From contig NZ_FOXQ01000009.1 in assembly GCF_900115755.1 (NCBI RefSeq), positions 124,001 through 188,000 of the forward strand: a DNA stretch of 64,000 bases. The letters are read 5' to 3'. Position 1 is the stretch's first letter. Every line of letters begins with the position of its first letter. Under the pieces are notes generated by a model. It worked only from the letters and a program-made list of their open reading frames with translations. It was not told where the DNA came from and did not search any database. Source of the DNA: Parafilimonas terrae. GTDB taxonomy: Bacteria; Bacteroidota; Bacteroidia; Chitinophagales; Chitinophagaceae. A program made the position numbers and the translations under genes. This document shows positions 1 through 64,000 of this stretch, piece by piece.

Positions 1-96
1 AAGTTTTTTCTCTTCGGCTGATAAGGATATTAACCAACAGGGAAATTCAGCAAGTTTCGGATTTTCTGCCACAGTATGCATTCCAATCTTTGCCAT
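1..96 (-). CDS. partial hypothetical protein (N-terminus only)
   Basis: An open frame reads leftward from an ATG at 96 off the edge of the window, giving 32 codons that begin MAKIGMHTVAENPKLAEFPC and continue without a stop. The composition is protein-like, but I do not recognise the family. Its start would lie only 21 bases from the divergent SDR start at 118, which is tight for two promoters, so either this start or the neighbour's could be wrong. A divergent regulator of the SDR gene is one possibility, but nothing visible proves it. Confidence 0.35.
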   Translation of the reverse strand, partial: MAKIGMHTVAENPKLAEFPCWLISLSAEEKKL

Positions 97-117
97 AGAA
101 TTTAAAAATGAAAAACA

Positions 118-870
118 ATGCAAAGATTTAAAGACAAATTCGCACTTATCACAGGAGGAACAAACGGAATGGGATTTGCCACCGCCCGGCAATTCATTAA
201 CGAAAACGGCAAAGTAATCATCACAGGGCGGAGCGCTGACACGGTAAACAAAGCCGTAGAGAAATTAGGGGCAAATGCTTTTGGTATTGTTTCAAATGCC
301 GCCAATATGAAACATATATTGCTTTTGCAGGAACAGGTAAAACAATATACAGACAATATTGATTTACTCTTTGCCAATGCCGGTTACGGAAAGTTTGCAC
401 CCATTGAACATGCTGATGAAACGCATTTTGACGAGTTGTTCAATATGTTAGTAAAAGGAACATTTTTTACCGTAAAGCAAATATTGCCATTAATGCACCG
501 GGGAAGCACTATCGTGTTAAACACTTCTGTTGTTACTGAAATGGGGATAACAAATTTCTCGGTGTATTCAGCCGCCAAATCAGCTGTGCAGTCATTTATT
601 AAAACCTTTGCGGCAGAGTTTGCAGAAAAAGGTATTCGTGTGAATGGCATCAGCCCGGGATACATTAAAACAAATGGGTTTAACAATACAGGTTTAAGTC
701 CTGCACAAATTGAGGATGTTGTTCAAAGCATTATCCCAGCTATACCATTCAAAAGGTTTGGCGAGCCTTCCGAAATTGCCAATGCAGTATTATTTCTTGC
801 TTCGCAGGAAGCCTCATACATACACGGAACAGAATTAACAGTGGATGCGGGGTTTTCAATTATCAGGTGA
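118..870 (+). CDS. short-chain dehydrogenase/reductase (SDR) family oxidoreductase
   Basis: A 250-residue classical SDR, close to the usual family length. The Rossmann nucleotide-binding motif TGGTNGMG is near residues 12-19 and the structural NAG motif is near residue 86. The catalytic Tyr and Lys lie in YSAAK near residue 150 after an upstream Ser, and SPGYIKT follows. The basic residue in TGR after the second beta strand hints at NADP(H), but that is inference. The C-terminus (HGTELTVDAGF) is typical of the FabG-like subgroup. The protein has no signal peptide, so it is cytoplasmic. The substrate cannot be told from sequence. The gene stands alone on this strand with no operon partner. Confidence 0.9.
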   Translation: MQRFKDKFALITGGTNGMGFATARQFINENGKVIITGRSADTVNKAVEKLGANAFGIVSNAANMKHILLLQEQVKQYTDNIDLLFANAGYGKFAPIEHADETHFDELFNMLVKGTFFTVKQILPLMHRGSTIVLNTSVVTEMGITNFSVYSAAKSAVQSFIKTFAAEFAEKGIRVNGISPGYIKTNGFNNTGLSPAQIEDVVQSIIPAIPFKRFGEPSEIANAVLFLASQEASYIHGTELTVDAGFSIIR

Positions 871-930
871 TAGGTAGTATAAAGCCGCACAAAAAATTTA
901 CCATGCAGGCTAACCGCAGCGAAGTGTTGC

Positions 931-1008
931 AACCTATCAACAAACAAAAAAGCCTCACATTACTGTAAGGCTTCTAAAGTTGCAAGGGGAAGGATCGAAC
1001 TTCCGTCC
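931..1008. repeat. direct repeat copy 1 (tRNA-fMet 3' part plus terminator)
   Basis: These 78 bases recur at 1319-1396 with only three differences (positions 962, 984 and 1006). The repeat covers the tRNA's Rho-independent terminator and the acceptor/T-arm side of tRNA-fMet. The two copies bracket the GIY-YIG gene. A perfect 12-base GC palindrome (1007-1018) marks the point where similarity to the tRNA breaks. Confidence 0.9.
946..973 (-). terminator. duplicated tRNA terminator, now behind the GIY-YIG gene
   Basis: Second copy of the hairpin at 1334-1361. On the minus strand a 10-bp stem with a short loop is followed by a run of six T. It lies downstream of the GIY-YIG gene and the tRNA fragment, so it would end that transcript. 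Confidence 0.75.
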
Positions 1009-1028
1009 GCCGCGGCGGATATGAGCCC
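980..1028 (-). pseudogene. truncated tRNA-fMet remnant
   Basis: This is the counterpart of the 3' half of the intact tRNA at 1368-1439. It keeps the T arm, the 3' acceptor strand with an altered base, and the bases around the CAT anticodon. The variable-loop region is replaced by the palindrome CCGCCGCGGCGG, and the 5' half is missing. It cannot fold as a tRNA. It sits ten bases beyond the stop codon of the GIY-YIG gene. Confidence 0.75.
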
Positions 1029-1039
1029 TCACTCAATTA

Positions 1040-1297
1040 TTATAATTGCAAGTTTGCAATAAGCTCATTCCAAATCCATTCCCTGCCTTTACCTGTCTTT
1101 AATTCTTTTTCACGTAAAAGCGCTTCCTGTTTCGTATTGAAAACTTCAGTGTGAATTATCTGCCAGGGCCGGTATTTTATTGCCCACCCCTTGTTGCCAA
1201 GCTGATTATGAGATAAAAACCTTGCAGCAATATTTGTTGTAAAACCTATATATATTTTATTGTGCGGCAAAGAATATAAAATATATATCGTGTACAT
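1040..1297 (-). CDS. GIY-YIG domain nuclease, single-domain
   Basis: An 85-residue protein that is nearly all one GIY-YIG catalytic domain. The two strands read YILYS and KIYIGFT (residues 5-19), followed by an Arg-containing helix (IAARFLSHN), and a late Glu (ALLREKELK) supplies the metal-binding acid. This small class, related to YhbQ/UPF0213, is common in Bacteroidota. Its biological role is not settled; DNA cleavage or mobility is suggested by the fold. It lies between an intact tRNA-fMet and a truncated copy of it, on the same strand, so it looks like a gene carried by an insertion or duplication at the tRNA. There is no signal peptide. Confidence 0.85.
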   Translation of the reverse strand: MYTIYILYSLPHNKIYIGFTTNIAARFLSHNQLGNKGWAIKYRPWQIIHTEVFNTKQEALLREKELKTGKGREWIWNELIANLQL

Positions 1298-1333
1298 GAA
1301 TTGGGTTTATTTAAAGGTAACCTATCAACAAAC

Positions 1334-1361
1334 AAAAAAGCCTCACATTGCTGTAAGGCTT
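1334..1361 (-). terminator. Rho-independent terminator of tRNA-fMet
   Basis: Immediately after the tRNA on the minus strand, a 10-bp stem (AAGCCTTACA paired with TGTGAGGCTT) with a four-base loop runs into six T residues. Confidence 0.85.
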
Positions 1362-1367
1362 CTAAAG

Positions 1368-1439
<72 letters not shown>

Positions 1440-1528
1440 ATATATAAGTTTAATTAAATCTAAGAACTTGTAAATCGGGGTGCAAATATAAGGCGGTATT
1501 GCTACCGGGCAAAACTTTATTTAAGATA

Positions 1529-2359
1529 TTAGCTTTTCTTTTTTACAGTTGATCCGCCGCTTACGTCAAGATTGGTAATATTAGCCGCGCCGGAATAACG
1601 GATACTGCTGCCGCCGCTTGCTGTGGCTTGTATTGCTTTATTTACATTGATACTTGCAGATGATGCCCCCGTTGCTTCAATCCTGCAATTTTCAGCCGTT
1701 AAATCACCTCCTTTAAAATTGCTGGCGCCGCTTGCATCCACTATAAGATCAGTTGCAGTGCCATTAATATCAGTAACGGAAGCGCCGCTCATATCCAAAC
1801 TTGTTTTGCCGCTGTTTATTGTACCTTTAAAATTACTGGCGCCGGTTTGAGAAAGATCAAACGAAGCTGCTGTAAAATTCGCTTTTGCATTGGATGCACC
1901 ACTCAGTTCAAATTTTATATTGTTACCTTTTATTGTTCCGTATAAATTACTGGCGCCGGAAAGTTCCAGTTTTAAATCATCTACTTTAACAGGATCGGTT
2001 ATTTCCACATTGCAGGCGCCGCTCACATTCAGCGATTCAAGCGTGGTAAAAGTTATGTAAGCTTTTAAATGTTTATTGCTCCAGTTCCAGCCATTCCAGG
2101 CGCCATTCTGCACAAAAATTCTAAGCACGCCATTTCTTACTTCTGTTTTTATTTTACCTATCGCATCCGGGTCGGTTGAGCTTACAGCAACACCCTGTGT
2201 GCTGCCTTGCGAGAGATATAAATTGATAGCGCTTGAAATATCAATCTTTGTAAAATTGCCTACATTCCTAACCTGCGCATTTGCATCGCGAACCACATTT
2301 TGCGCATTTAAAGTAAAGCCTGTTGCAACAAGGAGCAGGCAAAAAAATATCTTTTGCAT
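1529..2359 (-). CDS. secreted GIN-domain (DUF2807) protein
   Basis: 276 residues starting with a signal peptide (MQKIFFCLLLVATGFTLNAQ). The rest is a repetitive beta-helix rich in SGASN-type turns (LSGASNLYG, SGASNAK, TGASNFKG, SGASVTD), the pattern of the 'putative auto-transporter adhesin, head GIN' domain. It is probably exported to the periplasm or surface. The family is abundant in Bacteroidota but its function is not established. The C-terminus ends in a Lys-rich tail (VKKKS) with no visible type IX sorting domain. It is transcribed alone, toward tRNA-fMet. Confidence 0.85.
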   Translation of the reverse strand: MQKIFFCLLLVATGFTLNAQNVVRDANAQVRNVGNFTKIDISSAINLYLSQGSTQGVAVSSTDPDAIGKIKTEVRNGVLRIFVQNGAWNGWNWSNKHLKAYITFTTLESLNVSGACNVEITDPVKVDDLKLELSGASNLYGTIKGNNIKFELSGASNAKANFTAASFDLSQTGASNFKGTINSGKTSLDMSGASVTDINGTATDLIVDASGASNFKGGDLTAENCRIEATGASSASINVNKAIQATASGGSSIRYSGAANITNLDVSGGSTVKKKS

Positions 2360-2473
2360 GATTTGGTTTTTGAATGAAACGAATATCCCGCAAAAAGGTT
2401 ACATGCCAATTAAAATTTCTGCTATAATTTCGCGGCTCGAACCTAAAAGGTTTTTACAACCTGAAGGTTAATA

Positions 2474-2552
2474 AATCCCGGGGTGCTTTGCACAAGCAAG
2501 GCTGAGATTACACCCGTTGAACCTGAACAGGGTAATACCTGCGAAGGGAAGG
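2474..2552 (+). promoter_or_regulatory. TPP (THI-box) riboswitch
   Basis: The conserved thiamin-pyrophosphate aptamer is readable in order: CGGGGTGC (2480-2486 region), GGCTGAGAT (2500-2508), ACACCCGTTGAACCTGA (2510-2525), GGGTAATACCTGCG (2530-2543) and the closing AGGGAA (2545-2550). It lies 75 bases ahead of the TonB receptor start. Downstream, TGTTCCCA (2594-2601) can pair either with GGGAA of the aptamer's closing strand or with TGGGAACA inside the coding region (2640-2647), so a translation- or transcription-level switch is plausible. Confidence 0.93.
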
Positions 2553-2626
2553 TGAGCTTCACTTACAGCTGCACGTCCTATAGCATTATTCCTTGTTCCC
2601 ATTTGTGAAATTAAATTTTGAAGAAA

Positions 2627-4981
2627 ATGAAAAAAATTTTGGGAACAGTTGCATTCTTAAACATCCTTTTTGCAACATCGGCGCAAAACATCAGCGGCAC
2701 AGTGACCGATAAAAACAACAGCCCGCTAAATGGCTCAACAGTTATCGTCAGTACAAAAAATTTCAGGCAATCCAGGCTTACGAACGAAAGCGGTTCATTC
2801 AATTTTTCAAACCTGGATCCTTCTTTAAAATATAAACTGGTTATTGAATATGTGGGCAAACAAACATTTGATACAATTACTACGGCACAGCAAAATACAA
2901 TGTTGAATATTATACTTGATGAAGCTGCCGCCTATCTTGAACCGCTTGAAGTACGCGCTGTGCGTGCATCAGACAAAGCGCCGTTCACCAAAACCAATAT
3001 TTCGAAAGATGAAATAGCTAAAATTAATCTCGGGCAGGACTTGCCATTTATACTCAATCAAACGCCATCGGTAACCACCACAACCGATGCAGGCAATGGC
3101 GTTGGCTACACAGGCATCCGCATACGCGGAACAGATGCAACAAGAATAAACGTAACGCTAAACGGCATTCCTTTTAATGATGCGGAAAGCCTTGGTTCCT
3201 TCTTTGTTGACCTGCCTGATTTTGTTTCATCTGCTAATTCCATACAAATACAACGCGGCGTTGGCACTTCTACCAATGGTTCGGGCGCTTTTGGCGGAAC
3301 AATTAATATCAGTACAAACGAGGTGAACAAAAAAGCTTATGCAGAATCGGACAACAGCTTTGGTTCATTCAACACCTGGAAAAATACCATACGGCTGGGC
3401 AGCGGTTTGCTGGGCAATCATTTTACGCTGGATGCAAGGCTTAGCCGCATTACAAGCGATGGTTATATTAACAGGGCAAGCAGCAAGCTTACTTCTTTTT
3501 ATACATCTGCCGCATATATTGGTAATAAAAATTCTTTACGGCTTAATATTTTTTCGGGCAAAGAAAAAACATACCAGGCATGGAATGGCGTACCGCAGGA
3601 TAGTTTAAAAACCAACAGGCGGTATAATTCTGCAGGCACGGAAAAACCGGGATCGCCTTACAATAATGAAACAGATAATTATACGCAAAAACATTACCAG
3701 TTGTTTTACGATCATTCTTTCAGCAGCAAACTAAAATTCAATACAGCGTTTTTTCTTGTAAGGGGCAAAGGTTATTATGAAGAATACAAAGCAGGTGAAA
3801 ACCTTGGCGATTATGGATTAAGCGATACAGTTGTTACCGATCTTATAAGGCAGCGCTGGCTGGATAATTATTTTTACGGGCAGATACTCTCACTTCAATA
3901 TAAAACCCAAAATGATGAACTAACCATTGGCGGAAGCTGGAATATATATGATGGAAAACATTATGGTAAAATAACCTGGAGTGAAGCAAAAGTTCCAAAC
4001 GATTATAGATATTATAATTTACCCGCTAGAAAAACAGATGAGAATATTTATGTGAAATGGATGCACAGCATCAACACAAAATGGAACACGTTTGCTGATG
4101 TGCAATATCGTTACGTAATGCACAACATGCAAGGATTTGAAGACAACCATAATTTATTCATAAAAAGAAAATTCAACTTTATCAATCCCAAAGCAGGCAT
4201 TAATTATAGCTATAACGGATGGAATGCTTACCTGAGCTATGCATTAGCACATAAAGAACCTAACCGCGATGATTTTGAAGCAAGCCTGCAGCAGCAGCCA
4301 ACAGCTGAAACACTGCATGATTTTGAAGCAGCCATAGAACGCAAAAAAAATAAATACAATCTCTCTGCAACGTTTTATTATATGCTGTATAAAAACCAGC
4401 TTGTGCAAACCGGGCAGATAAATGATGTGGGGAGTTATACAAGAATAAATGTGCCCAACAGCTATCGTGCAGGTGTTGAATTGCAGGGCGGCGTTGCCAT
4501 TAATTCATGGTTAAATGCAGGCGGCAATATTACTTTCAGCAGTAATAAAATAAAACGCTTCACGGAATATATTGATGACTGGGACAATGGCGGGCAAAAA
4601 GCAGTTGAACATTCCAATACAAACATATCCTTCTCTCCCAACACTATTGCGGCAGCAACTGTAACATTTATTCCTTTAAAGAATATGCAACTGAATTTTG
4701 TGAGCAAATATGTTGGCAAACAATACATGGATAATGCCCAAAATGAAAACCGCAAGCTCAATGATTATTTTACGGAAGACTTTCGTTTGAATTATACTTT
4801 GTATAAAAGGTTATTTAATCAAATTGATTTTATAGTTGCCGTAAATAACATTTTCAATAAACTGTATGAGCCAAATGGCTATACCTATCCTTATATGTAT
4901 GATGGCGGCTTAATAAACGACAATTATTATTACCCGGCGGCAGGCACGAATTTTATGATTGGATTGAACATTAAACTGTAA
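2627..4981 (+). CDS. TonB-dependent receptor under TPP riboswitch (probable thiamin or precursor uptake)
   Basis: About 784 residues. I place the start at the ATG at 2627 rather than an in-frame TTG at 2618, because the ATG gives a clean signal peptide (MKKILGTVAFLNILFATSAQ). A carboxypeptidase-regulatory-like domain follows (ISGTVTDKNNSPLNGSTVIV, residues 21-100), then the plug domain (INLGQDLPFILNQTPSV... IRIRGTDATRINVTLNGIP... RGVGTSTNGSGAFGGTINI). The remainder is the 22-strand beta barrel ending in an aromatic-poor IGLNIKL strand. The preceding TPP riboswitch points to thiamin, its phosphates or a moiety as substrate; such TPP-controlled receptors are known in Bacteroidota. No pnuT-type permease or thiamin kinase follows here, unlike the classical arrangement, so the inner-membrane partner must lie elsewhere. 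Confidence 0.9.
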   Translation: MKKILGTVAFLNILFATSAQNISGTVTDKNNSPLNGSTVIVSTKNFRQSRLTNESGSFNFSNLDPSLKYKLVIEYVGKQTFDTITTAQQNTMLNIILDEAAAYLEPLEVRAVRASDKAPFTKTNISKDEIAKINLGQDLPFILNQTPSVTTTTDAGNGVGYTGIRIRGTDATRINVTLNGIPFNDAESLGSFFVDLPDFVSSANSIQIQRGVGTSTNGSGAFGGTINISTNEVNKKAYAESDNSFGSFNTWKNTIRLGSGLLGNHFTLDARLSRITSDGYINRASSKLTSFYTSAAYIGNKNSLRLNIFSGKEKTYQAWNGVPQDSLKTNRRYNSAGTEKPGSPYNNETDNYTQKHYQLFYDHSFSSKLKFNTAFFLVRGKGYYEEYKAGENLGDYGLSDTVVTDLIRQRWLDNYFYGQILSLQYKTQNDELTIGGSWNIYDGKHYGKITWSEAKVPNDYRYYNLPARKTDENIYVKWMHSINTKWNTFADVQYRYVMHNMQGFEDNHNLFIKRKFNFINPKAGINYSYNGWNAYLSYALAHKEPNRDDFEASLQQQPTAETLHDFEAAIERKKNKYNLSATFYYMLYKNQLVQTGQINDVGSYTRINVPNSYRAGVELQGGVAINSWLNAGGNITFSSNKIKRFTEYIDDWDNGGQKAVEHSNTNISFSPNTIAAATVTFIPLKNMQLNFVSKYVGKQYMDNAQNENRKLNDYFTEDFRLNYTLYKRLFNQIDFIVAVNNIFNKLYEPNGYTYPYMYDGGLINDNYYYPAAGTNFMIGLNIKL

Positions 4982-4992
4982 TATTTTTTGCT

Positions 4993-7900
4993 TTACTGCT
5001 GGTGCACCGGCGCCAGCAGTATAAGCGATACGCCTTTATCGGTTTGAATATCAAGTTCAGCATTTAAAACACCGGCGCGTTCATGTATTTGCTGTATGGT
5101 TTGTTCTGCGTCTGTATTTTTAAATGAAGTTGTAGCGTTATAAATTTTTAGCAGGATTTTCCTGTTGTGATAATCAATGTTAATCAATGTTGGAGCAGTG
5201 CTGTTCCCGGCTTCTGCTATACAGCGCAAAATGTTTTTAAATATCAGGAAAATTTCATGTCGCAGCTTCATATCTGTTTTTAATAAACGAACGGTTTCAT
5301 CCACTCCCATTTGTATCTGTACGGGATAAGTATTTTGCAAAGCCTCCGCATATTCTTTCATGCGCAGGATTGTTTTTTCCATGCTGTCATTCTCCGGGTT
5401 TAAAGTCCACATCATATCATTCATGCCATCAATCATGCTGCGGCTTTTGGTATTTATCTGCTCAATAAAATCTTTCGACATATCAAGGTCTTTATCGGCT
5501 TTAATCCTGGCCATTTCACTCAGCAGGCTTATATGGTTCAATGTTGTATTTACATCGTTGTGCAGGTTCCTGGCTATTTGCGTGCGCACTTTTTGCAAAG
5601 CCTGTATTTTTTTTATCCGCTCTTTATCAATCCAGTAAAACACAGCAAAAACCAGCAGTATTATCAACCCAAAAAACCACCAGCTAAGCCAAAAAGGAGG
5701 AACTACTTTTATGTGAAGTTCTGTAGTAGCAGTTTCCCTGCCTTCAGTGTTTTCCGCTTTTACTTTAAAAGTATAATTGCCTGCAGGCAGATAATTATAA
5801 ACCGCTTCATTAAGTGAAGAAGCAGGATGATAAGCTTTGTCGATGCCTTCAAGCATATAATAATAATTCAGCTTGTTTTGAGGCGTAAAATTCAGGGCGC
5901 TGAACTCAATGGAGAAAAAAGTATTATTGTATTGAAGCGTGATTGCATGCAGGCTGTTTAAAGAATCGATTGATAAATACCGGTTCCCGGTCTTAAAATT
6001 TGTTATCAATACTTTATCCGGCAGGTGCGCAGAAACCACGGAAAGCGGGTTGAAAACAACAAAATTTTTATCGGTTAAAAAAAGAAGCCTTCCATCTTTC
6101 AATTTATAATCTCCTGCCGGCACAAAAAGATCATACGTAATACCATCCTTTCTGTCGAAAGTGGAAAATATTTTTTTAGAAAGATTGAACCTGCATAACT
6201 GGTTAGCCATTCCAAGCCACAAGATGCCTTTATCATCAGCTTCTATGCTTACAACCGTATTGGAGGGCAAGCCGGTTTCTGTGCTGATGTGCGTTATTTT
6301 ATTGGTGTTCAGGTTAAGTATATCCAATGCGTCATTAGCTATCAGTAACAGGCTGTCATTAAAGGCATATATATCATTTACATTATTAGACCACAACCCC
6401 TCGTTGTTTAAATTATTTTTAGAATAATGAAACAATAACTTGTTGGTTGTAGCATCATATTTACTAAGCCCGCCATTTAAATAACCCACCCAAATGGCGC
6501 CATTTTTACCTGTGTACATTTTCTGGATATAATATCCTTTCCTGCCGTCAATAATTTCATATCCTTTATGAAAATCCCCGTTGGCTGCACCCATATTCCA
6601 TTTAACAATACTACCGCTTTGCAGCCCGAACCAAAGATTGCCAAATTTATCTTCAGCAACTTTTCTTATCGTGCTTCCACTAAAAGCTTTTTCATTCAGC
6701 ATTTCAAACTTTTTCTTTTCAGCATCGTATATACCCAATCCGCCACCCTGGAAACCCATCCATATTAAACCGGTTTTGCTGTGTTCATGCAGGCACCACA
6801 TCATATAATTGCGGGTGAGTTCCTGCAAACCCTGCGGCATTGATATTGGATTGAAATTATTATCGTAATAATACAATCCGTTACCCCATGTGCTTATAAG
6901 AATGTTACCATTTTTTAACTCGCAGGCTTCTGATACAGGAGCTTCATGCGGTTGTGCATCTGTGGGGCGCTGCACTTTATGAACATCAAAAACCTGCATA
7001 TCAGGATTAAATATAAATACGCCATTATCGGTTGCAATCCATATATTATGCTGCCGGTCTTCCATCATTTTATAAACATGATCGAAGGTTATACTTTGAT
7101 CGCCGGTATATGCATTTTGTATAAGCTGGAAAGGCGCCTGTTTATTGCCTGTATATTCTGCAATAAAACTTCGCCCGTAAAACCATTTGCGGCCATTTTG
7201 CTGAAACAGGTTTCCTCCTATTTCAGTATAACCAAAACTGAATTGCCGGTTTATGCTGTATGTTTCTTTCGCACCTGTTTTTAAACTCTGTTTATGTATA
7301 AATGGCGCCCATGACACCAATGGCCAGCTATTGTACCATAATGTATCATTAACATTGGCAAAAAAACCGGCTCCCGCTGTATCATTCTTTACAGCATGTA
7401 TATAAATATTATTATCGGGGTTATGGCCCCTGTAATTGAGGTTGCCGGTTTTAAGATTATAAACAATTATTCCGCCATCAATGGATATCCAGAATTCAGT
7501 TTCATTTATGTTAGTTATTCCATACAGCCGTTTGTTTTCAGGTGTTTTAAAAGATATGGTTCGTTTAAATTTTTTCAATGCAGGATCATACAGGAAAAAG
7601 CCAACATTCCTGGCATGCAGAACCATATAGCCGTTATAAGCATTTCCATAAAAAGTAATATTATATGGATTTGAAGGGTCTTCATCTTCTACAGGCACAG
7701 CAGTAAATAAAAAAGTATGCGGGTTAAAGAAACCAATCTTGTTGCCGGTATATAACCAAAGGTTCCCATCTTTATCTATGTTTAGCTGCGGCACAAAATC
7801 TGAAGGTATTGAATGTGGATTTGTGCTCGAATGCCTGAATGTAATAAACCGCTTGCCATCAAAGCGCTGCAGGCCGTCAATAGTGGCCATCCAGATGTAA

Positions 7901-8049
7901 CCCTGTTTATCCTGCACTATACTGTAAACGGTATTTGACACAAGGCCGTTAGCTGTACTGTAATGCGTAAAAGCATACTGCTTCGCCTGCTGCGAAAACG
8001 CAGGCAATAAAAAGAAGAGCCATAAAAGCAACAGTAAACAGCGGCGCAT
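4993..8049 (-). CDS. propeller/Y_Y_Y sensor with a degenerate histidine-kinase domain
   Basis: 1018 residues. A signal peptide (to about residue 20) is followed by repeated two-component-regulator beta-propeller blades (DKQGYIWMATIDGLQRF, DRQHNIWIATDNGVFIF, DKFGNLWFGLQSG) up to about residue 690. Next come a Y_Y_Y domain (LNYYYMLEGID... YTFKVKAENTEG), one membrane helix (about 775-795) and a HisKA_3-like segment. The phospho-acceptor His (about residue 830) is present in ARNLHNDVN, but the usual acidic residue after it is Asn. The ATPase part lacks the N-box Asn (FKNILRC where FKEALNN is normal) and has no DxGxG box (IYNATTSF instead). It is probably unable to hydrolyse ATP conventionally. 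No response regulator is adjacent. It converges with the TonB receptor gene. Confidence 0.85.
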   Translation of the reverse strand: MRRCLLLLLWLFFLLPAFSQQAKQYAFTHYSTANGLVSNTVYSIVQDKQGYIWMATIDGLQRFDGKRFITFRHSSTNPHSIPSDFVPQLNIDKDGNLWLYTGNKIGFFNPHTFLFTAVPVEDEDPSNPYNITFYGNAYNGYMVLHARNVGFFLYDPALKKFKRTISFKTPENKRLYGITNINETEFWISIDGGIIVYNLKTGNLNYRGHNPDNNIYIHAVKNDTAGAGFFANVNDTLWYNSWPLVSWAPFIHKQSLKTGAKETYSINRQFSFGYTEIGGNLFQQNGRKWFYGRSFIAEYTGNKQAPFQLIQNAYTGDQSITFDHVYKMMEDRQHNIWIATDNGVFIFNPDMQVFDVHKVQRPTDAQPHEAPVSEACELKNGNILISTWGNGLYYYDNNFNPISMPQGLQELTRNYMMWCLHEHSKTGLIWMGFQGGGLGIYDAEKKKFEMLNEKAFSGSTIRKVAEDKFGNLWFGLQSGSIVKWNMGAANGDFHKGYEIIDGRKGYYIQKMYTGKNGAIWVGYLNGGLSKYDATTNKLLFHYSKNNLNNEGLWSNNVNDIYAFNDSLLLIANDALDILNLNTNKITHISTETGLPSNTVVSIEADDKGILWLGMANQLCRFNLSKKIFSTFDRKDGITYDLFVPAGDYKLKDGRLLFLTDKNFVVFNPLSVVSAHLPDKVLITNFKTGNRYLSIDSLNSLHAITLQYNNTFFSIEFSALNFTPQNKLNYYYMLEGIDKAYHPASSLNEAVYNYLPAGNYTFKVKAENTEGRETATTELHIKVVPPFWLSWWFFGLIILLVFAVFYWIDKERIKKIQALQKVRTQIARNLHNDVNTTLNHISLLSEMARIKADKDLDMSKDFIEQINTKSRSMIDGMNDMMWTLNPENDSMEKTILRMKEYAEALQNTYPVQIQMGVDETVRLLKTDMKLRHEIFLIFKNILRCIAEAGNSTAPTLINIDYHNRKILLKIYNATTSFKNTDAEQTIQQIHERAGVLNAELDIQTDKGVSLILLAPVHQQ

Positions 8050-8284
8050 GAATAAATTTGGTACTCAAATATAAAAATCAATAGCACGATTATGCCTATA
8101 ACTTTCCAGGCAATTACATAACCTGCATAATTTAATGTATGAATTGTTTTTATGAAGGATGAATTGTACGATTAAGGAATTATTTGAATTGATAAAAAAT
8201 GCTTACCGGGCTGGCGGTTTAATGATAAGCTATAATTATTTATCGCATGCAGCAACTCCATAATTCTGACTACATTTATGGCGC

Positions 8285-8986
8285 ATGAACCTTCCATATT
8301 TTTACGAAGAAAACATTCAGCAACTTGTGCATGTTTTAAGTGAAGAAACCAGCAAACACTGCGTGCAGGTGCTGCGCATGAAAGCAGGCGAAGAATTACA
8401 GCTCACCGATGGAAAAGGGAGTTTGTTTACAGCAACAATTATTAATGCTGATAAGAAACATTGTGGAGTAAAGATGGAAGCTGCAAGCCTCAAGCTGCAA
8501 GCTGCAGGTAATGTTTCAATAGCCATATCATTGCTGAAAAACCCATCGCGTTTTGAATGGTTTTTAGAGAAAGCAACGGAAATAGGCGTTAGTGAAATCA
8601 TCCCGCTTATTTGTGAGCATACAGAAAAAGAACATTTTCGTTTTGACAGGATGCATAATATTCTTATCTCAGCTATGCTGCAAAGCCGGCAAACATGGCT
8701 GCCGCATTTACATCAGCCTAAAAAATTCAATGCATTTATTAATGAAGGTTTTGATGGCATAAAGCTGATTGCACATTGTGTGGAAGAAGAAAAAAAAACA
8801 GTTACTCAAATAACTGCAGCTTCTAAAAACAAATTAATACTGATTGGCCCCGAAGGCGATTTTTCTGCCACAGAAATCAGCAATGCACTGGAAAAAAATT
8901 TCATTCCTGTAACGCTTGGCAATACAAGATTACGCACAGAAACTGCCGGTGTTGTTGCTGCTGCGTTACTGGTTAATATGGGTTGA
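8285..8986 (+). CDS. rsmE: 16S rRNA (uracil-1498-N3)-methyltransferase
   Basis: 233 residues, the usual RsmE length. An N-terminal PUA-like domain (HVLSEETSKHCVQVLRMKAG) precedes the SPOUT methyltransferase domain. Family signatures are LLKNPSRFEWFLEKATEIGV (residues 79-98), PLICEHTEK, the SAM-knot IGPEGDFSATEI (about 178) and LGNTRLRTETAGVVAA (about 205-222). The enzyme methylates U1498 of 16S rRNA in the assembled small subunit, using SAM. It is a stand-alone gene transcribed divergently from the propeller sensor, with about 235 bases between them. Confidence 0.96.
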   Translation: MNLPYFYEENIQQLVHVLSEETSKHCVQVLRMKAGEELQLTDGKGSLFTATIINADKKHCGVKMEAASLKLQAAGNVSIAISLLKNPSRFEWFLEKATEIGVSEIIPLICEHTEKEHFRFDRMHNILISAMLQSRQTWLPHLHQPKKFNAFINEGFDGIKLIAHCVEEEKKTVTQITAASKNKLILIGPEGDFSATEISNALEKNFIPVTLGNTRLRTETAGVVAAALLVNMG

Positions 8987-9061
8987 TCTTACACTTCACT
9001 CATCAAATAACTGCAATGCCTATTTTGTAAATCCTTACTTTACGCGTTTAAAATTTTTCCT

Positions 9062-11089
9062 ATGATGAATAAACTGCTTTATGCGGCTTCTTTCTTGATA
9101 ATCTTTTCTGCCTGCAACACGAACAAAGAATATATAGCAGGCAAGTTTATTGAAACAGGCTATATGGATTCAGCCGTAAAACCCGGCGATAATTTCTTTC
9201 AATTTATAAATGGCAAATGGATCGATACCGTTCACATTCCTGAAACGGAATCCGGCATTGGCGCTTTTGATGACCTTTATTATGGTACACGCGACAGGCT
9301 GCATGCACTGCTCAATTCTGTATCAAAGACTGAACAAAAAGCTGGCAGCATAGAACAAAAGGTTGCTGATTTTTATGCGTCGGGAATGGATTCGGCAGCT
9401 ATTGAGCAACGTGGTTATGATCCTGTAAAACCTTACCTGCAGCAAATTGATTCCATTAAAGATGCAACCGGGATAATGGCTTTTGTCAACAAACTGGAAA
9501 TGGAAAACAGCAATCCTTTATACGGCCAGGGCGTTAGCCCCGATGAAAAAAACAGCGCTGTAAATATTGCCATTTATACACAGGCAGGCATTGGTTTGCC
9601 AGACCGCGATTATTATTTTAAAACAGATTCATCTACTGCAAAAGTGGTGGCTGCTTATAAAAATTATATGAAGCAGTTATTCATGCTAACGGGCAGCGAT
9701 TCTTCAAAAGCAGCTATAGAAGTGGCGCAGGTATATGAGCTGGAAAAACAATTGGCATCAAGCCATAAAACCAATGTGCAGCTAAGAGACCCGCAAACTA
9801 ATTATCATAAAATGGCGGTGGCTGATTTAGATAAGCAAATGCCTGTTTTTGCATGGAAAAATACATTAAGCACTATTGGCGTGCATGCAGATTCCGTAAA
9901 TGTTAGCCAGCCTGAATATTATATTAAACTAAACCAGCTATTACAATCAATACCGGTTGATGTATGGAAGTCTTATTTTAAGTTTCATGTTTTAAATGAT
10001 GCAGCCAGTGCGCTCAGCAGCGATTTTGTAAATGCAAAGTTTGAATACGCCGGTAAAGCCTTAAGCGGCCAGCAAAAATTAAGGCCCCGCTGGCAGCGTA
10101 TGGTGGTAAATACAGATAATACTCTTGGTGATGCTTTAGGCCAGCTTTATGTAAAAAAATATTTTACAGGAGATGCCAAACAAAGAATGCTTGATATGGT
10201 AAACAACCTTCAAAAAGCATTTGCCAAAAGAATTGATAACCTCGACTGGATGAGCGACAGCACCAAAGCTGTTGCAAAAGATAAGCTGAATGCATTTTTA
10301 AAGAAAATAGGTTATACCGATAAGTGGAGGGATTACAGTAAGGTTACCATAACCAGCGATAAATATTTTGAAAATCTTCTATCATGTGCTAAAAATGAAT
10401 ATCAATACCAGGTAGATAAAATTGGCAAACCGGTTGATAAAACAGAATGGGAAATGTCACCGCCAACCATTAACGCCTATTATAACCCAACGTTCAACGA
10501 GATTGTTTTCCCGGCAGGCATATTACAATTCCCATTCTTTGATCCGAATGCTGACGATGCCATTAACTATGGCGGCATTGGCATGGTAATAGGCCATGAA
10601 ATGACGCATGGCTTTGATGATGAAGGCGCACAATATGATAAAGACGGCAATCTTAAAAACTGGTGGAGCAAAGAAGACAGTGCAAAATTCGTAGCAAAAT
10701 CGAAACAGGTAATTGATTTATATAACAGCTATGTAATAATTGACAGCATACATGTAAACGGCGCTTTAACCACCGGCGAAAACATGGCAGATATTGGCGG
10801 TGTTGCCATTGCTTACGATGCTTTTAAAATGACTAAACAAGGCCAGGATACAACCAGGATTGATGGCTTTACGCCAGATCAAAGATTCTTTATTTCTATA
10901 GGGCAGGTATGGCGTGAAAAATTAAAGCCTGAAACCATGCGTTTTTATGCAAATGTTGATCCCCACTCTCCTGCCATGTTCAGGGTAAACGGGCCGCTGG
11001 CCAACTTCGGCCCTTTTTATAAAGCATTTAATGTGCAGCCTGGTGATAAGATGTTTATACCGGAAGATAAGCGGATTAAGATCTGGTAA
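9062..11089 (+). CDS. M13-family (neprilysin/PepO-like) metallopeptidase lipoprotein
   Basis: 675 residues. The N-terminus MMNKLLYAASFLIIFSACNT is a lipoprotein signal with Cys at about residue 18, so the enzyme is likely anchored in a membrane facing the periplasm. The M13 N-terminal region starts with FFQFINGKWID and contains LPDRDYY. The zinc site is HEMTH (residues 512-516), and the third ligand Glu is in GENMADIGG (Glu about 573). NAYYNPTFNEIVFPAGILQ precedes the zinc motif as in all M13 members. It would cleave short extracytoplasmic peptides. Either of the first two Met codons could start translation. It stands alone. Confidence 0.95.
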   Translation: MMNKLLYAASFLIIFSACNTNKEYIAGKFIETGYMDSAVKPGDNFFQFINGKWIDTVHIPETESGIGAFDDLYYGTRDRLHALLNSVSKTEQKAGSIEQKVADFYASGMDSAAIEQRGYDPVKPYLQQIDSIKDATGIMAFVNKLEMENSNPLYGQGVSPDEKNSAVNIAIYTQAGIGLPDRDYYFKTDSSTAKVVAAYKNYMKQLFMLTGSDSSKAAIEVAQVYELEKQLASSHKTNVQLRDPQTNYHKMAVADLDKQMPVFAWKNTLSTIGVHADSVNVSQPEYYIKLNQLLQSIPVDVWKSYFKFHVLNDAASALSSDFVNAKFEYAGKALSGQQKLRPRWQRMVVNTDNTLGDALGQLYVKKYFTGDAKQRMLDMVNNLQKAFAKRIDNLDWMSDSTKAVAKDKLNAFLKKIGYTDKWRDYSKVTITSDKYFENLLSCAKNEYQYQVDKIGKPVDKTEWEMSPPTINAYYNPTFNEIVFPAGILQFPFFDPNADDAINYGGIGMVIGHEMTHGFDDEGAQYDKDGNLKNWWSKEDSAKFVAKSKQVIDLYNSYVIIDSIHVNGALTTGENMADIGGVAIAYDAFKMTKQGQDTTRIDGFTPDQRFFISIGQVWREKLKPETMRFYANVDPHSPAMFRVNGPLANFGPFYKAFNVQPGDKMFIPEDKRIKIW

Positions 11090-11133
11090 TGATGGGAATA
11101 GGGAATTAGTAATTGGGATAAAGGCTGGTTCTT

Positions 11134-11245
11134 TTGAATATTGATTATTGAGCGTTGGTTATTGATTATTTGAACCACTCAATGTTCAATACAAAACAAT
11201 CATGTTCATTTAGCTGATGAAATAATTGAGCATTGATTATTTATT
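11134..11245. repeat. dispersed ATTGATTATTGA-type palindromic repeat
   Basis: Repeated short units (ATTGATTATTGAG, TTATTGATTATTTGAAC, CAATGTTCAATAC, TTGAGCATTGATTATT) occur in both orientations. The same units recur at 15079-15216, 35875-35945 and 63215-63355, always between genes. Confidence 0.6.
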
Positions 11246-11255
11246 CAAAAAATAT

Positions 11256-11286
11256 TTTGGCGTATTTGTTTAACACATTACTTTCG
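11256..11286 (+). promoter_or_regulatory. candidate Bacteroidota promoter for the asd leader
   Basis: TTTG at 11256-11259 is followed after 19 bases by TACTTTCG at 11279-11286. This fits the phylum's TTTG-N19-TAnnTTTG pattern with one mismatch. It would start a transcript a few bases before the leader ORF at 11296. Confidence 0.45.
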
Positions 11287-11295
11287 CGCAGCAAA

Positions 11296-11358
11296 ATGCA
11301 AATGATTAAGAAACATACAAAGTGCATAAAGACATTCTTTAAAAAGGAAGGTGCATGA
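11296..11358 (+). CDS. candidate leader peptide of an asd attenuator
   Basis: A 20-codon ORF (MQMIKKHTKCIKTFFKKEGA) opens just downstream of the promoter-like motif. Six Lys, two Thr, two Ile and two Met make up 12 of 20 residues; all four amino acids derive from aspartate semialdehyde, the product of the downstream gene. The end of the ORF overlaps GGAAGG (11346-11351), which can pair with the 5' arm of the following terminator. Ribosome stalling at the early Lys codons would leave that segment free to form an antiterminator, and completed translation would mask it. This architecture is seen directly; the regulatory role is inferred. Confidence 0.5.
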   Translation: MQMIKKHTKCIKTFFKKEGA

Positions 11359-11386
11359 TGTTGTATGCTTAATGAAGATAAAACAG

Positions 11387-11417
11387 AAAGCCTTCCAAAA
11401 AAACGGAAGGCTTTTTT
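11387..11417 (+). terminator. Rho-independent terminator, probable attenuator of asd
   Basis: A 10-bp perfect stem (AAAGCCTTCC with GGAAGGCTTT), an eight-base A-rich loop and a terminal T run lie 179 bases ahead of asd. The 5' arm has an alternative partner, GGAAGG at 11346-11351. Confidence 0.8.
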
Positions 11418-11595
11418 AATGCCTTGCATAATAAAGTCAGAGGCTTTGCGCATAAACCTGTGAAGTGCGGAGACTTTGCAGAGCGAAATGTTTTTCAGTG
11501 CTGAACAGAATTATTACAGCTTCAGTGTGCGACGCAACAGAAGCCGGATAGATATTCAAAAGCTTAATTCATAAAAATAAAAAAACCATCACAAA

Positions 11596-12588
11596 ATGAA
11601 AGTTGCAGTAGTTGGCGCAACCGGCCTGGTTGGCTCAAAAATGTTACAGGTATTAGCGGAAAGAAATTTTCCTGTAACGGAGTTATTTCCCGTAGCAAGT
11701 GAACGTTCTATCGGTAAGGAAGTTGAGTTTAAGGGAAAGAAATACAAGGTTATTTCTTATGAAGATGCTATTGCCGCCAAACCAAACGTGGCTATATTTT
11801 CTGCGGGTGGCAGCACCTCGCTTGAACTGGCGCCTAAGTTTGCAGCAGCCGGCATTACTGTAATTGATAACTCCAGTGCGTGGCGTATGGACCCATCAAA
11901 AAAATTAGTTGTGCCCGAGCTGAATGCAGATGCATTAACTGCTGAAGATAAAATTATTGCCAATCCTAACTGTTCTACCATTCAGATGGTAGTGGCATTA
12001 AACCCGCTGCATAAAAAATATGGCATTAAGAGAATTGTTGTAAGCACTTATCAAAGTGTAACAGGTACAGGTAAGAAAGCCGTTGACCAGTTGTATAATG
12101 AACGTAAAAATGTAGCTGACGGCCCCATGGCATATAAATATCCTATTGACTTAAATGTTATTCCGCAGATAGATGTATTTCTTGATAACGGCTACACCAA
12201 AGAAGAAATGAAAATGGTGAACGAAACAAGAAAGATTATGCGTGATGATAATATTATGGTTACGGCTACCACCGTGCGCATACCCGTTGTTGGCGGCCAC
12301 AGTGAAAGTGTTAACGTTGAATTTAATAGCGATTTCGATATTGAAGAAGTAAAGAAAATATTGAGTGAGGCGCCGGGTGTTGTGGTGCAGGATGACCTGT
12401 CTGCGCAGGTTTACCCTATGCCTTTATGGGCGCATGAAAAAGACGAAGTGTTTGTAGGAAGGATAAGAAGGGATGATACGCAACCAAACACTTTAAACCT
12501 TTGGATTGTGAGCGATAACCTGCGTAAAGGTGCTGCTACCAATGCAGTGCAGATTGCAGAATACCTGTCGGGCAAAGGATTGTTATAG
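11596..12588 (+). CDS. asd: aspartate-semialdehyde dehydrogenase
   Basis: 330 residues. The N-terminal NADP-binding motif is GATGLVGSKM (residues 7-16). The catalytic Cys is Cys126 in NPNCSTIQ. The substrate-binding region contains YQSVTGTGKKA, and the C-terminal catalytic His lies in VPVVGGHSES-like RIPVVGGHSESV. The enzyme reduces aspartyl phosphate to aspartate semialdehyde, the branch point to lysine/diaminopimelate, threonine, isoleucine and methionine. The ATG at 11596 fits the family N-terminus exactly. It is a single gene with a long (about 300-base) leader carrying the candidate attenuator described above. Confidence 0.97.
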   Translation: MKVAVVGATGLVGSKMLQVLAERNFPVTELFPVASERSIGKEVEFKGKKYKVISYEDAIAAKPNVAIFSAGGSTSLELAPKFAAAGITVIDNSSAWRMDPSKKLVVPELNADALTAEDKIIANPNCSTIQMVVALNPLHKKYGIKRIVVSTYQSVTGTGKKAVDQLYNERKNVADGPMAYKYPIDLNVIPQIDVFLDNGYTKEEMKMVNETRKIMRDDNIMVTATTVRIPVVGGHSESVNVEFNSDFDIEEVKKILSEAPGVVVQDDLSAQVYPMPLWAHEKDEVFVGRIRRDDTQPNTLNLWIVSDNLRKGAATNAVQIAEYLSGKGLL

Positions 12589-12607
12589 GCTTCATTTGCT
12601 TAAGGCC

Positions 12608-12644
12608 GTTGGCGGTTGACAGTTAACCGTTGACCGTTGACGGT
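12608..12644. repeat. short GTTGAC tandem/palindromic repeat between convergent genes
   Basis: GGCGGTTGACAGTTAACCG and CCGTTGACCGTTGACGG overlap to give repeated and inverted GTTGAC units in the 57-base gap between asd and the DUF3108 gene. It could fold as a shared termination hairpin. Confidence 0.5.
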
Positions 12645-12645
12645 T

Positions 12646-13443
12646 TTACCGCACACTTATCTTAGATGATAAAGGATAACGGAGATTGCGGTATTGCATC
12701 ATATCCACCTTAATGCTGCCAACGGTTATAGGGCTTTCAATGCGCAATGGAATATGGTTGGCATCATCGCTTACCCACACCGTCATTTTCTCTCCACCCT
12801 CAAATATGGTTCCCTTTACAAGCAGCGGGCTGAATTTAATGGCATTGAATTTTCCATAGCGTGTTTTTACAACCTCTTTACCAAGATAGCGGATGTAAAG
12901 ATTATATACCTGGTTATCTAAAAACATACTGAAAGGGATTTTATCGTCAATTTTATACTGGCTGAAATTAATATTGCGTGCATAATAAACGGCGCTTAAA
13001 ACATCCTGTATGCAATTGGGAACCGTATAAGTTCCTTTTGTTGAAGTGGCTGTATTAGCCTTCCTGTTGAAAGTTATATTCTCTGTTTTTTTATAACCGC
13101 CTTCATTCACATTGCGGATAAATTTCAAAGGCAGCAAATAGGCTGTATCAAAAAAAGTTTCATAGCGGTCCCTTACTTTAAATATCCAGTCATACCGCGA
13201 GTTGGAAGTGCCGGTGCCCACCGCATGATAAACAGGTATATTATTTAATTTTTCAAGCGTTGTGGTAAAATTAGCTGTGCCTGCATTTATATATATGCCT
13301 ATCACAGAATAATAAACAGTAAAGGTTATGCTTTCACCTGCTTTAAAAGCCGTATTGCGTATGCCGCAAAATTCATCATTATCGGCTGAAAGCCTTAAGC
13401 ATATTATCAAACAAAAAAAACATACCAGGAGTTTTCTTATCAC
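12646..13443 (-). CDS. DUF3108 domain-containing exported protein
   Basis: 265 residues with an N-terminal signal peptide (MIRKLLVCFFCLIICLRLSA). The body matches the DUF3108 pattern: FKAGESITFTVYYSVIGIYINAG near the start, YDWIFKVRDRYETFFD, FNRKANTATSTKGTYTVPN with a central NCIQDVLSAVYYAR, and KYGKFNAIKFSPLL-like strands later. The fold is an all-beta periplasmic domain of unknown function. The start is a GTG that overlaps the TGA of the upstream membrane protein gene (GTGA), indicating a translationally coupled two-gene operon with the flippase-like protein. Confidence 0.85.
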   Translation of the reverse strand: MIRKLLVCFFCLIICLRLSADNDEFCGIRNTAFKAGESITFTVYYSVIGIYINAGTANFTTTLEKLNNIPVYHAVGTGTSNSRYDWIFKVRDRYETFFDTAYLLPLKFIRNVNEGGYKKTENITFNRKANTATSTKGTYTVPNCIQDVLSAVYYARNINFSQYKIDDKIPFSMFLDNQVYNLYIRYLGKEVVKTRYGKFNAIKFSPLLVKGTIFEGGEKMTVWVSDDANHIPLRIESPITVGSIKVDMMQYRNLRYPLSSKISVR

Positions 13444-14468
13444 GATTTCTTGTTGTTTTGTTTATCTCCTCTTTTAAAAAGCTTTATACCCAGCAAAAAC
13501 AAACTGCCGGCTGCCGATGGTATTATAAGGTTTACAAACCAAATTACTGCTATAGTTGCGATAACGCCAAATGCATCAGGCGTTATTAGTCCAAACAACT
13601 GCGTACCGGCCTGTCCTCTTATGCCAACATCAGCGAACGGAATGGTTGGCAAAATTGCCAGGAATAAAAATAAAACACTGGTTGTACAAAAAGCATCAAC
13701 AGCATCAATCTTTACTTCAAATAAATGCAGCACCACCATGTACTGAACAGCAAAAACAATGAAACGAATGAATGACAAACCTAAAATTCTTGTTAACTCT
13801 TTCCAATGAAATGCTTCTACATTTTCAATTAAATATTTATAACGCAGCATGAAAGGTATTTTTTCGGCAAGCCGCGTAAGCCACGATAACCTGAAATAAG
13901 TAATCAACAATATTAATGTGCCTAAAATAATCATTGAAATAATGCCGTTAAGCCACAAAACCGACAACCCTTCCAGCGGCTCAAACTTTGGCCATGCAAA
14001 GGTTTTCAAATAAATTAAAGATGTGGTGCCCACAACAAGCGTAACAATAAGCTGCGCCATGCTGCCCGCCACATTCAAAGCAACGGAACGCAAACGGTTT
14101 CCTTCCTTCATATACAAAGCACGGGCAGGATATTCACCAAAACCATTTGGTAAAAACAATGACAATGCCAGCCCTGATAAAATAGCTTTAATTGCGGTTA
14201 TAAAATTCACCTTCTCCACCGGGCGCATTAATAGCTGCCATTTACGCGCTTCAATGCTCCAGTTTAAACAAAGCAATAAAAACAGGCTTACGATTTTCCA
14301 TATATTTTTTGAAGAAAAAGAGCTTTTAAGCACCTCCAATTTCTGCGGAAGATCAGGCTGCGTTTCTACTTTTTTGTAAATGATATAAACCAGCACAATA
14401 AAAAGCAACGGCCCTAAAACATAATTCAATAAAACCTTTAATTGCCTTGCAAGATGTTTTTTTTGCAT
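13440..14468 (-). CDS. flippase-like (UPF0104/LPG-synthase TM region) integral membrane protein
   Basis: About 342 residues from the ATG at 14468. An earlier in-frame start at 14522 would run into the divergent ruvC start and adds a non-hydrophobic tail, so I prefer the later one. Around eight hydrophobic helices are visible, including YVLGPLLFIVLVYIIY, KIVSLFLLLCLNWSIEARKW, ILSGLALSLFLPNGFGEY and LFLAILPTIPFADVGIRGQA. The NGFGEYPAR and PFADVGIRGQAG segments are typical of the lysylphosphatidylglycerol-synthase transmembrane region family. The catalytic acyl-transferase domain of MprF is absent. A role in lipid or lipid-linked sugar movement is inferred. It is coupled to the DUF3108 gene. Confidence 0.85.
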   Translation of the reverse strand: MQKKHLARQLKVLLNYVLGPLLFIVLVYIIYKKVETQPDLPQKLEVLKSSFSSKNIWKIVSLFLLLCLNWSIEARKWQLLMRPVEKVNFITAIKAILSGLALSLFLPNGFGEYPARALYMKEGNRLRSVALNVAGSMAQLIVTLVVGTTSLIYLKTFAWPKFEPLEGLSVLWLNGIISMIILGTLILLITYFRLSWLTRLAEKIPFMLRYKYLIENVEAFHWKELTRILGLSFIRFIVFAVQYMVVLHLFEVKIDAVDAFCTTSVLFLFLAILPTIPFADVGIRGQAGTQLFGLITPDAFGVIATIAVIWFVNLIIPSAAGSLFLLGIKLFKRGDKQNNKKS

Positions 14469-14506
14469 GAAGTTTAATAATGTACAAATAGTACTTTCAC
14501 GTTTCA

Positions 14507-15076
14507 ATGAATAGCGCTTCAAAAATAATTCTCGGAATTGATCCCGGCACCGTTATCATGGGCTACGCAGTTTTATCTGTAAAAGGCAATGAAATAAAAT
14601 TGCTGCACATGAACGTTTTAAAACTTACTGCACAAAAAGACACTTATCAAAAACTCGAAATTATTTTTTCAAAAGTAAGTGAACTTATAAAAAACTATAA
14701 CCCTAATATGTTTGCCATAGAAGCGCCGTTTTATGGCAAAAACGTTCAAAGCATGCTTAAACTTGGGCGGGCACAGGGCGTGGCCATTGCAGCAGCCATG
14801 CAGGCCGCATTGCCTGTAACAGAATACTCTCCTAAAAAAATAAAGCAGTCCATTACCGGCAATGGTAATTCAACCAAAGAACAGGTGTATAAAATGCTGC
14901 AGCAAATAATTAAGCTGGAAGAGGTGCCGCATTTTTTTGATGCAACCGATGCTTTGGCTGTAGCGCTTTGCCATCATTATGCATCAGGCACTATTGTTTC
15001 AGCTCAGCAAAAATCATTCAAAGGCTGGAAAGAATTTATTGCGAATAACCCGGGCAGGCTTATCAATAATCAGTGA
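14507..15076 (+). CDS. ruvC: crossover junction endodeoxyribonuclease RuvC
   Basis: 189 residues, a little longer than the typical 160-175 because of a C-terminal tail after residue 165. The first catalytic Asp is Asp12 in GIDPGTVIMGYAV, the Glu is in AIEAPFYGKN (about 73), and the closing acids are in DATDALAVALCHH (about 145-150). YSPKKIKQSITGNGNSTKEQ is the family's DNA-binding segment. The enzyme resolves Holliday junctions with RuvAB. Here it is not next to ruvA or ruvB and is divergent from the flippase-like gene. Confidence 0.97.
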   Translation: MNSASKIILGIDPGTVIMGYAVLSVKGNEIKLLHMNVLKLTAQKDTYQKLEIIFSKVSELIKNYNPNMFAIEAPFYGKNVQSMLKLGRAQGVAIAAAMQAALPVTEYSPKKIKQSITGNGNSTKEQVYKMLQQIIKLEEVPHFFDATDALAVALCHHYASGTIVSAQQKSFKGWKEFIANNPGRLINNQ

Positions 15077-15078
15077 TC

Positions 15079-15216
15079 AATGTTTACTTAAAAATGCTCA
15101 ATATTCAATACGCAATAATCAATGTTCAATTGCAAACGTTTACAAAATGCGTATTGAATATTGAGTATTAATTATTGATTATTATAATTTAAAAATTAAC
15201 CTTAAGTAAACAATAT
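15079..15216. repeat. nested inverted repeat of the ATTGATTATTGA family
   Basis: Inner arms at 15093-15114 and 15148-15169 match as inverted repeats at 21 of 22 positions (TGCGTATTGAATATTGAG core). Outer arms TGTTTACTTAA (from about 15080) and TTAAGTAAACA (from about 15203) are also inverted. The same design (outer GTTTAGTTAAG/CTTAACTAAAC, inner GAATATTGAGTATT) is found at 63215-63355. Confidence 0.65.
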
Positions 15217-15370
15217 TGAAGAATCAATATTCAAAGGTGCGCTTGCCAAAGCATATTTATATCCGGCATCTTCTTTACCTTCCTAAAAAGAAAACCAATA
15301 TTTTGTTTTCAACAAAAGGTGCATAACAATTCCCGGCATTTTTATTTTGGGTTATTACTTTACATGCATG

Positions 15371-15550
15371 TTTTGGTTAACACCGCAATTAACGCGGGCA
15401 CGTTATTAAAAGGGAATTTCGTGTAAATCGAAAACTATCCCGTAGCTGTAAGCTCTGTGAAAATTGTTTATATTAAATGCCACTGTAAATTATAACGGGA
15501 AGGTTATAAACAATGGAGCAAGTCAGAAGACCTGCCAAAACATCCATAAG
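15371..15550 (+). promoter_or_regulatory. cobalamin (B12) riboswitch
   Basis: The B12 aptamer landmarks occur in order: AAGGGAA (15410-15416), GTGTAAATCG, ACTATCCCGTAGCTGTAAG (15434-15452), GCCACTGTAAAT (15479-15490), ACGGGAAGG (15494-15502), and the near-perfect B12 box AGTCAGAAGACCTGCC (15521-15536). It is 280 bases upstream of nrdB, so coenzyme B12 would modulate synthesis of the class I ribonucleotide reductase. The expression platform is not obvious; a GGCCTTCGG-containing stem follows. The rest of the gap (15551-15831) shows only AT-rich sequence. Confidence 0.92.
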
Positions 15551-15831
15551 CAATCAGGCCTTCGGAGGAAAGGCAGGATCTGGTTTTACAAACACGGCGC
15601 ATCAGCCGCAGCGCATTGTATGCCCAGCTTCTTTTCTCTCCGTGGCAAACTATAAATAAGATTTATAAAGATTGCTTGCACCAGCGAAAATTTGAAAGCT
15701 TAGGTTTTATATACATCAATATATAAAAATATATAAAAGGTTTTTATTTTCTGCATTTATAAATACATTTTCTTCTGTTTATAACGGCATTAGCTGTTAC
15801 AGATAGAAGTTTCGCTTTAAAATAAATTATT

Positions 15832-16806
15832 ATGGGGTTATTTGATAAGAGAATTCAGTACAAGCCATTTGAGTATCCTGAAGTGCTTCAGTTTACCACG
15901 GCCATCAATAAATCTTTTTGGGTTCATTCGGAAATAGACTTTACTGCCGATGTTCAGGATTTTCATGCCCACTTAAGCCCTGCCGAGCAAAATGCCATAA
16001 AAAACAGCCTGCTTGCCATTGCCCAGGTGGAAGTGGCGGTGAAATCGTTTTGGGGAAACCTGTACCATCATTTTCCAAAACCGGAAATTAATGGCCTGGG
16101 CGCCACTTTTGCCGAATGTGAATTCAGGCATTCCGAAGCGTATTCCCGCCTGCTGGAAGTGCTCGGTTATAATAATGAATTTGAACACCTCTTGCAGGTG
16201 CCTGTAATAAAAGAACGCATCGATTATCTTTCAACTGCATTGCAGCATACAAAATCAACCGACCAAAAAGAATACGTCTTTTCGCTCATTCTTTTCAGTA
16301 TGCTTATTGAAAATGTGAGCCTCTTCAGCCAGTTTGCCATCATTCTTGCCTTTACCAGGTTTAAAGGCCTTATGAAAAACGTAAGCAATATTATTGCCTG
16401 GACATCGGTGGATGAACAGATACATGCAAATGCGGGCATCTTCCTCGTAAACAAACTGAAAGAAGAATATCCTGATATATTCAGTGAAAGCATGGTAAGC
16501 AGGATTCGCGATATTGTGGACCAATCTATTTACACCGAAATACGGATAATCGACTGGATATTCAGCGCAGGCGAACTGGATATCATCCGTAAATACGACC
16601 TCGCTAATTTTATGAAGAAACGCGCAGATGACAGCCTGGTTCAAATAGGGTTAAAACCTTTATTCAATGTAAGCAATGCACAAATTGCTCCAATGGTTTG
16701 GTTTGAAGAAGAAGTTTTCTCCAATAGCCTCGACGATTTTTTTGCCAAACGCCCGGTAGAATATACCAAGTTTGACAAGAGCATTTCTGCCGACGATTTA
16801 TTTTAA
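15832..16806 (+). CDS. nrdB: class I ribonucleotide reductase, beta (radical) subunit
   Basis: 324 residues of the ferritin-like R2 fold. The dimetal ligands and radical Tyr are visible: Glu67 (QVEVAV), Glu97-His100-Tyr104 in EFRHSEAY, Glu160 (MLIENV), Glu195 and His198 in DEQIHANAG. The Tyr at the E-x-x-H-x-x-x-Y position indicates a tyrosyl-radical enzyme. The C-terminus ends with an acidic/aromatic tail (SADDLF) as needed for docking to the alpha subunit. It precedes nrdA by 47 bases and follows a cobalamin riboswitch, so both subunits are probably one B12-regulated operon. Confidence 0.95.
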   Translation: MGLFDKRIQYKPFEYPEVLQFTTAINKSFWVHSEIDFTADVQDFHAHLSPAEQNAIKNSLLAIAQVEVAVKSFWGNLYHHFPKPEINGLGATFAECEFRHSEAYSRLLEVLGYNNEFEHLLQVPVIKERIDYLSTALQHTKSTDQKEYVFSLILFSMLIENVSLFSQFAIILAFTRFKGLMKNVSNIIAWTSVDEQIHANAGIFLVNKLKEEYPDIFSESMVSRIRDIVDQSIYTEIRIIDWIFSAGELDIIRKYDLANFMKKRADDSLVQIGLKPLFNVSNAQIAPMVWFEEEVFSNSLDDFFAKRPVEYTKFDKSISADDLF

Positions 16807-16853
16807 CTATTTATAATTTCTTACAATCTAATCATCCTTTAAATTTTCCGTTA

Positions 16854-18575
16854 ATGACAACATTGTTTGACGCAGCAGATGTGCCGGCGCCTGCCGCCCA
16901 GCTATCAGATATAGCCGGCAAATATGAGCAGGAAAAGCTCTGGTGGAAAAATGAAGAAAGTGAACAAATATTAAACCGCGGTTATCTTTTAAAAGGGGAA
17001 ACAGTTGATGGCGCTATAGAAAGAATTTGCGCCGCCGCCGCACAGCGGTTATATAAACCTGAATTAAAAGATGCATTTCGCGAAATGATAGAACGGGGAT
17101 GGATGAGCCTCAGTTCGCCCATTTGGGCCAATATGGGCACCGAGCGCGGGCTTCCCATATCGTGCTTTAATGTGCATGTGCCTGATTATATTGAAGGCAT
17201 TACCCATAAACTGGGCGAAGTAATTATGCAAACCAAACTGGGCGGCGGCACATCTGCTTATTTTGGCGCTTTGCGCGAAAGAGGCAGTGCTGTTACAGAT
17301 AATGGTAAAAGCAGCGGTGCAGTAAGTTTTATGCGGTTATTTGATACGGCAATGGATACGGTTTCCCAGGGTGGCGTACGCCGTGGCGCTTTTGCAGCTT
17401 ATCTTGATATTGACCACGGCGACATAGAAGAGTTTCTTTCTATAAAAGATATTGGCCATCCCATACAAAATCTTTTTTACGGTGTGTGTGTACCTGATTA
17501 CTGGATGCAGGATATGATTGACGGGGATAAGAAGAAGAGAGAGATTTGGGCAAAAGTGTTGGAGAGCCGCCAGCAGAAAGGATTGCCTTATATCTTTTTC
17601 ACCGATAACGTAAACAGGAATAAGCCCCAGGTGTATAAAGATGCGGATTTAACCATTCATGCCAGCAACCTCTGCTCAGAAATTATGTTGCCTTCAAATG
17701 AAGATGAATCTTTCATCTGCTGCCTTTCATCTATGAACCTTGAATTGTATGATGAATGGAAAGATACAAACGCCGTTAAGCTGGCTATCTTTTTCCTGGA
17801 TGCCGTGCTGCAGGAATTCATTACCAAAACAGAAGGCAATCACTATCTTAAATCGGCCAACCTGTTTGCCAAAAGGCACAGGGCACTGGGTTTAGGCGTA
17901 TTAGGCTGGCATTCTTATTTGCAAAAAAATATGATCCCTTTTGAAGGGCTAAGGGCTAAGCAATTAACTTCCCTTATATTTAAAGATATTCAAACCAAAG
18001 CTGTAAAAGCCAGTAAAGATTTGGCATGGATATATGGAGAACCGGAAATGCTAAAAGGTTATGGTTTAAGAAATACAACTCTGCTGGCAATAGCGCCCAC
18101 CACTTCTTCTTCCGCTATACTTGGCCAAACTTCTCCCGGCATTGAACCGTATAGCAGCAACTATTATAAAGCCGGTTTATCAAAAGGGAATTTTATCCGC
18201 AAGAATAAATACCTTAAGGAAGTGCTTGTAAAAAAAGGTATTGACAATGAAGATACCTGGCGCAGCATTATGCTGAACCATGGCAGTGTTCAGCATATTA
18301 AAGAATTATCGGCTGAAGAAAAAGAAGTGTTTAAAACATTCAAAGAAATAAGCCAGCTCGAAATCATCCAGCAGGCGTCCATTCGCCAGCAATATGTTGA
18401 CCAGTCGCAAAGCCTTAACTTAAATATACCTGCAGACCTTCCTGTAAAGGATGTAAACAGGCTGCTGATTGAGGCCTGGAAACTGGGAGTAAAAACACTT
18501 TACTACCAGCGCAGCCAAAGCGTTTCAAAAGAAATGGTAACAAGCCTGGTAAGCTGTAAAAGTTGTGAAGCATAA
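16854..18575 (+). CDS. nrdA: class I ribonucleotide reductase, alpha (catalytic) subunit, no ATP cone
   Basis: 573 residues, shorter than E. coli NrdA (761) because the N-terminal ATP-cone is missing, so overall dATP inhibition through a cone is not expected. Catalytic residues are present: Cys104 in PISCFN, Asn272-Cys274-Glu276 in NLCSEI, the redox partner Cys in SFICCLSSMNL (about 285-295), Tyr550-Tyr551 in TLYYQRS for radical transfer, and the C-terminal pair Cys568/Cys571 in SCKSCEA for thioredoxin reduction. It converts ribonucleoside diphosphates to deoxy forms with NrdB. It ends just before a strong bidirectional terminator. Confidence 0.96.
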   Translation: MTTLFDAADVPAPAAQLSDIAGKYEQEKLWWKNEESEQILNRGYLLKGETVDGAIERICAAAAQRLYKPELKDAFREMIERGWMSLSSPIWANMGTERGLPISCFNVHVPDYIEGITHKLGEVIMQTKLGGGTSAYFGALRERGSAVTDNGKSSGAVSFMRLFDTAMDTVSQGGVRRGAFAAYLDIDHGDIEEFLSIKDIGHPIQNLFYGVCVPDYWMQDMIDGDKKKREIWAKVLESRQQKGLPYIFFTDNVNRNKPQVYKDADLTIHASNLCSEIMLPSNEDESFICCLSSMNLELYDEWKDTNAVKLAIFFLDAVLQEFITKTEGNHYLKSANLFAKRHRALGLGVLGWHSYLQKNMIPFEGLRAKQLTSLIFKDIQTKAVKASKDLAWIYGEPEMLKGYGLRNTTLLAIAPTTSSSAILGQTSPGIEPYSSNYYKAGLSKGNFIRKNKYLKEVLVKKGIDNEDTWRSIMLNHGSVQHIKELSAEEKEVFKTFKEISQLEIIQQASIRQQYVDQSQSLNLNIPADLPVKDVNRLLIEAWKLGVKTLYYQRSQSVSKEMVTSLVSCKSCEA

Positions 18576-18593
18576 AATTGTATTATCAAAACA

Positions 18594-18630
18594 AAAAAGC
18601 GGCCTTGTAAATTATGCAAGGCCGCTTTTT
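18594..18630. terminator. bidirectional Rho-independent terminator between nrdA and GH95
   Basis: A perfect 14-bp stem (AAAAAGCGGCCTTG with CAAGGCCGCTTTTT) with a nine-base loop. The A and T tails make it functional for the converging genes on both strands. Confidence 0.93.
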
Positions 18631-18640
18631 ATATGCCTCT

Positions 18641-21073
18641 TTATTGAATAAGGTCAATTAAGTTATACTGTGCACCTGCTTTTGTTTTGAGTGTTGCTTT
18701 TTTTGCTCCGTATTTAATGGTACACAAACTATCGTTTTTTGAAAATAATGTTGCCTGCACAAGCTTGCCGTTTTTCCATTGCATGTCAATTACAAAACCA
18801 CCTCTTGCGCAAAGCCCGTTAATTGAGCCATCTTTCCAGGAAGCAGGCAATGCCGGCAGTAGTTCTATAAAATTTTCATGGCTTTGCAATAACATTTCTG
18901 CAATACCAGCCGCAGCGCCAAAATTGCCATCCAACTGAAATGGCGGATGTGCGCAAAATAAATTATTGTATGTGCCACCGGCGTTATTCATAGCAACACC
19001 GGCTACATGTACAGGTTTTAACAGGCGGTTCAATAATTTTAAAGCATGATCGCCATCGTGCAAACGCGCCCAGAAATTTATCTTCCAGGCTAAAGACCAT
19101 CCCGTGCCATCATCGCCCCGCGCCTCAAGCGATTTCTTTGCAGCTTCAGCCAATGCCGGTGTTTTATCTAATGTAATTTCATCGCCGGGATATAAAGCAA
19201 ACAAATGCGACGTATGGCGATGATGCGGTTCAACTTCTTTAAATTCCTGCGCCCATTCCATCAACCTTCCATCTTTTCCAATGCCGGGCATAGCAAGCTC
19301 ATTATTGGTTTGTTGCAACTGATGAACAAAATCATCACTGCTATTTATATTTAATACTTGCGCAGCCTGTAAGGTATTGTTGAATAAATCGCGGATTACT
19401 TCCTGGTCGTGAGACGGCCCCATGCTTATGCTGGCAATGCTTCCGTCGGGCGCAACAAAACTATTTTCCGGTGACGATGCCGGCCCCGAAACAAGTTTGC
19501 CGCTTGAAGGATCTTTTACAAGCCAGTCAAAATAAAACAAACATGCTTTTTGCAAAATTGGATATACGCGGCGCAAATAAGCAGTGTCGGATGTAAATGC
19601 ATAATGTTCCCATAAATGCTGGCACATCCAGGCGGTTGCGCCAACATGCAAACCCCAGGACGGGTCTTCGCCGGGCGCTGTATAACCCCATACATTTGTA
19701 ATAGGATGAATGCACCATCCATGCATGTTATATTGCACTGATGCAGTTTTTGTTCCGGGCGTTACCAGCGATTCAATCAAATCAATCAACTGCATATCAC
19801 ATTCAGAAAGATTGGTAACTTCCGAAGGCCAGTAATTCATCTGCACATTAATATCCGTATGATAATCTCCGTTCCAGGGCGTTTGAATTTTATTGGCCCA
19901 GATACCTTGCAGGTTAGCCGGCAAACTGCCTTCCCTTGATGATGATAATAACACATAACGGCCAAACTGGTAATACAATGAATAAAGGCTCGATTCATTA
20001 TTTGTATGAAGATTTTCTTCAAGCAATTTATTGGTAGGTAAATTTTCAGTTGAAGAGCCTGCTAACTGCAATGAAGACCTTTTCATGAACGATGAAAAAT
20101 CTTTTACATGGTTTTCTTTTAAAGTATTGTATGGTGTTGAAACAGCTTTATTAGTTATTGCATTTAATTCACCTTCAAAATTATTATTTACATAATCCGG
20201 ATAATGAAGCCTGTAGTTAGTGGCAGCAGTAACAATAATGGTGACAGCATTTGCTTTTGAAACAATGAGTTTATTGCCATCCTGTTTTATGCTTCCGCCA
20301 TTTATAACAGGCACCGCATACAATTTATATTTCATACCATCGCCACCTTTACCATTGGTAAGTGTGCCACTCATAACAAGCCTGTTATTACCTGCAATGG
20401 TTGTAAATTTTTCAGGACGGTTAACAGACAGCGCAAATGAAATTGCATTGGCTTTATCTGCCGTTAAACGAATAACGAGGGCTTTATCAGGATTGCTTGC
20501 AAACACTTCCCTCGTGAATTCAATATTGTTTTGCCGGTATTTTGTAAGGGCAATACCATTTATTAAATCTAACGCACGGTAATAATTGCTGTAAGCAGAT
20601 TTTGTATTGAAATCAAGCCACAGATCACCCAATGTTTGATAGCAGCCATAAGGCACAGCAGCGCCATTGCCGCTTCCTGAACCAACACCTTTGCACACCT
20701 GCGTTTTATTGGTAAGCGCTGTAGCCTCTTTATACTTTCCTTCAAACAATAATTGCCTTATCTGCCCCAGGTATTTTGAAGCTTCAGGATTATCATTATC
20801 ATCATTGCTTCCGCTCCACAGCGATTTTTCATTCAGTTGCAACCGCTCTCTATTTACATCGCCAAAAACCATTGCACCTATAAAACCATTACCAACCGGC
20901 AAAGCTTTCAGCCATTCAGGATCATTGATCCATCCATCTAAAGTATCTTTTACACTGGCATTGGCGGGATGATCGTACCAGAGTTTTGCATGATTATTTT
21001 GACCGGAAAGACGGTTGCTGTTTATAAGCAGTAACAACAAAAAAAATGTAATGGCAATCTTGATCTTAAACAT
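18641..21073 (-). CDS. GH95 glycoside hydrolase (alpha-1,2-L-fucosidase or related)
   Basis: 810 residues with an N-terminal signal (FKIKIAITFFLLLLLINSNR). The N-terminal beta-sandwich (WYDHPANASVKDTLDGW... LPVGNGFIGAMVFGDVNRE) and the (alpha/alpha)6 barrel are complete. Family landmarks are NLQGIWANKIQTPWNGDYH, NVQMNYWPSEVTNLSECD with the catalytic Asn pair, HRHTSHLFALYPGDE, DDGTGWSLAWKINFWARL and LDGNFGAAAGIAEMLLQS with the expected acid. GH95 members remove alpha-1,2-fucose (or L-galactose) from host glycans or plant xyloglucan. It is a secreted or periplasmic enzyme. No SusCD partner is adjacent, so its substrate is uncertain. Confidence 0.94.
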   Translation of the reverse strand: MFKIKIAITFFLLLLLINSNRLSGQNNHAKLWYDHPANASVKDTLDGWINDPEWLKALPVGNGFIGAMVFGDVNRERLQLNEKSLWSGSNDDNDNPEASKYLGQIRQLLFEGKYKEATALTNKTQVCKGVGSGSGNGAAVPYGCYQTLGDLWLDFNTKSAYSNYYRALDLINGIALTKYRQNNIEFTREVFASNPDKALVIRLTADKANAISFALSVNRPEKFTTIAGNNRLVMSGTLTNGKGGDGMKYKLYAVPVINGGSIKQDGNKLIVSKANAVTIIVTAATNYRLHYPDYVNNNFEGELNAITNKAVSTPYNTLKENHVKDFSSFMKRSSLQLAGSSTENLPTNKLLEENLHTNNESSLYSLYYQFGRYVLLSSSREGSLPANLQGIWANKIQTPWNGDYHTDINVQMNYWPSEVTNLSECDMQLIDLIESLVTPGTKTASVQYNMHGWCIHPITNVWGYTAPGEDPSWGLHVGATAWMCQHLWEHYAFTSDTAYLRRVYPILQKACLFYFDWLVKDPSSGKLVSGPASSPENSFVAPDGSIASISMGPSHDQEVIRDLFNNTLQAAQVLNINSSDDFVHQLQQTNNELAMPGIGKDGRLMEWAQEFKEVEPHHRHTSHLFALYPGDEITLDKTPALAEAAKKSLEARGDDGTGWSLAWKINFWARLHDGDHALKLLNRLLKPVHVAGVAMNNAGGTYNNLFCAHPPFQLDGNFGAAAGIAEMLLQSHENFIELLPALPASWKDGSINGLCARGGFVIDMQWKNGKLVQATLFSKNDSLCTIKYGAKKATLKTKAGAQYNLIDLIQ

Positions 21074-21390
21074 AAAAATCTGTCAGGTTTTATATAGTTC
21101 ATTAGGTGCACAACGCTTAAACACTAATGTTCAATTTATACTGCACATAGCCTTAATTGAAATAAACCGGCTGCCTTTGCGTTTATTTCATTCGCCAATA
21201 TACTTCAACGCTGGTTATATTATCAATTCAGTACTGGATAGTTAACTGTTAAGCATTGCAACTGCAGATAATTTATTTTGGAGTTGATGGAGGAAGCGTA
21301 ACATTTGCCGTTTAGTTTACAGCAAAAAATCTTAGGGTTATAATAAAAGTTAAGGATATTGTTGTGTGGGCCCGTATGATTTTAGACTGC
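21074..21390. other. intergenic, nothing recognised
   Basis: A 317-base AT-rich gap between the GH95 start and the end of the sigma factor gene. I see no RNA gene, clear hairpin terminator, ORF or repeat. It should hold the GH95 promoter. Confidence 0.5.
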
Positions 21391-22038
21391 CTATAGTTTA
21401 TTTATTTCCTTCATTACATTTTCTACTATGGCGTCGCAATAGACTAAATTAAATTCAAACAGTTCCGCGCTGGAATATGTTTTTTCAATCTCATTTCTCA
21501 ACATTGTTTTCGCCCTGTTTAGGCGCACCTTCACATTGGCTTCACTGATGTGGAGCAACTGCGACGTTTCCAATACACTCAAACCATTTATCTCCCGCAG
21601 GGAAAATACTATACGGTAATCAAAGGGAATTTCTGCAAGTGCATCTTCAATAATGTGCCCCAGTTCACGGGTTTGAACTACTTTGCCTGTATCATTATTC
21701 TGATTGGTAAACATTGGCTTTGAATTGTCGTTTGCATCATATATTACCTCATTTTTAAACCCTGCCTTTTCTTTTTTCCTGTAACAATTGTTCATCATAA
21801 TGCGTATGATCCAGGTTTTGAAACCAGAACGGCCTTCAAACTGCTGCAGGTTTTTATAAGCATCAATAAAGGTTTCCTGCATTAAATCCTGCGTATCTTC
21901 ATGATTATAATTATAAGACCTGCCGGTCTTATATAAATAGGGATTAAAGCGCCTTACAATGATTTCGTAAAGCGCCTTTTCTCCCTGTATGACCCTTGCT
22001 ATAATTTCCGCTTCGGTAAGTTGTTCGGGTGAAGCCAT
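21391..22038 (-). CDS. ECF-type RNA polymerase sigma factor
   Basis: 215 residues. Region 2 runs from YEIIVRRFNPYLYKTGRSYN through EDTQDLMQETFIDAYKNL and FKTWIIRIMMNNCY (about residues 20-85). Region 4 is FSLREINGLSVLETSQLLHI followed by ANVKVRLNRAKTML (about 145-185), a helix-turn-helix for the -35 element. A short C-terminal extension contains one Cys. It directs RNA polymerase to an unknown regulon. It lies 15 bases after a DoxX-like membrane protein gene on the same strand. No FecR or zinc-finger anti-sigma gene is adjacent, so that small membrane protein could be a regulator by default, which is inference. Confidence 0.93.
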   Translation of the reverse strand: MASPEQLTEAEIIARVIQGEKALYEIIVRRFNPYLYKTGRSYNYNHEDTQDLMQETFIDAYKNLQQFEGRSGFKTWIIRIMMNNCYRKKEKAGFKNEVIYDANDNSKPMFTNQNNDTGKVVQTRELGHIIEDALAEIPFDYRIVFSLREINGLSVLETSQLLHISEANVKVRLNRAKTMLRNEIEKTYSSAELFEFNLVYCDAIVENVMKEINKL

Positions 22039-22053
22039 AAGCCTGCAATAATT

Positions 22054-22437
22054 TTAAGCTGCAACCCTGGATAATCTTGCCATTGAAAAAGCCGAAATGG
22101 CCATCACCAGGTCGCGAACTGCCACATCTACATAATTAAAACCTGCAAGCAGCGTTAACGCAATTGAGGTGAGCCAGGCTGCAACAATATATCCGCCAAT
22201 TTCCGCCTTTTTAAGCACAATAATGCCTGCAATAATTTCAATAATTCCTACTATCATCATAAAGGTGGACGCGGGAAAGGGCAGCAAGCCTGCTATTGAA
22301 GGATTCAGGTATTGCTCCCAATTGGTAAGCAGGTTTGTGAATTTATCAGCGCCGGCAACAATGGGCACTATTACAAATGTGAACTTTAACAGCCTGAATG
22401 TTTGCATCACCGGTTGTTGTGTAATTGGAGTTTCCAT
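22054..22437 (-). CDS. DoxX-like four-helix membrane protein
   Basis: 127 residues with four hydrophobic helices: LLKFTFVIVPIVAGADKF, FPASTFMMIVGIIEIIAGII, GGYIVAAWLTSIALTLLAG and DLVMAISAFSMARLSRV. The GADKF then IVGIIEIIAGI arrangement resembles DoxX/DoxD and SURF-like small quinone-associated families. Function is unknown. It is the first gene of a two-gene unit with the ECF sigma factor. Confidence 0.75.
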   Translation of the reverse strand: METPITQQPVMQTFRLLKFTFVIVPIVAGADKFTNLLTNWEQYLNPSIAGLLPFPASTFMMIVGIIEIIAGIIVLKKAEIGGYIVAAWLTSIALTLLAGFNYVDVAVRDLVMAISAFSMARLSRVAA

Positions 22438-22609
22438 TTTTTTACTTTTAAATTGTTCCTATTCTGTTAGAGTTGGCAGGTTTTAAAAAGGTTACAACAA
22501 TTTTATCTGTAATAAAAAATAGCCCGCAGTATTACTTCAACATTTACACAGCTATGCACAAAGCTTTGCAACCGGTTATTCATTTACCGGCATAATAAAG
22601 AAGTGCTAT

Positions 22610-22654
22610 CAATAAAAAATGCTCATTACCTGCAGACGCAGCAATGAGCATTTT
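22610..22654 (-). terminator. Rho-independent terminator of the Gfo/Idh/MocA gene
   Basis: A perfect 12-bp stem (AAAATGCTCATT with AATGAGCATTTT) around a 15-base loop. On the minus strand it runs into T-rich sequence 35 bases after the oxidoreductase stop. Confidence 0.85.
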
Positions 22655-22688
22655 ACTTATCAGTTTCTTTTATCTAAACGTTGAAAGA

Positions 22689-24122
22689 TTATATTTTAAA
22701 AGAATAACCATCGCGGTATTGCCTTCTCACAAACTGGTTGGCTTCGTCAAAATTGGTAATCTTCATTTCATCAGCATTCCATAAAAGTTTTTTTCTGCCC
22801 GGGAAACGGCCTTTATCGTCTTTTACATTCCAGCTGCGAAGTGCAAGGTTGGCAAACAAAACTGTTTCCGTAAGCGGGCCGGCATAATCAAAATTGGAAC
22901 TGGTGTATCCTTTTCCATAACCGGCTATGCAGGCATTAACCCATTGTGCATAGTGCCCTTCCTGTCCGCCGGGCACACGATCAACGGTTTTGGGAACATT
23001 ACCCACTTCTTTTGTTCTTGAAGTTGGTAACAGTGTTGGATTAGCGCCGTAGCATCCGCACATCATTTTGCCTTTTGTACCTTCTATTATAGCGCCGCCA
23101 TCAGCATTGCCCATTTGTTCATCAGGGCCTAATTCATCGGGGCGTTCAGGCCGTATATTGCCATCCATCCAGGTAAGTTTCACATCGGGCTTTCCATTCT
23201 TTCCGGGGAATTTTATTTTGATAGAAGAAGCAGCAGGACAGCTTTCCGGGTGATATGCCGGTGTCCACATTTTTTCATAAATATCCGCTACGCTGCATTC
23301 CACTTCTGAAGGATAACCAAGTCCAACCACTTTAAATGGCGGATCAATAATATGACATCCCATATCGCCTAAAGCACCGGTGCCAAAATCCCAATAGCCG
23401 CGCCAGCTAAACGGAACAAAGCCATCATGGTATTCATGAAACGCAGTGGGGCCGAGCCATAAATTCCAATCCAGTTCAGGAGGTATCTGGTCTTTGGTTG
23501 TGGGATAGCCGGTACCTTGTGGCCATACGGGCCTGTTAGTCCAGCAACGTATGGTATGTGCATCTCCTATCAGCCCGGCATTATACCAATCCTGCATTTG
23601 CCGCACACCGTCGCCGGATGAACCCTGGTTGCCCATTTGCGTTACAACTTTATATTTCCTGGCAGCCTCCGTTAACATTCTCGCTTCATAAATGTCATGC
23701 GTCATTGGTTTTTGAACATACACATGCTTTCCCATTTGCATAGCCATTAATGCAGCAACTGCATGGCAATGATCGGGGATGGAAACAGAAACAGCATCAA
23801 TGTTTCCCCTTTCTTTTTCAAGCATTTCCCTGAAGTCTTTATAATAAGTGGCTTTAGGGAAATTAGCCCTGGTTTTGGCTGATGCCCTGTCGTCAACATC
23901 ACATAATGCCACAATGTTGGCATTACCCGATTTAAAGAACATAGCAATATCGCTTTGGCCTTTACCACCGGCGCCTATCGAGCCAATGTTTAGTTTGTCG
24001 CTTGGGGCTACGTAGCCTTTACCCAATACATGGCGTGGAACAATGGTAATACCTGCAGCAGCAATAGAAGCGTTGCGGATGAAACTTCTTCTTGAATTGT
24101 CTTTCGGTTTGTTGTCATTCAT
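22689..24122 (-). CDS. Gfo/Idh/MocA family oxidoreductase with twin-arginine signal
   Basis: 477 residues. The N-terminus carries a twin-arginine-like signal (DNSRRSFIRNASIAAAGI), so it is probably exported folded with its cofactor. The NAD(P)-binding Rossmann part begins LNIGSIGAGGKGQSDIA and continues VALCDVDD, then VSVSIPDHCHAVAALMAMQ and VYVQKPMTHD, where Lys of the (E/Q)KP motif is catalytic. The C-terminal alpha/beta substrate domain contains WRGYWDFGTGALGDMGCHI. Secreted members of this family are common in Bacteroidota; some act on glycans by an oxidation-elimination route, but the substrate here is unknown. Confidence 0.92.
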   Translation of the reverse strand: MNDNKPKDNSRRSFIRNASIAAAGITIVPRHVLGKGYVAPSDKLNIGSIGAGGKGQSDIAMFFKSGNANIVALCDVDDRASAKTRANFPKATYYKDFREMLEKERGNIDAVSVSIPDHCHAVAALMAMQMGKHVYVQKPMTHDIYEARMLTEAARKYKVVTQMGNQGSSGDGVRQMQDWYNAGLIGDAHTIRCWTNRPVWPQGTGYPTTKDQIPPELDWNLWLGPTAFHEYHDGFVPFSWRGYWDFGTGALGDMGCHIIDPPFKVVGLGYPSEVECSVADIYEKMWTPAYHPESCPAASSIKIKFPGKNGKPDVKLTWMDGNIRPERPDELGPDEQMGNADGGAIIEGTKGKMMCGCYGANPTLLPTSRTKEVGNVPKTVDRVPGGQEGHYAQWVNACIAGYGKGYTSSNFDYAGPLTETVLFANLALRSWNVKDDKGRFPGRKKLLWNADEMKITNFDEANQFVRRQYRDGYSFKI

Positions 24123-24285
24123 AAAGCAATCCTTTAAATTATGAGGTTTATATTTTATGTGAGCAAGTTATTAACCATTTGCGAAAGACAGTGCAAGAAA
24201 TTTTTAAGGCCGCTGTTTTAAATCTTGTTATTAAAATACGAACTCATTACCTGCCCGGATGAATAGTACAGTGATGAAGTTTATT

Positions 24286-24513
24286 CTATCCGGGCATTAC
24301 CATAATATCGCAAGGTTTATCCGATGCAGTACACTCAAAAGTTATACTGCCATTTTTATCGCTAATGATTTTTTTTAATGGCTTATTATTCACTAAGATT
24401 GAATAGCTTTTATTACCCGAAAGATTGGAAAGAATATATTTCGCTGTGAATGTTGTTTTTGCTGCGGGTTGTAACCAGGTGTATTGTTCAGGCTTCCAGT
24501 TTTTTATATGAGT
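24286..24513 (-). pseudogene. C-terminal remnant of an unidentified protein
   Basis: About 75 codons read leftward to a TAG at 24286-24288, starting directly after an in-frame stop and without a usable start. The translation (NWKPEQYTWLQPAAKTTF ... YSILVNNKPLKK ... PCDIMVMPG) looks like the beta-sandwich end of a secreted enzyme. A second short open stretch upstream (ending GKIVKLI) would join it if one base were removed near 24507, so a frameshifted, 5'-truncated gene is likely. The family is not recognised. The remainder of this 564-base gap holds only the regulator's promoter region. Confidence 0.5.
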
Positions 24514-24635
24514 TTAACAATCTTTCCAATTTCAACAGATATTATAAAAGATAGTAACCCCCCGTGCAAAGCCACATCCATTATATGTACACTTAAAACA
24601 TATCAGCTCAAAATGCAAAAAAGACAAAATAATAT

Positions 24636-24651
24636 ACCAGTATATACCTGT
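24636..24651. promoter_or_regulatory. candidate operator for the GntR-LacI regulator
   Basis: ACCAGTATATACCTGT is an imperfect palindrome (six of eight positions symmetric) centred on GTATATAC, a core common among GntR-family operators. It lies 36 bases before the regulator gene, so autoregulation is plausible. Confidence 0.35.
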
Positions 24652-24686
24652 TTGTTTTATATTTGCCGGTCTTCATTGTTTAACAC

Positions 24687-25703
24687 ATGAAAAAAAAAAT
24701 AACGGAACTCATTCAGATTGATCCTTCGCTTGCCACGCCTGTTTACAAACAGATTGTGCAGTCTATTCACCGGAATATAGATAACGGTGTTTTGGTAAAA
24801 GACGACATCCTTCCCTCCGTAAATAAAATCTCGGAGGTTTTTTCGCTGGCAAGAGGTTCTGTTTTCAGCGCCTACAACGATTTAAGGGCATCCGGCATTA
24901 TCGATTCCATTCCCGGAAAAGGTTATTTTGTAAAAAGTACAGACACCAAACAAATAAAGCGCATCTTTCTTTTGTTCAGCACTTTTACGCTCTATAAAGA
25001 AACTTTGTTTAATGCATTATTGAATGCCCTGCCAAAGGATTGCACGCTTGATATTTATTTCCACCACCACAGCATAAAAATGTTTGAATCGCTCATTCGC
25101 GAACAGGGCGGCTATTATAACACGTTTATCATAATGCCCGAGGTAAATGATACAACGTCTTCCATACTTTCCAGGCTCGACCAGCGCAATACTTTCCTGC
25201 TGGACGTTGGCTTTAAAGAATATAAAAAAGAATATCCGGGCGTATATCAAAACTTTGAAAAAGATATTTACTCTATCCTTCTTTCCAACAAAAATCTTAT
25301 AACAAAGTATAAAAGGTTACTGCTTGTTTTTCCCGAATCTGTCCGCACAAAAGATATTATAACGGGCTTCAACAAATTCGCTAAAACAAAAACCATTGCC
25401 ACCGCAGTTATTAATACCGTTAATGAAGTCAACATTAAAAAACTCGATGCCTTTATTGTTATTGACGACAACGATCTTGTTCAGATTGTAAAATTTGCAA
25501 AATCAAAAGGCTGGCAGCCGGGTAAAGACATTGGCATTATTTCCTATAACGAAACCAATTTAAAAAGCGTAATTGGCAATGGCATTACAACCATTACAAC
25601 CGATTTTGAAGCCATGGGCCGTTCAATGGCTGAAATGGTAATAAACGGAGACCACCATGTTATTGAAAATCCTTTTATCATGATAGACAGGCAATCATTT
25701 TAA
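24687..25703 (+). CDS. GntR-type DNA-binding domain fused to a LacI-type sugar sensor
   Basis: 338 residues. Residues 10-85 form a GntR winged helix (VYKQIVQSIHRNIDNG, LPSVNKISEVFSLARGSVFS, DSIPGKGYFVKS). Residues about 90-338 are a periplasmic-binding-protein fold as in LacI/PurR sensors (IIMPEVNDTTSSILSRLDQR, LDAFIVIDDNDLVQIVKFAK, DIGIISYNETNLKSVIGNGI, TDFEAMGRSMAEMV). This hybrid is typical of Bacteroidota sugar regulators. It opens a plus-strand run of hexose-phosphate genes, starting 13 bases before the isomerase, and probably controls them in response to a sugar or sugar phosphate. Confidence 0.92.
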   Translation: MKKKITELIQIDPSLATPVYKQIVQSIHRNIDNGVLVKDDILPSVNKISEVFSLARGSVFSAYNDLRASGIIDSIPGKGYFVKSTDTKQIKRIFLLFSTFTLYKETLFNALLNALPKDCTLDIYFHHHSIKMFESLIREQGGYYNTFIIMPEVNDTTSSILSRLDQRNTFLLDVGFKEYKKEYPGVYQNFEKDIYSILLSNKNLITKYKRLLLVFPESVRTKDIITGFNKFAKTKTIATAVINTVNEVNIKKLDAFIVIDDNDLVQIVKFAKSKGWQPGKDIGIISYNETNLKSVIGNGITTITTDFEAMGRSMAEMVINGDHHVIENPFIMIDRQSF

Positions 25704-25716
25704 ATATTACAGCATT

Positions 25717-26274
25717 ATGAGTTCTATTCTCGAACCCGGCATAACATTTATAAACAAAGAATTAAAAGGAAAAAATATTGATCGTATAGACAGAAGATTA
25801 AAAAATTTAAAAGACATATTTTTTGATAAGACTGCATTGGAGAAGATGGACCCCGAAACAGTGGTGTATGAAGTTGAATCTTATTTTCCGGTTGAGCATG
25901 ACATAGAAGGCGGTTTGTTTTACGGCATAACCTATATACATCCAGGCACGGTGGGCAACGAATATTTTATGACGAAAGGCCATTTTCATAAAATAAGAAA
26001 CCGCGGTGAATTTTATTGCACATTACAGGGCGAAGGCATGTTGATCTTAATGGACGAAAACCGCAATACATGGGCTGAAAAAATGTATCCGGGCAGCATT
26101 CATTATATCAAAGGCAATACAGCACACCGTACTGCCAACACAGGCAATACCATACTTTCTTTTAGCGCCTTCTGGCCTTCTGATGCCGGTCATGATTATG
26201 CCACCATCAGCGAACAGGGCTTTTCAAAAATCCTTGTACAGCGACAAGGCAAACCAGAACTTATTAGCAGGTAA
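25717..26274 (+). CDS. cupin-type glucose-6-phosphate isomerase
   Basis: 185 residues of a metal-dependent cupin. The metal-binding motif is KGHFHKIRNRGEFYCTLQGE (His, His and Glu), with the second cupin motif in YIKGNTAHRTANTGN. The TKGHFH start and the later FSAFWPSDAGHDY match archaeal-type cPGI rather than the larger PGI family. It interconverts glucose-6-P and fructose-6-P in the cytoplasm. It follows the regulator by 13 bases and precedes the ROK kinase by 15, so the three look co-transcribed. Confidence 0.9.
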   Translation: MSSILEPGITFINKELKGKNIDRIDRRLKNLKDIFFDKTALEKMDPETVVYEVESYFPVEHDIEGGLFYGITYIHPGTVGNEYFMTKGHFHKIRNRGEFYCTLQGEGMLILMDENRNTWAEKMYPGSIHYIKGNTAHRTANTGNTILSFSAFWPSDAGHDYATISEQGFSKILVQRQGKPELISR

Positions 26275-26289
26275 CCTTTATAAATAATT

Positions 26290-27252
26290 GTGATGAATGA
26301 TTTTTTTATCGGCATTGATTTAGGCGGCACAAGAATAAAACTTGGGTTGGTGAGCTGCAATAAGCAAGGCAATAACATGCTGGTTGATAAACAAATTATT
26401 CCCGCACAATCAGCAAAAGGGTTAGCTGCAACCCTGCCCGTAATAAAAGATCACATGAATGCATTGCTTCATGCAAACAATGTTAATATCAATACATTTA
26501 AAGGCATTGGTTTTGGGTTCCCGGGACTGGTAGATCCAACCACCAATCAAATATTAAGCACTAACGCTAAATACGATGATGCCTTGCATATAAAGCTGGA
26601 TGAATGGGTGCAGGCCAACTGGAACGTTGATTTTTTTATGGATAACGATGCCCGTCTTGCTGCTGTGGGTGAATGGAAATATGGCGCCGGCAGCGATACA
26701 GATGACCTTGTAGTGATGACGATTGGCACAGGCATCGGCACGTCCGTTATTATGAACGGGCAGGTAATGCGTGGCAAACATTTTGAGGCCGGTTGCCTCG
26801 GCGGGCACATCTCGGTTGTTTATAATGGCAGGCAATGCACCTGCGGCAATAAAGGCTGCGTGGAAGCCTATGCCGCAACCTGGAGTTTAAAAGAAAGGAT
26901 ACAGGCGCATGAAGCATTCGGCAAGAGTTCATTATCAAAAGTTGATGTGATAGATTTTGAAGCCTTGTTTAACGAAGCAGATAAAAACGATGCGCTGGCT
27001 GTTGAATTTAAAAACGATTGCATACAGCTTTGGTCCGCAGCTATTGTAAACCTCATTCATGCTTACGACCCGGAAGTAGTGGTTATTGGCGGCGGTGTAA
27101 TGCACCGGCATGAAGAATTGATACCAGGTATAAAAGAACTTGTTCATAAACATGCCTGGACGCCATGGGGAAAGGTTGAAATTGAACCATCGCAACTGTT
27201 AAGCGATGCGGGCATTTATGGCGCTGTGTATTGTTTGCAGCATAAAGTATAA
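26290..27252 (+). CDS. ROK-family sugar kinase
   Basis: 320 residues. The phosphate-binding motif is GIDLGGTRIKLGLV (residues 8-21), the catalytic Asp lies in FMDNDARLAAVGEW, and GTGIGTSVIMNG binds ATP. The zinc-binding ROK signature is complete: CTCGNKGCVEAYAA after GGHISV. C-terminal VVIGGGVMHR is the adenosine motif. It is most likely a gluco-, fructo- or mannokinase feeding the neighbouring isomerases; specificity cannot be read from sequence. It belongs to the unit with the cupin isomerase. Confidence 0.93.
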   Translation: MMNDFFIGIDLGGTRIKLGLVSCNKQGNNMLVDKQIIPAQSAKGLAATLPVIKDHMNALLHANNVNINTFKGIGFGFPGLVDPTTNQILSTNAKYDDALHIKLDEWVQANWNVDFFMDNDARLAAVGEWKYGAGSDTDDLVVMTIGTGIGTSVIMNGQVMRGKHFEAGCLGGHISVVYNGRQCTCGNKGCVEAYAATWSLKERIQAHEAFGKSSLSKVDVIDFEALFNEADKNDALAVEFKNDCIQLWSAAIVNLIHAYDPEVVVIGGGVMHRHEELIPGIKELVHKHAWTPWGKVEIEPSQLLSDAGIYGAVYCLQHKV

Positions 27253-27322
27253 TTGATATTGCTGATTGATTTTATAAAGACGATTGAACACTGCTTCAAT
27301 CATCAAACTGGTTAATAATATA

Positions 27323-27409
27323 GAGATGCCTCGTTACCCGGCATGACGTTTGAAGACCGTGAACAAACACAGCCACATTGAACGTCATTTCGGCGACAGG
27401 AGAAATCTC
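27323..27409. repeat. imperfect palindromic element, copy left of the PMI gene
   Basis: GAGAT...CATGACGTT pairs with AACGTCAT...AATCTC to give a long imperfect hairpin. Both halves recur in reverse orientation at 29285-29313 and 29479-29510, so similar elements bracket the PMI gene. Confidence 0.65.
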
Positions 27410-27472
27410 CCGGGTATTAGCCAGGTCTATACAATAAGAGTAAATACATAAAGATTAAATTATAAATTTCTA

Positions 27473-29236
27473 ATGGCTACGTATATTCCTAATTATAACA
27501 AGTTTCCTATTGTTCAGGCAAATAATAAAAATGTTGTTTGTGGCGAGGGCTGGGAACAGGTTAGCAATATTATCAACAACAGCATTCAATCAGTACCCAA
27601 TACAAAAAAAATTATTGCCATTGAATGTTATACCGAAATACTGGATGAAGAAGTGTTGAACAATCTTCAATCTTCAGTTAAAGGTGAATTTATTCTTACC
27701 AAAGACTACATGCTGCCTGAAGATGCAATCAGCAAAATGGTATATCCAGATGTTACGGATGATGCAGTATTTGGTTATATCACCCGTCTTACAATCAACG
27801 ATTTTTTTGATGCAGAAAAGATTGAGCATTTCAAAAAAGAATTAGAACAGAAACAAGGCACAATAATTATATATGGCGTTGGAGCAACCCTGCTTCCCCA
27901 GCAATATGACCTCCTGCTTTATTTAGATATGACACGCTGGGAAGGCCAGCTTCGCCAACGCAGGAATGAAGTAAGTAACCTTGGTGTAAATAATAAAAAC
28001 CTGAAAGCTTCACTTCAATATAAACAAGCCTATTTTGTTGACTGGCGTGTGGTTAATCGCCACAAAAAAACATTGATGAACAAATGGGATTTTGTAGTGG
28101 ACACCGTTAAAAAAAATAACCCTAAAATTGTTGATGGCAAAGCTTTCAACGAAGCATTAAAACAAACGGCGCATCAGCCTTTCCGCGTTGTTCCGTTTTT
28201 TGATCCCGGCCCCTGGGGCGGGCAATGGATGAAGAAATATTGCGGCCTTGATAAGAGCGAAAAAAACTTTGCCTGGTGCTTCGATGGTGTGCCGGAAGAA
28301 AACAGTTTATTGTTGCAGTTTAATGATGTTGTTTTTGAAACGCCTTCCATCAACGTTGTTTTTGCGCAGCCAAAAGCCTTATTAGGCAATGTTGTTGAAG
28401 CGAGGTTTGGCGCAGAGTTTCCCATCCGTTTCGATTTTTTAGATACGATTGAAGGTGGCAACCTAAGCCTGCAGGTGCATCCAACAAATGAATATATCCG
28501 TGAAAAATTCGGCATGTTTTATACGCAGGATGAAAGCTATTATATGCTGGATGCCGATGAAGATGCTTTTGTATATCTCGGCTTAAAAGATAACATTGAA
28601 CCACAACAAATGATTGCCGAATTAACGGAAGCGCAAAAAGGCGAACAACCTTTTGATGCTGACAAATTCGTAAATAAAATACCTGTCAAAAAACACGATC
28701 ATGTTTTAATACCATCCGGCACGGTGCATTGTTCCGGCAGGGGAAGCATGGTGCTTGAAATAAGTGCAACCCCCTACATCTTCACATTTAAATTATGGGA
28801 TTGGGGAAGATTGGGTTTAGATGGAAAGCCACGGCCCATTAATATAAAACATGGCGAAAAAGTTATTGACTGGTCGCGTACAACCGAATGGACAAAAAAT
28901 AATTTAGTTAACACAATAAAAGAAATAAACCGCGGTGATGGCTGGCGGGAAGAATATACCGGCCTGCATGAAACTGAGTTTATAGAAACACGCCGTCATT
29001 GGTTTACAGCCACAGTACCGCATCAAACAAATGGCAGTGTGAATGTGCTGAATTTGATTGAAGGCCGTGAAGCGATTGTTGAAAGCCCGGCCAATGCATT
29101 CGAACCTTTTATTGTGCATTATGCAGAAACGTTCATCATTCCCGAATCAGTGAAAGAATATACGATTCGCCCTTATGGTGAAAGTGAAGGAAAAGAGTGC
29201 GCAACATTGAAAGCGTTTGTAAGATTTAAAGCATAA
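27473..29236 (+). CDS. class I mannose-6-phosphate isomerase with an extra N-terminal domain
   Basis: 587 residues, about twice a minimal PMI. Residues from about 235 onward are the isomerase: FDPGPWGGQWMKK, FPIRFDFLDTIEGGNLSLQV followed by HPTNEY (metal His), DESYYMLDADEDAFVYLGLK, and LIPSGTVHCSGRGSMVLEIS with the second metal His. The first 210 residues are a separate alpha/beta domain (IIAIECYTEILDEEVLNNL, IIIYGVGATLLPQQYDLLLY, RWEGQLRQRRNEV) whose layout resembles a P-loop nucleoside kinase but has no intact Walker A lysine motif. It interconverts mannose-6-P and fructose-6-P. It lies 220 bases after the kinase and is flanked by palindromic elements. Confidence 0.88.
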   Translation: MATYIPNYNKFPIVQANNKNVVCGEGWEQVSNIINNSIQSVPNTKKIIAIECYTEILDEEVLNNLQSSVKGEFILTKDYMLPEDAISKMVYPDVTDDAVFGYITRLTINDFFDAEKIEHFKKELEQKQGTIIIYGVGATLLPQQYDLLLYLDMTRWEGQLRQRRNEVSNLGVNNKNLKASLQYKQAYFVDWRVVNRHKKTLMNKWDFVVDTVKKNNPKIVDGKAFNEALKQTAHQPFRVVPFFDPGPWGGQWMKKYCGLDKSEKNFAWCFDGVPEENSLLLQFNDVVFETPSINVVFAQPKALLGNVVEARFGAEFPIRFDFLDTIEGGNLSLQVHPTNEYIREKFGMFYTQDESYYMLDADEDAFVYLGLKDNIEPQQMIAELTEAQKGEQPFDADKFVNKIPVKKHDHVLIPSGTVHCSGRGSMVLEISATPYIFTFKLWDWGRLGLDGKPRPINIKHGEKVIDWSRTTEWTKNNLVNTIKEINRGDGWREEYTGLHETEFIETRRHWFTATVPHQTNGSVNVLNLIEGREAIVESPANAFEPFIVHYAETFIIPESVKEYTIRPYGESEGKECATLKAFVRFKA

Positions 29237-29284
29237 AGTTTTTAATCAACACATGCAAGTTGATTGATTTAATAAAGTTCTTTG

Positions 29285-29548
29285 AATGTCATGTCGGGGT
29301 AACGAGACATCTCTTGAAAATAAAGATGAGTGAATAATTGTTTGACCTTAATAGAATTTAGCAACACCTTCTTCAACCTTATTAATAAAATAATAAGGTT
29401 GGGTTTTATAATTATGATTTTTTCTATTAAGGTTGAGCAAGTTTAAATCGTTGATTAATTATTATGCCTGTTGATAATCGGGAGATTTCCCCTATCGTCG
29501 AAATGACGTTGCAACAAACCTGACAGGTTTTTGAAACCTGTTAGGTTT
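29285..29548. repeat. palindromic elements right of the PMI gene
   Basis: Three pieces are seen. 29285-29313 (AATGTCATGTCGGGGTAACG) and 29479-29510 (GGGAGATTTCCCCTATCGTC) are reverse-orientation relatives of the two halves of 27323-27409. 29516-29548 is a third palindrome, AAACCTGACAGGTTT facing AAACCTGTTAGGTTT. A half copy of the last (AAACCTGTGAGGTTTTGG) lies near 57536. Confidence 0.65.
29374..29406 (+). terminator. Rho-independent terminator after the PMI gene
   Basis: An 11-bp perfect stem (CAACCTTATTA with TAATAAGGTTG) with a six-base loop, followed by GGTTTT. It would separate the PMI gene from the next cupin gene at least partially. Confidence 0.7.
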
Positions 29549-29579
29549 AATATAATTCAAACAAAAATCACAAAAATAT

Positions 29580-29975
29580 ATGAGTGAATATGTAACCAAA
29601 CCCATTCCCGTTACAAAGCCTGATGTGGCTTTTGTATCAAGGCCGTGGGGCACTTTTAAACAGTTTGCATTCAATGAAGATTGCACGGTAAGTTTAATGA
29701 GCGTGCTGCCCGGCCAGCGTTTAAGCCTTCAGTCGCATACAGGCCGTGCAGAACTTTGGATTGTGATTGATGATGGCGCCACCGTGCAGGTTGGCGATGA
29801 CATAAAAGATTGCAATGCAGGCGATGAAATATGGATTCCTGCCAATGAAAAGCACCGCCTTTCCTGCAAAGGAGATAAAGCAGTGCGTGTGCTGGAAGTG
29901 GCATTTGGCAACTGGCAGCAGGCCGATATTCAACGCTACGATGATGATTACAAACGTCCTGGAGAAGGAGAATAA
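29580..29975 (+). CDS. stand-alone type II phosphomannose-isomerase-like cupin
   Basis: 131 residues that correspond to the C-terminal cupin of bifunctional ManC/AlgA-type enzymes, without the nucleotidyltransferase domain. Signatures are SRPWGTFKQFAFNEDCTVSL, LPGQRLSLQSHTGRAELWIV (metal ligands) and AGDEIWIPANEKHRLSC. It probably isomerises mannose-6-P or binds a related sugar phosphate. It lies 18 bases before a sugar porter gene, so the two are likely co-transcribed. It is the third isomerase-type protein in this gene group. Confidence 0.88.
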   Translation: MSEYVTKPIPVTKPDVAFVSRPWGTFKQFAFNEDCTVSLMSVLPGQRLSLQSHTGRAELWIVIDDGATVQVGDDIKDCNAGDEIWIPANEKHRLSCKGDKAVRVLEVAFGNWQQADIQRYDDDYKRPGEGE

Positions 29976-29992
29976 ACAACAACGATTGCCTT

Positions 29993-31348
29993 ATGAATTT
30001 TAGTAAACGAACAAACTATATCTGTTTTGCCGTTGCGCTTGGCGGTTTATTATTCGGGTTTGATACAGCCGTTATTTCAGGCGCTATCAGTTTTGTAAAA
30101 ACACAATTTTCATTAGATACAGTTGCTGAAGGCTGGTTAGTGAGCAGCGGCTTATTAGGTTCTATCATCGGCGTATTTACAACAGGTATTATCAGCGATA
30201 GAATTGGCAGAAAGAAAACCATCATCATCGCGGCAGTTATGTTTTTATTATCAGGGTTTGGTTGCGGTTTTGCTTCTTCCTTTACCTTACTTGTGGCTGC
30301 AAGAATGATCGGCGGCATTGGCGTTGGCATGGCTTCTGTTATCTCGCCCATGTATATATCAGAATTTGCACCGGCAGATAAAAGAGGAAGAATGGTTGCT
30401 TATTATCAACTCGCTATTACTTTCGGCATTCTTCTCGCCTACTTTTCAAATGCAGCTATACTGTCTGCATCAGGCAACAGCGGCAGTGAATTACTGGCAG
30501 AACCCTGGCGTGGCATGTTTATGGTGATGTGTATTCCTTCTATCCTCTTTTTATTCTTATTGATAAAAGTGCCCGAAAGCCCGCGCTGGCTGGTTGAGGT
30601 AAACAGGCAGGCCGATGCACAGAATATTTTATACACAGTTCGCCCGAAACCCGCAGCAGATAAGGAACTCAGCGATATTGAAAATGCAAGGGCAAGAACA
30701 AAAACAGCCTCGGTCTCTTTGTTGCACCCATCGGTCCGCATTCCGTTAATCATCGGAATTGTATTGGCGGTGCTGCAACAATTTTCCGGCATCAATGCTA
30801 TTATTTATTATGGCCCCAACATATTTCAGTCGGCAGGTTTTGACAGTAGCAATGCATTAATGTTCCAGGTTATTATCGGCACGGTAAATTTTTTATCTAC
30901 CATTATTGCTATTGCTTACGCTGATAAATACGGCCGCAAATTTTTATTAAAAACCGGGTTAACAGGCATCATCATTTCACTGATATTATGCGGCGCTCTT
31001 TTTTATACCAACAATACACAAGGCATTTTATTATTGGTATTAATGATGATCTATATTATTTGTTTCGCCTTCTCTATAGGCCCGGTAACATGGATCATCA
31101 TCAATGAAATTTTTCCAACGCATGTGCGTGTAAAAGCAGTTACGGTTTGCACTATGGCTTTGTGGATAGCCGTATGGCTGGTTGGCCAGTTCTTTCCCTG
31201 GCTGCTGGAAAAAGTGGGGCCCGCATTTACCTTTTGGGCATTCGCAGTCTTCAGTTTAATCAATCTCATATTCAGTTTAACAATTGTAAAAGAAACAAAA
31301 GGCAAAACACTCGAAGAAATGGATACGGCTTTTGTTGCGCCTCATTAA
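29993..31348 (+). CDS. sugar porter family MFS transporter
   Basis: 451 residues with 12 predicted helices. Sugar-porter signatures are intact: GGLLFGFDTAVISGAI in helix 1, DRIGRKKTII between helices 2 and 3, PESPRWLVE before the central loop, QQFSGINAIIYYGPNIF in helix 7, DKYGRKFLLK between helices 8 and 9, and ETKGKTLEEMD at the C-terminus. It imports a hexose or pentose with protons across the inner membrane. Position after the two PMI-type genes and the kinase suggests a free hexose such as glucose, fructose or mannose. Confidence 0.95.
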   Translation: MNFSKRTNYICFAVALGGLLFGFDTAVISGAISFVKTQFSLDTVAEGWLVSSGLLGSIIGVFTTGIISDRIGRKKTIIIAAVMFLLSGFGCGFASSFTLLVAARMIGGIGVGMASVISPMYISEFAPADKRGRMVAYYQLAITFGILLAYFSNAAILSASGNSGSELLAEPWRGMFMVMCIPSILFLFLLIKVPESPRWLVEVNRQADAQNILYTVRPKPAADKELSDIENARARTKTASVSLLHPSVRIPLIIGIVLAVLQQFSGINAIIYYGPNIFQSAGFDSSNALMFQVIIGTVNFLSTIIAIAYADKYGRKFLLKTGLTGIIISLILCGALFYTNNTQGILLLVLMMIYIICFAFSIGPVTWIIINEIFPTHVRVKAVTVCTMALWIAVWLVGQFFPWLLEKVGPAFTFWAFAVFSLINLIFSLTIVKETKGKTLEEMDTAFVAPH

Positions 31349-31383
31349 AAAAAACACTATTATTCATTAATAAAACAATAACA

Positions 31384-32409
31384 ATGGCTTCAAGAAGAAA
31401 ATTTTTACAAACCGCCGCATTGGGCTCTGCTGCTGCTTTAAGCAGCACCAAACTTATAGCCCGGGATAAAAAAATATATAACATAAAAGATAACCCGGTT
31501 GTTGTATCTACATGGGGTTTCGGACAAACGGCAAATGCAGGCGCCTGGGAAATTTTAGGTAAGGGCGGAAGAGCATTGGATGCTGTTGAAGCCGGTGTAA
31601 AAATTCCTGAAGCCGATCCAACCAATCAAACTATTGGATTAGGTGGATTGCCTGATCGTGACGGCCATGTAACACTTGATGCCTGCATTATGGATGAAAA
31701 TTATAACTGTGGTTCTGTAATGTGCCTTGAACATATTGTTCATGCTATTTCTGTTGCAAGATTGGTGATGGAAAAAACGCCGCATATTGTTTTAGCTGGT
31801 GAAGGCGCATTGCAATTCGCGTTAGCCAATGGTTTTAAAAAAGAAAATCTTTTAACACCAGAAAGCGAAAAGGCATGGAAAGAATGGTTGAAGACATCTA
31901 ACTATCATCCGGAGATAAATGTGGAGAACAGGTTGTATGATAAAAGCAAAGACCCTATGCCGGGCGGGCCGTCCAACCATGACACTATTGGCATGATGGC
32001 AATGGATGCAAACGGTAATTTAAGCGGCGCATGCACAACGAGCGGGCTCGCTTACAAAATTCATGGCCGTGTTGGCGACTCTCCTATCATTGGCGCTGGC
32101 TTATATGTTGATAATGAAATTGGTGCGGCAACATCAACCGGTGTGGGTGAAGAAGTAATTCGCATTGTTGGTTCACATTTAGTGGTTGAATTGATGCGGC
32201 AAGGCAAAAGCCCTGAAGATGCGTGCAGGGAAGCTGTTGAAAGAATTGTAAAAAGAAATCCTGAAAAATCAAAAGATATTCAGGTAGGTTTTGTAGCATT
32301 GAATAAAAAAGGTGAATATGGCGCCTATAGTTTGCAACCGGGTTTTGTTTACTCTGTAACCGGTAAAACAATCAATAAAATATTTCCTTCAAAAAGTTTT
32401 TATAAATAA
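31384..32409 (+). CDS. glycosylasparaginase (N4-(beta-N-acetylglucosaminyl)-L-asparaginase)
   Basis: 341 residues from the ATG at 31384; longer upstream starts overlap the porter gene and spoil the signal. The N-terminus MASRRKFLQTAALGSAAALS is a twin-arginine-type signal, so the enzyme is exported. It belongs to the Ntn-hydrolases: the autocleavage site and nucleophile are in NHDTIGMMA, Thr201, and DSPIIGAGLYVDNEIGAATS with GRVGD and TGVGEEV binds the substrate. It cleaves the GlcNAc-Asn bond left after protein part removal from N-glycans. Its place next to kinase, isomerases and CutC suggests an N-glycan salvage role. Confidence 0.93.
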   Translation: MASRRKFLQTAALGSAAALSSTKLIARDKKIYNIKDNPVVVSTWGFGQTANAGAWEILGKGGRALDAVEAGVKIPEADPTNQTIGLGGLPDRDGHVTLDACIMDENYNCGSVMCLEHIVHAISVARLVMEKTPHIVLAGEGALQFALANGFKKENLLTPESEKAWKEWLKTSNYHPEINVENRLYDKSKDPMPGGPSNHDTIGMMAMDANGNLSGACTTSGLAYKIHGRVGDSPIIGAGLYVDNEIGAATSTGVGEEVIRIVGSHLVVELMRQGKSPEDACREAVERIVKRNPEKSKDIQVGFVALNKKGEYGAYSLQPGFVYSVTGKTINKIFPSKSFYK

Positions 32410-32414
32410 AATCT

Positions 32415-33143
32415 ATGAGTAATAAAGCAGTATTGGAAGTTTGTGCTTTTCATATTGAGTCTTGTTTAATTGCAGAAAAATGCGGCGCTGTGCGTGTTGA
32501 ATTATGCGACAACCCGATAGAAGGCGGCACCACGCCAAGCTATGGCACAATTAAATTAGTAAGAGAAAAAATCTCGATCAAATTATATCCCATTTTAAGG
32601 CCGCGTTCAGGCAATTATTTTTATAGTGATGAGGAATTTGATATTCTGAAAGATGATATTGAAATGTGCAAACAATTAGGTTGTGATGGAATTTCTGTTG
32701 GCATATCAAAGATTAATTCTGAAGTAGATACAGAAAGATTGAAACGCATTGTTGAATGGGCTGGCCCTATGGGTGTTACCTGTAATCGCATATTTGATTG
32801 CGCGCCGGATGCCTTTAAAGCATTGGAAGATATTATTAGTTGTGGCTGCGAACGCATACTTACATCAGGGCAAAAAAGCGCGGCGCCGGATGCCGCTGAA
32901 CTTTTAAAACAACTGGTTGATAAAGCCGGTGACAGAATTATCATTATGCCAGGCGCCGGTGTAAAATCATCCAACATTGCAAAGCTGAGAGATGCAAGTG
33001 GCGCAAAAGAATTTCATTCATCTGCCAGGAAAATTGCACCGAACCCTGTTACCTATATTAACAAAGAAGTAAGTGATTATGGCAATGTTTATATTGCCGA
33101 TGAAGCTGAAGTAAAAGCTATGATTTCAGCATTAAACAGTTAG
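32415..33143 (+). CDS. cutC: CutC family protein
   Basis: 242 residues of a TIM-barrel protein: LEVCAFHIESCLIAEKCGAV at the start, RVELCDNPIEGGTTPSYGTI, LYPILRPRSGNYFYSDEEF, CDGISVGISK and ILTSGQKSAAPDAAELLKQL, IIIMPGAGV and EFHSSAR. The family was named for copper homeostasis, but its true function is disputed. In Bacteroidota it is often beside glycosylasparaginase and hexosaminidase genes, as here (five bases after the asparaginase stop), which favours a role in glycan metabolism. That is inference. Confidence 0.92.
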   Translation: MSNKAVLEVCAFHIESCLIAEKCGAVRVELCDNPIEGGTTPSYGTIKLVREKISIKLYPILRPRSGNYFYSDEEFDILKDDIEMCKQLGCDGISVGISKINSEVDTERLKRIVEWAGPMGVTCNRIFDCAPDAFKALEDIISCGCERILTSGQKSAAPDAAELLKQLVDKAGDRIIIMPGAGVKSSNIAKLRDASGAKEFHSSARKIAPNPVTYINKEVSDYGNVYIADEAEVKAMISALNS

Positions 33144-33163
33144 GCGTATAAAAATGTATTCAT

Positions 33164-33203
33164 CAAATAACTCCTGTTTTAAAAATCAGGAGTTATTTGT
33201 TTT
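33164..33203. terminator. bidirectional terminator between cutC and the MFS gene
   Basis: A perfect 13-bp stem (CAAATAACTCCTG with CAGGAGTTATTTG) and a ten-base AT loop. The stop codon of the minus-strand MFS gene (33186-33188) lies inside the hairpin. Confidence 0.9.
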
Positions 33204-34499
33204 AACCACTTTCATCTTTGGTGTAAGAAAATGAATAATAACCCATGCAAGCAGATAAGCCAGGCCGCATATTATAAAAAGAATATTATAGCCGGCAACA
33301 ATGTCTCCCTTTGATTTATAAGCATCCAAAAGATAGCCTACGAGAATGGGGAAAAGAATACCGCCTAAGGATCCGGCCATTCCTCCTATTCCAATCACAG
33401 AGCTCAATGCTTTTTTGGGAAACATATCGGATGCAATTGTAAAAATGTTGGCGCTCCATGCATTGTGTGCTGCTGCAGCAAGGCTGATTAAAACAACAAC
33501 TGTCCATATATCACCTGCATATTTTGCATACATAACCGGCAATACACAAATTGCTGCTATAAGCAATGTAGCCTTTCTTGCTTTAAAAACAGGCCAGCCA
33601 CTTTTTATTAAATAAGAAGAAAGATAACCGCCGCCAACGCTGCCAATGGTTGTGGCAAGATAAACAGCGCCCAACTGAAGACTGGGCTTTGATAAATCTA
33701 AAGAAAAGGTAGATGAAAAATAAGATGGCAGCCAGAATAAAAAGAACCACCAGATAGGATCGGTAAGAAACTTACCTGTGATAAACGCCCATGTTTGCCG
33801 AAGGCCAAGTAACTTAAACCAGCTTATTTTTTCTGTTTCTTCCGTTTCATCAACATCGCTGTTTATATAGTTGTATTCCGTTTGTGAAAGACGTTTTTTC
33901 TTTTCGGGCACTTCATAAAAAAACAGCCAGCATACCAGCCATATAAAACCAAGTGCACCGGTAATAATAAATGCTTCTTTCCAGCCATAAGCAGCTAATA
34001 TAAGCGGAACAATAATGGGTGCAATAACAGCGCCAATGCTTGCGCCCGAATTAAACAAACCGGTTGCCAATGCCCTTTCTTTTTTAGGAAACCATTCAGC
34101 AATAGCTTTTATGGCAGCAGGAAAATTCCCCGACTCTCCTATTCCCAAAAAACTTCTTACCATAATAAAACCACCAGTGCTTTTTACGAAAGCATGCAGC
34201 ATGGCGGCAATACTCCACAATATGATTGAAATGGTATAACCCAGCTTTGTACCTATACCGTCTATCAGCCTTCCAAAAAATAATAAGCCTATTGCATAGG
34301 TAAAAGAAAAGGCCATCACAATACGGCTGTAATCCGTTTCTGTCCAGTTGAATTCCTTTTCCAGTACGGGTTTCAGCAAACCAATAACCTGCCTGTCAAT
34401 ATAATTGATAGTGGTTGCAAAGAATAATAATACAACAACCATCCAGCGGATGTTGCTGTTTTTTTTATTAAAAGGAATGATCACAGTTTTAGAATTCAT
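33186..34499 (-). CDS. MFS transporter of the anion:cation symporter type (hexuronate/aldonate-like)
   Basis: 437 residues with 12 helices. ACS-family signatures are visible: FATTINYIDRQVIGLLKPVL in helix 1, YSRIVMAFSFTYAIGLLFFG in helix 2, RSFLGIGESGNFPAAIKAIA and EWFPKKERALATGLFNSG. These match ExuT/GudP-type carriers for hexuronate, glucarate or galactonate. It is the last gene of the minus-strand sugar-acid group, which fits an organic acid substrate. Confidence 0.9.
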   Translation of the reverse strand: MNSKTVIIPFNKKNSNIRWMVVVLLFFATTINYIDRQVIGLLKPVLEKEFNWTETDYSRIVMAFSFTYAIGLLFFGRLIDGIGTKLGYTISIILWSIAAMLHAFVKSTGGFIMVRSFLGIGESGNFPAAIKAIAEWFPKKERALATGLFNSGASIGAVIAPIIVPLILAAYGWKEAFIITGALGFIWLVCWLFFYEVPEKKKRLSQTEYNYINSDVDETEETEKISWFKLLGLRQTWAFITGKFLTDPIWWFFLFWLPSYFSSTFSLDLSKPSLQLGAVYLATTIGSVGGGYLSSYLIKSGWPVFKARKATLLIAAICVLPVMYAKYAGDIWTVVVLISLAAAAHNAWSANIFTIASDMFPKKALSSVIGIGGMAGSLGGILFPILVGYLLDAYKSKGDIVAGYNILFIICGLAYLLAWVIIHFLTPKMKVVKTNNS

Positions 34500-34633
34500 T
34501 TTGCAAGCTGTGGTTTTGCATGTTTTTATTTAGACCTCAGATGCGCAGATAACCCTACGCATTTGTGGTGAACAATTTTTATTTTTTATTACCTCCAAAC
34601 TGCCGCCCTCCGGGGCTTTTGTCAAAACATACA

Positions 34634-35752
34634 CTAATCATTATTGCCAGGCTTTGAAAGCTCACCGCGCATTTGCTCCAGTATCTTATTATTTGCTTCA
34701 ATAAGATGCGCTGTATTGCCGGCTTTGTACCATTCCAAAAACCTGTCCTGGTGATAAAAAGGCTCCGGCGTAAGCAATTCGTTTTCGAGATAACTTATAA
34801 GACTTGAATAATAAGAATCTGTTTCACCGGCAATCATAACCCTTGCACGCAAAGCATTAAAATCATTCAGTTGCTGATTGATTGTCTTAATATAAGCAGG
34901 ATGCTGAAATGCAGGCGTATCAATGGTTTCCATCACTTCTTTTATAAACATGCCGGCGCCGCCATCTTTATTAGGTTGTTCCAGCCCCATTAAACCGGCA
35001 ATGGTTGGCGTAAGATCTGTGTGTTCAAAATATGATAACCGCCTGCCTTTAGCGATGGACGGGCCAGCAAATAGCATCGGCGTTATCACACTGTCTTTAT
35101 CAACCATAGGATGCCAGCCCTTTTCACTTTGCCCATGATCGGAAGTAACAATAAGTAACGTGGATTCCCACTTGCCGGTTCGTTTTAAATCATCGGTCAA
35201 TACACCTAATAACATGTCTGCGTTTTCAACAGCTTCAACATAAGGCGAACCTTCGCCCCAAATATTCCTGTAATAAGATTTATCCGGTGTTGTATAAGAT
35301 AAGAAGCGGCCTTCATTACCCGGTGTTTGTAAATGTATCCTGAAATAACGTACGTCATATTCATGCAGCAATTCAATACTTTGCTTTACCACCTGTTCAT
35401 CTGTTATACCGGGATTATGAATATTAATGGTAAAGCCGTTGCTTACAGATGTATAGGCTTTTGTATTTACTATAAATGCAGTTGTTTGATTTGAAGGAAA
35501 TATATCCTGCAACATTTTATTTCCCCGTTTAATAAACAATGTTCCTTCCTGCAAAACAGGGTTGGGAAATGATGAACTGTGTATGCGGCCATATTCACCA
35601 ACCGTGGGATGATGCGGCATGATCATGTGCGACTGTTCAATATAAGTACCTTCTTTTATCAGGCTGTTGAAAACGGGCATATTCAGCCTCGCAGGCGCTT
35701 TCCAGTGAAGCCCGTCAATAAAAAATACGATTACATTTTCCGGTTTATTCAT
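34634..35752 (-). CDS. alkaline-phosphatase superfamily phosphodiesterase/pyrophosphatase-like enzyme
   Basis: 372 residues, with no signal peptide, so probably cytoplasmic. The superfamily metal site is visible: VIVFFIDGLHW (first Asp), a likely nucleophile Thr in MPHHPTVGEY, then LLIVTSDHGQSEKGWHPMV (Asp-His) and YFEHTDLTPTIAGLMG (His/Asp). It is closest in layout to type I phosphodiesterase/nucleotide pyrophosphatases and to phosphonate or sulfate ester hydrolases. The substrate is unknown. It lies within the sugar-acid gene group, separated by 134 bases from the MFS gene and by 216 bases (with a palindromic repeat) from the dehydratase. Confidence 0.85.
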   Translation of the reverse strand: MNKPENVIVFFIDGLHWKAPARLNMPVFNSLIKEGTYIEQSHMIMPHHPTVGEYGRIHSSSFPNPVLQEGTLFIKRGNKMLQDIFPSNQTTAFIVNTKAYTSVSNGFTINIHNPGITDEQVVKQSIELLHEYDVRYFRIHLQTPGNEGRFLSYTTPDKSYYRNIWGEGSPYVEAVENADMLLGVLTDDLKRTGKWESTLLIVTSDHGQSEKGWHPMVDKDSVITPMLFAGPSIAKGRRLSYFEHTDLTPTIAGLMGLEQPNKDGGAGMFIKEVMETIDTPAFQHPAYIKTINQQLNDFNALRARVMIAGETDSYYSSLISYLENELLTPEPFYHQDRFLEWYKAGNTAHLIEANNKILEQMRGELSKPGNND

Positions 35753-35874
35753 GATTCGATTAGTACTTTATTTTGAAGCTGTGAGGTATCAGCTCTCAGC
35801 TATGAGGTATCGGCTTTCAGCTTGTTTCAACAAATTCAGTAATCACAACTGCCACCTCTCCTCTTATTCAAAAA

Positions 35875-35945
35875 ACAATCAACAATGTTCAATATAAAAG
35901 CGCTCACATTGATTATTGATTATTGAACATTGATTATTGAATATT
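35875..35945. repeat. dispersed ATTGATTATTGA-type repeat
   Basis: CAATCAACAATGTTCAATAT, then repeated ATTGATTATTGA units in tandem (about 35909-35942). It belongs to the same family as 11134-11245 and 15079-15216. Just before it, AGCT(G/A)TGAGGTATC is repeated imperfectly (about 35777-35822). Confidence 0.6.
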
Positions 35946-35968
35946 TCACCACTCACACCACTAACTCC

Positions 35969-37645
35969 TCAATCTCTTCTTCCAAACACGGCGCCTCTTT
36001 CAATAGGCATTACATTATCTGCATAAAACTTCAACCAGTTGTTTTCAAGCTTTCTTGCTTTTGGTTTCCAGTTATTCATGCGGTTTGAAAACTCCTCTTC
36101 GCTGATTAAAAGATCAATTTTTCTTTTATCAAGATCAATTAAAACAGTATCGCCATTTTCAATAATTGCCAGCGGCCCGCCACACGCAGCTTCCGGCATC
36201 ACCTGCCCTATTGTAATGCCTTTATTCAATCCCGACAATTCACCATCTGTAACAACCGCCACTGTATCTGCCAGGCCTGCACCGCTTAAAGCAGCCATAA
36301 AACTGCAGGCGAATACGGTACCCGGCCCGCCAACCGGCCCCATCATGCGCAACACCACAATATCACCTTTAATAATGTTGCCTTTGGCAAGCTCCTGCAT
36401 CGCCAGGTCTTCATCTTCATACACTTTTGCAGGGCCACTAAAAATACGGTTAGCCACATCAATGCCTGAAAGTTTAACAATTGCACCGGATGGCGCTATG
36501 CTGCCCCTTATAATGGCAAGGCCCGGTTCTTTTCTAAAGGGATTTTGCATGGTATGAATGATGGCTTCATCAATTTCAGCAGGCCGCTCCAGCACAGCAG
36601 CCAGCGTTTTATTTTCAACCGTTAATACAGCCGTATTGAGTAATGTTTTAAGTTGATGCAATACAGCATTCGTGCCGCCGGCTTTATCAAAATCTTCAAT
36701 ACGGTCAGGGCCGTTTGGCCGTATTTGTGTGATCTGTGAAAGCTTTAAGGATTCATCTTCAAACATTTTTATCATGTCAATATCTAAACCTGCTTCTACC
36801 GATATGGCAGTAAGATGCCGAACTGTATTTACAGAACAACCAATGGAGACAGCAACACGCACAGCATTTTCAAAAGCCTCTTTGGTTAATATATCTCTCG
36901 GGCAAACATTCTGTTCAACAAGTTCCAGTATTTTAAAACCTGCGCTTCTTACAATCTCTTTTAAGCGTTCACTGCCAGCCCTTACCGGCGTTGTTTGGGG
37001 CAAGGCCATGCCCAGTGCTTCCGCCATACAATGCATTGAATTGGCTGTGGCAAGGCCTGCACATACGCCGGGCCCTTTGATAGCGCAACGCGTCCAGTCT
37101 TTCATTTCATCCAGCGTCATCTTTCCTGTAAGCAAAGTGCCAACGCCTTTATACACTTCTTCAATATCTACATTTCTTCCATTACAGGCGCCGCCAAGCT
37201 GGTAACCGCAAGGCACAACAATGGAAGGAATATTTAACCTTGCAGCCGCCATAAGATGCGCCGGTGTTGTTTTATCGCAGGATGATAATAAGATCATCCC
37301 ATCCAGCACAGCGCCTTCAATCATTACTTCAATATCATTCACCATCAGGTCGCGTGTTGGCATAAGATAACGCGCCTTCTTACCCGCAGATGTTACAAAA
37401 TCTGATGGTGCAATTGTATTTACTTCAAACGCCAGGCCGCCTGCTTCACGCACCGCTTCCTGCGCCAGTTTTGAAAATGCATCGAGATGCTGGTAACAAA
37501 CCGACAGGCCGGATGAGGAATTGATGATGGCTATTTTTGGTTTATGAAAATCTGCTTCATTTATGCCCATAGCAATCCACTGAGCCCTTCTTACAGCCCA
37601 TCTTGTACTGCCTTCTTCAAAATTGCTCCTGAGATTATTTTTCAT
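35969..37645 (-). CDS. IlvD/Edd-family dehydratase, probably acting on a sugar acid
   Basis: 558 residues. Iron-sulfur and metal ligands typical of the family are present: SSCDKTTPAHLMAAARLN (Cys), PCGYQLGGACNGRNVDI, GPGVCAGLATANSMHCMAEA (Cys) and GSIAPSGAIVKLSGI. TDGELSGLNKGITIGQVMPE near the C-terminus holds conserved active-site residues. The family contains ilvD, edd and aldonate dehydratases such as those for arabinonate and xylonate. Because no other branched-chain amino-acid gene is near and the neighbours are sugar-acid genes, an aldonate or aldarate dehydratase is the better guess. Confidence 0.85.
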   Translation of the reverse strand: MKNNLRSNFEEGSTRWAVRRAQWIAMGINEADFHKPKIAIINSSSGLSVCYQHLDAFSKLAQEAVREAGGLAFEVNTIAPSDFVTSAGKKARYLMPTRDLMVNDIEVMIEGAVLDGMILLSSCDKTTPAHLMAAARLNIPSIVVPCGYQLGGACNGRNVDIEEVYKGVGTLLTGKMTLDEMKDWTRCAIKGPGVCAGLATANSMHCMAEALGMALPQTTPVRAGSERLKEIVRSAGFKILELVEQNVCPRDILTKEAFENAVRVAVSIGCSVNTVRHLTAISVEAGLDIDMIKMFEDESLKLSQITQIRPNGPDRIEDFDKAGGTNAVLHQLKTLLNTAVLTVENKTLAAVLERPAEIDEAIIHTMQNPFRKEPGLAIIRGSIAPSGAIVKLSGIDVANRIFSGPAKVYEDEDLAMQELAKGNIIKGDIVVLRMMGPVGGPGTVFACSFMAALSGAGLADTVAVVTDGELSGLNKGITIGQVMPEAACGGPLAIIENGDTVLIDLDKRKIDLLISEEEFSNRMNNWKPKARKLENNWLKFYADNVMPIERGAVFGRRD

Positions 37646-37717
37646 TCGTGCAAGTTTGTTTTTTCAATGGTCTCATGGAACGCCCTTAAGTACATTCCCC
37701 TGTGTGTGAAAAACATT

Positions 37718-39052
37718 TTACATGGGCGTTTCATTAGCATTCTTTAAATTATTTTCTTTCATCCATTCCTTTACCATTACACCGTTAAGCGTTGTTGCTG
37801 TAATGTTTTCTTTTAACATCAGCCCGCCCGCAGCACCAGCGGCATAGCCCATTCCAAAACACTGCGCGGTAACACGCGCCGATGCCAGTGCTTCATGTTC
37901 TGCAGACATACAACGGCCTGCCACCAATACGTTCACAGCATTTTTGGGAATTAATGTTTCAAACGGTATATCATAAAAATCATCTTCGGGATAATGTATT
38001 TTCAACCCACCGGCAGCATGCAACTCTATCGGCCACGCAGAATGTGTTATAGCATTTTTATTTTTTATGGCATGTATTACATCATTGTTCATAAGCCTTG
38101 CCACGCCTGCAATTGAACGTGTTTGCCTGATGCCTACCTGTGCGCCTGTATCAGACATATAAGCATCCCTAAAAGCATCAATATTTTCAATAAGAAAACT
38201 TGCGTATTCACGCGCCTGCCTGCGGCCTTCTGTTTCAGCAAAAGTGAGATCCGTTGAATGGATACCCGTGGGAACAGACCCATCAGGATAAGTTATTCTC
38301 GTCATATTGCACAACACTTCACCGGAATTGGGGAGCGGGAATACATATACATGATGCCTGGGCAAATGATACCTGCCGGTTAAATGCGCTGTTTCAATTT
38401 TGGCATTCAAATCATGAGGATCAAGCTGAAGAAAAGCCTTCATATCAACGTTAGCCATTTTAAATATCATGGTTGGCGTTTGCACCTGGCCGTTGTTGCC
38501 GAAAGTTGTTTCAAGATTAATGCTATGAACCACTTCTGCGTCCCCGGATGCATCAATAACAATTTTGGGTTTAACGGCATACTGACCTTCAGGGCTTTTT
38601 AACAGCAGGTAACTGATACAGCCATCATCATCCGTATAAGCATTCAAAAAATTAGTATGATAAAGTATGCTGCAATTGTGTGCGGCCAGCAATTCATCCG
38701 CAGTTTCTTTCCACTTTAAACTATCATGCGGCACCAGCAGGGTCTTGCCAAATTTTACAGGCTTAACAACCGCATGTTTGTTTTGCAGTGCGGAATAAAA
38801 TTCATCAGCAAAGCCAAAAACAATTTGTTCCGGATTGTTACCACTGCTGAACAAGCCACAAATAGTACCACTGAGGCCGGCAACAGTGGCGCCGCCGCAA
38901 AAACCATATTTTTCAATCAGCAGAACAGACAACTTTAACCGTGCCGCAGCAATAGCAGCAGCAACACCTGCCGGGCCTGCACCAATTATACAAACATCAG
39001 GTTCATACTTTACAGGTACATGATAACTATCAATGGTGAACATTTTTTTCAT
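37718..39052 (-). CDS. FAD-dependent oxidoreductase (FAD_oxidored family)
   Basis: 444 residues. The FAD motif is DVCIIGAGPAGVAAAIAAAR (from about residue 19) followed by EKYGFCGGATVAGLSGTI, a cysteine-containing stretch typical of this glycan-locus family. The C-terminal VNVLVAGRCMSAEHEALASA and VTAQCFGMGYAAGAAG complete the FAD site. It lacks a signal peptide. The start overlaps the end of the upstream hydroxyacid dehydrogenase by 23 bases (14 if the second Met is used), indicating coupling. The substrate is unknown; the context suggests oxidation of a sugar or sugar acid. Confidence 0.87.
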   Translation of the reverse strand: MKKMFTIDSYHVPVKYEPDVCIIGAGPAGVAAAIAAARLKLSVLLIEKYGFCGGATVAGLSGTICGLFSSGNNPEQIVFGFADEFYSALQNKHAVVKPVKFGKTLLVPHDSLKWKETADELLAAHNCSILYHTNFLNAYTDDDGCISYLLLKSPEGQYAVKPKIVIDASGDAEVVHSINLETTFGNNGQVQTPTMIFKMANVDMKAFLQLDPHDLNAKIETAHLTGRYHLPRHHVYVFPLPNSGEVLCNMTRITYPDGSVPTGIHSTDLTFAETEGRRQAREYASFLIENIDAFRDAYMSDTGAQVGIRQTRSIAGVARLMNNDVIHAIKNKNAITHSAWPIELHAAGGLKIHYPEDDFYDIPFETLIPKNAVNVLVAGRCMSAEHEALASARVTAQCFGMGYAAGAAGGLMLKENITATTLNGVMVKEWMKENNLKNANETPM

Positions 39053-40028
39053 TCAGCATATTTTCTGTTGCAGGAAAGTATTGAAGGTTACAGATATTGG
39101 AAGGCTGCCTGCCGTTTAAAGCATCAATAACCGCCTGTGCCGCAGCAATGGCAATCCGTTCATTAGATTCTTTAGTAGAGCCTGCAACATGTGGCGATAA
39201 AACAACATTAGAAAATTTAAGCAGAGGATTACCCGCGTTCATCGGCTCCTCTTTAAACACATCCAATGCAGCGCCGGCAATTTTATTTTCAGATAAAGCA
39301 TTTACCAGTGCCTGCTCATCAACCAAATCACCTCTGGAAGTATTGATGAGATAAGCTTTCGGCTTCATGATATTCAAGTATTGATCGCTGATAAATTTAT
39401 GGGTGAGCGGGGTTGCCGGGCAATGAACGCTTACAAAATCAGAATCCTTAAATATGGTCTCAAGATCATCTGAAAAATTCACATCCAAACCTTCATGTGC
39501 AATAAACGGATCGTAGGCAGTAACAATCATGCCCAGGCATTTACAAAATTTTGCAGTAGCCCGGCCGGTTTTACCATAACCTATTATACCTATCTTCTTT
39601 TCTTTTATATCAATCTGGTTAAGCGAAAAACGTTCATGCCATCTTTGTTTGCGCACCGCCTTATCCATAAATATAACCTGCTTTGAAAGCGCCAGTATCA
39701 TTGCCACCGCATGTTCTGCAACCGTTGTATCATTAGTGCCTGGTGTATTGCACACATATATGCCATGCTCACCTGCAAACTTCATATCAACATTATCCAT
39801 CCCCACACCTGTTCTTGCAATAATTTTTAAGTTAGCTCCCTTTTCAATTACATCTTTATCAAAGATTGTTGTAGCCCTGAGAATAGCAGCGTCCGCATCT
39901 GCAATCAAAGCCATCGCCGTTTCTTTTGTTGTATCAGGCGCCAGCACCATGTTTACTTTCCCTTCCAATATTTCTGTGCCTTTGGAGTTTATAGGTTCTG
40001 AAATAAAAACTTTCGGGAGTTTGCTCAT
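39030..40028 (-). CDS. D-isomer-specific 2-hydroxyacid dehydrogenase
   Basis: 332 residues. The NAD motif is GIIGYGKTGRATAKFCK (about 150-166). Catalytic residues are the Arg in LINTSRGDLVDEQAL, the Glu in DVFKEEPM and the His in LSPHVAGSTKES (about 285). N-terminal ARTGVGMDNVDMKFA and VAEHAVAMILALSK are family features shared with phosphoglycerate dehydrogenase-type enzymes. It lies 15 bases after the GarR-like gene and overlaps the FAD gene. It probably reduces a 2-keto acid product of the aldolase or oxidises a 2-hydroxy acid. Confidence 0.92.
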   Translation of the reverse strand: MSKLPKVFISEPINSKGTEILEGKVNMVLAPDTTKETAMALIADADAAILRATTIFDKDVIEKGANLKIIARTGVGMDNVDMKFAGEHGIYVCNTPGTNDTTVAEHAVAMILALSKQVIFMDKAVRKQRWHERFSLNQIDIKEKKIGIIGYGKTGRATAKFCKCLGMIVTAYDPFIAHEGLDVNFSDDLETIFKDSDFVSVHCPATPLTHKFISDQYLNIMKPKAYLINTSRGDLVDEQALVNALSENKIAGAALDVFKEEPMNAGNPLLKFSNVVLSPHVAGSTKESNERIAIAAAQAVIDALNGRQPSNICNLQYFPATENMLNEKNVHH

Positions 40029-40043
40029 ATATGTTTTAAACTT

Positions 40044-40913
40044 TTAATTGTTTTCAAAAAGATGTATCAATGCACTGAAATCAAGCTCACCTTTTCCTTC
40101 AGATACAAGCTGCTGCATTTCGTTGTGCAGCAGTTGTGTACCGGGCAGATTAACCGATCTTTCAGCAGCAGCCTGTTTGGCAATACGCAGGTCTTTGGTA
40201 TATAATTTTAATTTGAAGCCCGGAGAAAAATCCCGTTTAATCATTCTCTCACCAGAAACAGCAAGCGTTCTGCTGTCTGCAAAACCTCCCGACAGAACTT
40301 CTTTTAACCTGGCAAGGTCAATGCCTGCGCTGGCTGCAAGTGAGAATGCTTCAATCACACCTTGCGTAGCCAATGCCGTAGCAATCTGGTTGCATGATTT
40401 TGCAATCTGTCCTGCGCCGGTGGCGCCGATATGATTAATCCTTTTACCCAATATTTGAAACAGCGGCAACGCACGGTTAAAAGCATTTTTACTGCCGCCA
40501 GCCATAATGGAAAGGCTGCCGGCTTTTGCACCAACATCGCCGCCGGAAACCGGCGCATCCAGTGTATCAACACCAATGGCTGCAAACCTTTCATGTATTT
40601 CTATTTCGGTGGCTGCATCAATGGTTGACATATCTATAAAAAGTTTGCCTTTACTTAAACCTTCTATCAAGCCATCGTTGCCAAAAGCCACTTCTTTTAC
40701 CTGCGGTGAATCAGGCAGCATGGTTATAATAATATCCGACAGTTCTGCAATTTTTTTGGGTGATGATGCACTAATGGCGCCCTCTTTTTCAAGCTCACGT
40801 ACAGATGCTGCGCCCGAACTAAAAACATACAGTGTATAACCTGCATGTACCAGGTTCCTGGCCATCGGTTTGCCCATAATACCCAACCCGATAAATCCTA
40901 TCTTTTCTTTCAC
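40044..40913 (-). CDS. beta-hydroxyacid dehydrogenase, tartronate-semialdehyde-reductase-like (GarR type)
   Basis: 289 residues. The NAD(P) motif is GFIGLGIMGKPMARNLVHAG (residues 5-24). The substrate-binding motif DAPVSGGDVGAKAGSLSIMAG is intact, and the catalytic Lys is in GQIAKSCNQI (about 170). This family includes 3-hydroxyisobutyrate dehydrogenase and 2-hydroxy-3-oxopropionate (tartronate semialdehyde) reductase. It follows the HpcH/HpaI aldolase by 30 bases, the same pairing as garL-garR in enterobacterial glucarate use, which supports the second assignment. Confidence 0.9.
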   Translation of the reverse strand: MKEKIGFIGLGIMGKPMARNLVHAGYTLYVFSSGAASVRELEKEGAISASSPKKIAELSDIIITMLPDSPQVKEVAFGNDGLIEGLSKGKLFIDMSTIDAATEIEIHERFAAIGVDTLDAPVSGGDVGAKAGSLSIMAGGSKNAFNRALPLFQILGKRINHIGATGAGQIAKSCNQIATALATQGVIEAFSLAASAGIDLARLKEVLSGGFADSRTLAVSGERMIKRDFSPGFKLKLYTKDLRIAKQAAAERSVNLPGTQLLHNEMQQLVSEGKGELDFSALIHLFENN

Positions 40914-40943
40914 GGTTTATTGTTTATAAAGAAGATTTTCGTC

Positions 40944-41714
40944 CTAAACAGAAGCCTTAGACTTTTTTAACGCTTCAATTGTTTGTTTGGCGCCTGTATT
41001 AAGAAAGCTTGCATCTGTACCGCACGCAAAGAATTGAATACCCAGGTCATGATATTTTTTCAGATCAGCAGGATTGGCAAGCAATATTCCAACATGTTTA
41101 CCTGCGCGTTTTGCGGCAGCTATAATTTTATCAACGGTTTCAATGAAAAGCGGGTGTGTTGTTTGTCCAAAAATACCAAGCGCCATAGAAAGATCAGATG
41201 GCCCGATGAATAATACATCAACACCTTCTATCGCTGCAATTGCATCAAGATGATTTAAAGCTTCTTTGGTTTCTATTTGTATAACACCCAATAATTCTTC
41301 AGATGCCGCTTTACGGTAAGCATCAAAATCATCTCCATATTTGGCGGCGCGTATCATTTTGGCAACGCCTCTTGTTCCTTCCGGCGGATATTGCATCGCA
41401 CGGGCAACAAGCAATGCTTCTTCAGCATTTTCAATGCGCGGGCACATAACACCGTCGGCGCCTGCATCAAGCACGCGGTTAATACGCTGGCGCTGGTAGC
41501 CTTCCACTCTTATAATGGCTGAAACACTGGTGTTTTTTAAGCCAAGCAATTGATTGATCACATCTGCTTCAGAACCTAATCCATGTTCAATATCCACAAT
41601 CACCCAGTCAAAACCGGCGTTGGCAATAATTTCAGCGGAAAGTGCATTGCCAAGGCTAAGAAATGTGCCCAGCAATACTTCGCCATTATTCAATCTTTGT
41701 TTTATTCCTTTCAT
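40944..41714 (-). CDS. HpcH/HpaI class II aldolase (ketodeoxyglucarate-aldolase-like)
   Basis: 256 residues, the standard length. The general-base His is in VIVDIEHGLG (about 46), the substrate Arg in IIRVEGYQRQ (about 70), the metal ligands in IQIETKEALNHLD (Glu) and FIGPSDLSMALG (Asp), with RGVAKMIRAAKYG in between. Members cleave 2-keto-4-hydroxy acids to pyruvate and an aldehyde; the best fit is 5-keto-4-deoxy-glucarate or rhamnonate-type aldolase. It is the first gene of the minus-strand group, which reads aldolase, reductase, hydroxyacid dehydrogenase, FAD enzyme, dehydratase. Confidence 0.92.
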   Translation of the reverse strand: MKGIKQRLNNGEVLLGTFLSLGNALSAEIIANAGFDWVIVDIEHGLGSEADVINQLLGLKNTSVSAIIRVEGYQRQRINRVLDAGADGVMCPRIENAEEALLVARAMQYPPEGTRGVAKMIRAAKYGDDFDAYRKAASEELLGVIQIETKEALNHLDAIAAIEGVDVLFIGPSDLSMALGIFGQTTHPLFIETVDKIIAAAKRAGKHVGILLANPADLKKYHDLGIQFFACGTDASFLNTGAKQTIEALKKSKASV

Positions 41715-42160
41715 TTAAATGGTTTGAATTTGCAAACAGTTCTATTATATTTTAGAAATATTATTTTTTTGTATGCCATTTAGCTAAGCACTTCTTTAAT
41801 TTAAATGCAGTACGATTCAAGCGTCAAGAAACTGTATATTCAATATTTAATTAAGCAGGGTTTATAAATACCGAATAAGTTTTCAACCGATAAGCAAATA
41901 AACTCAGGTCTGGCAAAAACAGCCGCTTCATTATTTGCAAAAATGAATACAATATTTGCCTTTGCTGCAGTAAAAAGGTGCGCTTTTCCGCTACGGATTT
42001 GCAGCTTTTATGAATGATGCTTTGTCTTTAATATTTAAGAAATAAAAAACGGTTTTTTCAATTTGCCTGAACACTTTTTCGAAGGATAAATTCCTTATAA
42101 AAAAGTGTTTTTGATTATACGGAATTATTACATTAGCATCTATAACATTGTTTGTTCAGC
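41715..42160. other. divergent promoter region, no gene recognised
   Basis: A 446-base AT-rich gap between the aldolase start and the AraC regulator start. It must hold both promoters. I see no RNA gene or strong palindrome. Confidence 0.5.
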
Positions 42161-43036
42161 ATGAAGCCAATACTAATTAAAAACACATCGTCGCCCAATC
42201 TTTCGTTCACTATCGAAGAGCGTATAAAACCGCATTTCAGTGTGCCTTATCATTTTCATAATGAGTATGAGTTAACGGCAATTCTTAAAGGACGCGGTTC
42301 AAGATTTGTTGGCAACCATATCAGCAGTTTCGATAATTCAGACATGGTTTTAATTGGCAAAAACCTGCCGCATCACTGGCATAACGACAAAGGGGCTTCG
42401 CATTCAAATGAAGAAGTAAAAGCCATTATATTAAAATTTGATGCAGATTTTAATGGCGTGCGATTGTTTGATCTTCCCGAAAATTACCAGATTCAAAAAG
42501 TGCTGGAAAAAGCTTCCAGCGGTTTAAGGATCGTAGGAGAAACTTTTAATAAGCTCGTATCGCTGATGCAATCATTACTTACAGCAAAGGGGCCGGACAG
42601 GATTTCGCTCCTCTTAAAAATTTTATACGAGATTGCCGTATCTGATAATCTTGAAGTTTTATCAAATCAAAATCATATTCCTGCCAATAAAAGCAATGAT
42701 TATGATAACGACCGCATGAACAGGGTGTATGAGTATATCATGAACAATTACCTTGAAGAGATAAGTCTTTCAAAAGTAGCAGAAATAGCATGCATGAATG
42801 AGGCTGCTTTTTGCAAGTATTTTAAAAAGAGATACAATAAAACGCTCATGCAGGTTGTAAATGAAATAAGGATAAATTATGCCTGCAAAGAATTGTTGAA
42901 AGACGATGCAAACATTACGGAAGTGTGTTACCAGAGCGGTTTTAATACATTTTCCAATTTTGCAAAAACATTTAAAAAAATAACCGGCACCAATCCGAGA
43001 GAGTATAAGATGAAGATTAAAAAGCTGGAAAAATAA
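42161..43036 (+). CDS. AraC family transcriptional regulator with N-terminal cupin
   Basis: 291 residues from the ATG at 42161, preferred over an in-frame TTG nine bases earlier. The N-terminal cupin (PHFSVPYHFHNEYELTAILK) senses an effector. The C-terminal double helix-turn-helix runs from MNRVYEYIMNNYLEEISLSK through EAAFCKYFKKRYNKTLMQVV to ITEVCYQSGFNTFSNFAKTF and KKITGTNPREYK. It is divergent from the sugar-acid group and lies between that group and the polysaccharide locus, so it probably regulates one or both. No other local regulator is intact. Confidence 0.93.
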   Translation: MKPILIKNTSSPNLSFTIEERIKPHFSVPYHFHNEYELTAILKGRGSRFVGNHISSFDNSDMVLIGKNLPHHWHNDKGASHSNEEVKAIILKFDADFNGVRLFDLPENYQIQKVLEKASSGLRIVGETFNKLVSLMQSLLTAKGPDRISLLLKILYEIAVSDNLEVLSNQNHIPANKSNDYDNDRMNRVYEYIMNNYLEEISLSKVAEIACMNEAAFCKYFKKRYNKTLMQVVNEIRINYACKELLKDDANITEVCYQSGFNTFSNFAKTFKKITGTNPREYKMKIKKLEK

Positions 43037-43069
43037 GCAGGCGGGTTACATTATAGCATATATGATAAT

Positions 43070-43381
43070 GCCACTCCTACGGAGCTTTGGCAGCAGAATA
43101 AAATAATAATCATCATCTACCAGAATATCGCCTCTGCGAGGCTTTTATAAACCGTTTTTAATTGCCAAGAGACAATTCAAAATAAAATCATCACAGCCCT
43201 GTAAAGGCGGCATTTAATTTAATCATCATAATAATATCGCCTCTATGAGGCTTTTATGAAACGTTTTTTAATTACCAAGAAACAATTTAAAATAAAATCA
43301 TCACAGCCCTGTAGGGGCAACATTTTGGTAGCTAATGAATATTAGCAATTTGATGAAGCCCTGTAAGGGCGGCATTTTGGT
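43070..43381. repeat. REP-like palindrome array, left of the RAYT gene
   Basis: Three short palindrome types occur. Type A, AGCCCTGTAAGGGCGGCATT, is at about 43195, 43304 and 43356. Type B, ATCGCCTCTGCGAGGCTTTT, is at about 43126 and 43235. Type C, ACTCCTACGGAGCTT, is at about 43072. B and A are joined by about 45 conserved bases to form a unit of roughly 95 bases, present twice here. The whole 388-base gap is this array. Confidence 0.85.
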
Positions 43382-43424
43382 TACCGGAAATACAGTAATT
43401 TGGTAGAATATTAATCTGTATTGT

Positions 43425-43886
43425 ATGGGAAATACCTATTCACAAATTTCAATTCACACAGTGTTCGCTGTAAAAAAAAGAGAGAATCTAATCCATCCTG
43501 ATTGGCGCGATGAACTGCACCGTTATATTTCCGGTATCATTACAGGCAATGGCGCCACATCATTAGCTGTTGGAGGATGGAAGGATCACGTACATATATT
43601 TTTTGGCATGCCGGTTACTACCAGCATTGCTGACTTGATGAGGATTGTAAAAACAAACAGCAGCAAATGGATTAATGAACAAAAATTTATAAAAGGAAAA
43701 TTTGAATGGCAATCAGGTTATGGCGCATTTTCATATTCCAGGAGTCAGAGAAATAATGTTATAAATTATATCCTCAACCAGGAGGAACATCACAGGGTTA
43801 AAACATTCAAAGAAGAATATTTGAAAATGTTATCCGATTTTAATGTGGTGCATGATGAAAAATATTTGTTTGAATTTTATGATTAA
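43425..43886 (+). CDS. IS200-like Y1 transposase, REP-associated (RAYT)
   Basis: 153 residues of the HUH single-stranded-DNA nuclease fold. It begins YSQISIHTVFAVKKRENLIH as IS200 TnpA proteins do. The metal-binding HUH motif is KDHVHIFFGM (about residue 62), and the catalytic Tyr is in the helix SYSRSQRNNVINYILNQEEH (about 118-130). It is flanked on both sides by palindromes of the same family, the hallmark of REP-associated tyrosine transposases, and has no accessory tnpB. It was probably domesticated or propagates the palindromes. It sits between an AraC gene and a polysaccharide locus. Confidence 0.9.
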   Translation: MGNTYSQISIHTVFAVKKRENLIHPDWRDELHRYISGIITGNGATSLAVGGWKDHVHIFFGMPVTTSIADLMRIVKTNSSKWINEQKFIKGKFEWQSGYGAFSYSRSQRNNVINYILNQEEHHRVKTFKEEYLKMLSDFNVVHDEKYLFEFYD

Positions 43887-43910
43887 AGAGAAATATTGGC
43901 AATTTGGTGA

Positions 43911-44157
43911 AAGCCCTGTAAGGGCGGCATTTTAATGTATTCATAATAATGTCGCTCCTACGGAGCTTAGCTCACAACACAAAACTACCATTACCATCTA
44001 CCAGAATATCGCCTCTACGAGGCTTTTATAAGAAGTTTTTAATTATAAACAAACAATTCCCAAATAAAATCATCGCATCCGTGTAAGGGCACCATTTTGG
44101 TTGCTGATATGAATATTAGCAGTTTTATATAAGCCCTGTAAGGGCAGCATTTTGGTA
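43911..44157. repeat. REP-like palindrome array, right of the RAYT gene
   Basis: Type A copies are at about 43911, 44075 (diverged) and 44131; one type B is at about 44007 and one type C at about 43951. The B-spacer-A unit (44007-44101) matches the two units on the left side, and GATATGAATATTAGCA (about 44107) recalls the left-side AATGAATATTAGCAA (about 43335). Confidence 0.85.
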
Positions 44158-44170
44158 ATTAACAACAACA

Positions 44171-46471
44171 TTATTTAAACACCGTTTGATCAGCTATCTT
44201 CTCCCCGCTCCATATTTTCTGCTGTGTCCATTTACCGGCAGGCGCTGTCCAGAAAGCATCACTGGCAGGAATGCCAAGATGAGATAAACCCATGGTGCAC
44301 ATATATAAAGCACCGGTATAATTATAATAATCGATGGCGCCGGTCTGTTCACCAACGATGCCTGCATTCAAAAAGCCATTTTCATCAAAAGTTCCCGGGG
44401 CCAGCATCATGTGTTTTATAACTGCAGTTATTGCAGCCCGCGTTGCACCCGCATCCAATGTTGAAGGCAATTTATGTTCACGAAAAGCCATGTATTCCAG
44501 TTGCTGCAACATGGCAATACGATATACGGATGACCGCCCGATAACAGGAAATGTACCTTCCGGCGAAATAAGATGTTCCAGTACCTGCGCATAGCGTTCG
44601 CCGTGTGTTAGCGCTTCTTTCAACATATCATCAACCGGCATGCCCATAGCTTTGCAGTTATTCAATACTTCGATCAACAAAGGCTGTATTACATAACTAT
44701 TGTAATAATCCCAATGAAATTCCAGGCCATCGCCATAAACCCCATCGCCAACATACCATTCTTCATGTTTTTTTATTGCATATTCAATAGCTTGCTTATT
44801 GCATTCGCCTGTAAATTTCCATATAGCTGTTTCTATAATGGCAGGAAAAAGTAACCAGTTGCTTTCATTTGGTTTAAAGGCACGGTGCGTTTCTAATGCT
44901 GCAATAATATTTCTTTGCTGTGTTGCTGACAATGGCTCCCATAATTGTTTGGGTGCGATGAGCAATGGGTAAGCTATGTAAGCTGCATGCACAATCCTTT
45001 CCTGTGTTGAATCTGCAAACATATAATCAGGGGAAGCAGGATTGGTAGCATTGATCAAACATTGCCTTGCAAGCTCAATGTAATGTGTGCGCAGCTTACC
45101 TTCATCAGTACTGTCAGCACCAAGTGAAAGCCACGGCGCCATACCTGATAAAGTTCGGCCAAATGCCTGCAATGGTGATGTTTGAATATTGCTTTCTCTT
45201 GTTTCCCATTCCTTCCTGGGAAATACATTATGCAACTGATTTTTGCTTAAAGGCATCAATACAGGATCTGCTATTTTGAATAAAAGATTAAGCGTAAAAT
45301 TTCTATCATCATTAAAGCCGGTCAATGTTTTTGCTGATGCATGAAAGGCTTTATATAATTCACTTCCCGCAAGCAAAAAAGCGCCCGTTCCGTAAGTTTC
45401 ACTGTCATCAAAATCAACGTCGGTCGGAGCGTCGCCAACTTCCTGCACATATCCCAGTTTACCGTTAGCATGAACAGATTCTTTTAAAGCATTCCAACCT
45501 TTTTGTATGGCCGGCATAAATTCATCACGGGGCAGCAAACCATTATTCACACCCCAAGCCATTGCATATACATAAAAGCCGGTGCCGCTTGATTCTTTTT
45601 GCGGATAGTTTCCAGGATCAAGCAAGCTCTGGCTCCAGAAACCGTTACTCATTTGAATGCCTTTAAGCTTGTAACACATCTCTTTAAACTGCTGTTCAAA
45701 AAAAGCGCGGTCAGGATGATCTTTCGGCATATACTGCATTACTCTTGCAAGCCCTGCAACTACCCAGCCATTGCCACGCGACCAGAATATTTTTTTACCG
45801 TTGGCTGATTTCATTGTAAAAAAACGGTCGTCACGAAAGAACAAACTATCCACAGGAGAATAGAGATAGTTTGATGTGCGCTTCCATTCCGTAACCATGT
45901 GGTCCATGTATTTGGGTTGATTGAAAATAGTTGCCATTCTCGCATAAGCCGGCGGCGCCATAAATAAGGCATCGCACCAACTCCACCATTCCCACCAATA
46001 TTTATTCTTATCAAAAGTTATGTCCGGTTTAAGTTCGCGGCGCATAGTTGCATCCATTACAAAACGCGATTTATCAATCATGCTTTTTTGTCCCGTAAGT
46101 TCATACAACTCAAGAAAGGCTTGCGAAATGGCCAATACATTTGCATCATAAGGACGTGGTACCGGCTCCCAGTTAACACTATCGCCCATTTGCCTTACAG
46201 CCTCAACATATTTATTATCTGAAGTAACATTATACAATGCCATCAACCCTATGTAAAAAGGCCCATACTCCCAGGAGTTTAACTCTTTGCCTGTTGGATT
46301 AGCCAGTTGCCAGTCAGCAACTTTTTTTAATAAAGCAGGAATTTCATTTACATCAATATTTTCCTGTGTTTTATTCTTTAATGCACCCGGTTTCTGTTTT
46401 TGCTGCGCCATAGAGGTATGCATGCAAAAAACAAAAAGTATAAAAAGAAAATAAAAACAGGTTTTGCGCAT
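44171..46471 (-). CDS. GH105 unsaturated glycoside hydrolase fused to a DUF2264 domain
   Basis: About 766 residues from the ATG at 46471, which gives a signal peptide (MRKTCFYFLFILFVFCMHTS); an upstream GTG at 46543 is less likely. Residues about 50-380 form the GH105/GH88 (alpha/alpha)6 barrel: KVADWQLANPTGKELNSWEY, WWEWWSWCDALFMAPPAYAR, WSRGNGWVVAGLARVMQYMP and MSNGFWSQSLLDPGNYPQKE, with the catalytic Asp in WCDALFM. Residues about 395-766 match DUF2264 (LPLSKNQLHNVFPRKEWETR, DGVYGDGLEFHWDYYNSYVI). GH105 cleaves terminal unsaturated uronate left by lyases. It ends the susC-susD-heparinase locus. Confidence 0.88.
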   Translation of the reverse strand: MRKTCFYFLFILFVFCMHTSMAQQKQKPGALKNKTQENIDVNEIPALLKKVADWQLANPTGKELNSWEYGPFYIGLMALYNVTSDNKYVEAVRQMGDSVNWEPVPRPYDANVLAISQAFLELYELTGQKSMIDKSRFVMDATMRRELKPDITFDKNKYWWEWWSWCDALFMAPPAYARMATIFNQPKYMDHMVTEWKRTSNYLYSPVDSLFFRDDRFFTMKSANGKKIFWSRGNGWVVAGLARVMQYMPKDHPDRAFFEQQFKEMCYKLKGIQMSNGFWSQSLLDPGNYPQKESSGTGFYVYAMAWGVNNGLLPRDEFMPAIQKGWNALKESVHANGKLGYVQEVGDAPTDVDFDDSETYGTGAFLLAGSELYKAFHASAKTLTGFNDDRNFTLNLLFKIADPVLMPLSKNQLHNVFPRKEWETRESNIQTSPLQAFGRTLSGMAPWLSLGADSTDEGKLRTHYIELARQCLINATNPASPDYMFADSTQERIVHAAYIAYPLLIAPKQLWEPLSATQQRNIIAALETHRAFKPNESNWLLFPAIIETAIWKFTGECNKQAIEYAIKKHEEWYVGDGVYGDGLEFHWDYYNSYVIQPLLIEVLNNCKAMGMPVDDMLKEALTHGERYAQVLEHLISPEGTFPVIGRSSVYRIAMLQQLEYMAFREHKLPSTLDAGATRAAITAVIKHMMLAPGTFDENGFLNAGIVGEQTGAIDYYNYTGALYMCTMGLSHLGIPASDAFWTAPAGKWTQQKIWSGEKIADQTVFK

Positions 46472-46517
46472 AATGATATATTTATTCTTATTAAATAACT
46501 TAAGCGGGCATGTATGT

Positions 46518-48479
46518 TTATGGAGCAAGTAATTCAAATACACAACCCCCTTTTTTTAAGGCCCTATCATTTAAAGTGAATGATAAACGATATAATTTAT
46601 TGCCCCATGCATTCGTTAATTTTTCATCATCCAATATCTTTTCTTCAATGCTTGCCGTCATTAAACCTGGTATATATTTTAATGTAAGCATAAGATTGCC
46701 TTTACTGTTATAAAAACCTATTTCGCCTTTAACATCAGTTTTTATAAAACAACTGCTGAGAAAATTGATACTGGTTTTACCTGTTATTTTTTCAAGCTGA
46801 AAATTTTCTGAGAGTGTAAGCTTATTATTCTTTTGATCGAATAAGAATTGCCTGTTCCATTTTTTCACAAACGCCTCTGAAGGATAAGCCTGTTCTATAT
46901 TCATTCCAACATGCACTCCGTTTTTTGTAGTTTCAAAAGAAACATCAGAAGCTTTGTATTGCCTGCCATCTTTCTGCATCACGCCATTTATCAACGGGCA
47001 GTTATGCCACTGCGATTGCATGGTCCAAATTTCGTAACGCTTATTGCTGAATGTTTGTGCGGTATAAGTGCCAACGCCTGCATCAACAATTACGGGTTCT
47101 CCATTGGCATATACAATAAAATTCCCAACATCATTATGGTTATGGCTTTCAGCGTTGTGGCCGCCCTGTACTGCCATAAACAATCCCGATGTTGAACCCG
47201 CAACAGACCTTGCTGTAAACACTTGTATATCTTCCAGCGCCGCGGATGATATTAACATCGGATCAGGCTTAAGTGTAGTCAACTCGTTAAAAATATCTGC
47301 TGCAGCAAGAAAATCAACGAGGTTGTTTTCAGGCATTTTATTCTTTAAAGAAAAAAGATAGGCGGCAAAATGTTTTAATGAATCATCATTAAACATCTCG
47401 CCAAACCTGTAAACACTTTCAGCATTGGGAATAGTCTTGCTGCTTGCATCAGCAAAATTTACAAAGTAATCGCCGGCAATATGTGTTTTATAAATATAAG
47501 TGCCGATGTTATGCAGTAAAGTATTTGCAGCCCACGATAACTTTCCGTCTGAGGCACTGTTTGCCAGGTATAACAGTTTTATCAGTTTACCACCAGCGAG
47601 GCTCCAGTAAGTTGGCCCTTCATCGCAGCCGCCATCAGCCGGATATTGATTGATAAAATAATCTGCACTTTTAAATATTTTATGAATAAGCTGCGATAGT
47701 TCGTTGCCATTTGTTTCCGTTAATAAAGCCACCTGAAGCACATTGGCATTTATCCATGCATTCCAGTTATTTACCGGCCTGCCCGAAAAGCCCATCCACC
47801 AAAAATCATTACGCTGCATATAAGGATCGAGCATGCGCCTGTGCAGCTCGAATGTTATTCTTTTATTGATGATGGGAGAATAAGCATCCAGTTGCTCAGC
47901 AAGCATCAACTGAATATTGGCAATCATCGCAGCGGATTCAGCACTAACAAGGCCAATAACCTGTTCTGATGGATCAGGCAAATCAGCGCCTGCTTTTTGC
48001 AGTTCAACAATAGCGGGGATTTCCCAGGTGCTTTCTTCAAGCGTTGCCCACAAACCGTTTAACAGTTGCGGCATATATTTTTTATCGCCTGATATAATTT
48101 CAGCAATTGCCAGTGCATTCAAATAATTGCGGCGTTCCGTTTGTTTCTTTTCATATCTTATGCGGTTGCCGTTATCCCTGTATTCAAGAAAAGAACTGGC
48201 GGGCAAAGCCGGCCAGTTGAAAGACAATGCTTCATCAGCATGCTTAATTAAATATTGCTTTACAGAATCTGGTAATGCTTTAATTTTTTGAAGACAACTT
48301 TCTTTTTGTTTTGCTTTCCATGCACTCAATGCTTCTGTGTTGGGTTGCCAGCCAGAAGCATTGAGTGCAGTTATAAGATAATCCCTTGCATTTGTTTGCT
48401 GCGTAAATACTTTGCCGCAAAACACAAGCATGAAAAGCAAAATATAAAACCAGCGAACAACACAATTCTTTTGTAGCAT
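46518..48479 (-). CDS. heparinase II/III family protein (polysaccharide lyase-like)
   Basis: 653 residues. After a signal peptide (VVRWFYILLFMLVFCGKVFT) comes an alpha-toroid domain (about residues 70-400) with YPADGGCDEGPTYWSLAGGK and MQRNDFWWMGFSGRPVNNWN. The C-terminal beta-sandwich has the family motif QGGHNAESHNHNDVGNFIVY followed by NGEPVIVDAGVGTY and WTMQSQWHNCPLING. The His residues in the HNHND segment are the expected metal/catalytic positions. The enzyme would depolymerise an acidic polysaccharide to unsaturated products that the downstream GH105 protein could process. It follows the SusD gene by 23 bases. Confidence 0.9.
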   Translation of the reverse strand: MLQKNCVVRWFYILLFMLVFCGKVFTQQTNARDYLITALNASGWQPNTEALSAWKAKQKESCLQKIKALPDSVKQYLIKHADEALSFNWPALPASSFLEYRDNGNRIRYEKKQTERRNYLNALAIAEIISGDKKYMPQLLNGLWATLEESTWEIPAIVELQKAGADLPDPSEQVIGLVSAESAAMIANIQLMLAEQLDAYSPIINKRITFELHRRMLDPYMQRNDFWWMGFSGRPVNNWNAWINANVLQVALLTETNGNELSQLIHKIFKSADYFINQYPADGGCDEGPTYWSLAGGKLIKLLYLANSASDGKLSWAANTLLHNIGTYIYKTHIAGDYFVNFADASSKTIPNAESVYRFGEMFNDDSLKHFAAYLFSLKNKMPENNLVDFLAAADIFNELTTLKPDPMLISSAALEDIQVFTARSVAGSTSGLFMAVQGGHNAESHNHNDVGNFIVYANGEPVIVDAGVGTYTAQTFSNKRYEIWTMQSQWHNCPLINGVMQKDGRQYKASDVSFETTKNGVHVGMNIEQAYPSEAFVKKWNRQFLFDQKNNKLTLSENFQLEKITGKTSINFLSSCFIKTDVKGEIGFYNSKGNLMLTLKYIPGLMTASIEEKILDDEKLTNAWGNKLYRLSFTLNDRALKKGGCVFELLAP

Positions 48480-48502
48480 TATTTAATTTCTTCCTCTATA
48501 TA

Positions 48503-50236
48503 TTACCAATTTGGATTTTGCGTAAGGTTTGAACTTAAGGCTAACTCTTTCGTTGGCAAACCCCACAAATAATCTCTTGAAGGGTTGAATGTACGGAATG
48601 ATGCATCTTCCAATACTACATAACCGTTAAAAAGATTTGGCGTGGTGCCGGAAGGATTTTCATCAGCAAAATATTTTCTCCCGAGTATTGTTTTTGGCAA
48701 TGCTGTTTCTGCTGTTTTCCAACGAAGCATATCCCAATACGCCTGTCCTTCAAACGCAAGTTCAATGGTTCTTTCCCTTCTTATTTCTGTTTCCATATTC
48801 AAGTTATGCGCACTTACAAAAGCATTGGTTAGCAGAGGCAGTTTACTTACATCGTTGCCTGTTGCACGATTGCGCAGGACATTAATGGTAATATCCAAAT
48901 CTGCATCGCTGATGGCGCCATTCAATTCAAATTTCGCTTCAGCATAATTCAATAATACTTCAGCATAACGCAATACATTAAAGTTTACAAAACTTACGTT
49001 GGCATTCCAGTCGCTCACAATCCAGTATTTTCTATAACGGTAATTAATACCTGCCGTATAGGGAATTAAACCACCTATTGAAGGCGTGATCATTGTATTG
49101 TTGTAAACAGACATTTCCATTCTCGGGTCGCGGTTTCTGAATTCGGTTAATGAGCTTGTTTGATCCGCAGATGAATCGTAAGCAGACACGCCCTGCGGCA
49201 ACCCGTCTTTATATAAATACATATCCATGAGTACACGGGTTGGGGCAATATGAGCCTGGTCGAGATAGCTTCTTCCAAAGCTGTGGGATGCAATATTATT
49301 TGCCTGGTTTTGGCCATACACCCTTACTATAATATTTTCTCTATTGCTTGTATATGTATAATTTGTTTGCGAGGCCGGCACGTTTTGAACAGGATTGCCA
49401 TTTGCGCCGCCATCATACTGAAATTCGTAATAATAACTTTCAGCACCCTGGGCTGTGTACAAAGCATGTTTACCTTCGGTAATAACTGTATTGCTTGCAT
49501 CAACCGCAATTTGCAAATTGCTTTGCGCAGTACCTATGCCGCGTGTTTTATCCCATGTGCCTTCAAACAATGCAACCCTTGATTTATAGGCCAATGCAGC
49601 AGAGCGTGTAATGCGGCCATATTGTGTGGCTGGCATTGCATCCGGCTGCGGGCAGTTAGCAGCGGCAAAATCAAGATCAGCATAAATACTGTCAATAACT
49701 GTTTGCCTTGCAGTACGCGCCGCATACAACATGCTGTCGCTTGCTGTTAATGTGTGGTTGATATAAGGCACATCGCCAAAGCGTTTAACCAATTCAAAAT
49801 AAGCCATACCCCTGAAGAAACGTGCTTCGCCGAGATAGCGGTTAATGACTGCCGCATCGCCTGTAACAGTTACAGATTTCTCCAGTATATTATTGGCAGC
49901 GCGGATAGCTTTATAATAATTTGTCCATTCGTTTGATGTGGCAGGTGCAACACTTGAGCCGTCGCCAAAACCAACGGACCGGTCGCCAAAAGTTTTGTCA
50001 GAATAATTATCCTGCAACGGTGTTGGCAGGCCTGAAGGATCATCACTGCTTAAGCCGTTTAAAAATGTGTACAGATAATTACATGCCTGGCTCAGGTCGG
50101 AAGTTGTTTGCCAGAAATTGTTATCAGCGAGTTGAGATTCCGGTGACAAGTCAAGGTTTTTCATGCAACCGGCAAGCGTAAGCACACCAGCGGGCAACAT
50201 CCACAAAACAACCCTGAAGCAATATTTTCGTATCAT
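48503..50236 (-). CDS. SusD/RagB family outer-membrane lipoprotein
   Basis: 577 residues. A lipoprotein signal ends at LTLAGCMKNLDL (Cys about residue 24). Mimic-SusD N-terminal sequence (ESQLADNNFWQTTSDLSQAC) is followed by TPR-like helices (YLGEARFFRGMAYFELVKRF, RSALAYKSRVALFEGTW) and the SusD C-terminal domain ending FRTFNPSRDYLWGLPTKELA and TQNPNW. SusD proteins sit on the cell surface, bind glycan and lid the SusC transporter. It is 64 bases after susC. Confidence 0.95.
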   Translation of the reverse strand: MIRKYCFRVVLWMLPAGVLTLAGCMKNLDLSPESQLADNNFWQTTSDLSQACNYLYTFLNGLSSDDPSGLPTPLQDNYSDKTFGDRSVGFGDGSSVAPATSNEWTNYYKAIRAANNILEKSVTVTGDAAVINRYLGEARFFRGMAYFELVKRFGDVPYINHTLTASDSMLYAARTARQTVIDSIYADLDFAAANCPQPDAMPATQYGRITRSAALAYKSRVALFEGTWDKTRGIGTAQSNLQIAVDASNTVITEGKHALYTAQGAESYYYEFQYDGGANGNPVQNVPASQTNYTYTSNRENIIVRVYGQNQANNIASHSFGRSYLDQAHIAPTRVLMDMYLYKDGLPQGVSAYDSSADQTSSLTEFRNRDPRMEMSVYNNTMITPSIGGLIPYTAGINYRYRKYWIVSDWNANVSFVNFNVLRYAEVLLNYAEAKFELNGAISDADLDITINVLRNRATGNDVSKLPLLTNAFVSAHNLNMETEIRRERTIELAFEGQAYWDMLRWKTAETALPKTILGRKYFADENPSGTTPNLFNGYVVLEDASFRTFNPSRDYLWGLPTKELALSSNLTQNPNW

Positions 50237-50300
50237 TTGATTTATATTTTTAAATGAATCGGTTTAATAATTCTTTAAATGTCTTTTTAAGTTGATTACT

Positions 50301-53300
50301 TTAAAAAGTAACATTCAGGCCAAACGCATACACAGCGAAATAAGGATATACATAAGATGCATAACTCGGGCTTTCAGGATCGAAGTATTTATACCATGCT
50401 TTGGTATGTGTTAATATATCCTGTCCGCTGAAGAATACCCTTATATTCTGTGCTTTTATTTTGCTTATTACACTTGATGGAAGTGAATAGCCAACCTGCA
50501 AATTTTTCAATCTTATATAAGAACCGTTTTGCACAAAGGCGCTGTTAATATGCGTATTGGTGCCACCGCCTGCAATTGGCCTTGGAAAGTTGGCGTTGCG
50601 GTTGTCTTCCGTCCAGTAATTGTTTACGTAATTATCCAAAGGATAGCGCCAGCTTTGTACATAAGGAATAGCCTGCGTTGGATAAATGATGTAGCTTCTT
50701 TTACCTGTGCCCTGCAGGAAAACAGAGAGGTCAAAACCCTTCCATTGTGCGCCAAGGTTAATGCCGTAATTGTATCGCGGTGAAGTATTGCCAAGGTAAA
50801 CCATATCACCATGATCATCCGGAGTGCCGGTGCCACCGTTGATTACACCATCGCCATTTACATCTAAATATTTAATATCGCCAGGTCCCTGGTTAGTGGT
50901 GCCGAATTGTTTTGCGCCTTTTTCAACTTCTTCTTCGTTCTGAAAATAGCCGAGTGATTTGTAACCATAAATAGAATTGATGGGCATACCCGGAATAGCT
51001 GTATTAATACCTTCTGCATACACAACGTTGCCAAGGTATTTGGTGATCTTATTCTGATTATCACTCAGGTTAAAACCAACATAATAAGACACATTGCCTA
51101 TCCTGTCTTTCCAGCTTATATCAAAATCCCAGCCCTTTGTTTCCATGGCAGCCGCATTGGTTGTACTTGGTGTAACGCCTAACACAGCTGGCAGGTTTAC
51201 AGGGATGAGCATGTTATCGTTTACACGTTTGTAATAATCGAAGCTGCCGGAAAGTTTGCCTTTAAACAGACCGAAATCAAGGCCAATATCTGAAGTGGTA
51301 ACGGTTTCCCAGCCGAGGCCTTCTGAGGGCAATGCACCCTGGTAAATATAGGTAGCCGCCGTATTGTTGAAAGGATAAACTCCTGTATTTAAAGTGGCAA
51401 TTGACAAGTAGTTATTCTCATACAATTTGCCTAACTGTGCATTGCCTAATTTGCCCCATGAACCTCTTAACTTAAGCTCGCTGAAGAAGCCTGAATTATT
51501 AAACCAGTTTTCCTGCGATATGCGCCATGCAGCAGAAAAGGCAGGAAAGGTTTGGCTGCGATGGCCGGGCGCCAAACGTGAGCTGGCATCGTTTCTAAGG
51601 GTTGCTTCCACAAAGTATTTGCCTTTATAATCGTAATTAAACCTTCCAAAAAAAGATTGCCATGCATTCGACTGCAAATCGTCTCTTACTGCCGTTACGG
51701 GCAAGTTGGAATTGGTGGTATAATTAAGCGTGGGAAGATTATTGTTGGTTAAATTGCTTTGATAAGCATTGGTAAGATCGTAATTAAACTGCTGGTATTG
51801 AAAGCCGCCCAGCACATGAAAATGATGGTCCTGCACGGCAAGCGTATAATCTGCCAGTGCATTAAATGTGTACCAGTTTTGAGATGTGCGGTATTTACGC
51901 AAAGAATTGGAAGTGTTTAACCATGCATTCTGTATAAACGAAGCCGATGCTTTATCAAAATTGTGAAGCGGCACGGTTTTATAAAACAAGTCCTGGTTAT
52001 CCTGCTCTAAGTGTGGGCTATAATTTGTGCTTAACACAAGGCCCTTTACCAGGTGCTCAGCTTTTAAGGTAAACACACCATCCAAAACGTTTTGCGTAGT
52101 GTTGTTATAACCACCGTCTTTCATAGTGGCATACGTATTATTGCCGGAGATAGACACATATTTTTCATCGTTGCTTCCGGGAACAAAAACCGGATATATC
52201 GGCCTTAAATTGTAGATATTATAGAGCAATCCATAATCACCTTCCAATGTTCCTGCCGCTGCTTCTATCCTGTTCTGGATATAAGATAGCCGGGCATCAA
52301 GGCTTAATACTTTATTGAACCTTGTAGTTAAATTAATTCTTGCATTGGTACGTTTGTTATCATCGGGGCCAACTTTAAACATACCGTTATTATCATTATA
52401 GCCAAGGCCTATGTAATACTTTGTATTTTCATTACCACCGGTAACGTTTACATTATGTTGTGAAGAGCCAAAGCTTTTGTTGATGGTCATGCCCACATAA
52501 TCCATTTCTTTATAATAAAAAACGTTAGTGGGGTCATCAGGAACCAATGTTACCGAAGGATCAGCAAACATAGCTATCTGTGCATCTGTGTAGGATGGTG
52601 CACCACCGTTATTAATGTTGGCGATATTTTGCAGCGCCGCGCTGATATGGTAAGGCACTGTTTGCGGCAGGCTCAATGTTTTTTTAATTTGATACATGCC
52701 GGTATAATTCACCGTTACCTTACCGGATTTACCGGCTTTTGTAGTAATCAGTAAAACACCGTTAGAGGCTTTTGCACCGTAGATGGCAGCCGCAGAGGCA
52801 TCTTTTAAAACAGATATAGATTCTATATCGTTTGGATTAATTAATGTAAGGTTAGAATACTCTACGCCATCTACAATCAATAAAGGGTTGTTGGTACCAT
52901 TTAATGAAGAGTAACCGCGTATATTAATGTTCCATCCTTCAGCACCGGGCTGCCCGCTGGTGCGGCTTACAATCAGGCCCGGGGAAAGCCCCTGCAAAGC
53001 CTGTACAGCATTGTTTACAGGCCTGTTCTCCAGTTCTTTTTTACTGATAACAGAAACAGCGCCGGAGAGGTTCACCTTTTTTTGCGTACCATAACCCACT
53101 ACTATCACATCAGACAGGCCGTTATCTGCACTGGCCGCCATTTGCACGGTAATATAATTTCCTGTTACCGCTTTGGTTATGGTTGCATACCCCACATAAG
53201 AAAATTGCAGGCTGGCGCCTTTTTCAGCATTAATGGCAAATTCGCCATTGGTATTGGTAGTAACGCCACCTGGTTTATTTACAACCTGTACGGAAACACC

Positions 53301-53423
53301 TTCCAGCGGTGCATTATTTTCGTCTGTTACTTTTCCATTCACAGTTTGCGCGATAGAAACAATACACAGGCAAAATCCGCATACAAAAAGCAGTAGTTTT
53401 TTTGAAAGCTGGTTTCGAATCAT
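50301..53423 (-). CDS. SusC/RagA family TonB-linked outer-membrane transporter
   Basis: 1040 residues. A signal peptide (to about residue 26) precedes a carboxypeptidase-regulatory-like domain (VNGKVTDENNAPLEGVSVQV). The conserved DVIVVGYGTQKKVNLSGAVS stretch covers the TonB-box-like region and the start of the plug, which continues VQALQGLSPGLIVSRTSGQP, IRGYSSLNG and LLIVDGVEY. The rest is the 22-strand barrel ending YAFGLNVTF. It imports oligosaccharides energised by TonB. It is the first gene of susC-susD-heparinase-GH105, a polysaccharide utilisation locus. Confidence 0.96.
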   Translation of the reverse strand: MIRNQLSKKLLLFVCGFCLCIVSIAQTVNGKVTDENNAPLEGVSVQVVNKPGGVTTNTNGEFAINAEKGASLQFSYVGYATITKAVTGNYITVQMAASADNGLSDVIVVGYGTQKKVNLSGAVSVISKKELENRPVNNAVQALQGLSPGLIVSRTSGQPGAEGWNINIRGYSSLNGTNNPLLIVDGVEYSNLTLINPNDIESISVLKDASAAAIYGAKASNGVLLITTKAGKSGKVTVNYTGMYQIKKTLSLPQTVPYHISAALQNIANINNGGAPSYTDAQIAMFADPSVTLVPDDPTNVFYYKEMDYVGMTINKSFGSSQHNVNVTGGNENTKYYIGLGYNDNNGMFKVGPDDNKRTNARINLTTRFNKVLSLDARLSYIQNRIEAAAGTLEGDYGLLYNIYNLRPIYPVFVPGSNDEKYVSISGNNTYATMKDGGYNNTTQNVLDGVFTLKAEHLVKGLVLSTNYSPHLEQDNQDLFYKTVPLHNFDKASASFIQNAWLNTSNSLRKYRTSQNWYTFNALADYTLAVQDHHFHVLGGFQYQQFNYDLTNAYQSNLTNNNLPTLNYTTNSNLPVTAVRDDLQSNAWQSFFGRFNYDYKGKYFVEATLRNDASSRLAPGHRSQTFPAFSAAWRISQENWFNNSGFFSELKLRGSWGKLGNAQLGKLYENNYLSIATLNTGVYPFNNTAATYIYQGALPSEGLGWETVTTSDIGLDFGLFKGKLSGSFDYYKRVNDNMLIPVNLPAVLGVTPSTTNAAAMETKGWDFDISWKDRIGNVSYYVGFNLSDNQNKITKYLGNVVYAEGINTAIPGMPINSIYGYKSLGYFQNEEEVEKGAKQFGTTNQGPGDIKYLDVNGDGVINGGTGTPDDHGDMVYLGNTSPRYNYGINLGAQWKGFDLSVFLQGTGKRSYIIYPTQAIPYVQSWRYPLDNYVNNYWTEDNRNANFPRPIAGGGTNTHINSAFVQNGSYIRLKNLQVGYSLPSSVISKIKAQNIRVFFSGQDILTHTKAWYKYFDPESPSYASYVYPYFAVYAFGLNVTF

Positions 53424-53935
53424 AGCCCTTTTATAGTTTACGTTTATTAAATTTTTAAATGCCCCTGAAAAAACGGAATGTATAATCGTTTATCCTTTTA
53501 TATCATCTTGTTTAATGCAAGCAAAGCATAGCAATCTTTTTTATTATTTTTATATAAGCACAACCCAGGCTTGGAAGAACATATTACGCCTCTAATATTT
53601 TAATCACAGGCCTTTATCAATTCAATAACATTTCTTCGCAAAGACTATCAGTTGACAATCCAAAAGTATTATGAGTAAAAAATCGGGTCAACGCCAAAAT
53701 TTGCTAAATAGAGTAAAATATTTGCCTGAATATCTTCTTCATAGCACATCTTATTTACCGGGCATGATTTAGCGGGGCCGGGCCTTATCGTTGAATGCAC
53801 GTGCTGTGACCGGTAAAAACAGCGGGTTTATAAAGGCATCATCATCACTTAACCATTGAAGCGGGCAATCATGAAAACAACTAGCCTTTCACCCTGTTTA
53901 GCAGATCTGCTGTTTTATGTTTGACATAGCGTTAG
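53424..53935. other. promoter region of the susC locus, no gene recognised
   Basis: 512 bases, AT-rich near susC. I see no ORF, RNA gene or clear repeat, and no adjacent sigma/anti-sigma or hybrid regulator gene. The susC promoter should lie here. Confidence 0.5.
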
Positions 53936-54475
53936 TTAGGCCGTTGTTAGTACAGCTTCATTTATGGTTGCATATCGCTGCAATAATTCGTTTAAGTGCC
54001 CGTTTTTAATAGCTGATTTGGCAACCCAATTAAATATTGGCTCAGCTATTTTTTGGAATCCAACCATATTTGAGTTGTTCAAGTAAATAAACAAGGCTAA
54101 GTCTGAAAGTTTTTTGGGAGTTCCTGCAGCATTTGCCAGGCCATCTATTGCAATTCCTTTTAAAATCAAAATTGAATTTTCAAAGTTTTTATTGCCAGGA
54201 TTCAGTGTTGCTTTTATAATACATTCCTCTTTAGAAATATTATGGTAATAATGTTTTTCATTTGGCTGTATGGTTACAATATCTCCCTGCTTTAAATGGT
54301 AGATATTTTTACCTTTCCCTACTTCCAATGCACCTTTTAAAATCTCAAATGTTTCTGAAAACAGCGTGTGATAATGCCATGGCGTTTTTTCGCCCGGAAG
54401 AATATTCATCTCTAAAACACTGTTTTTATTTGTGCCTGCCGAATTAATCAGCTTAACGTATCCTTGTGTTTTCAT
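53936..54475 (-). CDS. cupin-domain protein
   Basis: 179 residues from the ATG at 54475, preferred because it overlaps the ATGA of the upstream gene; a start 18 codons earlier would run inside that gene. Residues 15-90 are a cupin_2 fold: PGEKTPWHYHTLFSETFEIL (metal His/Glu) and LKQGDIVTIQPNEKHYYHN. The C-terminal 80 residues are helical with no recognised domain. The function is unknown. It is the last of a coupled pair with the DUF4267 membrane protein, under a nearby Crp/Fnr-type gene. Confidence 0.82.
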   Translation of the reverse strand: MKTQGYVKLINSAGTNKNSVLEMNILPGEKTPWHYHTLFSETFEILKGALEVGKGKNIYHLKQGDIVTIQPNEKHYYHNISKEECIIKATLNPGNKNFENSILILKGIAIDGLANAAGTPKKLSDLALFIYLNNSNMVGFQKIAEPIFNWVAKSAIKNGHLNELLQRYATINEAVLTTA

Positions 54476-54864
54476 AAAATAATTTTTGAAGGTTTTGTAG
54501 TCAATAGAATTATCCCGAATACAAAGCAAATGATGATAGCAATGATATGTGGCACAGCCTGCAGAACACTGTTGTAACTTTTGCTTAAAACAATAAGCAT
54601 GTCGGTGACGGGAACAATTGTTCCGGTTAATAATACTACCCCCAAAGCCCGCCTCTCATTCATCAAAACAAAAAGGCACATTAGCAGCCCGGAGAGCGTA
54701 TCCCTGATACCTTTCATATAGTGAAAAGAATAGTCGCCCTGTTCATTAAAATGTATGCCATATCCGGCTTCAGCTATACCAGGCGACAAAAGAAAGCGTG
54801 TCCCCAAAAAAATTAATCCCACGCCCGTTATAAAAGCTACTGCATAAGAAATTTTTGTTGTCAT
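54472..54864 (-). CDS. DUF4267-like small membrane protein
   Basis: 130 residues with four hydrophobic helices (AVAFITGVGLIFLGTRFLLS, DTLSGLLMCLFVLMNERRAL, VVLLTGTIVPVTDMLIVL and HIIAIIICFVFGIILLT). KGIRDTLSGLL followed by NERRALGVVLL is characteristic of DUF4267. Function is unknown. Its stop overlaps the start of the cupin gene by four bases, and it follows the Crp/Fnr gene by 73 bases. Confidence 0.78.
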   Translation of the reverse strand: MTTKISYAVAFITGVGLIFLGTRFLLSPGIAEAGYGIHFNEQGDYSFHYMKGIRDTLSGLLMCLFVLMNERRALGVVLLTGTIVPVTDMLIVLSKSYNSVLQAVPHIIAIIICFVFGIILLTTKPSKIIL

Positions 54865-54937
54865 AATAATATGTTTTTAAAATCAGACACAAAATTCCTT
54901 TGGTAATATTCAATATTGATGCACCTGGGTTAATAAA

Positions 54938-55516
54938 TCAAAATTGACTGGAAATTCTTTTGCGGATGCGGCTAAGTGATTGAGGTTTCACGCCCACATA
55001 CGATGCAATATGATATTGAGAAATTCTTTGCTGCAGGTCGGGATGTTTTTTTATAAATTTCTCATAGCGAAGTTCAGGAGTATCTGTATAAAATGAACTA
55101 AGGTCTTCTAACAATTGTATAAATACGGCCCCGATTACAATCCTTCCAAACCTTTCTCCTTCACTAACAGAAGTATAAAAAAGTTGCAGGTCATCATGCG
55201 AAATAACTAAAACATCACAGTCTTCTAAAGCCTGAATGATTTTTGAAGATGGGCTTTGAGGAAGAAAACTTTCATAATTACATACATAATTATTTTCCTG
55301 TGAAAAGGCGTATGTTTTTTCTTCGCCATCGTGATTAATATAGTAGCGCATTAATCCCTTTGCAATGAAACCAACTTGTTTACAAATTTGTCCTTCTGTT
55401 AAAAAGAAGTCTCCTTTTTTGTAAGTCTTTTCTTTAAATAAAGATGCAACGATGTTTGCTTCTGCCGGGCTTAGCGTTATTAGATTTCTTATGCTGTAAA
55501 GTAAGCTGTTTATCAT
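54938..55516 (-). CDS. Crp/Fnr family transcriptional regulator
   Basis: 192 residues. The cyclic-nucleotide-binding-like beta-roll spans about residues 20-115 (KKGDFFLTEGQICKQVGFIA, GLMRYYINHDGEEKTYAFSQ). A C-terminal helix-turn-helix follows (ISQYHIASYVGVKPQSLSRI). Conserved cAMP-binding residues are not obvious, as is usual in Bacteroidota members, so the signal is unknown. It probably regulates the DUF4267-cupin pair behind it. Confidence 0.9.
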   Translation of the reverse strand: MINSLLYSIRNLITLSPAEANIVASLFKEKTYKKGDFFLTEGQICKQVGFIAKGLMRYYINHDGEEKTYAFSQENNYVCNYESFLPQSPSSKIIQALEDCDVLVISHDDLQLFYTSVSEGERFGRIVIGAVFIQLLEDLSSFYTDTPELRYEKFIKKHPDLQQRISQYHIASYVGVKPQSLSRIRKRISSQF

Positions 55517-55590
55517 CTGCCGTGGCGCTCTAAAATCGTATTAGCAGTTCCAGGCCTGGCGCCCGGACGTATTTTTATCACAAACGCTGA

Positions 55591-55743
55591 AGCAAAGAAC
55601 CAAAGCTCAAATTTATCATCAAAGTTGATAAAAATATCGCCTTCTTTACTAAAGATACTTCCGGTAATTTATGGATACCGGATGGCGACCGCATTCACTA
55701 TCATAATTTCAAAACAAAAGAAACACGTATTTACAATACGCCA
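55591..55743 (+). pseudogene. beta-propeller blade remnant
   Basis: A plus-strand frame with no start encodes DKNIAFFTKDTSGNLWIP followed by DGDRIHYHNF and TKETRIYNTP. The DTSGNLWIP core is the typical blade of two-component-regulator propellers. The frame opens after a stop at 55588 and has no extended propeller on either side, so it is a scrap of a lost sensor gene. Confidence 0.4.
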
Positions 55744-55880
55744 AAGGCAGAATCATCCAGGTGTTCATCCATTTGCTCATACAGGTTGGTGAGAAACACA
55801 TCCTGCGAAATGGCCGGCGTTTCTACCGCTGCTTCCGGCACAAGAAGGATATCTACTGCAACCGATGGTTTATTGCGCAT
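55731..55880 (-). pseudogene. possible remnant of a hybrid two-component regulator (AraC linker)
   Basis: A 49-codon minus-strand ORF ends ISQDVFLTNLYEQMDEHLDD followed by SAFGVL. This is very like the FL..V...EENLSDPDFGV helix at the beginning of the AraC domain in hybrid two-component systems, but the DNA-binding part is missing. It is read opposite to the propeller scrap next to it. It may instead be a chance ORF. Confidence 0.35.
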
Positions 55881-55938
55881 AAATATTCAAACTAAAGCAA
55901 TAACCCAATTTAAAGCAGAAGCCAGCGTAAAAATTTGT

Positions 55939-56331
55939 TTAAACAGTTGGAATATCTTCTACTAACATTTCATTACCAGGCTTATCATAATAAGTACAGG
56001 TCATACGCTGCATGTCAACTATCCATTTTTCAACACCCGCTTCTGCAGACTGCCTGCAAAAAGTGAGATAATCAGTCTGTCCCTGCTGATGAATTAATAA
56101 GCTATGTTTAAGGTTTTCTTTATTACCTCTTTCTGCAACTTCTACCGGCGCCCATTTTGCATCAGCCGAAAGGATAAAGTTGTTTGAACCATGATATTGA
56201 ATGTGCCCGTCTGAAACAAAATGCTCGTAAAATAAAACGCCTAAAGATTTCATTTCCTTCACATACGATGGAAAATCTATACCGGTTCTAACTTTAGAAT
56301 GTGCCGCTTTAATTTGTTCAATTGTAAACAT
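55939..56331 (-). CDS. DUF1398 family protein
   Basis: 130 residues covering the entire DUF1398 domain: FTIEQIKAAHSKVRTGIDFP, YVKEMKSLGVLFYEHFVSDG and HIQYHGSNNFILSADAKWAP, ending CTYYDKPGNEMLVEDIP. The family is small, cytoplasmic and without an established function. It lies 76 bases after an AraC-type regulator gene on the same strand and may be controlled by it. Confidence 0.82.
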   Translation of the reverse strand: MFTIEQIKAAHSKVRTGIDFPSYVKEMKSLGVLFYEHFVSDGHIQYHGSNNFILSADAKWAPVEVAERGNKENLKHSLLIHQQGQTDYLTFCRQSAEAGVEKWIVDMQRMTCTYYDKPGNEMLVEDIPTV

Positions 56332-56407
56332 TATTTAATTTTTTAATTGTAATTAATGCTGCAAAACTCGAACAATGGTAAAGCCTGTGATTGTAAAAAA
56401 TCGTTTA

Positions 56408-57172
56408 TTACAAAAGCCGTTTAAAATTCTCCGGTGTGTCGCCGGTGTATTGTTTAAAATCTTTTATGAAATGTGCCTGGTCAAAAAAGTTATGTTCAAA
56501 ACATAAATCGGTAAGCGACCTGGCTTTTTTCAGATCACCTATAACGGCATTGAAACGAACGATAGAAGCAAATTTTTTAGGAGTGGTTCCAACAAGACTG
56601 CGAAATCTTTTTTCGAATGGGCTTTGGCTGATAAACAGCTTTTGTGTTAATTCTTTTATTTTAATTAAGCCATTTGATTGATAAATAAGTTTAACAGCTT
56701 CAACTATTAGTTTGTCTTCTTTTCTCTCCTTTAGCTGCGACAATAAAAATTGTTCAATAATTTTTATTTTGCCTGTATGCGATGCAGCCAATGATAATTT
56801 ATACTCCGTTTCTTCAATTTTATTTTTTTCAAAGATGTTGTCAAGCGAAACACTCTGATTAAATAATTCATGTGCTGGTAAACTGGAAAAATAAGTAAAA
56901 CCGGTTTCTGTGAAGTACACAAGAACAGTGCCTGTAACAACAGTGTTTTCAAAAGTTTTGAAACTGTTTTGTATGCCGGTAATGCCTGCTGTTGCCAAAG
57001 TATTTTGCAAATTGTTTTCAACAGAATTTAAAAATCCTTTGTATTGAAAACCGATGACAAGTTTTGTTGAAGGGAAAACTTTGTATGTGTGTTGTTGAAG
57101 ACTTTCAGAGATGGCAAAGTGATTTACATAAGGCTTTAACTCTTCTGTTGGCGTGATTTTATAAAAACTCAT
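56408..57172 (-). CDS. AraC family transcriptional regulator
   Basis: 254 residues. The N-terminal 140 residues form a DUF6597-like sensing domain (EELKPYVNHFAISESLQQHT, TVVTGTVLVYFTETGFTYFS). The C-terminal double helix-turn-helix starts at IKELTQKLFISQSPFEKRFR and ends AHFIKDFKQYTGDTPENFKR. It is not a GlxA or XylS relative by layout. The effector is unknown. It is upstream of the DUF1398 gene on the same strand. Confidence 0.9.
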   Translation of the reverse strand: MSFYKITPTEELKPYVNHFAISESLQQHTYKVFPSTKLVIGFQYKGFLNSVENNLQNTLATAGITGIQNSFKTFENTVVTGTVLVYFTETGFTYFSSLPAHELFNQSVSLDNIFEKNKIEETEYKLSLAASHTGKIKIIEQFLLSQLKERKEDKLIVEAVKLIYQSNGLIKIKELTQKLFISQSPFEKRFRSLVGTTPKKFASIVRFNAVIGDLKKARSLTDLCFEHNFFDQAHFIKDFKQYTGDTPENFKRLL

Positions 57173-57698
57173 TTTGATGTTAGTGTTACGCTAAATTACC
57201 ACCGCCGGAGGCTGGTAAAAAAACCCTTGCTTCATCAAATATACTCATGATGTAAAAATACCAGTTCATCGCCAAGCCATAAGCAGGGCAAAACTTTTTA
57301 TTGACAAATTGAATATAATTGAAAATAAACATTACATTTTACATCCTGAAATTTATAGAGACTCATCAATTTCAACGCAGCATACCCAAACGAAACAACC
57401 CACCGCCAACTCCGCAATTAAAAAGGCTCTGTGCAAGCACGAACCGCCAATAAAGACGTTGCTAAAAGCGTGGCTTGACATAATAAATTCCAGCAACAAT
57501 AATTCTAACCGGCGACATATTTAGCAAAGTATAAAACCTGTGAGGTTTTGGAAACTGCAGCACAAACAATCATTCATTTAGCATAAGTTTAAAAAGTTCT
57601 ACCTTCAACCCTTTCTGAAAACAGGAAGCCTACACACAATATCAATACTTCCTTCAAAATCTTAAGCCCGCCTGCTGCACATATTAATTACAAAGGCC
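57173..57698. other. intergenic, only a repeat fragment recognised
   Basis: 526 bases. Near 57536 there is a half copy (AAACCTGTGAGGTTTTGG) of the palindrome seen at 29516-29548. A low-complexity 71-codon frame (57309-57524) has no recognisable domain and I do not count it as a gene. Nothing else is seen. Confidence 0.5.
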
Positions 57699-58568
57699 AT
57701 GAATAAAATACTATTAGCAGGCGCAACAGGATATTTGGGAAGCTTCATTCTTAACCAGCTTTTGGAGAAAGGTTTTGAAACAAGGGTGGTGGTAAGAAAT
57801 GAAAATAAACTGCCTAAGCCCGTTATTGCAAACAACAAATTGGAGATTGTAAAAGCTGAAATCACCAATCCGGCATCTATTGCAAAATGCTGTAAAGACA
57901 TAGATGTTGTTATTTCAACAGTTGGTATAACGCGGCAAAAAGACGGGTTAACCTATATGGATGTGGATTACCAGGCAAACCTTAATTTACTGGAAGAAGC
58001 CAAACGAAACTGCGTTAAAAAGTTTATTTACGTTTCTATTCTCAACGGCGATAAATTAACGCACCTTAAAATTTGCCAGGCAAAAGAACGGTTTGTGGCA
58101 GCGCTTAAAAATGCAGGATTGGATTATTGTATTGTTCGCCCTACAGGCTATTTCTCGGATATGAATGAGCTTTATCAAATGGCAAAGAAAGGAAGGGTGA
58201 TGTTATTTGGTAATGGTGAAAATAAAATGAATCCCATTCACGGAAGCGACCTTGCTGAAGTTTGCATAAATGCAATAGATGCAGGCGATGCAGCAATTAG
58301 TGCAGGCGGGCCACAGGTGTTTACCTATAAACAAATTGCTGAAACTGCATTTTTGGCAACCGGTAAAAAAGTGAAGATCACATACATTCCAAACTGGGTT
58401 AGAAAAACAATTTTATTCCTGTTGAGAACTTTTACAAACAGCAGGTTTTATGGCCCGGTTGAGTTCTTTATGACCGTTTTATCAATGGACCTGGTTGCAC
58501 CTAAATATGGAACCTTTACTTTGAAAGCCTATTTTGAAGAACTTAACAATGAAAGCCTGCATCATTAA
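57699..58568 (+). CDS. NmrA-like NAD(P)-binding SDR protein
   Basis: 289 residues of an atypical/extended SDR. The dinucleotide motif is ILLAGATGYLGSFILNQLLE (residues 4-23), VVRNENKL follows the second strand, and VVISTVGITRQKDGLTYMDV and KKFIYVSILNGD are typical of NmrA/isoflavone-reductase-like proteins. The classical catalytic YxxxK is not obvious, so it may act as a redox sensor or chaperone-like protein. It is a single gene on the plus strand. Confidence 0.87.
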   Translation: MNKILLAGATGYLGSFILNQLLEKGFETRVVVRNENKLPKPVIANNKLEIVKAEITNPASIAKCCKDIDVVISTVGITRQKDGLTYMDVDYQANLNLLEEAKRNCVKKFIYVSILNGDKLTHLKICQAKERFVAALKNAGLDYCIVRPTGYFSDMNELYQMAKKGRVMLFGNGENKMNPIHGSDLAEVCINAIDAGDAAISAGGPQVFTYKQIAETAFLATGKKVKITYIPNWVRKTILFLLRTFTNSRFYGPVEFFMTVLSMDLVAPKYGTFTLKAYFEELNNESLHH

Positions 58569-58778
58569 CAGGGTATTTATATTCAGCCTCCTCTCCTGTT
58601 AAGGAACGATATGTTACAGGTTTGCTTTGCAGGCGTGCAAAAAACTTTCCGCGTTGGCTTTTATACTAACTGGATTTATAAAGAATATCTTTTTTTTGCC
58701 TAAATGCCTGTTACAACCAGCTTAATGTAAGTGTTGCTGTAACTAAAAAATCACTGTTGTATCTGTTAATTACTGCTC

Positions 58779-59018
58779 ATGGATGATGCGCTATCGCAAA
58801 AACAAATACGGGATATACAAGCACAAATTGCACAGGAAGAAGAGAGTTATACCAATGCGATGAAACATCGTGCAGGATTTAATGAGTTAAAGGAAAAACG
58901 TTTATCCATCCGTACGCTAAAAGACCAGCTACAGGTTTTGTTAAATAAAGACGGTATGGGCAACAGCAATAATTTATCTGCAGGTTCAATAGAAAGCGGC
59001 AGTAAATTAACCGAATAA
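58779..59018 (+). CDS. small hypothetical protein, predicted coiled coil
   Basis: 79 residues. The first 55 are charged and helical (QKQIRDIQAQIAQEEESY, LKEKRLSIRTLKDQLQVLL) with heptad-like Leu/Ile spacing; the tail is polar (NSNNLSAGSIESGSKLTE). No domain is recognised. It lies about 100 bases before the XRE gene on the same strand. Confidence 0.55.
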   Translation: MDDALSQKQIRDIQAQIAQEEESYTNAMKHRAGFNELKEKRLSIRTLKDQLQVLLNKDGMGNSNNLSAGSIESGSKLTE

Positions 59019-59115
59019 TTCTTCATTTGAATAAGAGGAATCATACAGTGAAACGAGTATTGCAATGTATGAGGGCTAACCTTAAGCCTATCTTTAAGAT
59101 AATTGATTTTAAACT

Positions 59116-59343
59116 ATGCCACACAGACTTAGTAAATTGGGTGCAAGAATTAAAGAAATCCGTACAAAAAAGAATATATCTCAAAACGAACTGGCATTGA
59201 TGTGCGAAATTGAAAAAGCAAATATGTCAAGGCTTGAATCGGGGCAAGGCAATCCTACCATTCTCACTTTGTTTAAGATTTGTGATGCATTAGAAATTTC
59301 GATAGAAGAGCTTTTTAAAGAAGACGGCTTATCTTCTGTTTAA
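59116..59343 (+). CDS. XRE family helix-turn-helix protein
   Basis: 75 residues, almost all a Cro/CI-type HTH_3 domain: LGARIKEIRTKKNISQNELA, LMCEIEKANMSRLESGQGNP and ICDALEISIEELF. It has no extra sensing domain, so it is probably a small DNA-binding regulator. Neither prophage nor toxin gene is adjacent. It may be paired with the preceding coiled-coil protein, which is only a guess. Confidence 0.9.
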   Translation: MPHRLSKLGARIKEIRTKKNISQNELALMCEIEKANMSRLESGQGNPTILTLFKICDALEISIEELFKEDGLSSV

Positions 59344-59538
59344 AACTGCAATAATAACCCGCAGAAAAATGGCTGGGCCACTGCCGGCATGCCAATGCAC
59401 CCTTTTATATAACAAACGATGCCAGGCACTCAAAATTCTACCGGCAAACAGCCTGCGCCTTCCGCTTCCTATTCACATAAAACATTAATTTAGCTTTGGC
59501 ATGCGCTGTTATCTCATCTGAAAGTATATCAAAACATT

Positions 59539-61914
59539 ATGTTTCTTTCTTCTGCCAGGTTTTATTTGCTACTGATTTTTACCGCAACTTTTTTAATCAA
59601 TGCATCCGCCCAAAATAACGGGGATAAAAGATTGATTAGCCAAAAGTTTGTTTATAAAACAGCGCAGTGTAATGAAGTATATATGGTATGGGCTGTTGAT
59701 TACTGGAGAACGCCGGCAAAAAAGTTCTGGCCAAAAAATACGCATTTACAGGATAAGTTTGCCTACACCAAATTAATTAAGCAGGAAAATTCTTTTTCTG
59801 CTTCCATTACCCTTCCTTATAACAGCCGGATAGATTATTTTTTTTGGGCGCCAAAAGATAATAAAGGAAAAAAAATAACCGGGTGGGATACCAATCTTAA
59901 AAGTGATTATACAAGCAATTTTACAGAGAACAAAACAATTGAGTTAAACGATTCAAAATTATATATTGAGTATCCAAAGTTTACTATTCTTTCATCAGGC
60001 ACATTATTTTTAATTATATCGCTTCTTTTATTTTTAGCTGTATTTTTTTTATTTAAAAAAAACCGCAAGCTGAACGCGTTGCTTCTTGTTGCCGGATTTT
60101 TAAGCAGTGCTTTTATTTATATTTTTTTTGCACGTGCAGAAATTGCGGGCCTGTATCATAAAAGCTTGCCTGTTATTGCAGGGTCTGTTTTCCAGGATGT
60201 GTTTTGGTTACTTGTTATTGGAATTTTGTTTTTTCCATTGCTTTATATCTTCAGGCAAAAAATTATAGTAAAAAATGTTTTGCTTATAGCCTTCTTTTTA
60301 ACGGCAATAATTACAGTTTTAAGTTCACTGCTCAATATTGAGGTGGTAAAGCAATTGGGCACGCCGTTTAATTACAGGTGGCTTTACTATTCAGATTTTT
60401 TAAGAGGGAATGATGCCCGCACAGGCGTTAGTGAAACACTTACCGGCGCTTTCTTAAGCAATATTTTTTTATTATTGGCCGGCTATCTTCTTACCGGTAT
60501 AGCTGCATCAATTGCTATAAAAAATATAGTGCGAAGTAAAAGAGCAGCGCTTTCTTTAATGGTGATGCTGCTTATTTTCTTTTTAGTTAGTTTTTATCAA
60601 TACAAAACCAATTATTTTAAAGCTGCAACAATACAAAACCCTGTAACGGCTTTTGTTTTATCTGTTTTTGAACCAAGTGCAGAAGCACAAATTTTAAAAA
60701 CAAAAGTTTCTGATGAAACAGCGCAGTATATAATTAACTATCATAATAATTTTTATACATCAGCACCCGCTGACAGCAACCTCATAGATAATATCATTTT
60801 ATTTGTTTCCGAATCTACCCCCAAGCAATACATCAGCCTTTATGATTCTGCTTTTCACTGCACGCCCAACCTAAAAAAATGGAGCAGCATATCTGCGGTT
60901 TATACCAATATGTATGCGCAAATACCAAGCACGCCCAATTCTATGCTTACACTTGTCTCCGGTATTTATCCTATGGTTAGCTATAAATCTGCCGTTTCAG
61001 AAAAAATCCAATTGCCTCCTGTCGGCTTACCAAAACTTTTAGAGCATAATGGATGGGCAACTTCTTTATTTTTTTCTTCCGACCTGCATTATGCTGATAT
61101 GGAAGTGTATGCAAAAAGCCAGGGCTTTTCTTTTACGGGGGATGTTAATACGATGCCCTGCAATAAAAAATTTACAATAACGCACAGTGATATTGATGGT
61201 GTTGATGACGAATGCTTAATAGAAAATTATTTTAAATGGGCTGATACAACAAAGCCGAAAAAAAAGTTTAGCATGTTATGGACCAATCAAACGCATTATC
61301 CTTATTATACTGATACCATCACTTCTTATACTAAAGAGCATGACAACCTGAACCGTTATCTGAATGCACTGCATCATACAGATAAAGTGTTTGGTGAGCT
61401 GATGACAGGATTAAAAGAACGAAATCAGCTTAAGAGCACCTTAGTCATTTTTGTTTCCGATCATGGTGAAGCTTTTAATACACATAACCAAACGCTTCAT
61501 GCGTCCCGTATTTATGAAGAAAATGTACATATTCCCTGTGTGCTTTTTAACCCCGTTCTTTTTAAAGGGCAGTATGATGATGATATTCATGGCCTTATTG
61601 ATATTGATGTTACCATAGCGCATTTGCTCGGGCTGCAAAAACCAAAAGAGTGGCAGGGCAAAAGTTTGTTTGATACAGCTAAAGACGGACGTACATTTTT
61701 CATTAGCCCTTATACAGATTTAATTTTAGGAACAAGAAATGAGCATTGGAAATATATTTATAATGCCGATACGAAAGCGAATGAATTATACAACCTGGCA
61801 ACCGACCCGAAAGAATTGTTTAATGTTTCTGACCGCTATCCTGAAGTAGTAAGAAAAGAACGCGAAATATTAACAGGTTGGGTACAGTACGTACAAAAAC
61901 AGTATGCTCAATAA
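59539..61914 (+). CDS. membrane sulfatase-family enzyme (phosphoglycerol/phosphoethanolamine-transferase-like)
   Basis: 791 residues. A signal peptide (to about 24) is followed by a soluble beta-rich domain (about 30-140: VYMVWAVDYWRTPAKKFW, SITLPYNSRIDYFFWAPKDN), then about seven membrane helices (about 155-355) and an alkaline-phosphatase-superfamily domain (about 415-791). The nucleophile is Thr465 in PSTPNSMLTLVSGIYP; metal residues lie in LFVSESTPKQY (Glu) and VIFVSDHGEAFNTHNQTLHA (Asp-His, His). The N-terminal domain resembles a carbohydrate-binding beta-sandwich. Likely it transfers a phospho group to an envelope glycan or lipid. It is followed by a terminator hairpin. Confidence 0.82.
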   Translation: MFLSSARFYLLLIFTATFLINASAQNNGDKRLISQKFVYKTAQCNEVYMVWAVDYWRTPAKKFWPKNTHLQDKFAYTKLIKQENSFSASITLPYNSRIDYFFWAPKDNKGKKITGWDTNLKSDYTSNFTENKTIELNDSKLYIEYPKFTILSSGTLFLIISLLLFLAVFFLFKKNRKLNALLLVAGFLSSAFIYIFFARAEIAGLYHKSLPVIAGSVFQDVFWLLVIGILFFPLLYIFRQKIIVKNVLLIAFFLTAIITVLSSLLNIEVVKQLGTPFNYRWLYYSDFLRGNDARTGVSETLTGAFLSNIFLLLAGYLLTGIAASIAIKNIVRSKRAALSLMVMLLIFFLVSFYQYKTNYFKAATIQNPVTAFVLSVFEPSAEAQILKTKVSDETAQYIINYHNNFYTSAPADSNLIDNIILFVSESTPKQYISLYDSAFHCTPNLKKWSSISAVYTNMYAQIPSTPNSMLTLVSGIYPMVSYKSAVSEKIQLPPVGLPKLLEHNGWATSLFFSSDLHYADMEVYAKSQGFSFTGDVNTMPCNKKFTITHSDIDGVDDECLIENYFKWADTTKPKKKFSMLWTNQTHYPYYTDTITSYTKEHDNLNRYLNALHHTDKVFGELMTGLKERNQLKSTLVIFVSDHGEAFNTHNQTLHASRIYEENVHIPCVLFNPVLFKGQYDDDIHGLIDIDVTIAHLLGLQKPKEWQGKSLFDTAKDGRTFFISPYTDLILGTRNEHWKYIYNADTKANELYNLATDPKELFNVSDRYPEVVRKEREILTGWVQYVQKQYAQ

Positions 61915-61920
61915 AATTGA

Positions 61921-61966
61921 AAAGCCAATCAAACCTTCCACCTTAAACCATCATTGGCTTATTTTT
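61921..61966 (+). terminator. Rho-independent terminator behind the sulfatase gene
   Basis: AAGCCAAT (61922-61929) pairs with ATTGGCTT (61953-61960) around a 23-base loop, followed by ATTTTTG. It overlaps the TTG at 61954, which argues against that codon being the tsaD start. Confidence 0.6.
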
Positions 61967-61971
61967 GCTCG

Positions 61972-63051
61972 GTGAGCAACAACAATATTTCTGAAGAAAA
62001 AATTATCAGCAATGATTCATCCGGGGAAGACAAAACAGTGATCCTCGCCATCGAATCTTCCTGCGATGAAACATCGGCATCCGTTTGTGTTGACGGAAAG
62101 ATTTTATCCAACATTATTGCCAGCCAGGCTGTGCATGAACAATATGGCGGTGTTGTGCCGGAGCTTGCCAGCAGGGCGCATATACAAAACATTGTTCCGG
62201 TTGTTGATGCAGCTTTAAAAACAGCTTCAGCCACTCACCATTCATCGCTCACCACTCACGAAATAGATGCCATTGCGTTTACACAGGCGCCGGGATTGAT
62301 TGGCAGTTTGCTGGTGGGTGCACAGTTTGCAAAATCTTTATCGCTGGCCTTAAACAAGCCCTTAATAGCGGTGCACCACATGCAGGCGCATGTATTGGCT
62401 AATCTTATTGCGGAGCTCAGGCCTTCATTCCCTTTTTTATGTTTAACCGTTAGCGGCGGCCACACGCAGATTGTGCTGGCACATTCACCTTTGCAGCTTG
62501 AAATAATTGGCGAAACCATTGATGATGCTGCCGGTGAAGCTTTTGATAAATCAGCCAAAATGCTCGGCCTTCCTTATCCCGGCGGGCCATTGATTGATAA
62601 ATATGCCAAACAGGGAAACGCCAAAGCCTTCAAATTTGCAGAGCCGCAAATACCGGGTTTAAACTTTTCGTTCAGCGGGTTAAAAACCTCAGTACTTTAT
62701 TCACTGCAAAAAGAAGTAAAAAATAATCCCGCTTTTATTGAAGAAAACCTTTACGATCTCTGCGCTTCCATTCAATATACCATTATTCATATTTTAATGA
62801 AGAAGCTGAAGAAAGCAACAGAACAAACAGGTATTAAGCAGGTTTGCATTGCGGGCGGCGTTAGTGCGAACAGTGGTTTGCGAAACGCCTTGAAAGAATA
62901 TGGTGTAAAATATAACTGGCAAACTTTTATTCCCGCCTTTGAATATTGTACCGATAATGCCGCCATGATTGCCATTACAGCTTATTATAAATATCTCGCC
63001 GGCGATTTTGCCGAACTGAGCATAAGCCCAACAGCAAGGGCTGAATGGTAG
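61972..63051 (+). CDS. tsaD: tRNA N6-adenosine threonylcarbamoyltransferase
   Basis: About 359 residues from a GTG at 61972; the TTG at 61954 lies in the preceding terminator. Core motifs are ILAIESSCDETSASVC at the start, FTQAPGLIGSLLVGAQFAKS, the metal pair in HHMQAHVLAN, CLTVSGGHTQIVL, GEAFDKSAKMLGLPYPGGPL, GLNFSFSGLKTSVLY and IAGGVSANSGLR. The enzyme transfers the threonylcarbamoyl group to A37 of ANN-decoding tRNAs with TsaB and TsaE. The N-terminal 17 residues before the core are an unusual hydrophilic extension. It ends before an inverted repeat. Confidence 0.95.
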   Translation: MSNNNISEEKIISNDSSGEDKTVILAIESSCDETSASVCVDGKILSNIIASQAVHEQYGGVVPELASRAHIQNIVPVVDAALKTASATHHSSLTTHEIDAIAFTQAPGLIGSLLVGAQFAKSLSLALNKPLIAVHHMQAHVLANLIAELRPSFPFLCLTVSGGHTQIVLAHSPLQLEIIGETIDDAAGEAFDKSAKMLGLPYPGGPLIDKYAKQGNAKAFKFAEPQIPGLNFSFSGLKTSVLYSLQKEVKNNPAFIEENLYDLCASIQYTIIHILMKKLKKATEQTGIKQVCIAGGVSANSGLRNALKEYGVKYNWQTFIPAFEYCTDNAAMIAITAYYKYLAGDFAELSISPTARAEW

Positions 63052-63058
63052 ATAACTG

Positions 63059-63120
63059 CCACAGATGCACAGATTATTATTAATTGATGTGCTTTGTAGC
63101 ACCCTATCTGTGCATCGTGG
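63059..63120. repeat. CCACAGATGCACAGAT inverted repeat after tsaD
   Basis: CCACAGATGCACAGAT (63059-63074) faces ATCTGTGCATCGTGG (63106-63120), with one base missing. It probably also serves as the tsaD terminator. A relative (CAGATGCGCAGATAACCC) lies near 34538. Confidence 0.7.
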
Positions 63121-63214
63121 CTAAAAGACTTCACTAACGTCCTCTCCTCATTTATCTGGTAAAAAATTTGCAATAATAAAAGCGCATTAATGTCATTTAA
63201 TTAAGGCCTTTATT

Positions 63215-63355
63215 CTTGAAATATTCAATAACTGATCAATATCGTTTAGTTAAGCAGTATTTGTAAAAGCTCCTCTCCTTTGGAGAGGGTTTAGGTTAAG
63301 GTTTACAATTGAATATTGTGTTGCTGAATATTGAGTATTTCTTAACTAAACAATA
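63215..63355. repeat. nested inverted repeat of the ATTGATTATTGA family
   Basis: Outer arms GTTTAGTTAAG (63244-63254) and CTTAACTAAAC (63341-63351) are perfectly inverted. Inside are CTCCTCTCCTTTGGAGAGGG, a small palindrome, and GAATATTGAGTATT shared with the element at 15079-15216. The rest of this 330-base gap holds the tsaD-side repeat. Confidence 0.65.
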
Positions 63356-63381
63356 TAGAAACGTATTTATAAATTTTTTGC

Positions 63382-64000
63382 ATGCAACTAACCGGTGGTT
63401 ATCCTTTCTGGCTTATACATGATGGCTTACCTTACAGTTATCCAAAACTTTGTGAGAATATTGAAACCAATACTGTTATTATAGGCGGCGGCATATCGGG
63501 TGCACTGGCGGCTTATTACCTCACTGAAGCAGGCATACAATGTGTGTTGGTTGATGGCCGAACTATCGGGCTTGGCAGCACCTGCGCCAGCACGGCTTTG
63601 CTGCAATACGAATTAGATGAGCCGCTTCATTTATTGAAGGAAAAAGTTGGTGTGGCTACGGCAGAACGGGCTTACGCTTTATGCCATCAATCTATTGATA
63701 CGCTGTCTGAGATTATGGATGCGATTGAATTTAAGGAATATGAAAGAAAGAAGAGCCTGTTCTTTTCAACCCATCGTTCTCAAAAAAAATTTGTACAGGA
63801 TGAATTTAATGCCAGGAAAAATGCAGGTTTTGATGTTGAATTATTAAACAAGGATCAACTTGAAAAAGAATATGGGTTAAAGGCCGAATATGCTATTCTT
63901 TCTGCGCAGGCCGGTACAACAAATGCATATGCATTAACGCATGCGTTGCTTCAGCATAGCATGAAAAAAGGTTTGCAGGTTTACGACAGGACTTTTATAA
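63382..64000 (+). CDS. FAD-dependent oxidoreductase (DAO family), 3' end outside the window
   Basis: 206 codons from the ATG at 63382 to the window edge, still open. The FAD motif is NTVIIGGGISGALAAYYLTE (about residues 32-51), followed by VLVDGRTIGLGSTCASTALL, a glycine/D-amino-acid oxidase-type second motif. Residues after 70 (LLKEKVGVATAERAYALCHQ) are the helical substrate-domain start. The substrate cannot be inferred from this part. Confidence 0.88.
   Translation, partial: MQLTGGYPFWLIHDGLPYSYPKLCENIETNTVIIGGGISGALAAYYLTEAGIQCVLVDGRTIGLGSTCASTALLQYELDEPLHLLKEKVGVATAERAYALCHQSIDTLSEIMDAIEFKEYERKKSLFFSTHRSQKKFVQDEFNARKNAGFDVELLNKDQLEKEYGLKAEYAILSAQAGTTNAYALTHALLQHSMKKGLQVYDRTFI

Follow-up and report, generated by a model that had tools for sequence, protein, structure and literature searches.

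The leader upstream of the aspartate-semialdehyde dehydrogenase gene (asd) in the window, i.e. the whole stretch of 64,000 nucleotides that was analysed, is very probably a classical ribosome-mediated transcription attenuator whose main signal would be charged lysyl-tRNA. Sequence comparison supports its short open reading frame (ORF), the alternative pairings, the linkage to the gene and the codon spacing, and we infer the transcription start site, the ribosome stall and the effect on termination. In the proposed mechanism, the transcript would begin a few bases 5' of the leader ATG, with the ribosome trailing RNA polymerase. When lysine is plentiful, the ribosome would reach the stop codon and cover GGAAGG, CCTTCC would join its downstream partner, and the resulting terminator would switch asd off. 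When lysyl-tRNA is short, the ribosome would stall within KKHTKCIK and open the hairpin (1:2) that had enclosed GGAAGG; the freed GGAAGG would then capture CCTTCC before the 3' arm of the terminator is made, allowing read-through into asd.

Layout of the asd leader

The elements of the locus and the evidence for each are as follows.

11256-11286, + strand: putative Bacteroidota-type promoter, TTTG-N19-TACTTTCG (read directly; TAnnTTyG in relatives, see below)
11296-11358, + strand: leader ORF, 20 codons plus TGA, MQMIKKHTKCIKTFFKKEGA, with an alternative start at 11302 (read directly; codon conservation among relatives)
11308-11331, + strand: presumed control codons KKHTKCIK, with Lys at 11308, 11311, 11320 and 11329 (positions relative to the arm; position profile)
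11314-11367, + strand: hairpin 1:2 enclosing GGAAGG, CATACAA (11314-11320) pairing with TTGTATG (11361-11367) and the inner GTGCAT (11322-11327) with GTGCAT (11351-11356) (fold; co-change on an alignment fitted to hairpin 1:2)
11346-11352, + strand: antiterminator arm GGAAGGT, at the end of the leader ORF (co-change and fold)
11385-11417, + strand: intrinsic terminator, 5' arm AGAAAGCCTTCC (11385-11396) and 3' arm GGAAGGCTTTTT (11405-11416) (read directly, fold, co-change)
11596-12588, + strand: asd, aspartate-semialdehyde dehydrogenase, 330 aa (NCBIfam asd_B above cut-off, Pfam)

Direct reading of the coordinates confirmed the promoter-like sequence, 20-codon ORF and terminator that the original prediction had placed before asd. 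The leader ORF runs from an ATG at 11296-11298 to a TGA at 11356-11358 and contains six Lys, two Thr, two Ile and two Met among its 20 codons, both Met being possible start codons. The two pairing segments are GGAAGG at 11346-11351 and CCTTCC at 11391-11396. The T tract of the terminator consists of six T (11412-11417), and 178 nt separate the terminator from asd. A consensus terminator scan gave this hairpin on the minus strand only, and direct reading found it on both strands. The gene located 5' of the leader encodes an M13-family peptidase; the DNA between this gene and the promoter is A/T-rich (11130-11250) and carries repeated words similar to TTGAGC..TTGATTATT.

In the promoter, TTTG (11256-11259) and TACTTTCG (11279-11286) are separated by a spacer of 19 nt. 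Within the window, the promoter match alone is no more than chance, as the pattern occurs twice against 1.25 matches expected and was found at least twice in 38 of 100 shuffles. Among relatives, 82 of 85 leaders carried TAnnTTyG 5' of the HTK/TK codons, compared with 6.6% of base-shuffled copies. In 59 of the 82, a gap of 7-9 nt separated the end of the box from the first ATG, and 74 of the 82 had a TTG 19 or 20 nt further upstream. Transcription start sites in Bacteroidota generally lie a few bases after a box of the TAnnTTyG type. If this spacing applies here, the leader mRNA would begin almost at the leader ATG.

Lysine codons and the amino acid probably sensed

The codon pattern was analysed in a set of 85 leaders, from which L075, L098 and two further hits, identical or unusable, were left out. 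The leader ORF looks translated. The motif HTK occurs in 60 of the 85 leaders, and in the block K-H-T-K-x-x-K-K of these 60 leaders Lys occupies positions 0, 3, 6 and 7 in 59, 60, 57 and 49 cases respectively, with AAA and AAG exchanged at the conserved Lys positions. The sixth residue of the block (position 5) is Thr or Ile in 48 of the 60, and four Thr codons and two Ile codons are used. A wider count of 92 leaders, 81 before asd and 11 before dapA, took in seven leaders added by hand, one of them a locus from an earlier DNA search. At least three Lys were present in every one of the 92, and at least four in 75 of the 81 asd leaders and 10 of the 11 dapA leaders.

The Lys codons of the window leader start at -38, -35, -26 and -17 from the antiterminator arm, with two more at -5 and -2 from GGAAGG. 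These last two lie, in our model, where a stalled ribosome would cover the arm; since they would leave it covered, only the first four count as control codons. The same spacing is apparent across the set: Lys supplies 71% of codons in the bin from -18 to -13 relative to the arm, and its share in the three bins that follow is 12%, 10% and 8%. The lysines thus sit where a stall would free the arm.

Lysine is likely to be the main signal at the asd leader. The original prediction had proposed joint control by several end products of the pathway: Lys is the residue common to all 92 leaders, Thr and Ile are suggested by a single residue, and Met finds no support, each of the two Met being either a start codon or adjacent to one. 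The residue in question immediately precedes the KK pair and is Thr or Ile in 65 of 73 asd leaders and in none of nine dapA leaders, which carry Val (six) or Ser (three) (Fisher p 8e-8, uncorrected for relatedness, with 10 leaders outside the pattern). In eight genomes from three genera (G009, G123, G195, G245, G106, G182, G233 and G050), in which both leaders were read and both fitted the pattern, the asd leader has Thr and the dapA leader Val or Ser. These data would agree with the same device reading Thr and Ile besides Lys at asd and Lys alone at dapA. We regard this version as possible but doubtful, because Thr and Ile codons are one transition apart and the codon lies in or near the hairpin, where base-pairing may explain the choice. 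Moreover, besides the leaders outside the pattern, Thr is missing from 4 of 81 asd leaders (and from 2 of 11 dapA leaders), and the dapA leaders come from few genera. The H and T of KHTK may likewise be structural, as both lie in the hairpin arm.

Alternative pairings and ribosome position

The predicted fold of the 127-nt leader RNA consists of two hairpins and reaches -31.1 kcal/mol, compared with -16.6 kcal/mol (sd 2.8) for shuffled copies, none of which was as good (z -5.1; 0 of 200). When folded alone, the segment from GGAAGG to CCTTCC formed seven outer pairs at -13.6 kcal/mol, a value equalled by one shuffle in 200. In an alignment that had been fitted to hairpin 1:2 and the terminator, 89.3% of the cells of these two structures were paired; shuffles gave 80.2%.

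The pairing between the two arms was then evaluated over the 85 leaders. Each arm paired with the terminator arm of its own leader at a mean of -12.55 kcal/mol, against -11.52 kcal/mol (sd 0.15) when partners were permuted with relatedness kept in, and none of 10,000 permutations did as well. The two arms change together: GGAAAGG occurs with CCTTTCC in three rows of one genus, GGAGAAG or GAGAAG with CCTTCTC in eight rows of three genera (six rows from one), and GGGAGG with CCTCCC in one row. By a crude motif count, mismatched rows were CCTTCC with GGAGAAG (one), CCTTCTC with GGGAAG (one) and CCTTCA with GGAAGG (three). For 43 of the 85 rows, the 50 base shuffles included one or more that paired as well as the real arm.

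The effect of the ribosome was examined with a blocking model, in which the RNA is made unavailable as far as 12 nt past the A-site codon, the transcript ends before the 3' arm of the terminator and pairing is scored at P > 0.5. With a ribosome on at least one Lys codon, the model paired the arm with the terminator 5' arm in all 85 leaders; with a ribosome at the stop codon, the arm paired in 12 and was covered in 73. Relative to the first base of the antiterminator arm, the stop codon begins anywhere from 5 nt upstream to 16 nt downstream. With no ribosome, an equilibrium model of the nascent RNA favoured the antiterminator in 62 of the 85 leaders, and terminator stems alone are mostly lower in energy than the arm duplexes; the switch must therefore depend on the order of folding.

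The original prediction had put forward both the attenuator reading and the pairing behind it, GGAAGG (11346-11351) with CCTTCC (11391-11396), which a ribosome at the stop codon would mask; conservation, co-change and geometry bear both out. Among the features by which attenuators are recognized, we found a short leader ORF that appears rich in codons for a pathway product, with synonymous exchange among them, a predicted intrinsic terminator between this ORF and the structural gene, an antiterminator that, by co-change and fold, shares the 5' arm of the terminator, and, in the blocking model, a stop codon that masks the arm together with control codons that free it.

Occurrence, leaders of other genes and known systems

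A first search at the DNA level, covering 39 genomes, placed the element upstream of asd in four of seven other genomes of the window's genus, the three without it being 63-67% complete, and upstream of a dapA gene in another genus. One of its loci, L006, was first matched by its terminator only, and the leader was later scored with a model (L073). Six further matches of this search (L008, L010, L011 and L013-L015) were terminator-only or intergenic look-alikes and were not counted. A covariance model built from five leaders (R1; refined version, R2) matched 152 of 244 genomes of the family Chitinophagaceae, in 71 of 101 genera. Of 91 hits read at 90 loci, 77 lie before asd, 11 before dapA and three before neither (L105, L098 and the second hit in L075). 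R2 was also applied to 80 named asd loci; it found the element upstream in 26, including those titled Limnovirga, Filimonas, Flavihumibacter, Sediminibacterium roseum, Niastella (with Niastella yeongjuensis) and Niabella (with Niabella ginsengisoli), and did not find it in those titled Mucilaginibacter, Pedobacter, Sphingobacterium, Dyadobacter and Spirosoma; three of the 80 (L237, L249 and L254) had little upstream DNA. The comparison of asd upstream regions suggested with the original prediction thus showed that ORF and alternative pairings are kept in relatives.

Wider searches matched 67 of 298 genomes in the order, 62 of them within the family, and 14 of 296 in the phylum, eight within the family. 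The 11 hits outside the family (L122-L127 and L129-L133) were weak and, in a scripted check, none was before asd or dapA; L130 and L132 have leaders of interest, and the others, among them L131 beside a contig end, have no convincing one. Of 19 family genomes, most of them chosen because the model gave no hit, 17 showed no such element upstream of asd; one of the two that carry it, L151, had given no hit. A terminator scan, which may miss weak stems, detected no convincing element in 30 genomes outside the family. One outgroup locus, L188, in which an ORF of 11 codons, three of them Lys, precedes a terminator some 306 nt upstream of asd, was not counted.

The weak R2 hits also include other leaders built on a similar scaffold with similar spacing. 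His-rich leaders precede hisG at four loci (L137, L138, L139 and L199), one of them in the window's own genome (L199, G000:C32:909919-910035, MNYNTHTHHHHFTKAW). The same genome carries an Ile/Val-rich leader before ilvD (L202, G000:C36:140499-140641, MLNRIINNITNNSVIIIVVVIIISVTGGGV); no other convincing leader was seen among its weak hits, of which 13 of 18 were examined. A Phe/Tyr/Trp-rich leader precedes a prephenate dehydratase gene (L145), a Lys-containing leader (MMIYKHKSSKRFLPKW) precedes a lysA-like gene in another family of the order (L130, genome G309), and Lys-rich leaders precede a class I/II aminotransferase gene in G189 (L141) and G115 (L142). The hisG of L199 and the truncated ilvD of L202 score above their NCBIfam cut-offs; the ORFs of L145 and L130, also truncated, fall below theirs and pass Pfam domain cut-offs; the L142 gene has a general aminotransferase domain only and no NCBIfam name at cut-off; and the genes of L137-L139 and L141 were named from the gene start only. 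None of these sister loci matched an Rfam leader family.

The control codons of the sister leaders keep a comparable distance from the arm. In each of the four His leaders the final His lies at -16 or -17; Lys is found at -16 in L141 and L142, and L130 has Lys at -20 and again at -5. In L202 the run of Ile and Val extends to -13 and is followed by another Val at -7, and the aromatic codons of L145 run to -11. In the dapA leader L021, Lys is at -19, with one at +2. That the codons appear to change with the gene is our strongest argument for amino-acid-specific attenuation. A separate locus, L132 (251-407), found in G291 from another family of the order, has a Cys-rich ORF (MKINNYNHSNNNTSFSPCCCTCCCCCVPIREG) and the arms GGGAAGG/CCTTCCC before a gene with nitrite/sulfite reductase domains, and is a candidate cysteine attenuator.

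These comparisons also bear on other explanations of the asd element. Its strong and conserved structure could belong to a small-molecule riboswitch or another aptamer carrying the ORF incidentally, an explanation that is very improbable given the synonymous exchange at conserved Lys codons and the sister leaders whose control codons follow the gene. At gathering score, Rfam identified in the window only a cobalamin riboswitch (15357-15553), a TPP riboswitch (2469-2566) and a tRNA, all away from the leader. The leader itself gave sub-threshold matches only, the best being Phe_leader RF01859 at 25.4 bits against a gathering score of 55, and the Lysine riboswitch RF00168 matched neither the window nor any of 98 family genomes, with 4 of 14 control genomes positive. 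It is equally hard to credit that the peptide itself, through sequence-specific nascent-chain arrest, or leader translation governing Rho, would act in place of codon supply. The strong conservation of the KHTK core would fit an arrest peptide, but HTK is absent from 25 of 85 leaders, the sister leaders share spacing and not peptide sequence, and CATACA, which encodes HT, is a hairpin arm that recurs in some His leaders. Finally, assigning the terminator to the upstream M13 peptidase transcript or to an independent small RNA, with an asd promoter further down, draws on the 178-nt gap in the window and on a consensus promoter scan, not exhaustive for this phylum, that gave only weak sites, and is most unlikely since the element tracks asd and dapA across genomes, L006 and L007 have other upstream ORFs, and the distance from the model end to the ATG (minimum 16 nt) does not exceed 60 nt in 45 of 88 cases, leaving little room for a promoter.

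Lysine-directed attenuation at asd would give a concrete candidate way to sense lysine to a family in which no lysine riboswitch was detected (98 genomes). More broadly, attenuation in this family may use a shared scaffold on which the control codons name the pathway, and the codon-to-arm spacing can serve for finding and reading further leaders. The poorly named aminotransferase behind the Lys leaders of L141 and L142 becomes a candidate for lysine synthesis. As a tentative extension, which we lean against at present, Chitinophagaceae might exert two-tier control, by Lys and Thr/Ile at asd and by Lys at dapA, within a suite of near-leaderless attenuators (Lys, His, Ile/Val, aromatic and perhaps Cys) that exchange codons from gene to gene on one scaffold.

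Classical leader-peptide attenuators are known for the trp, his, thr, leu, ilv and phe operons. The asd leader resembles them in its short ORF with control codons, its protector hairpin, an antiterminator and a terminator sharing one arm, and masking positioned by the stop codon; it differs in having lysine as the likely main signal, asd and dapA as targets and a Bacteroidota promoter close to the leader start. The Lysine riboswitch RF00168 controls lysine-pathway genes in other phyla and, unlike the asd leader, is an aptamer without a leader peptide. In Thermus thermophilus, a lysine leader peptide reportedly attenuates lysine synthesis, in that case by the aminoadipate pathway and with another phylum and other genes involved. 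Within the same phylum as the asd leader, clues to leader-peptide attenuation upstream of amino-acid operons were described for Flavobacterium psychrophilum, together with structured elements before pheA and hisG in Flavobacteriaceae that have no Rfam match; the section of that paper on these elements does not mention asd, dapA or lysine (PMC9723704). Leader-like sORFs are also mentioned in a passage on Bacteroides thetaiotaomicron (PMC7366714). In the open-licence literature searched we found no description of a lysine leader at asd or dapA. Attenuation is thus a known kind of control, and what appears to be new is a lysine-type leader spread through much of one family.
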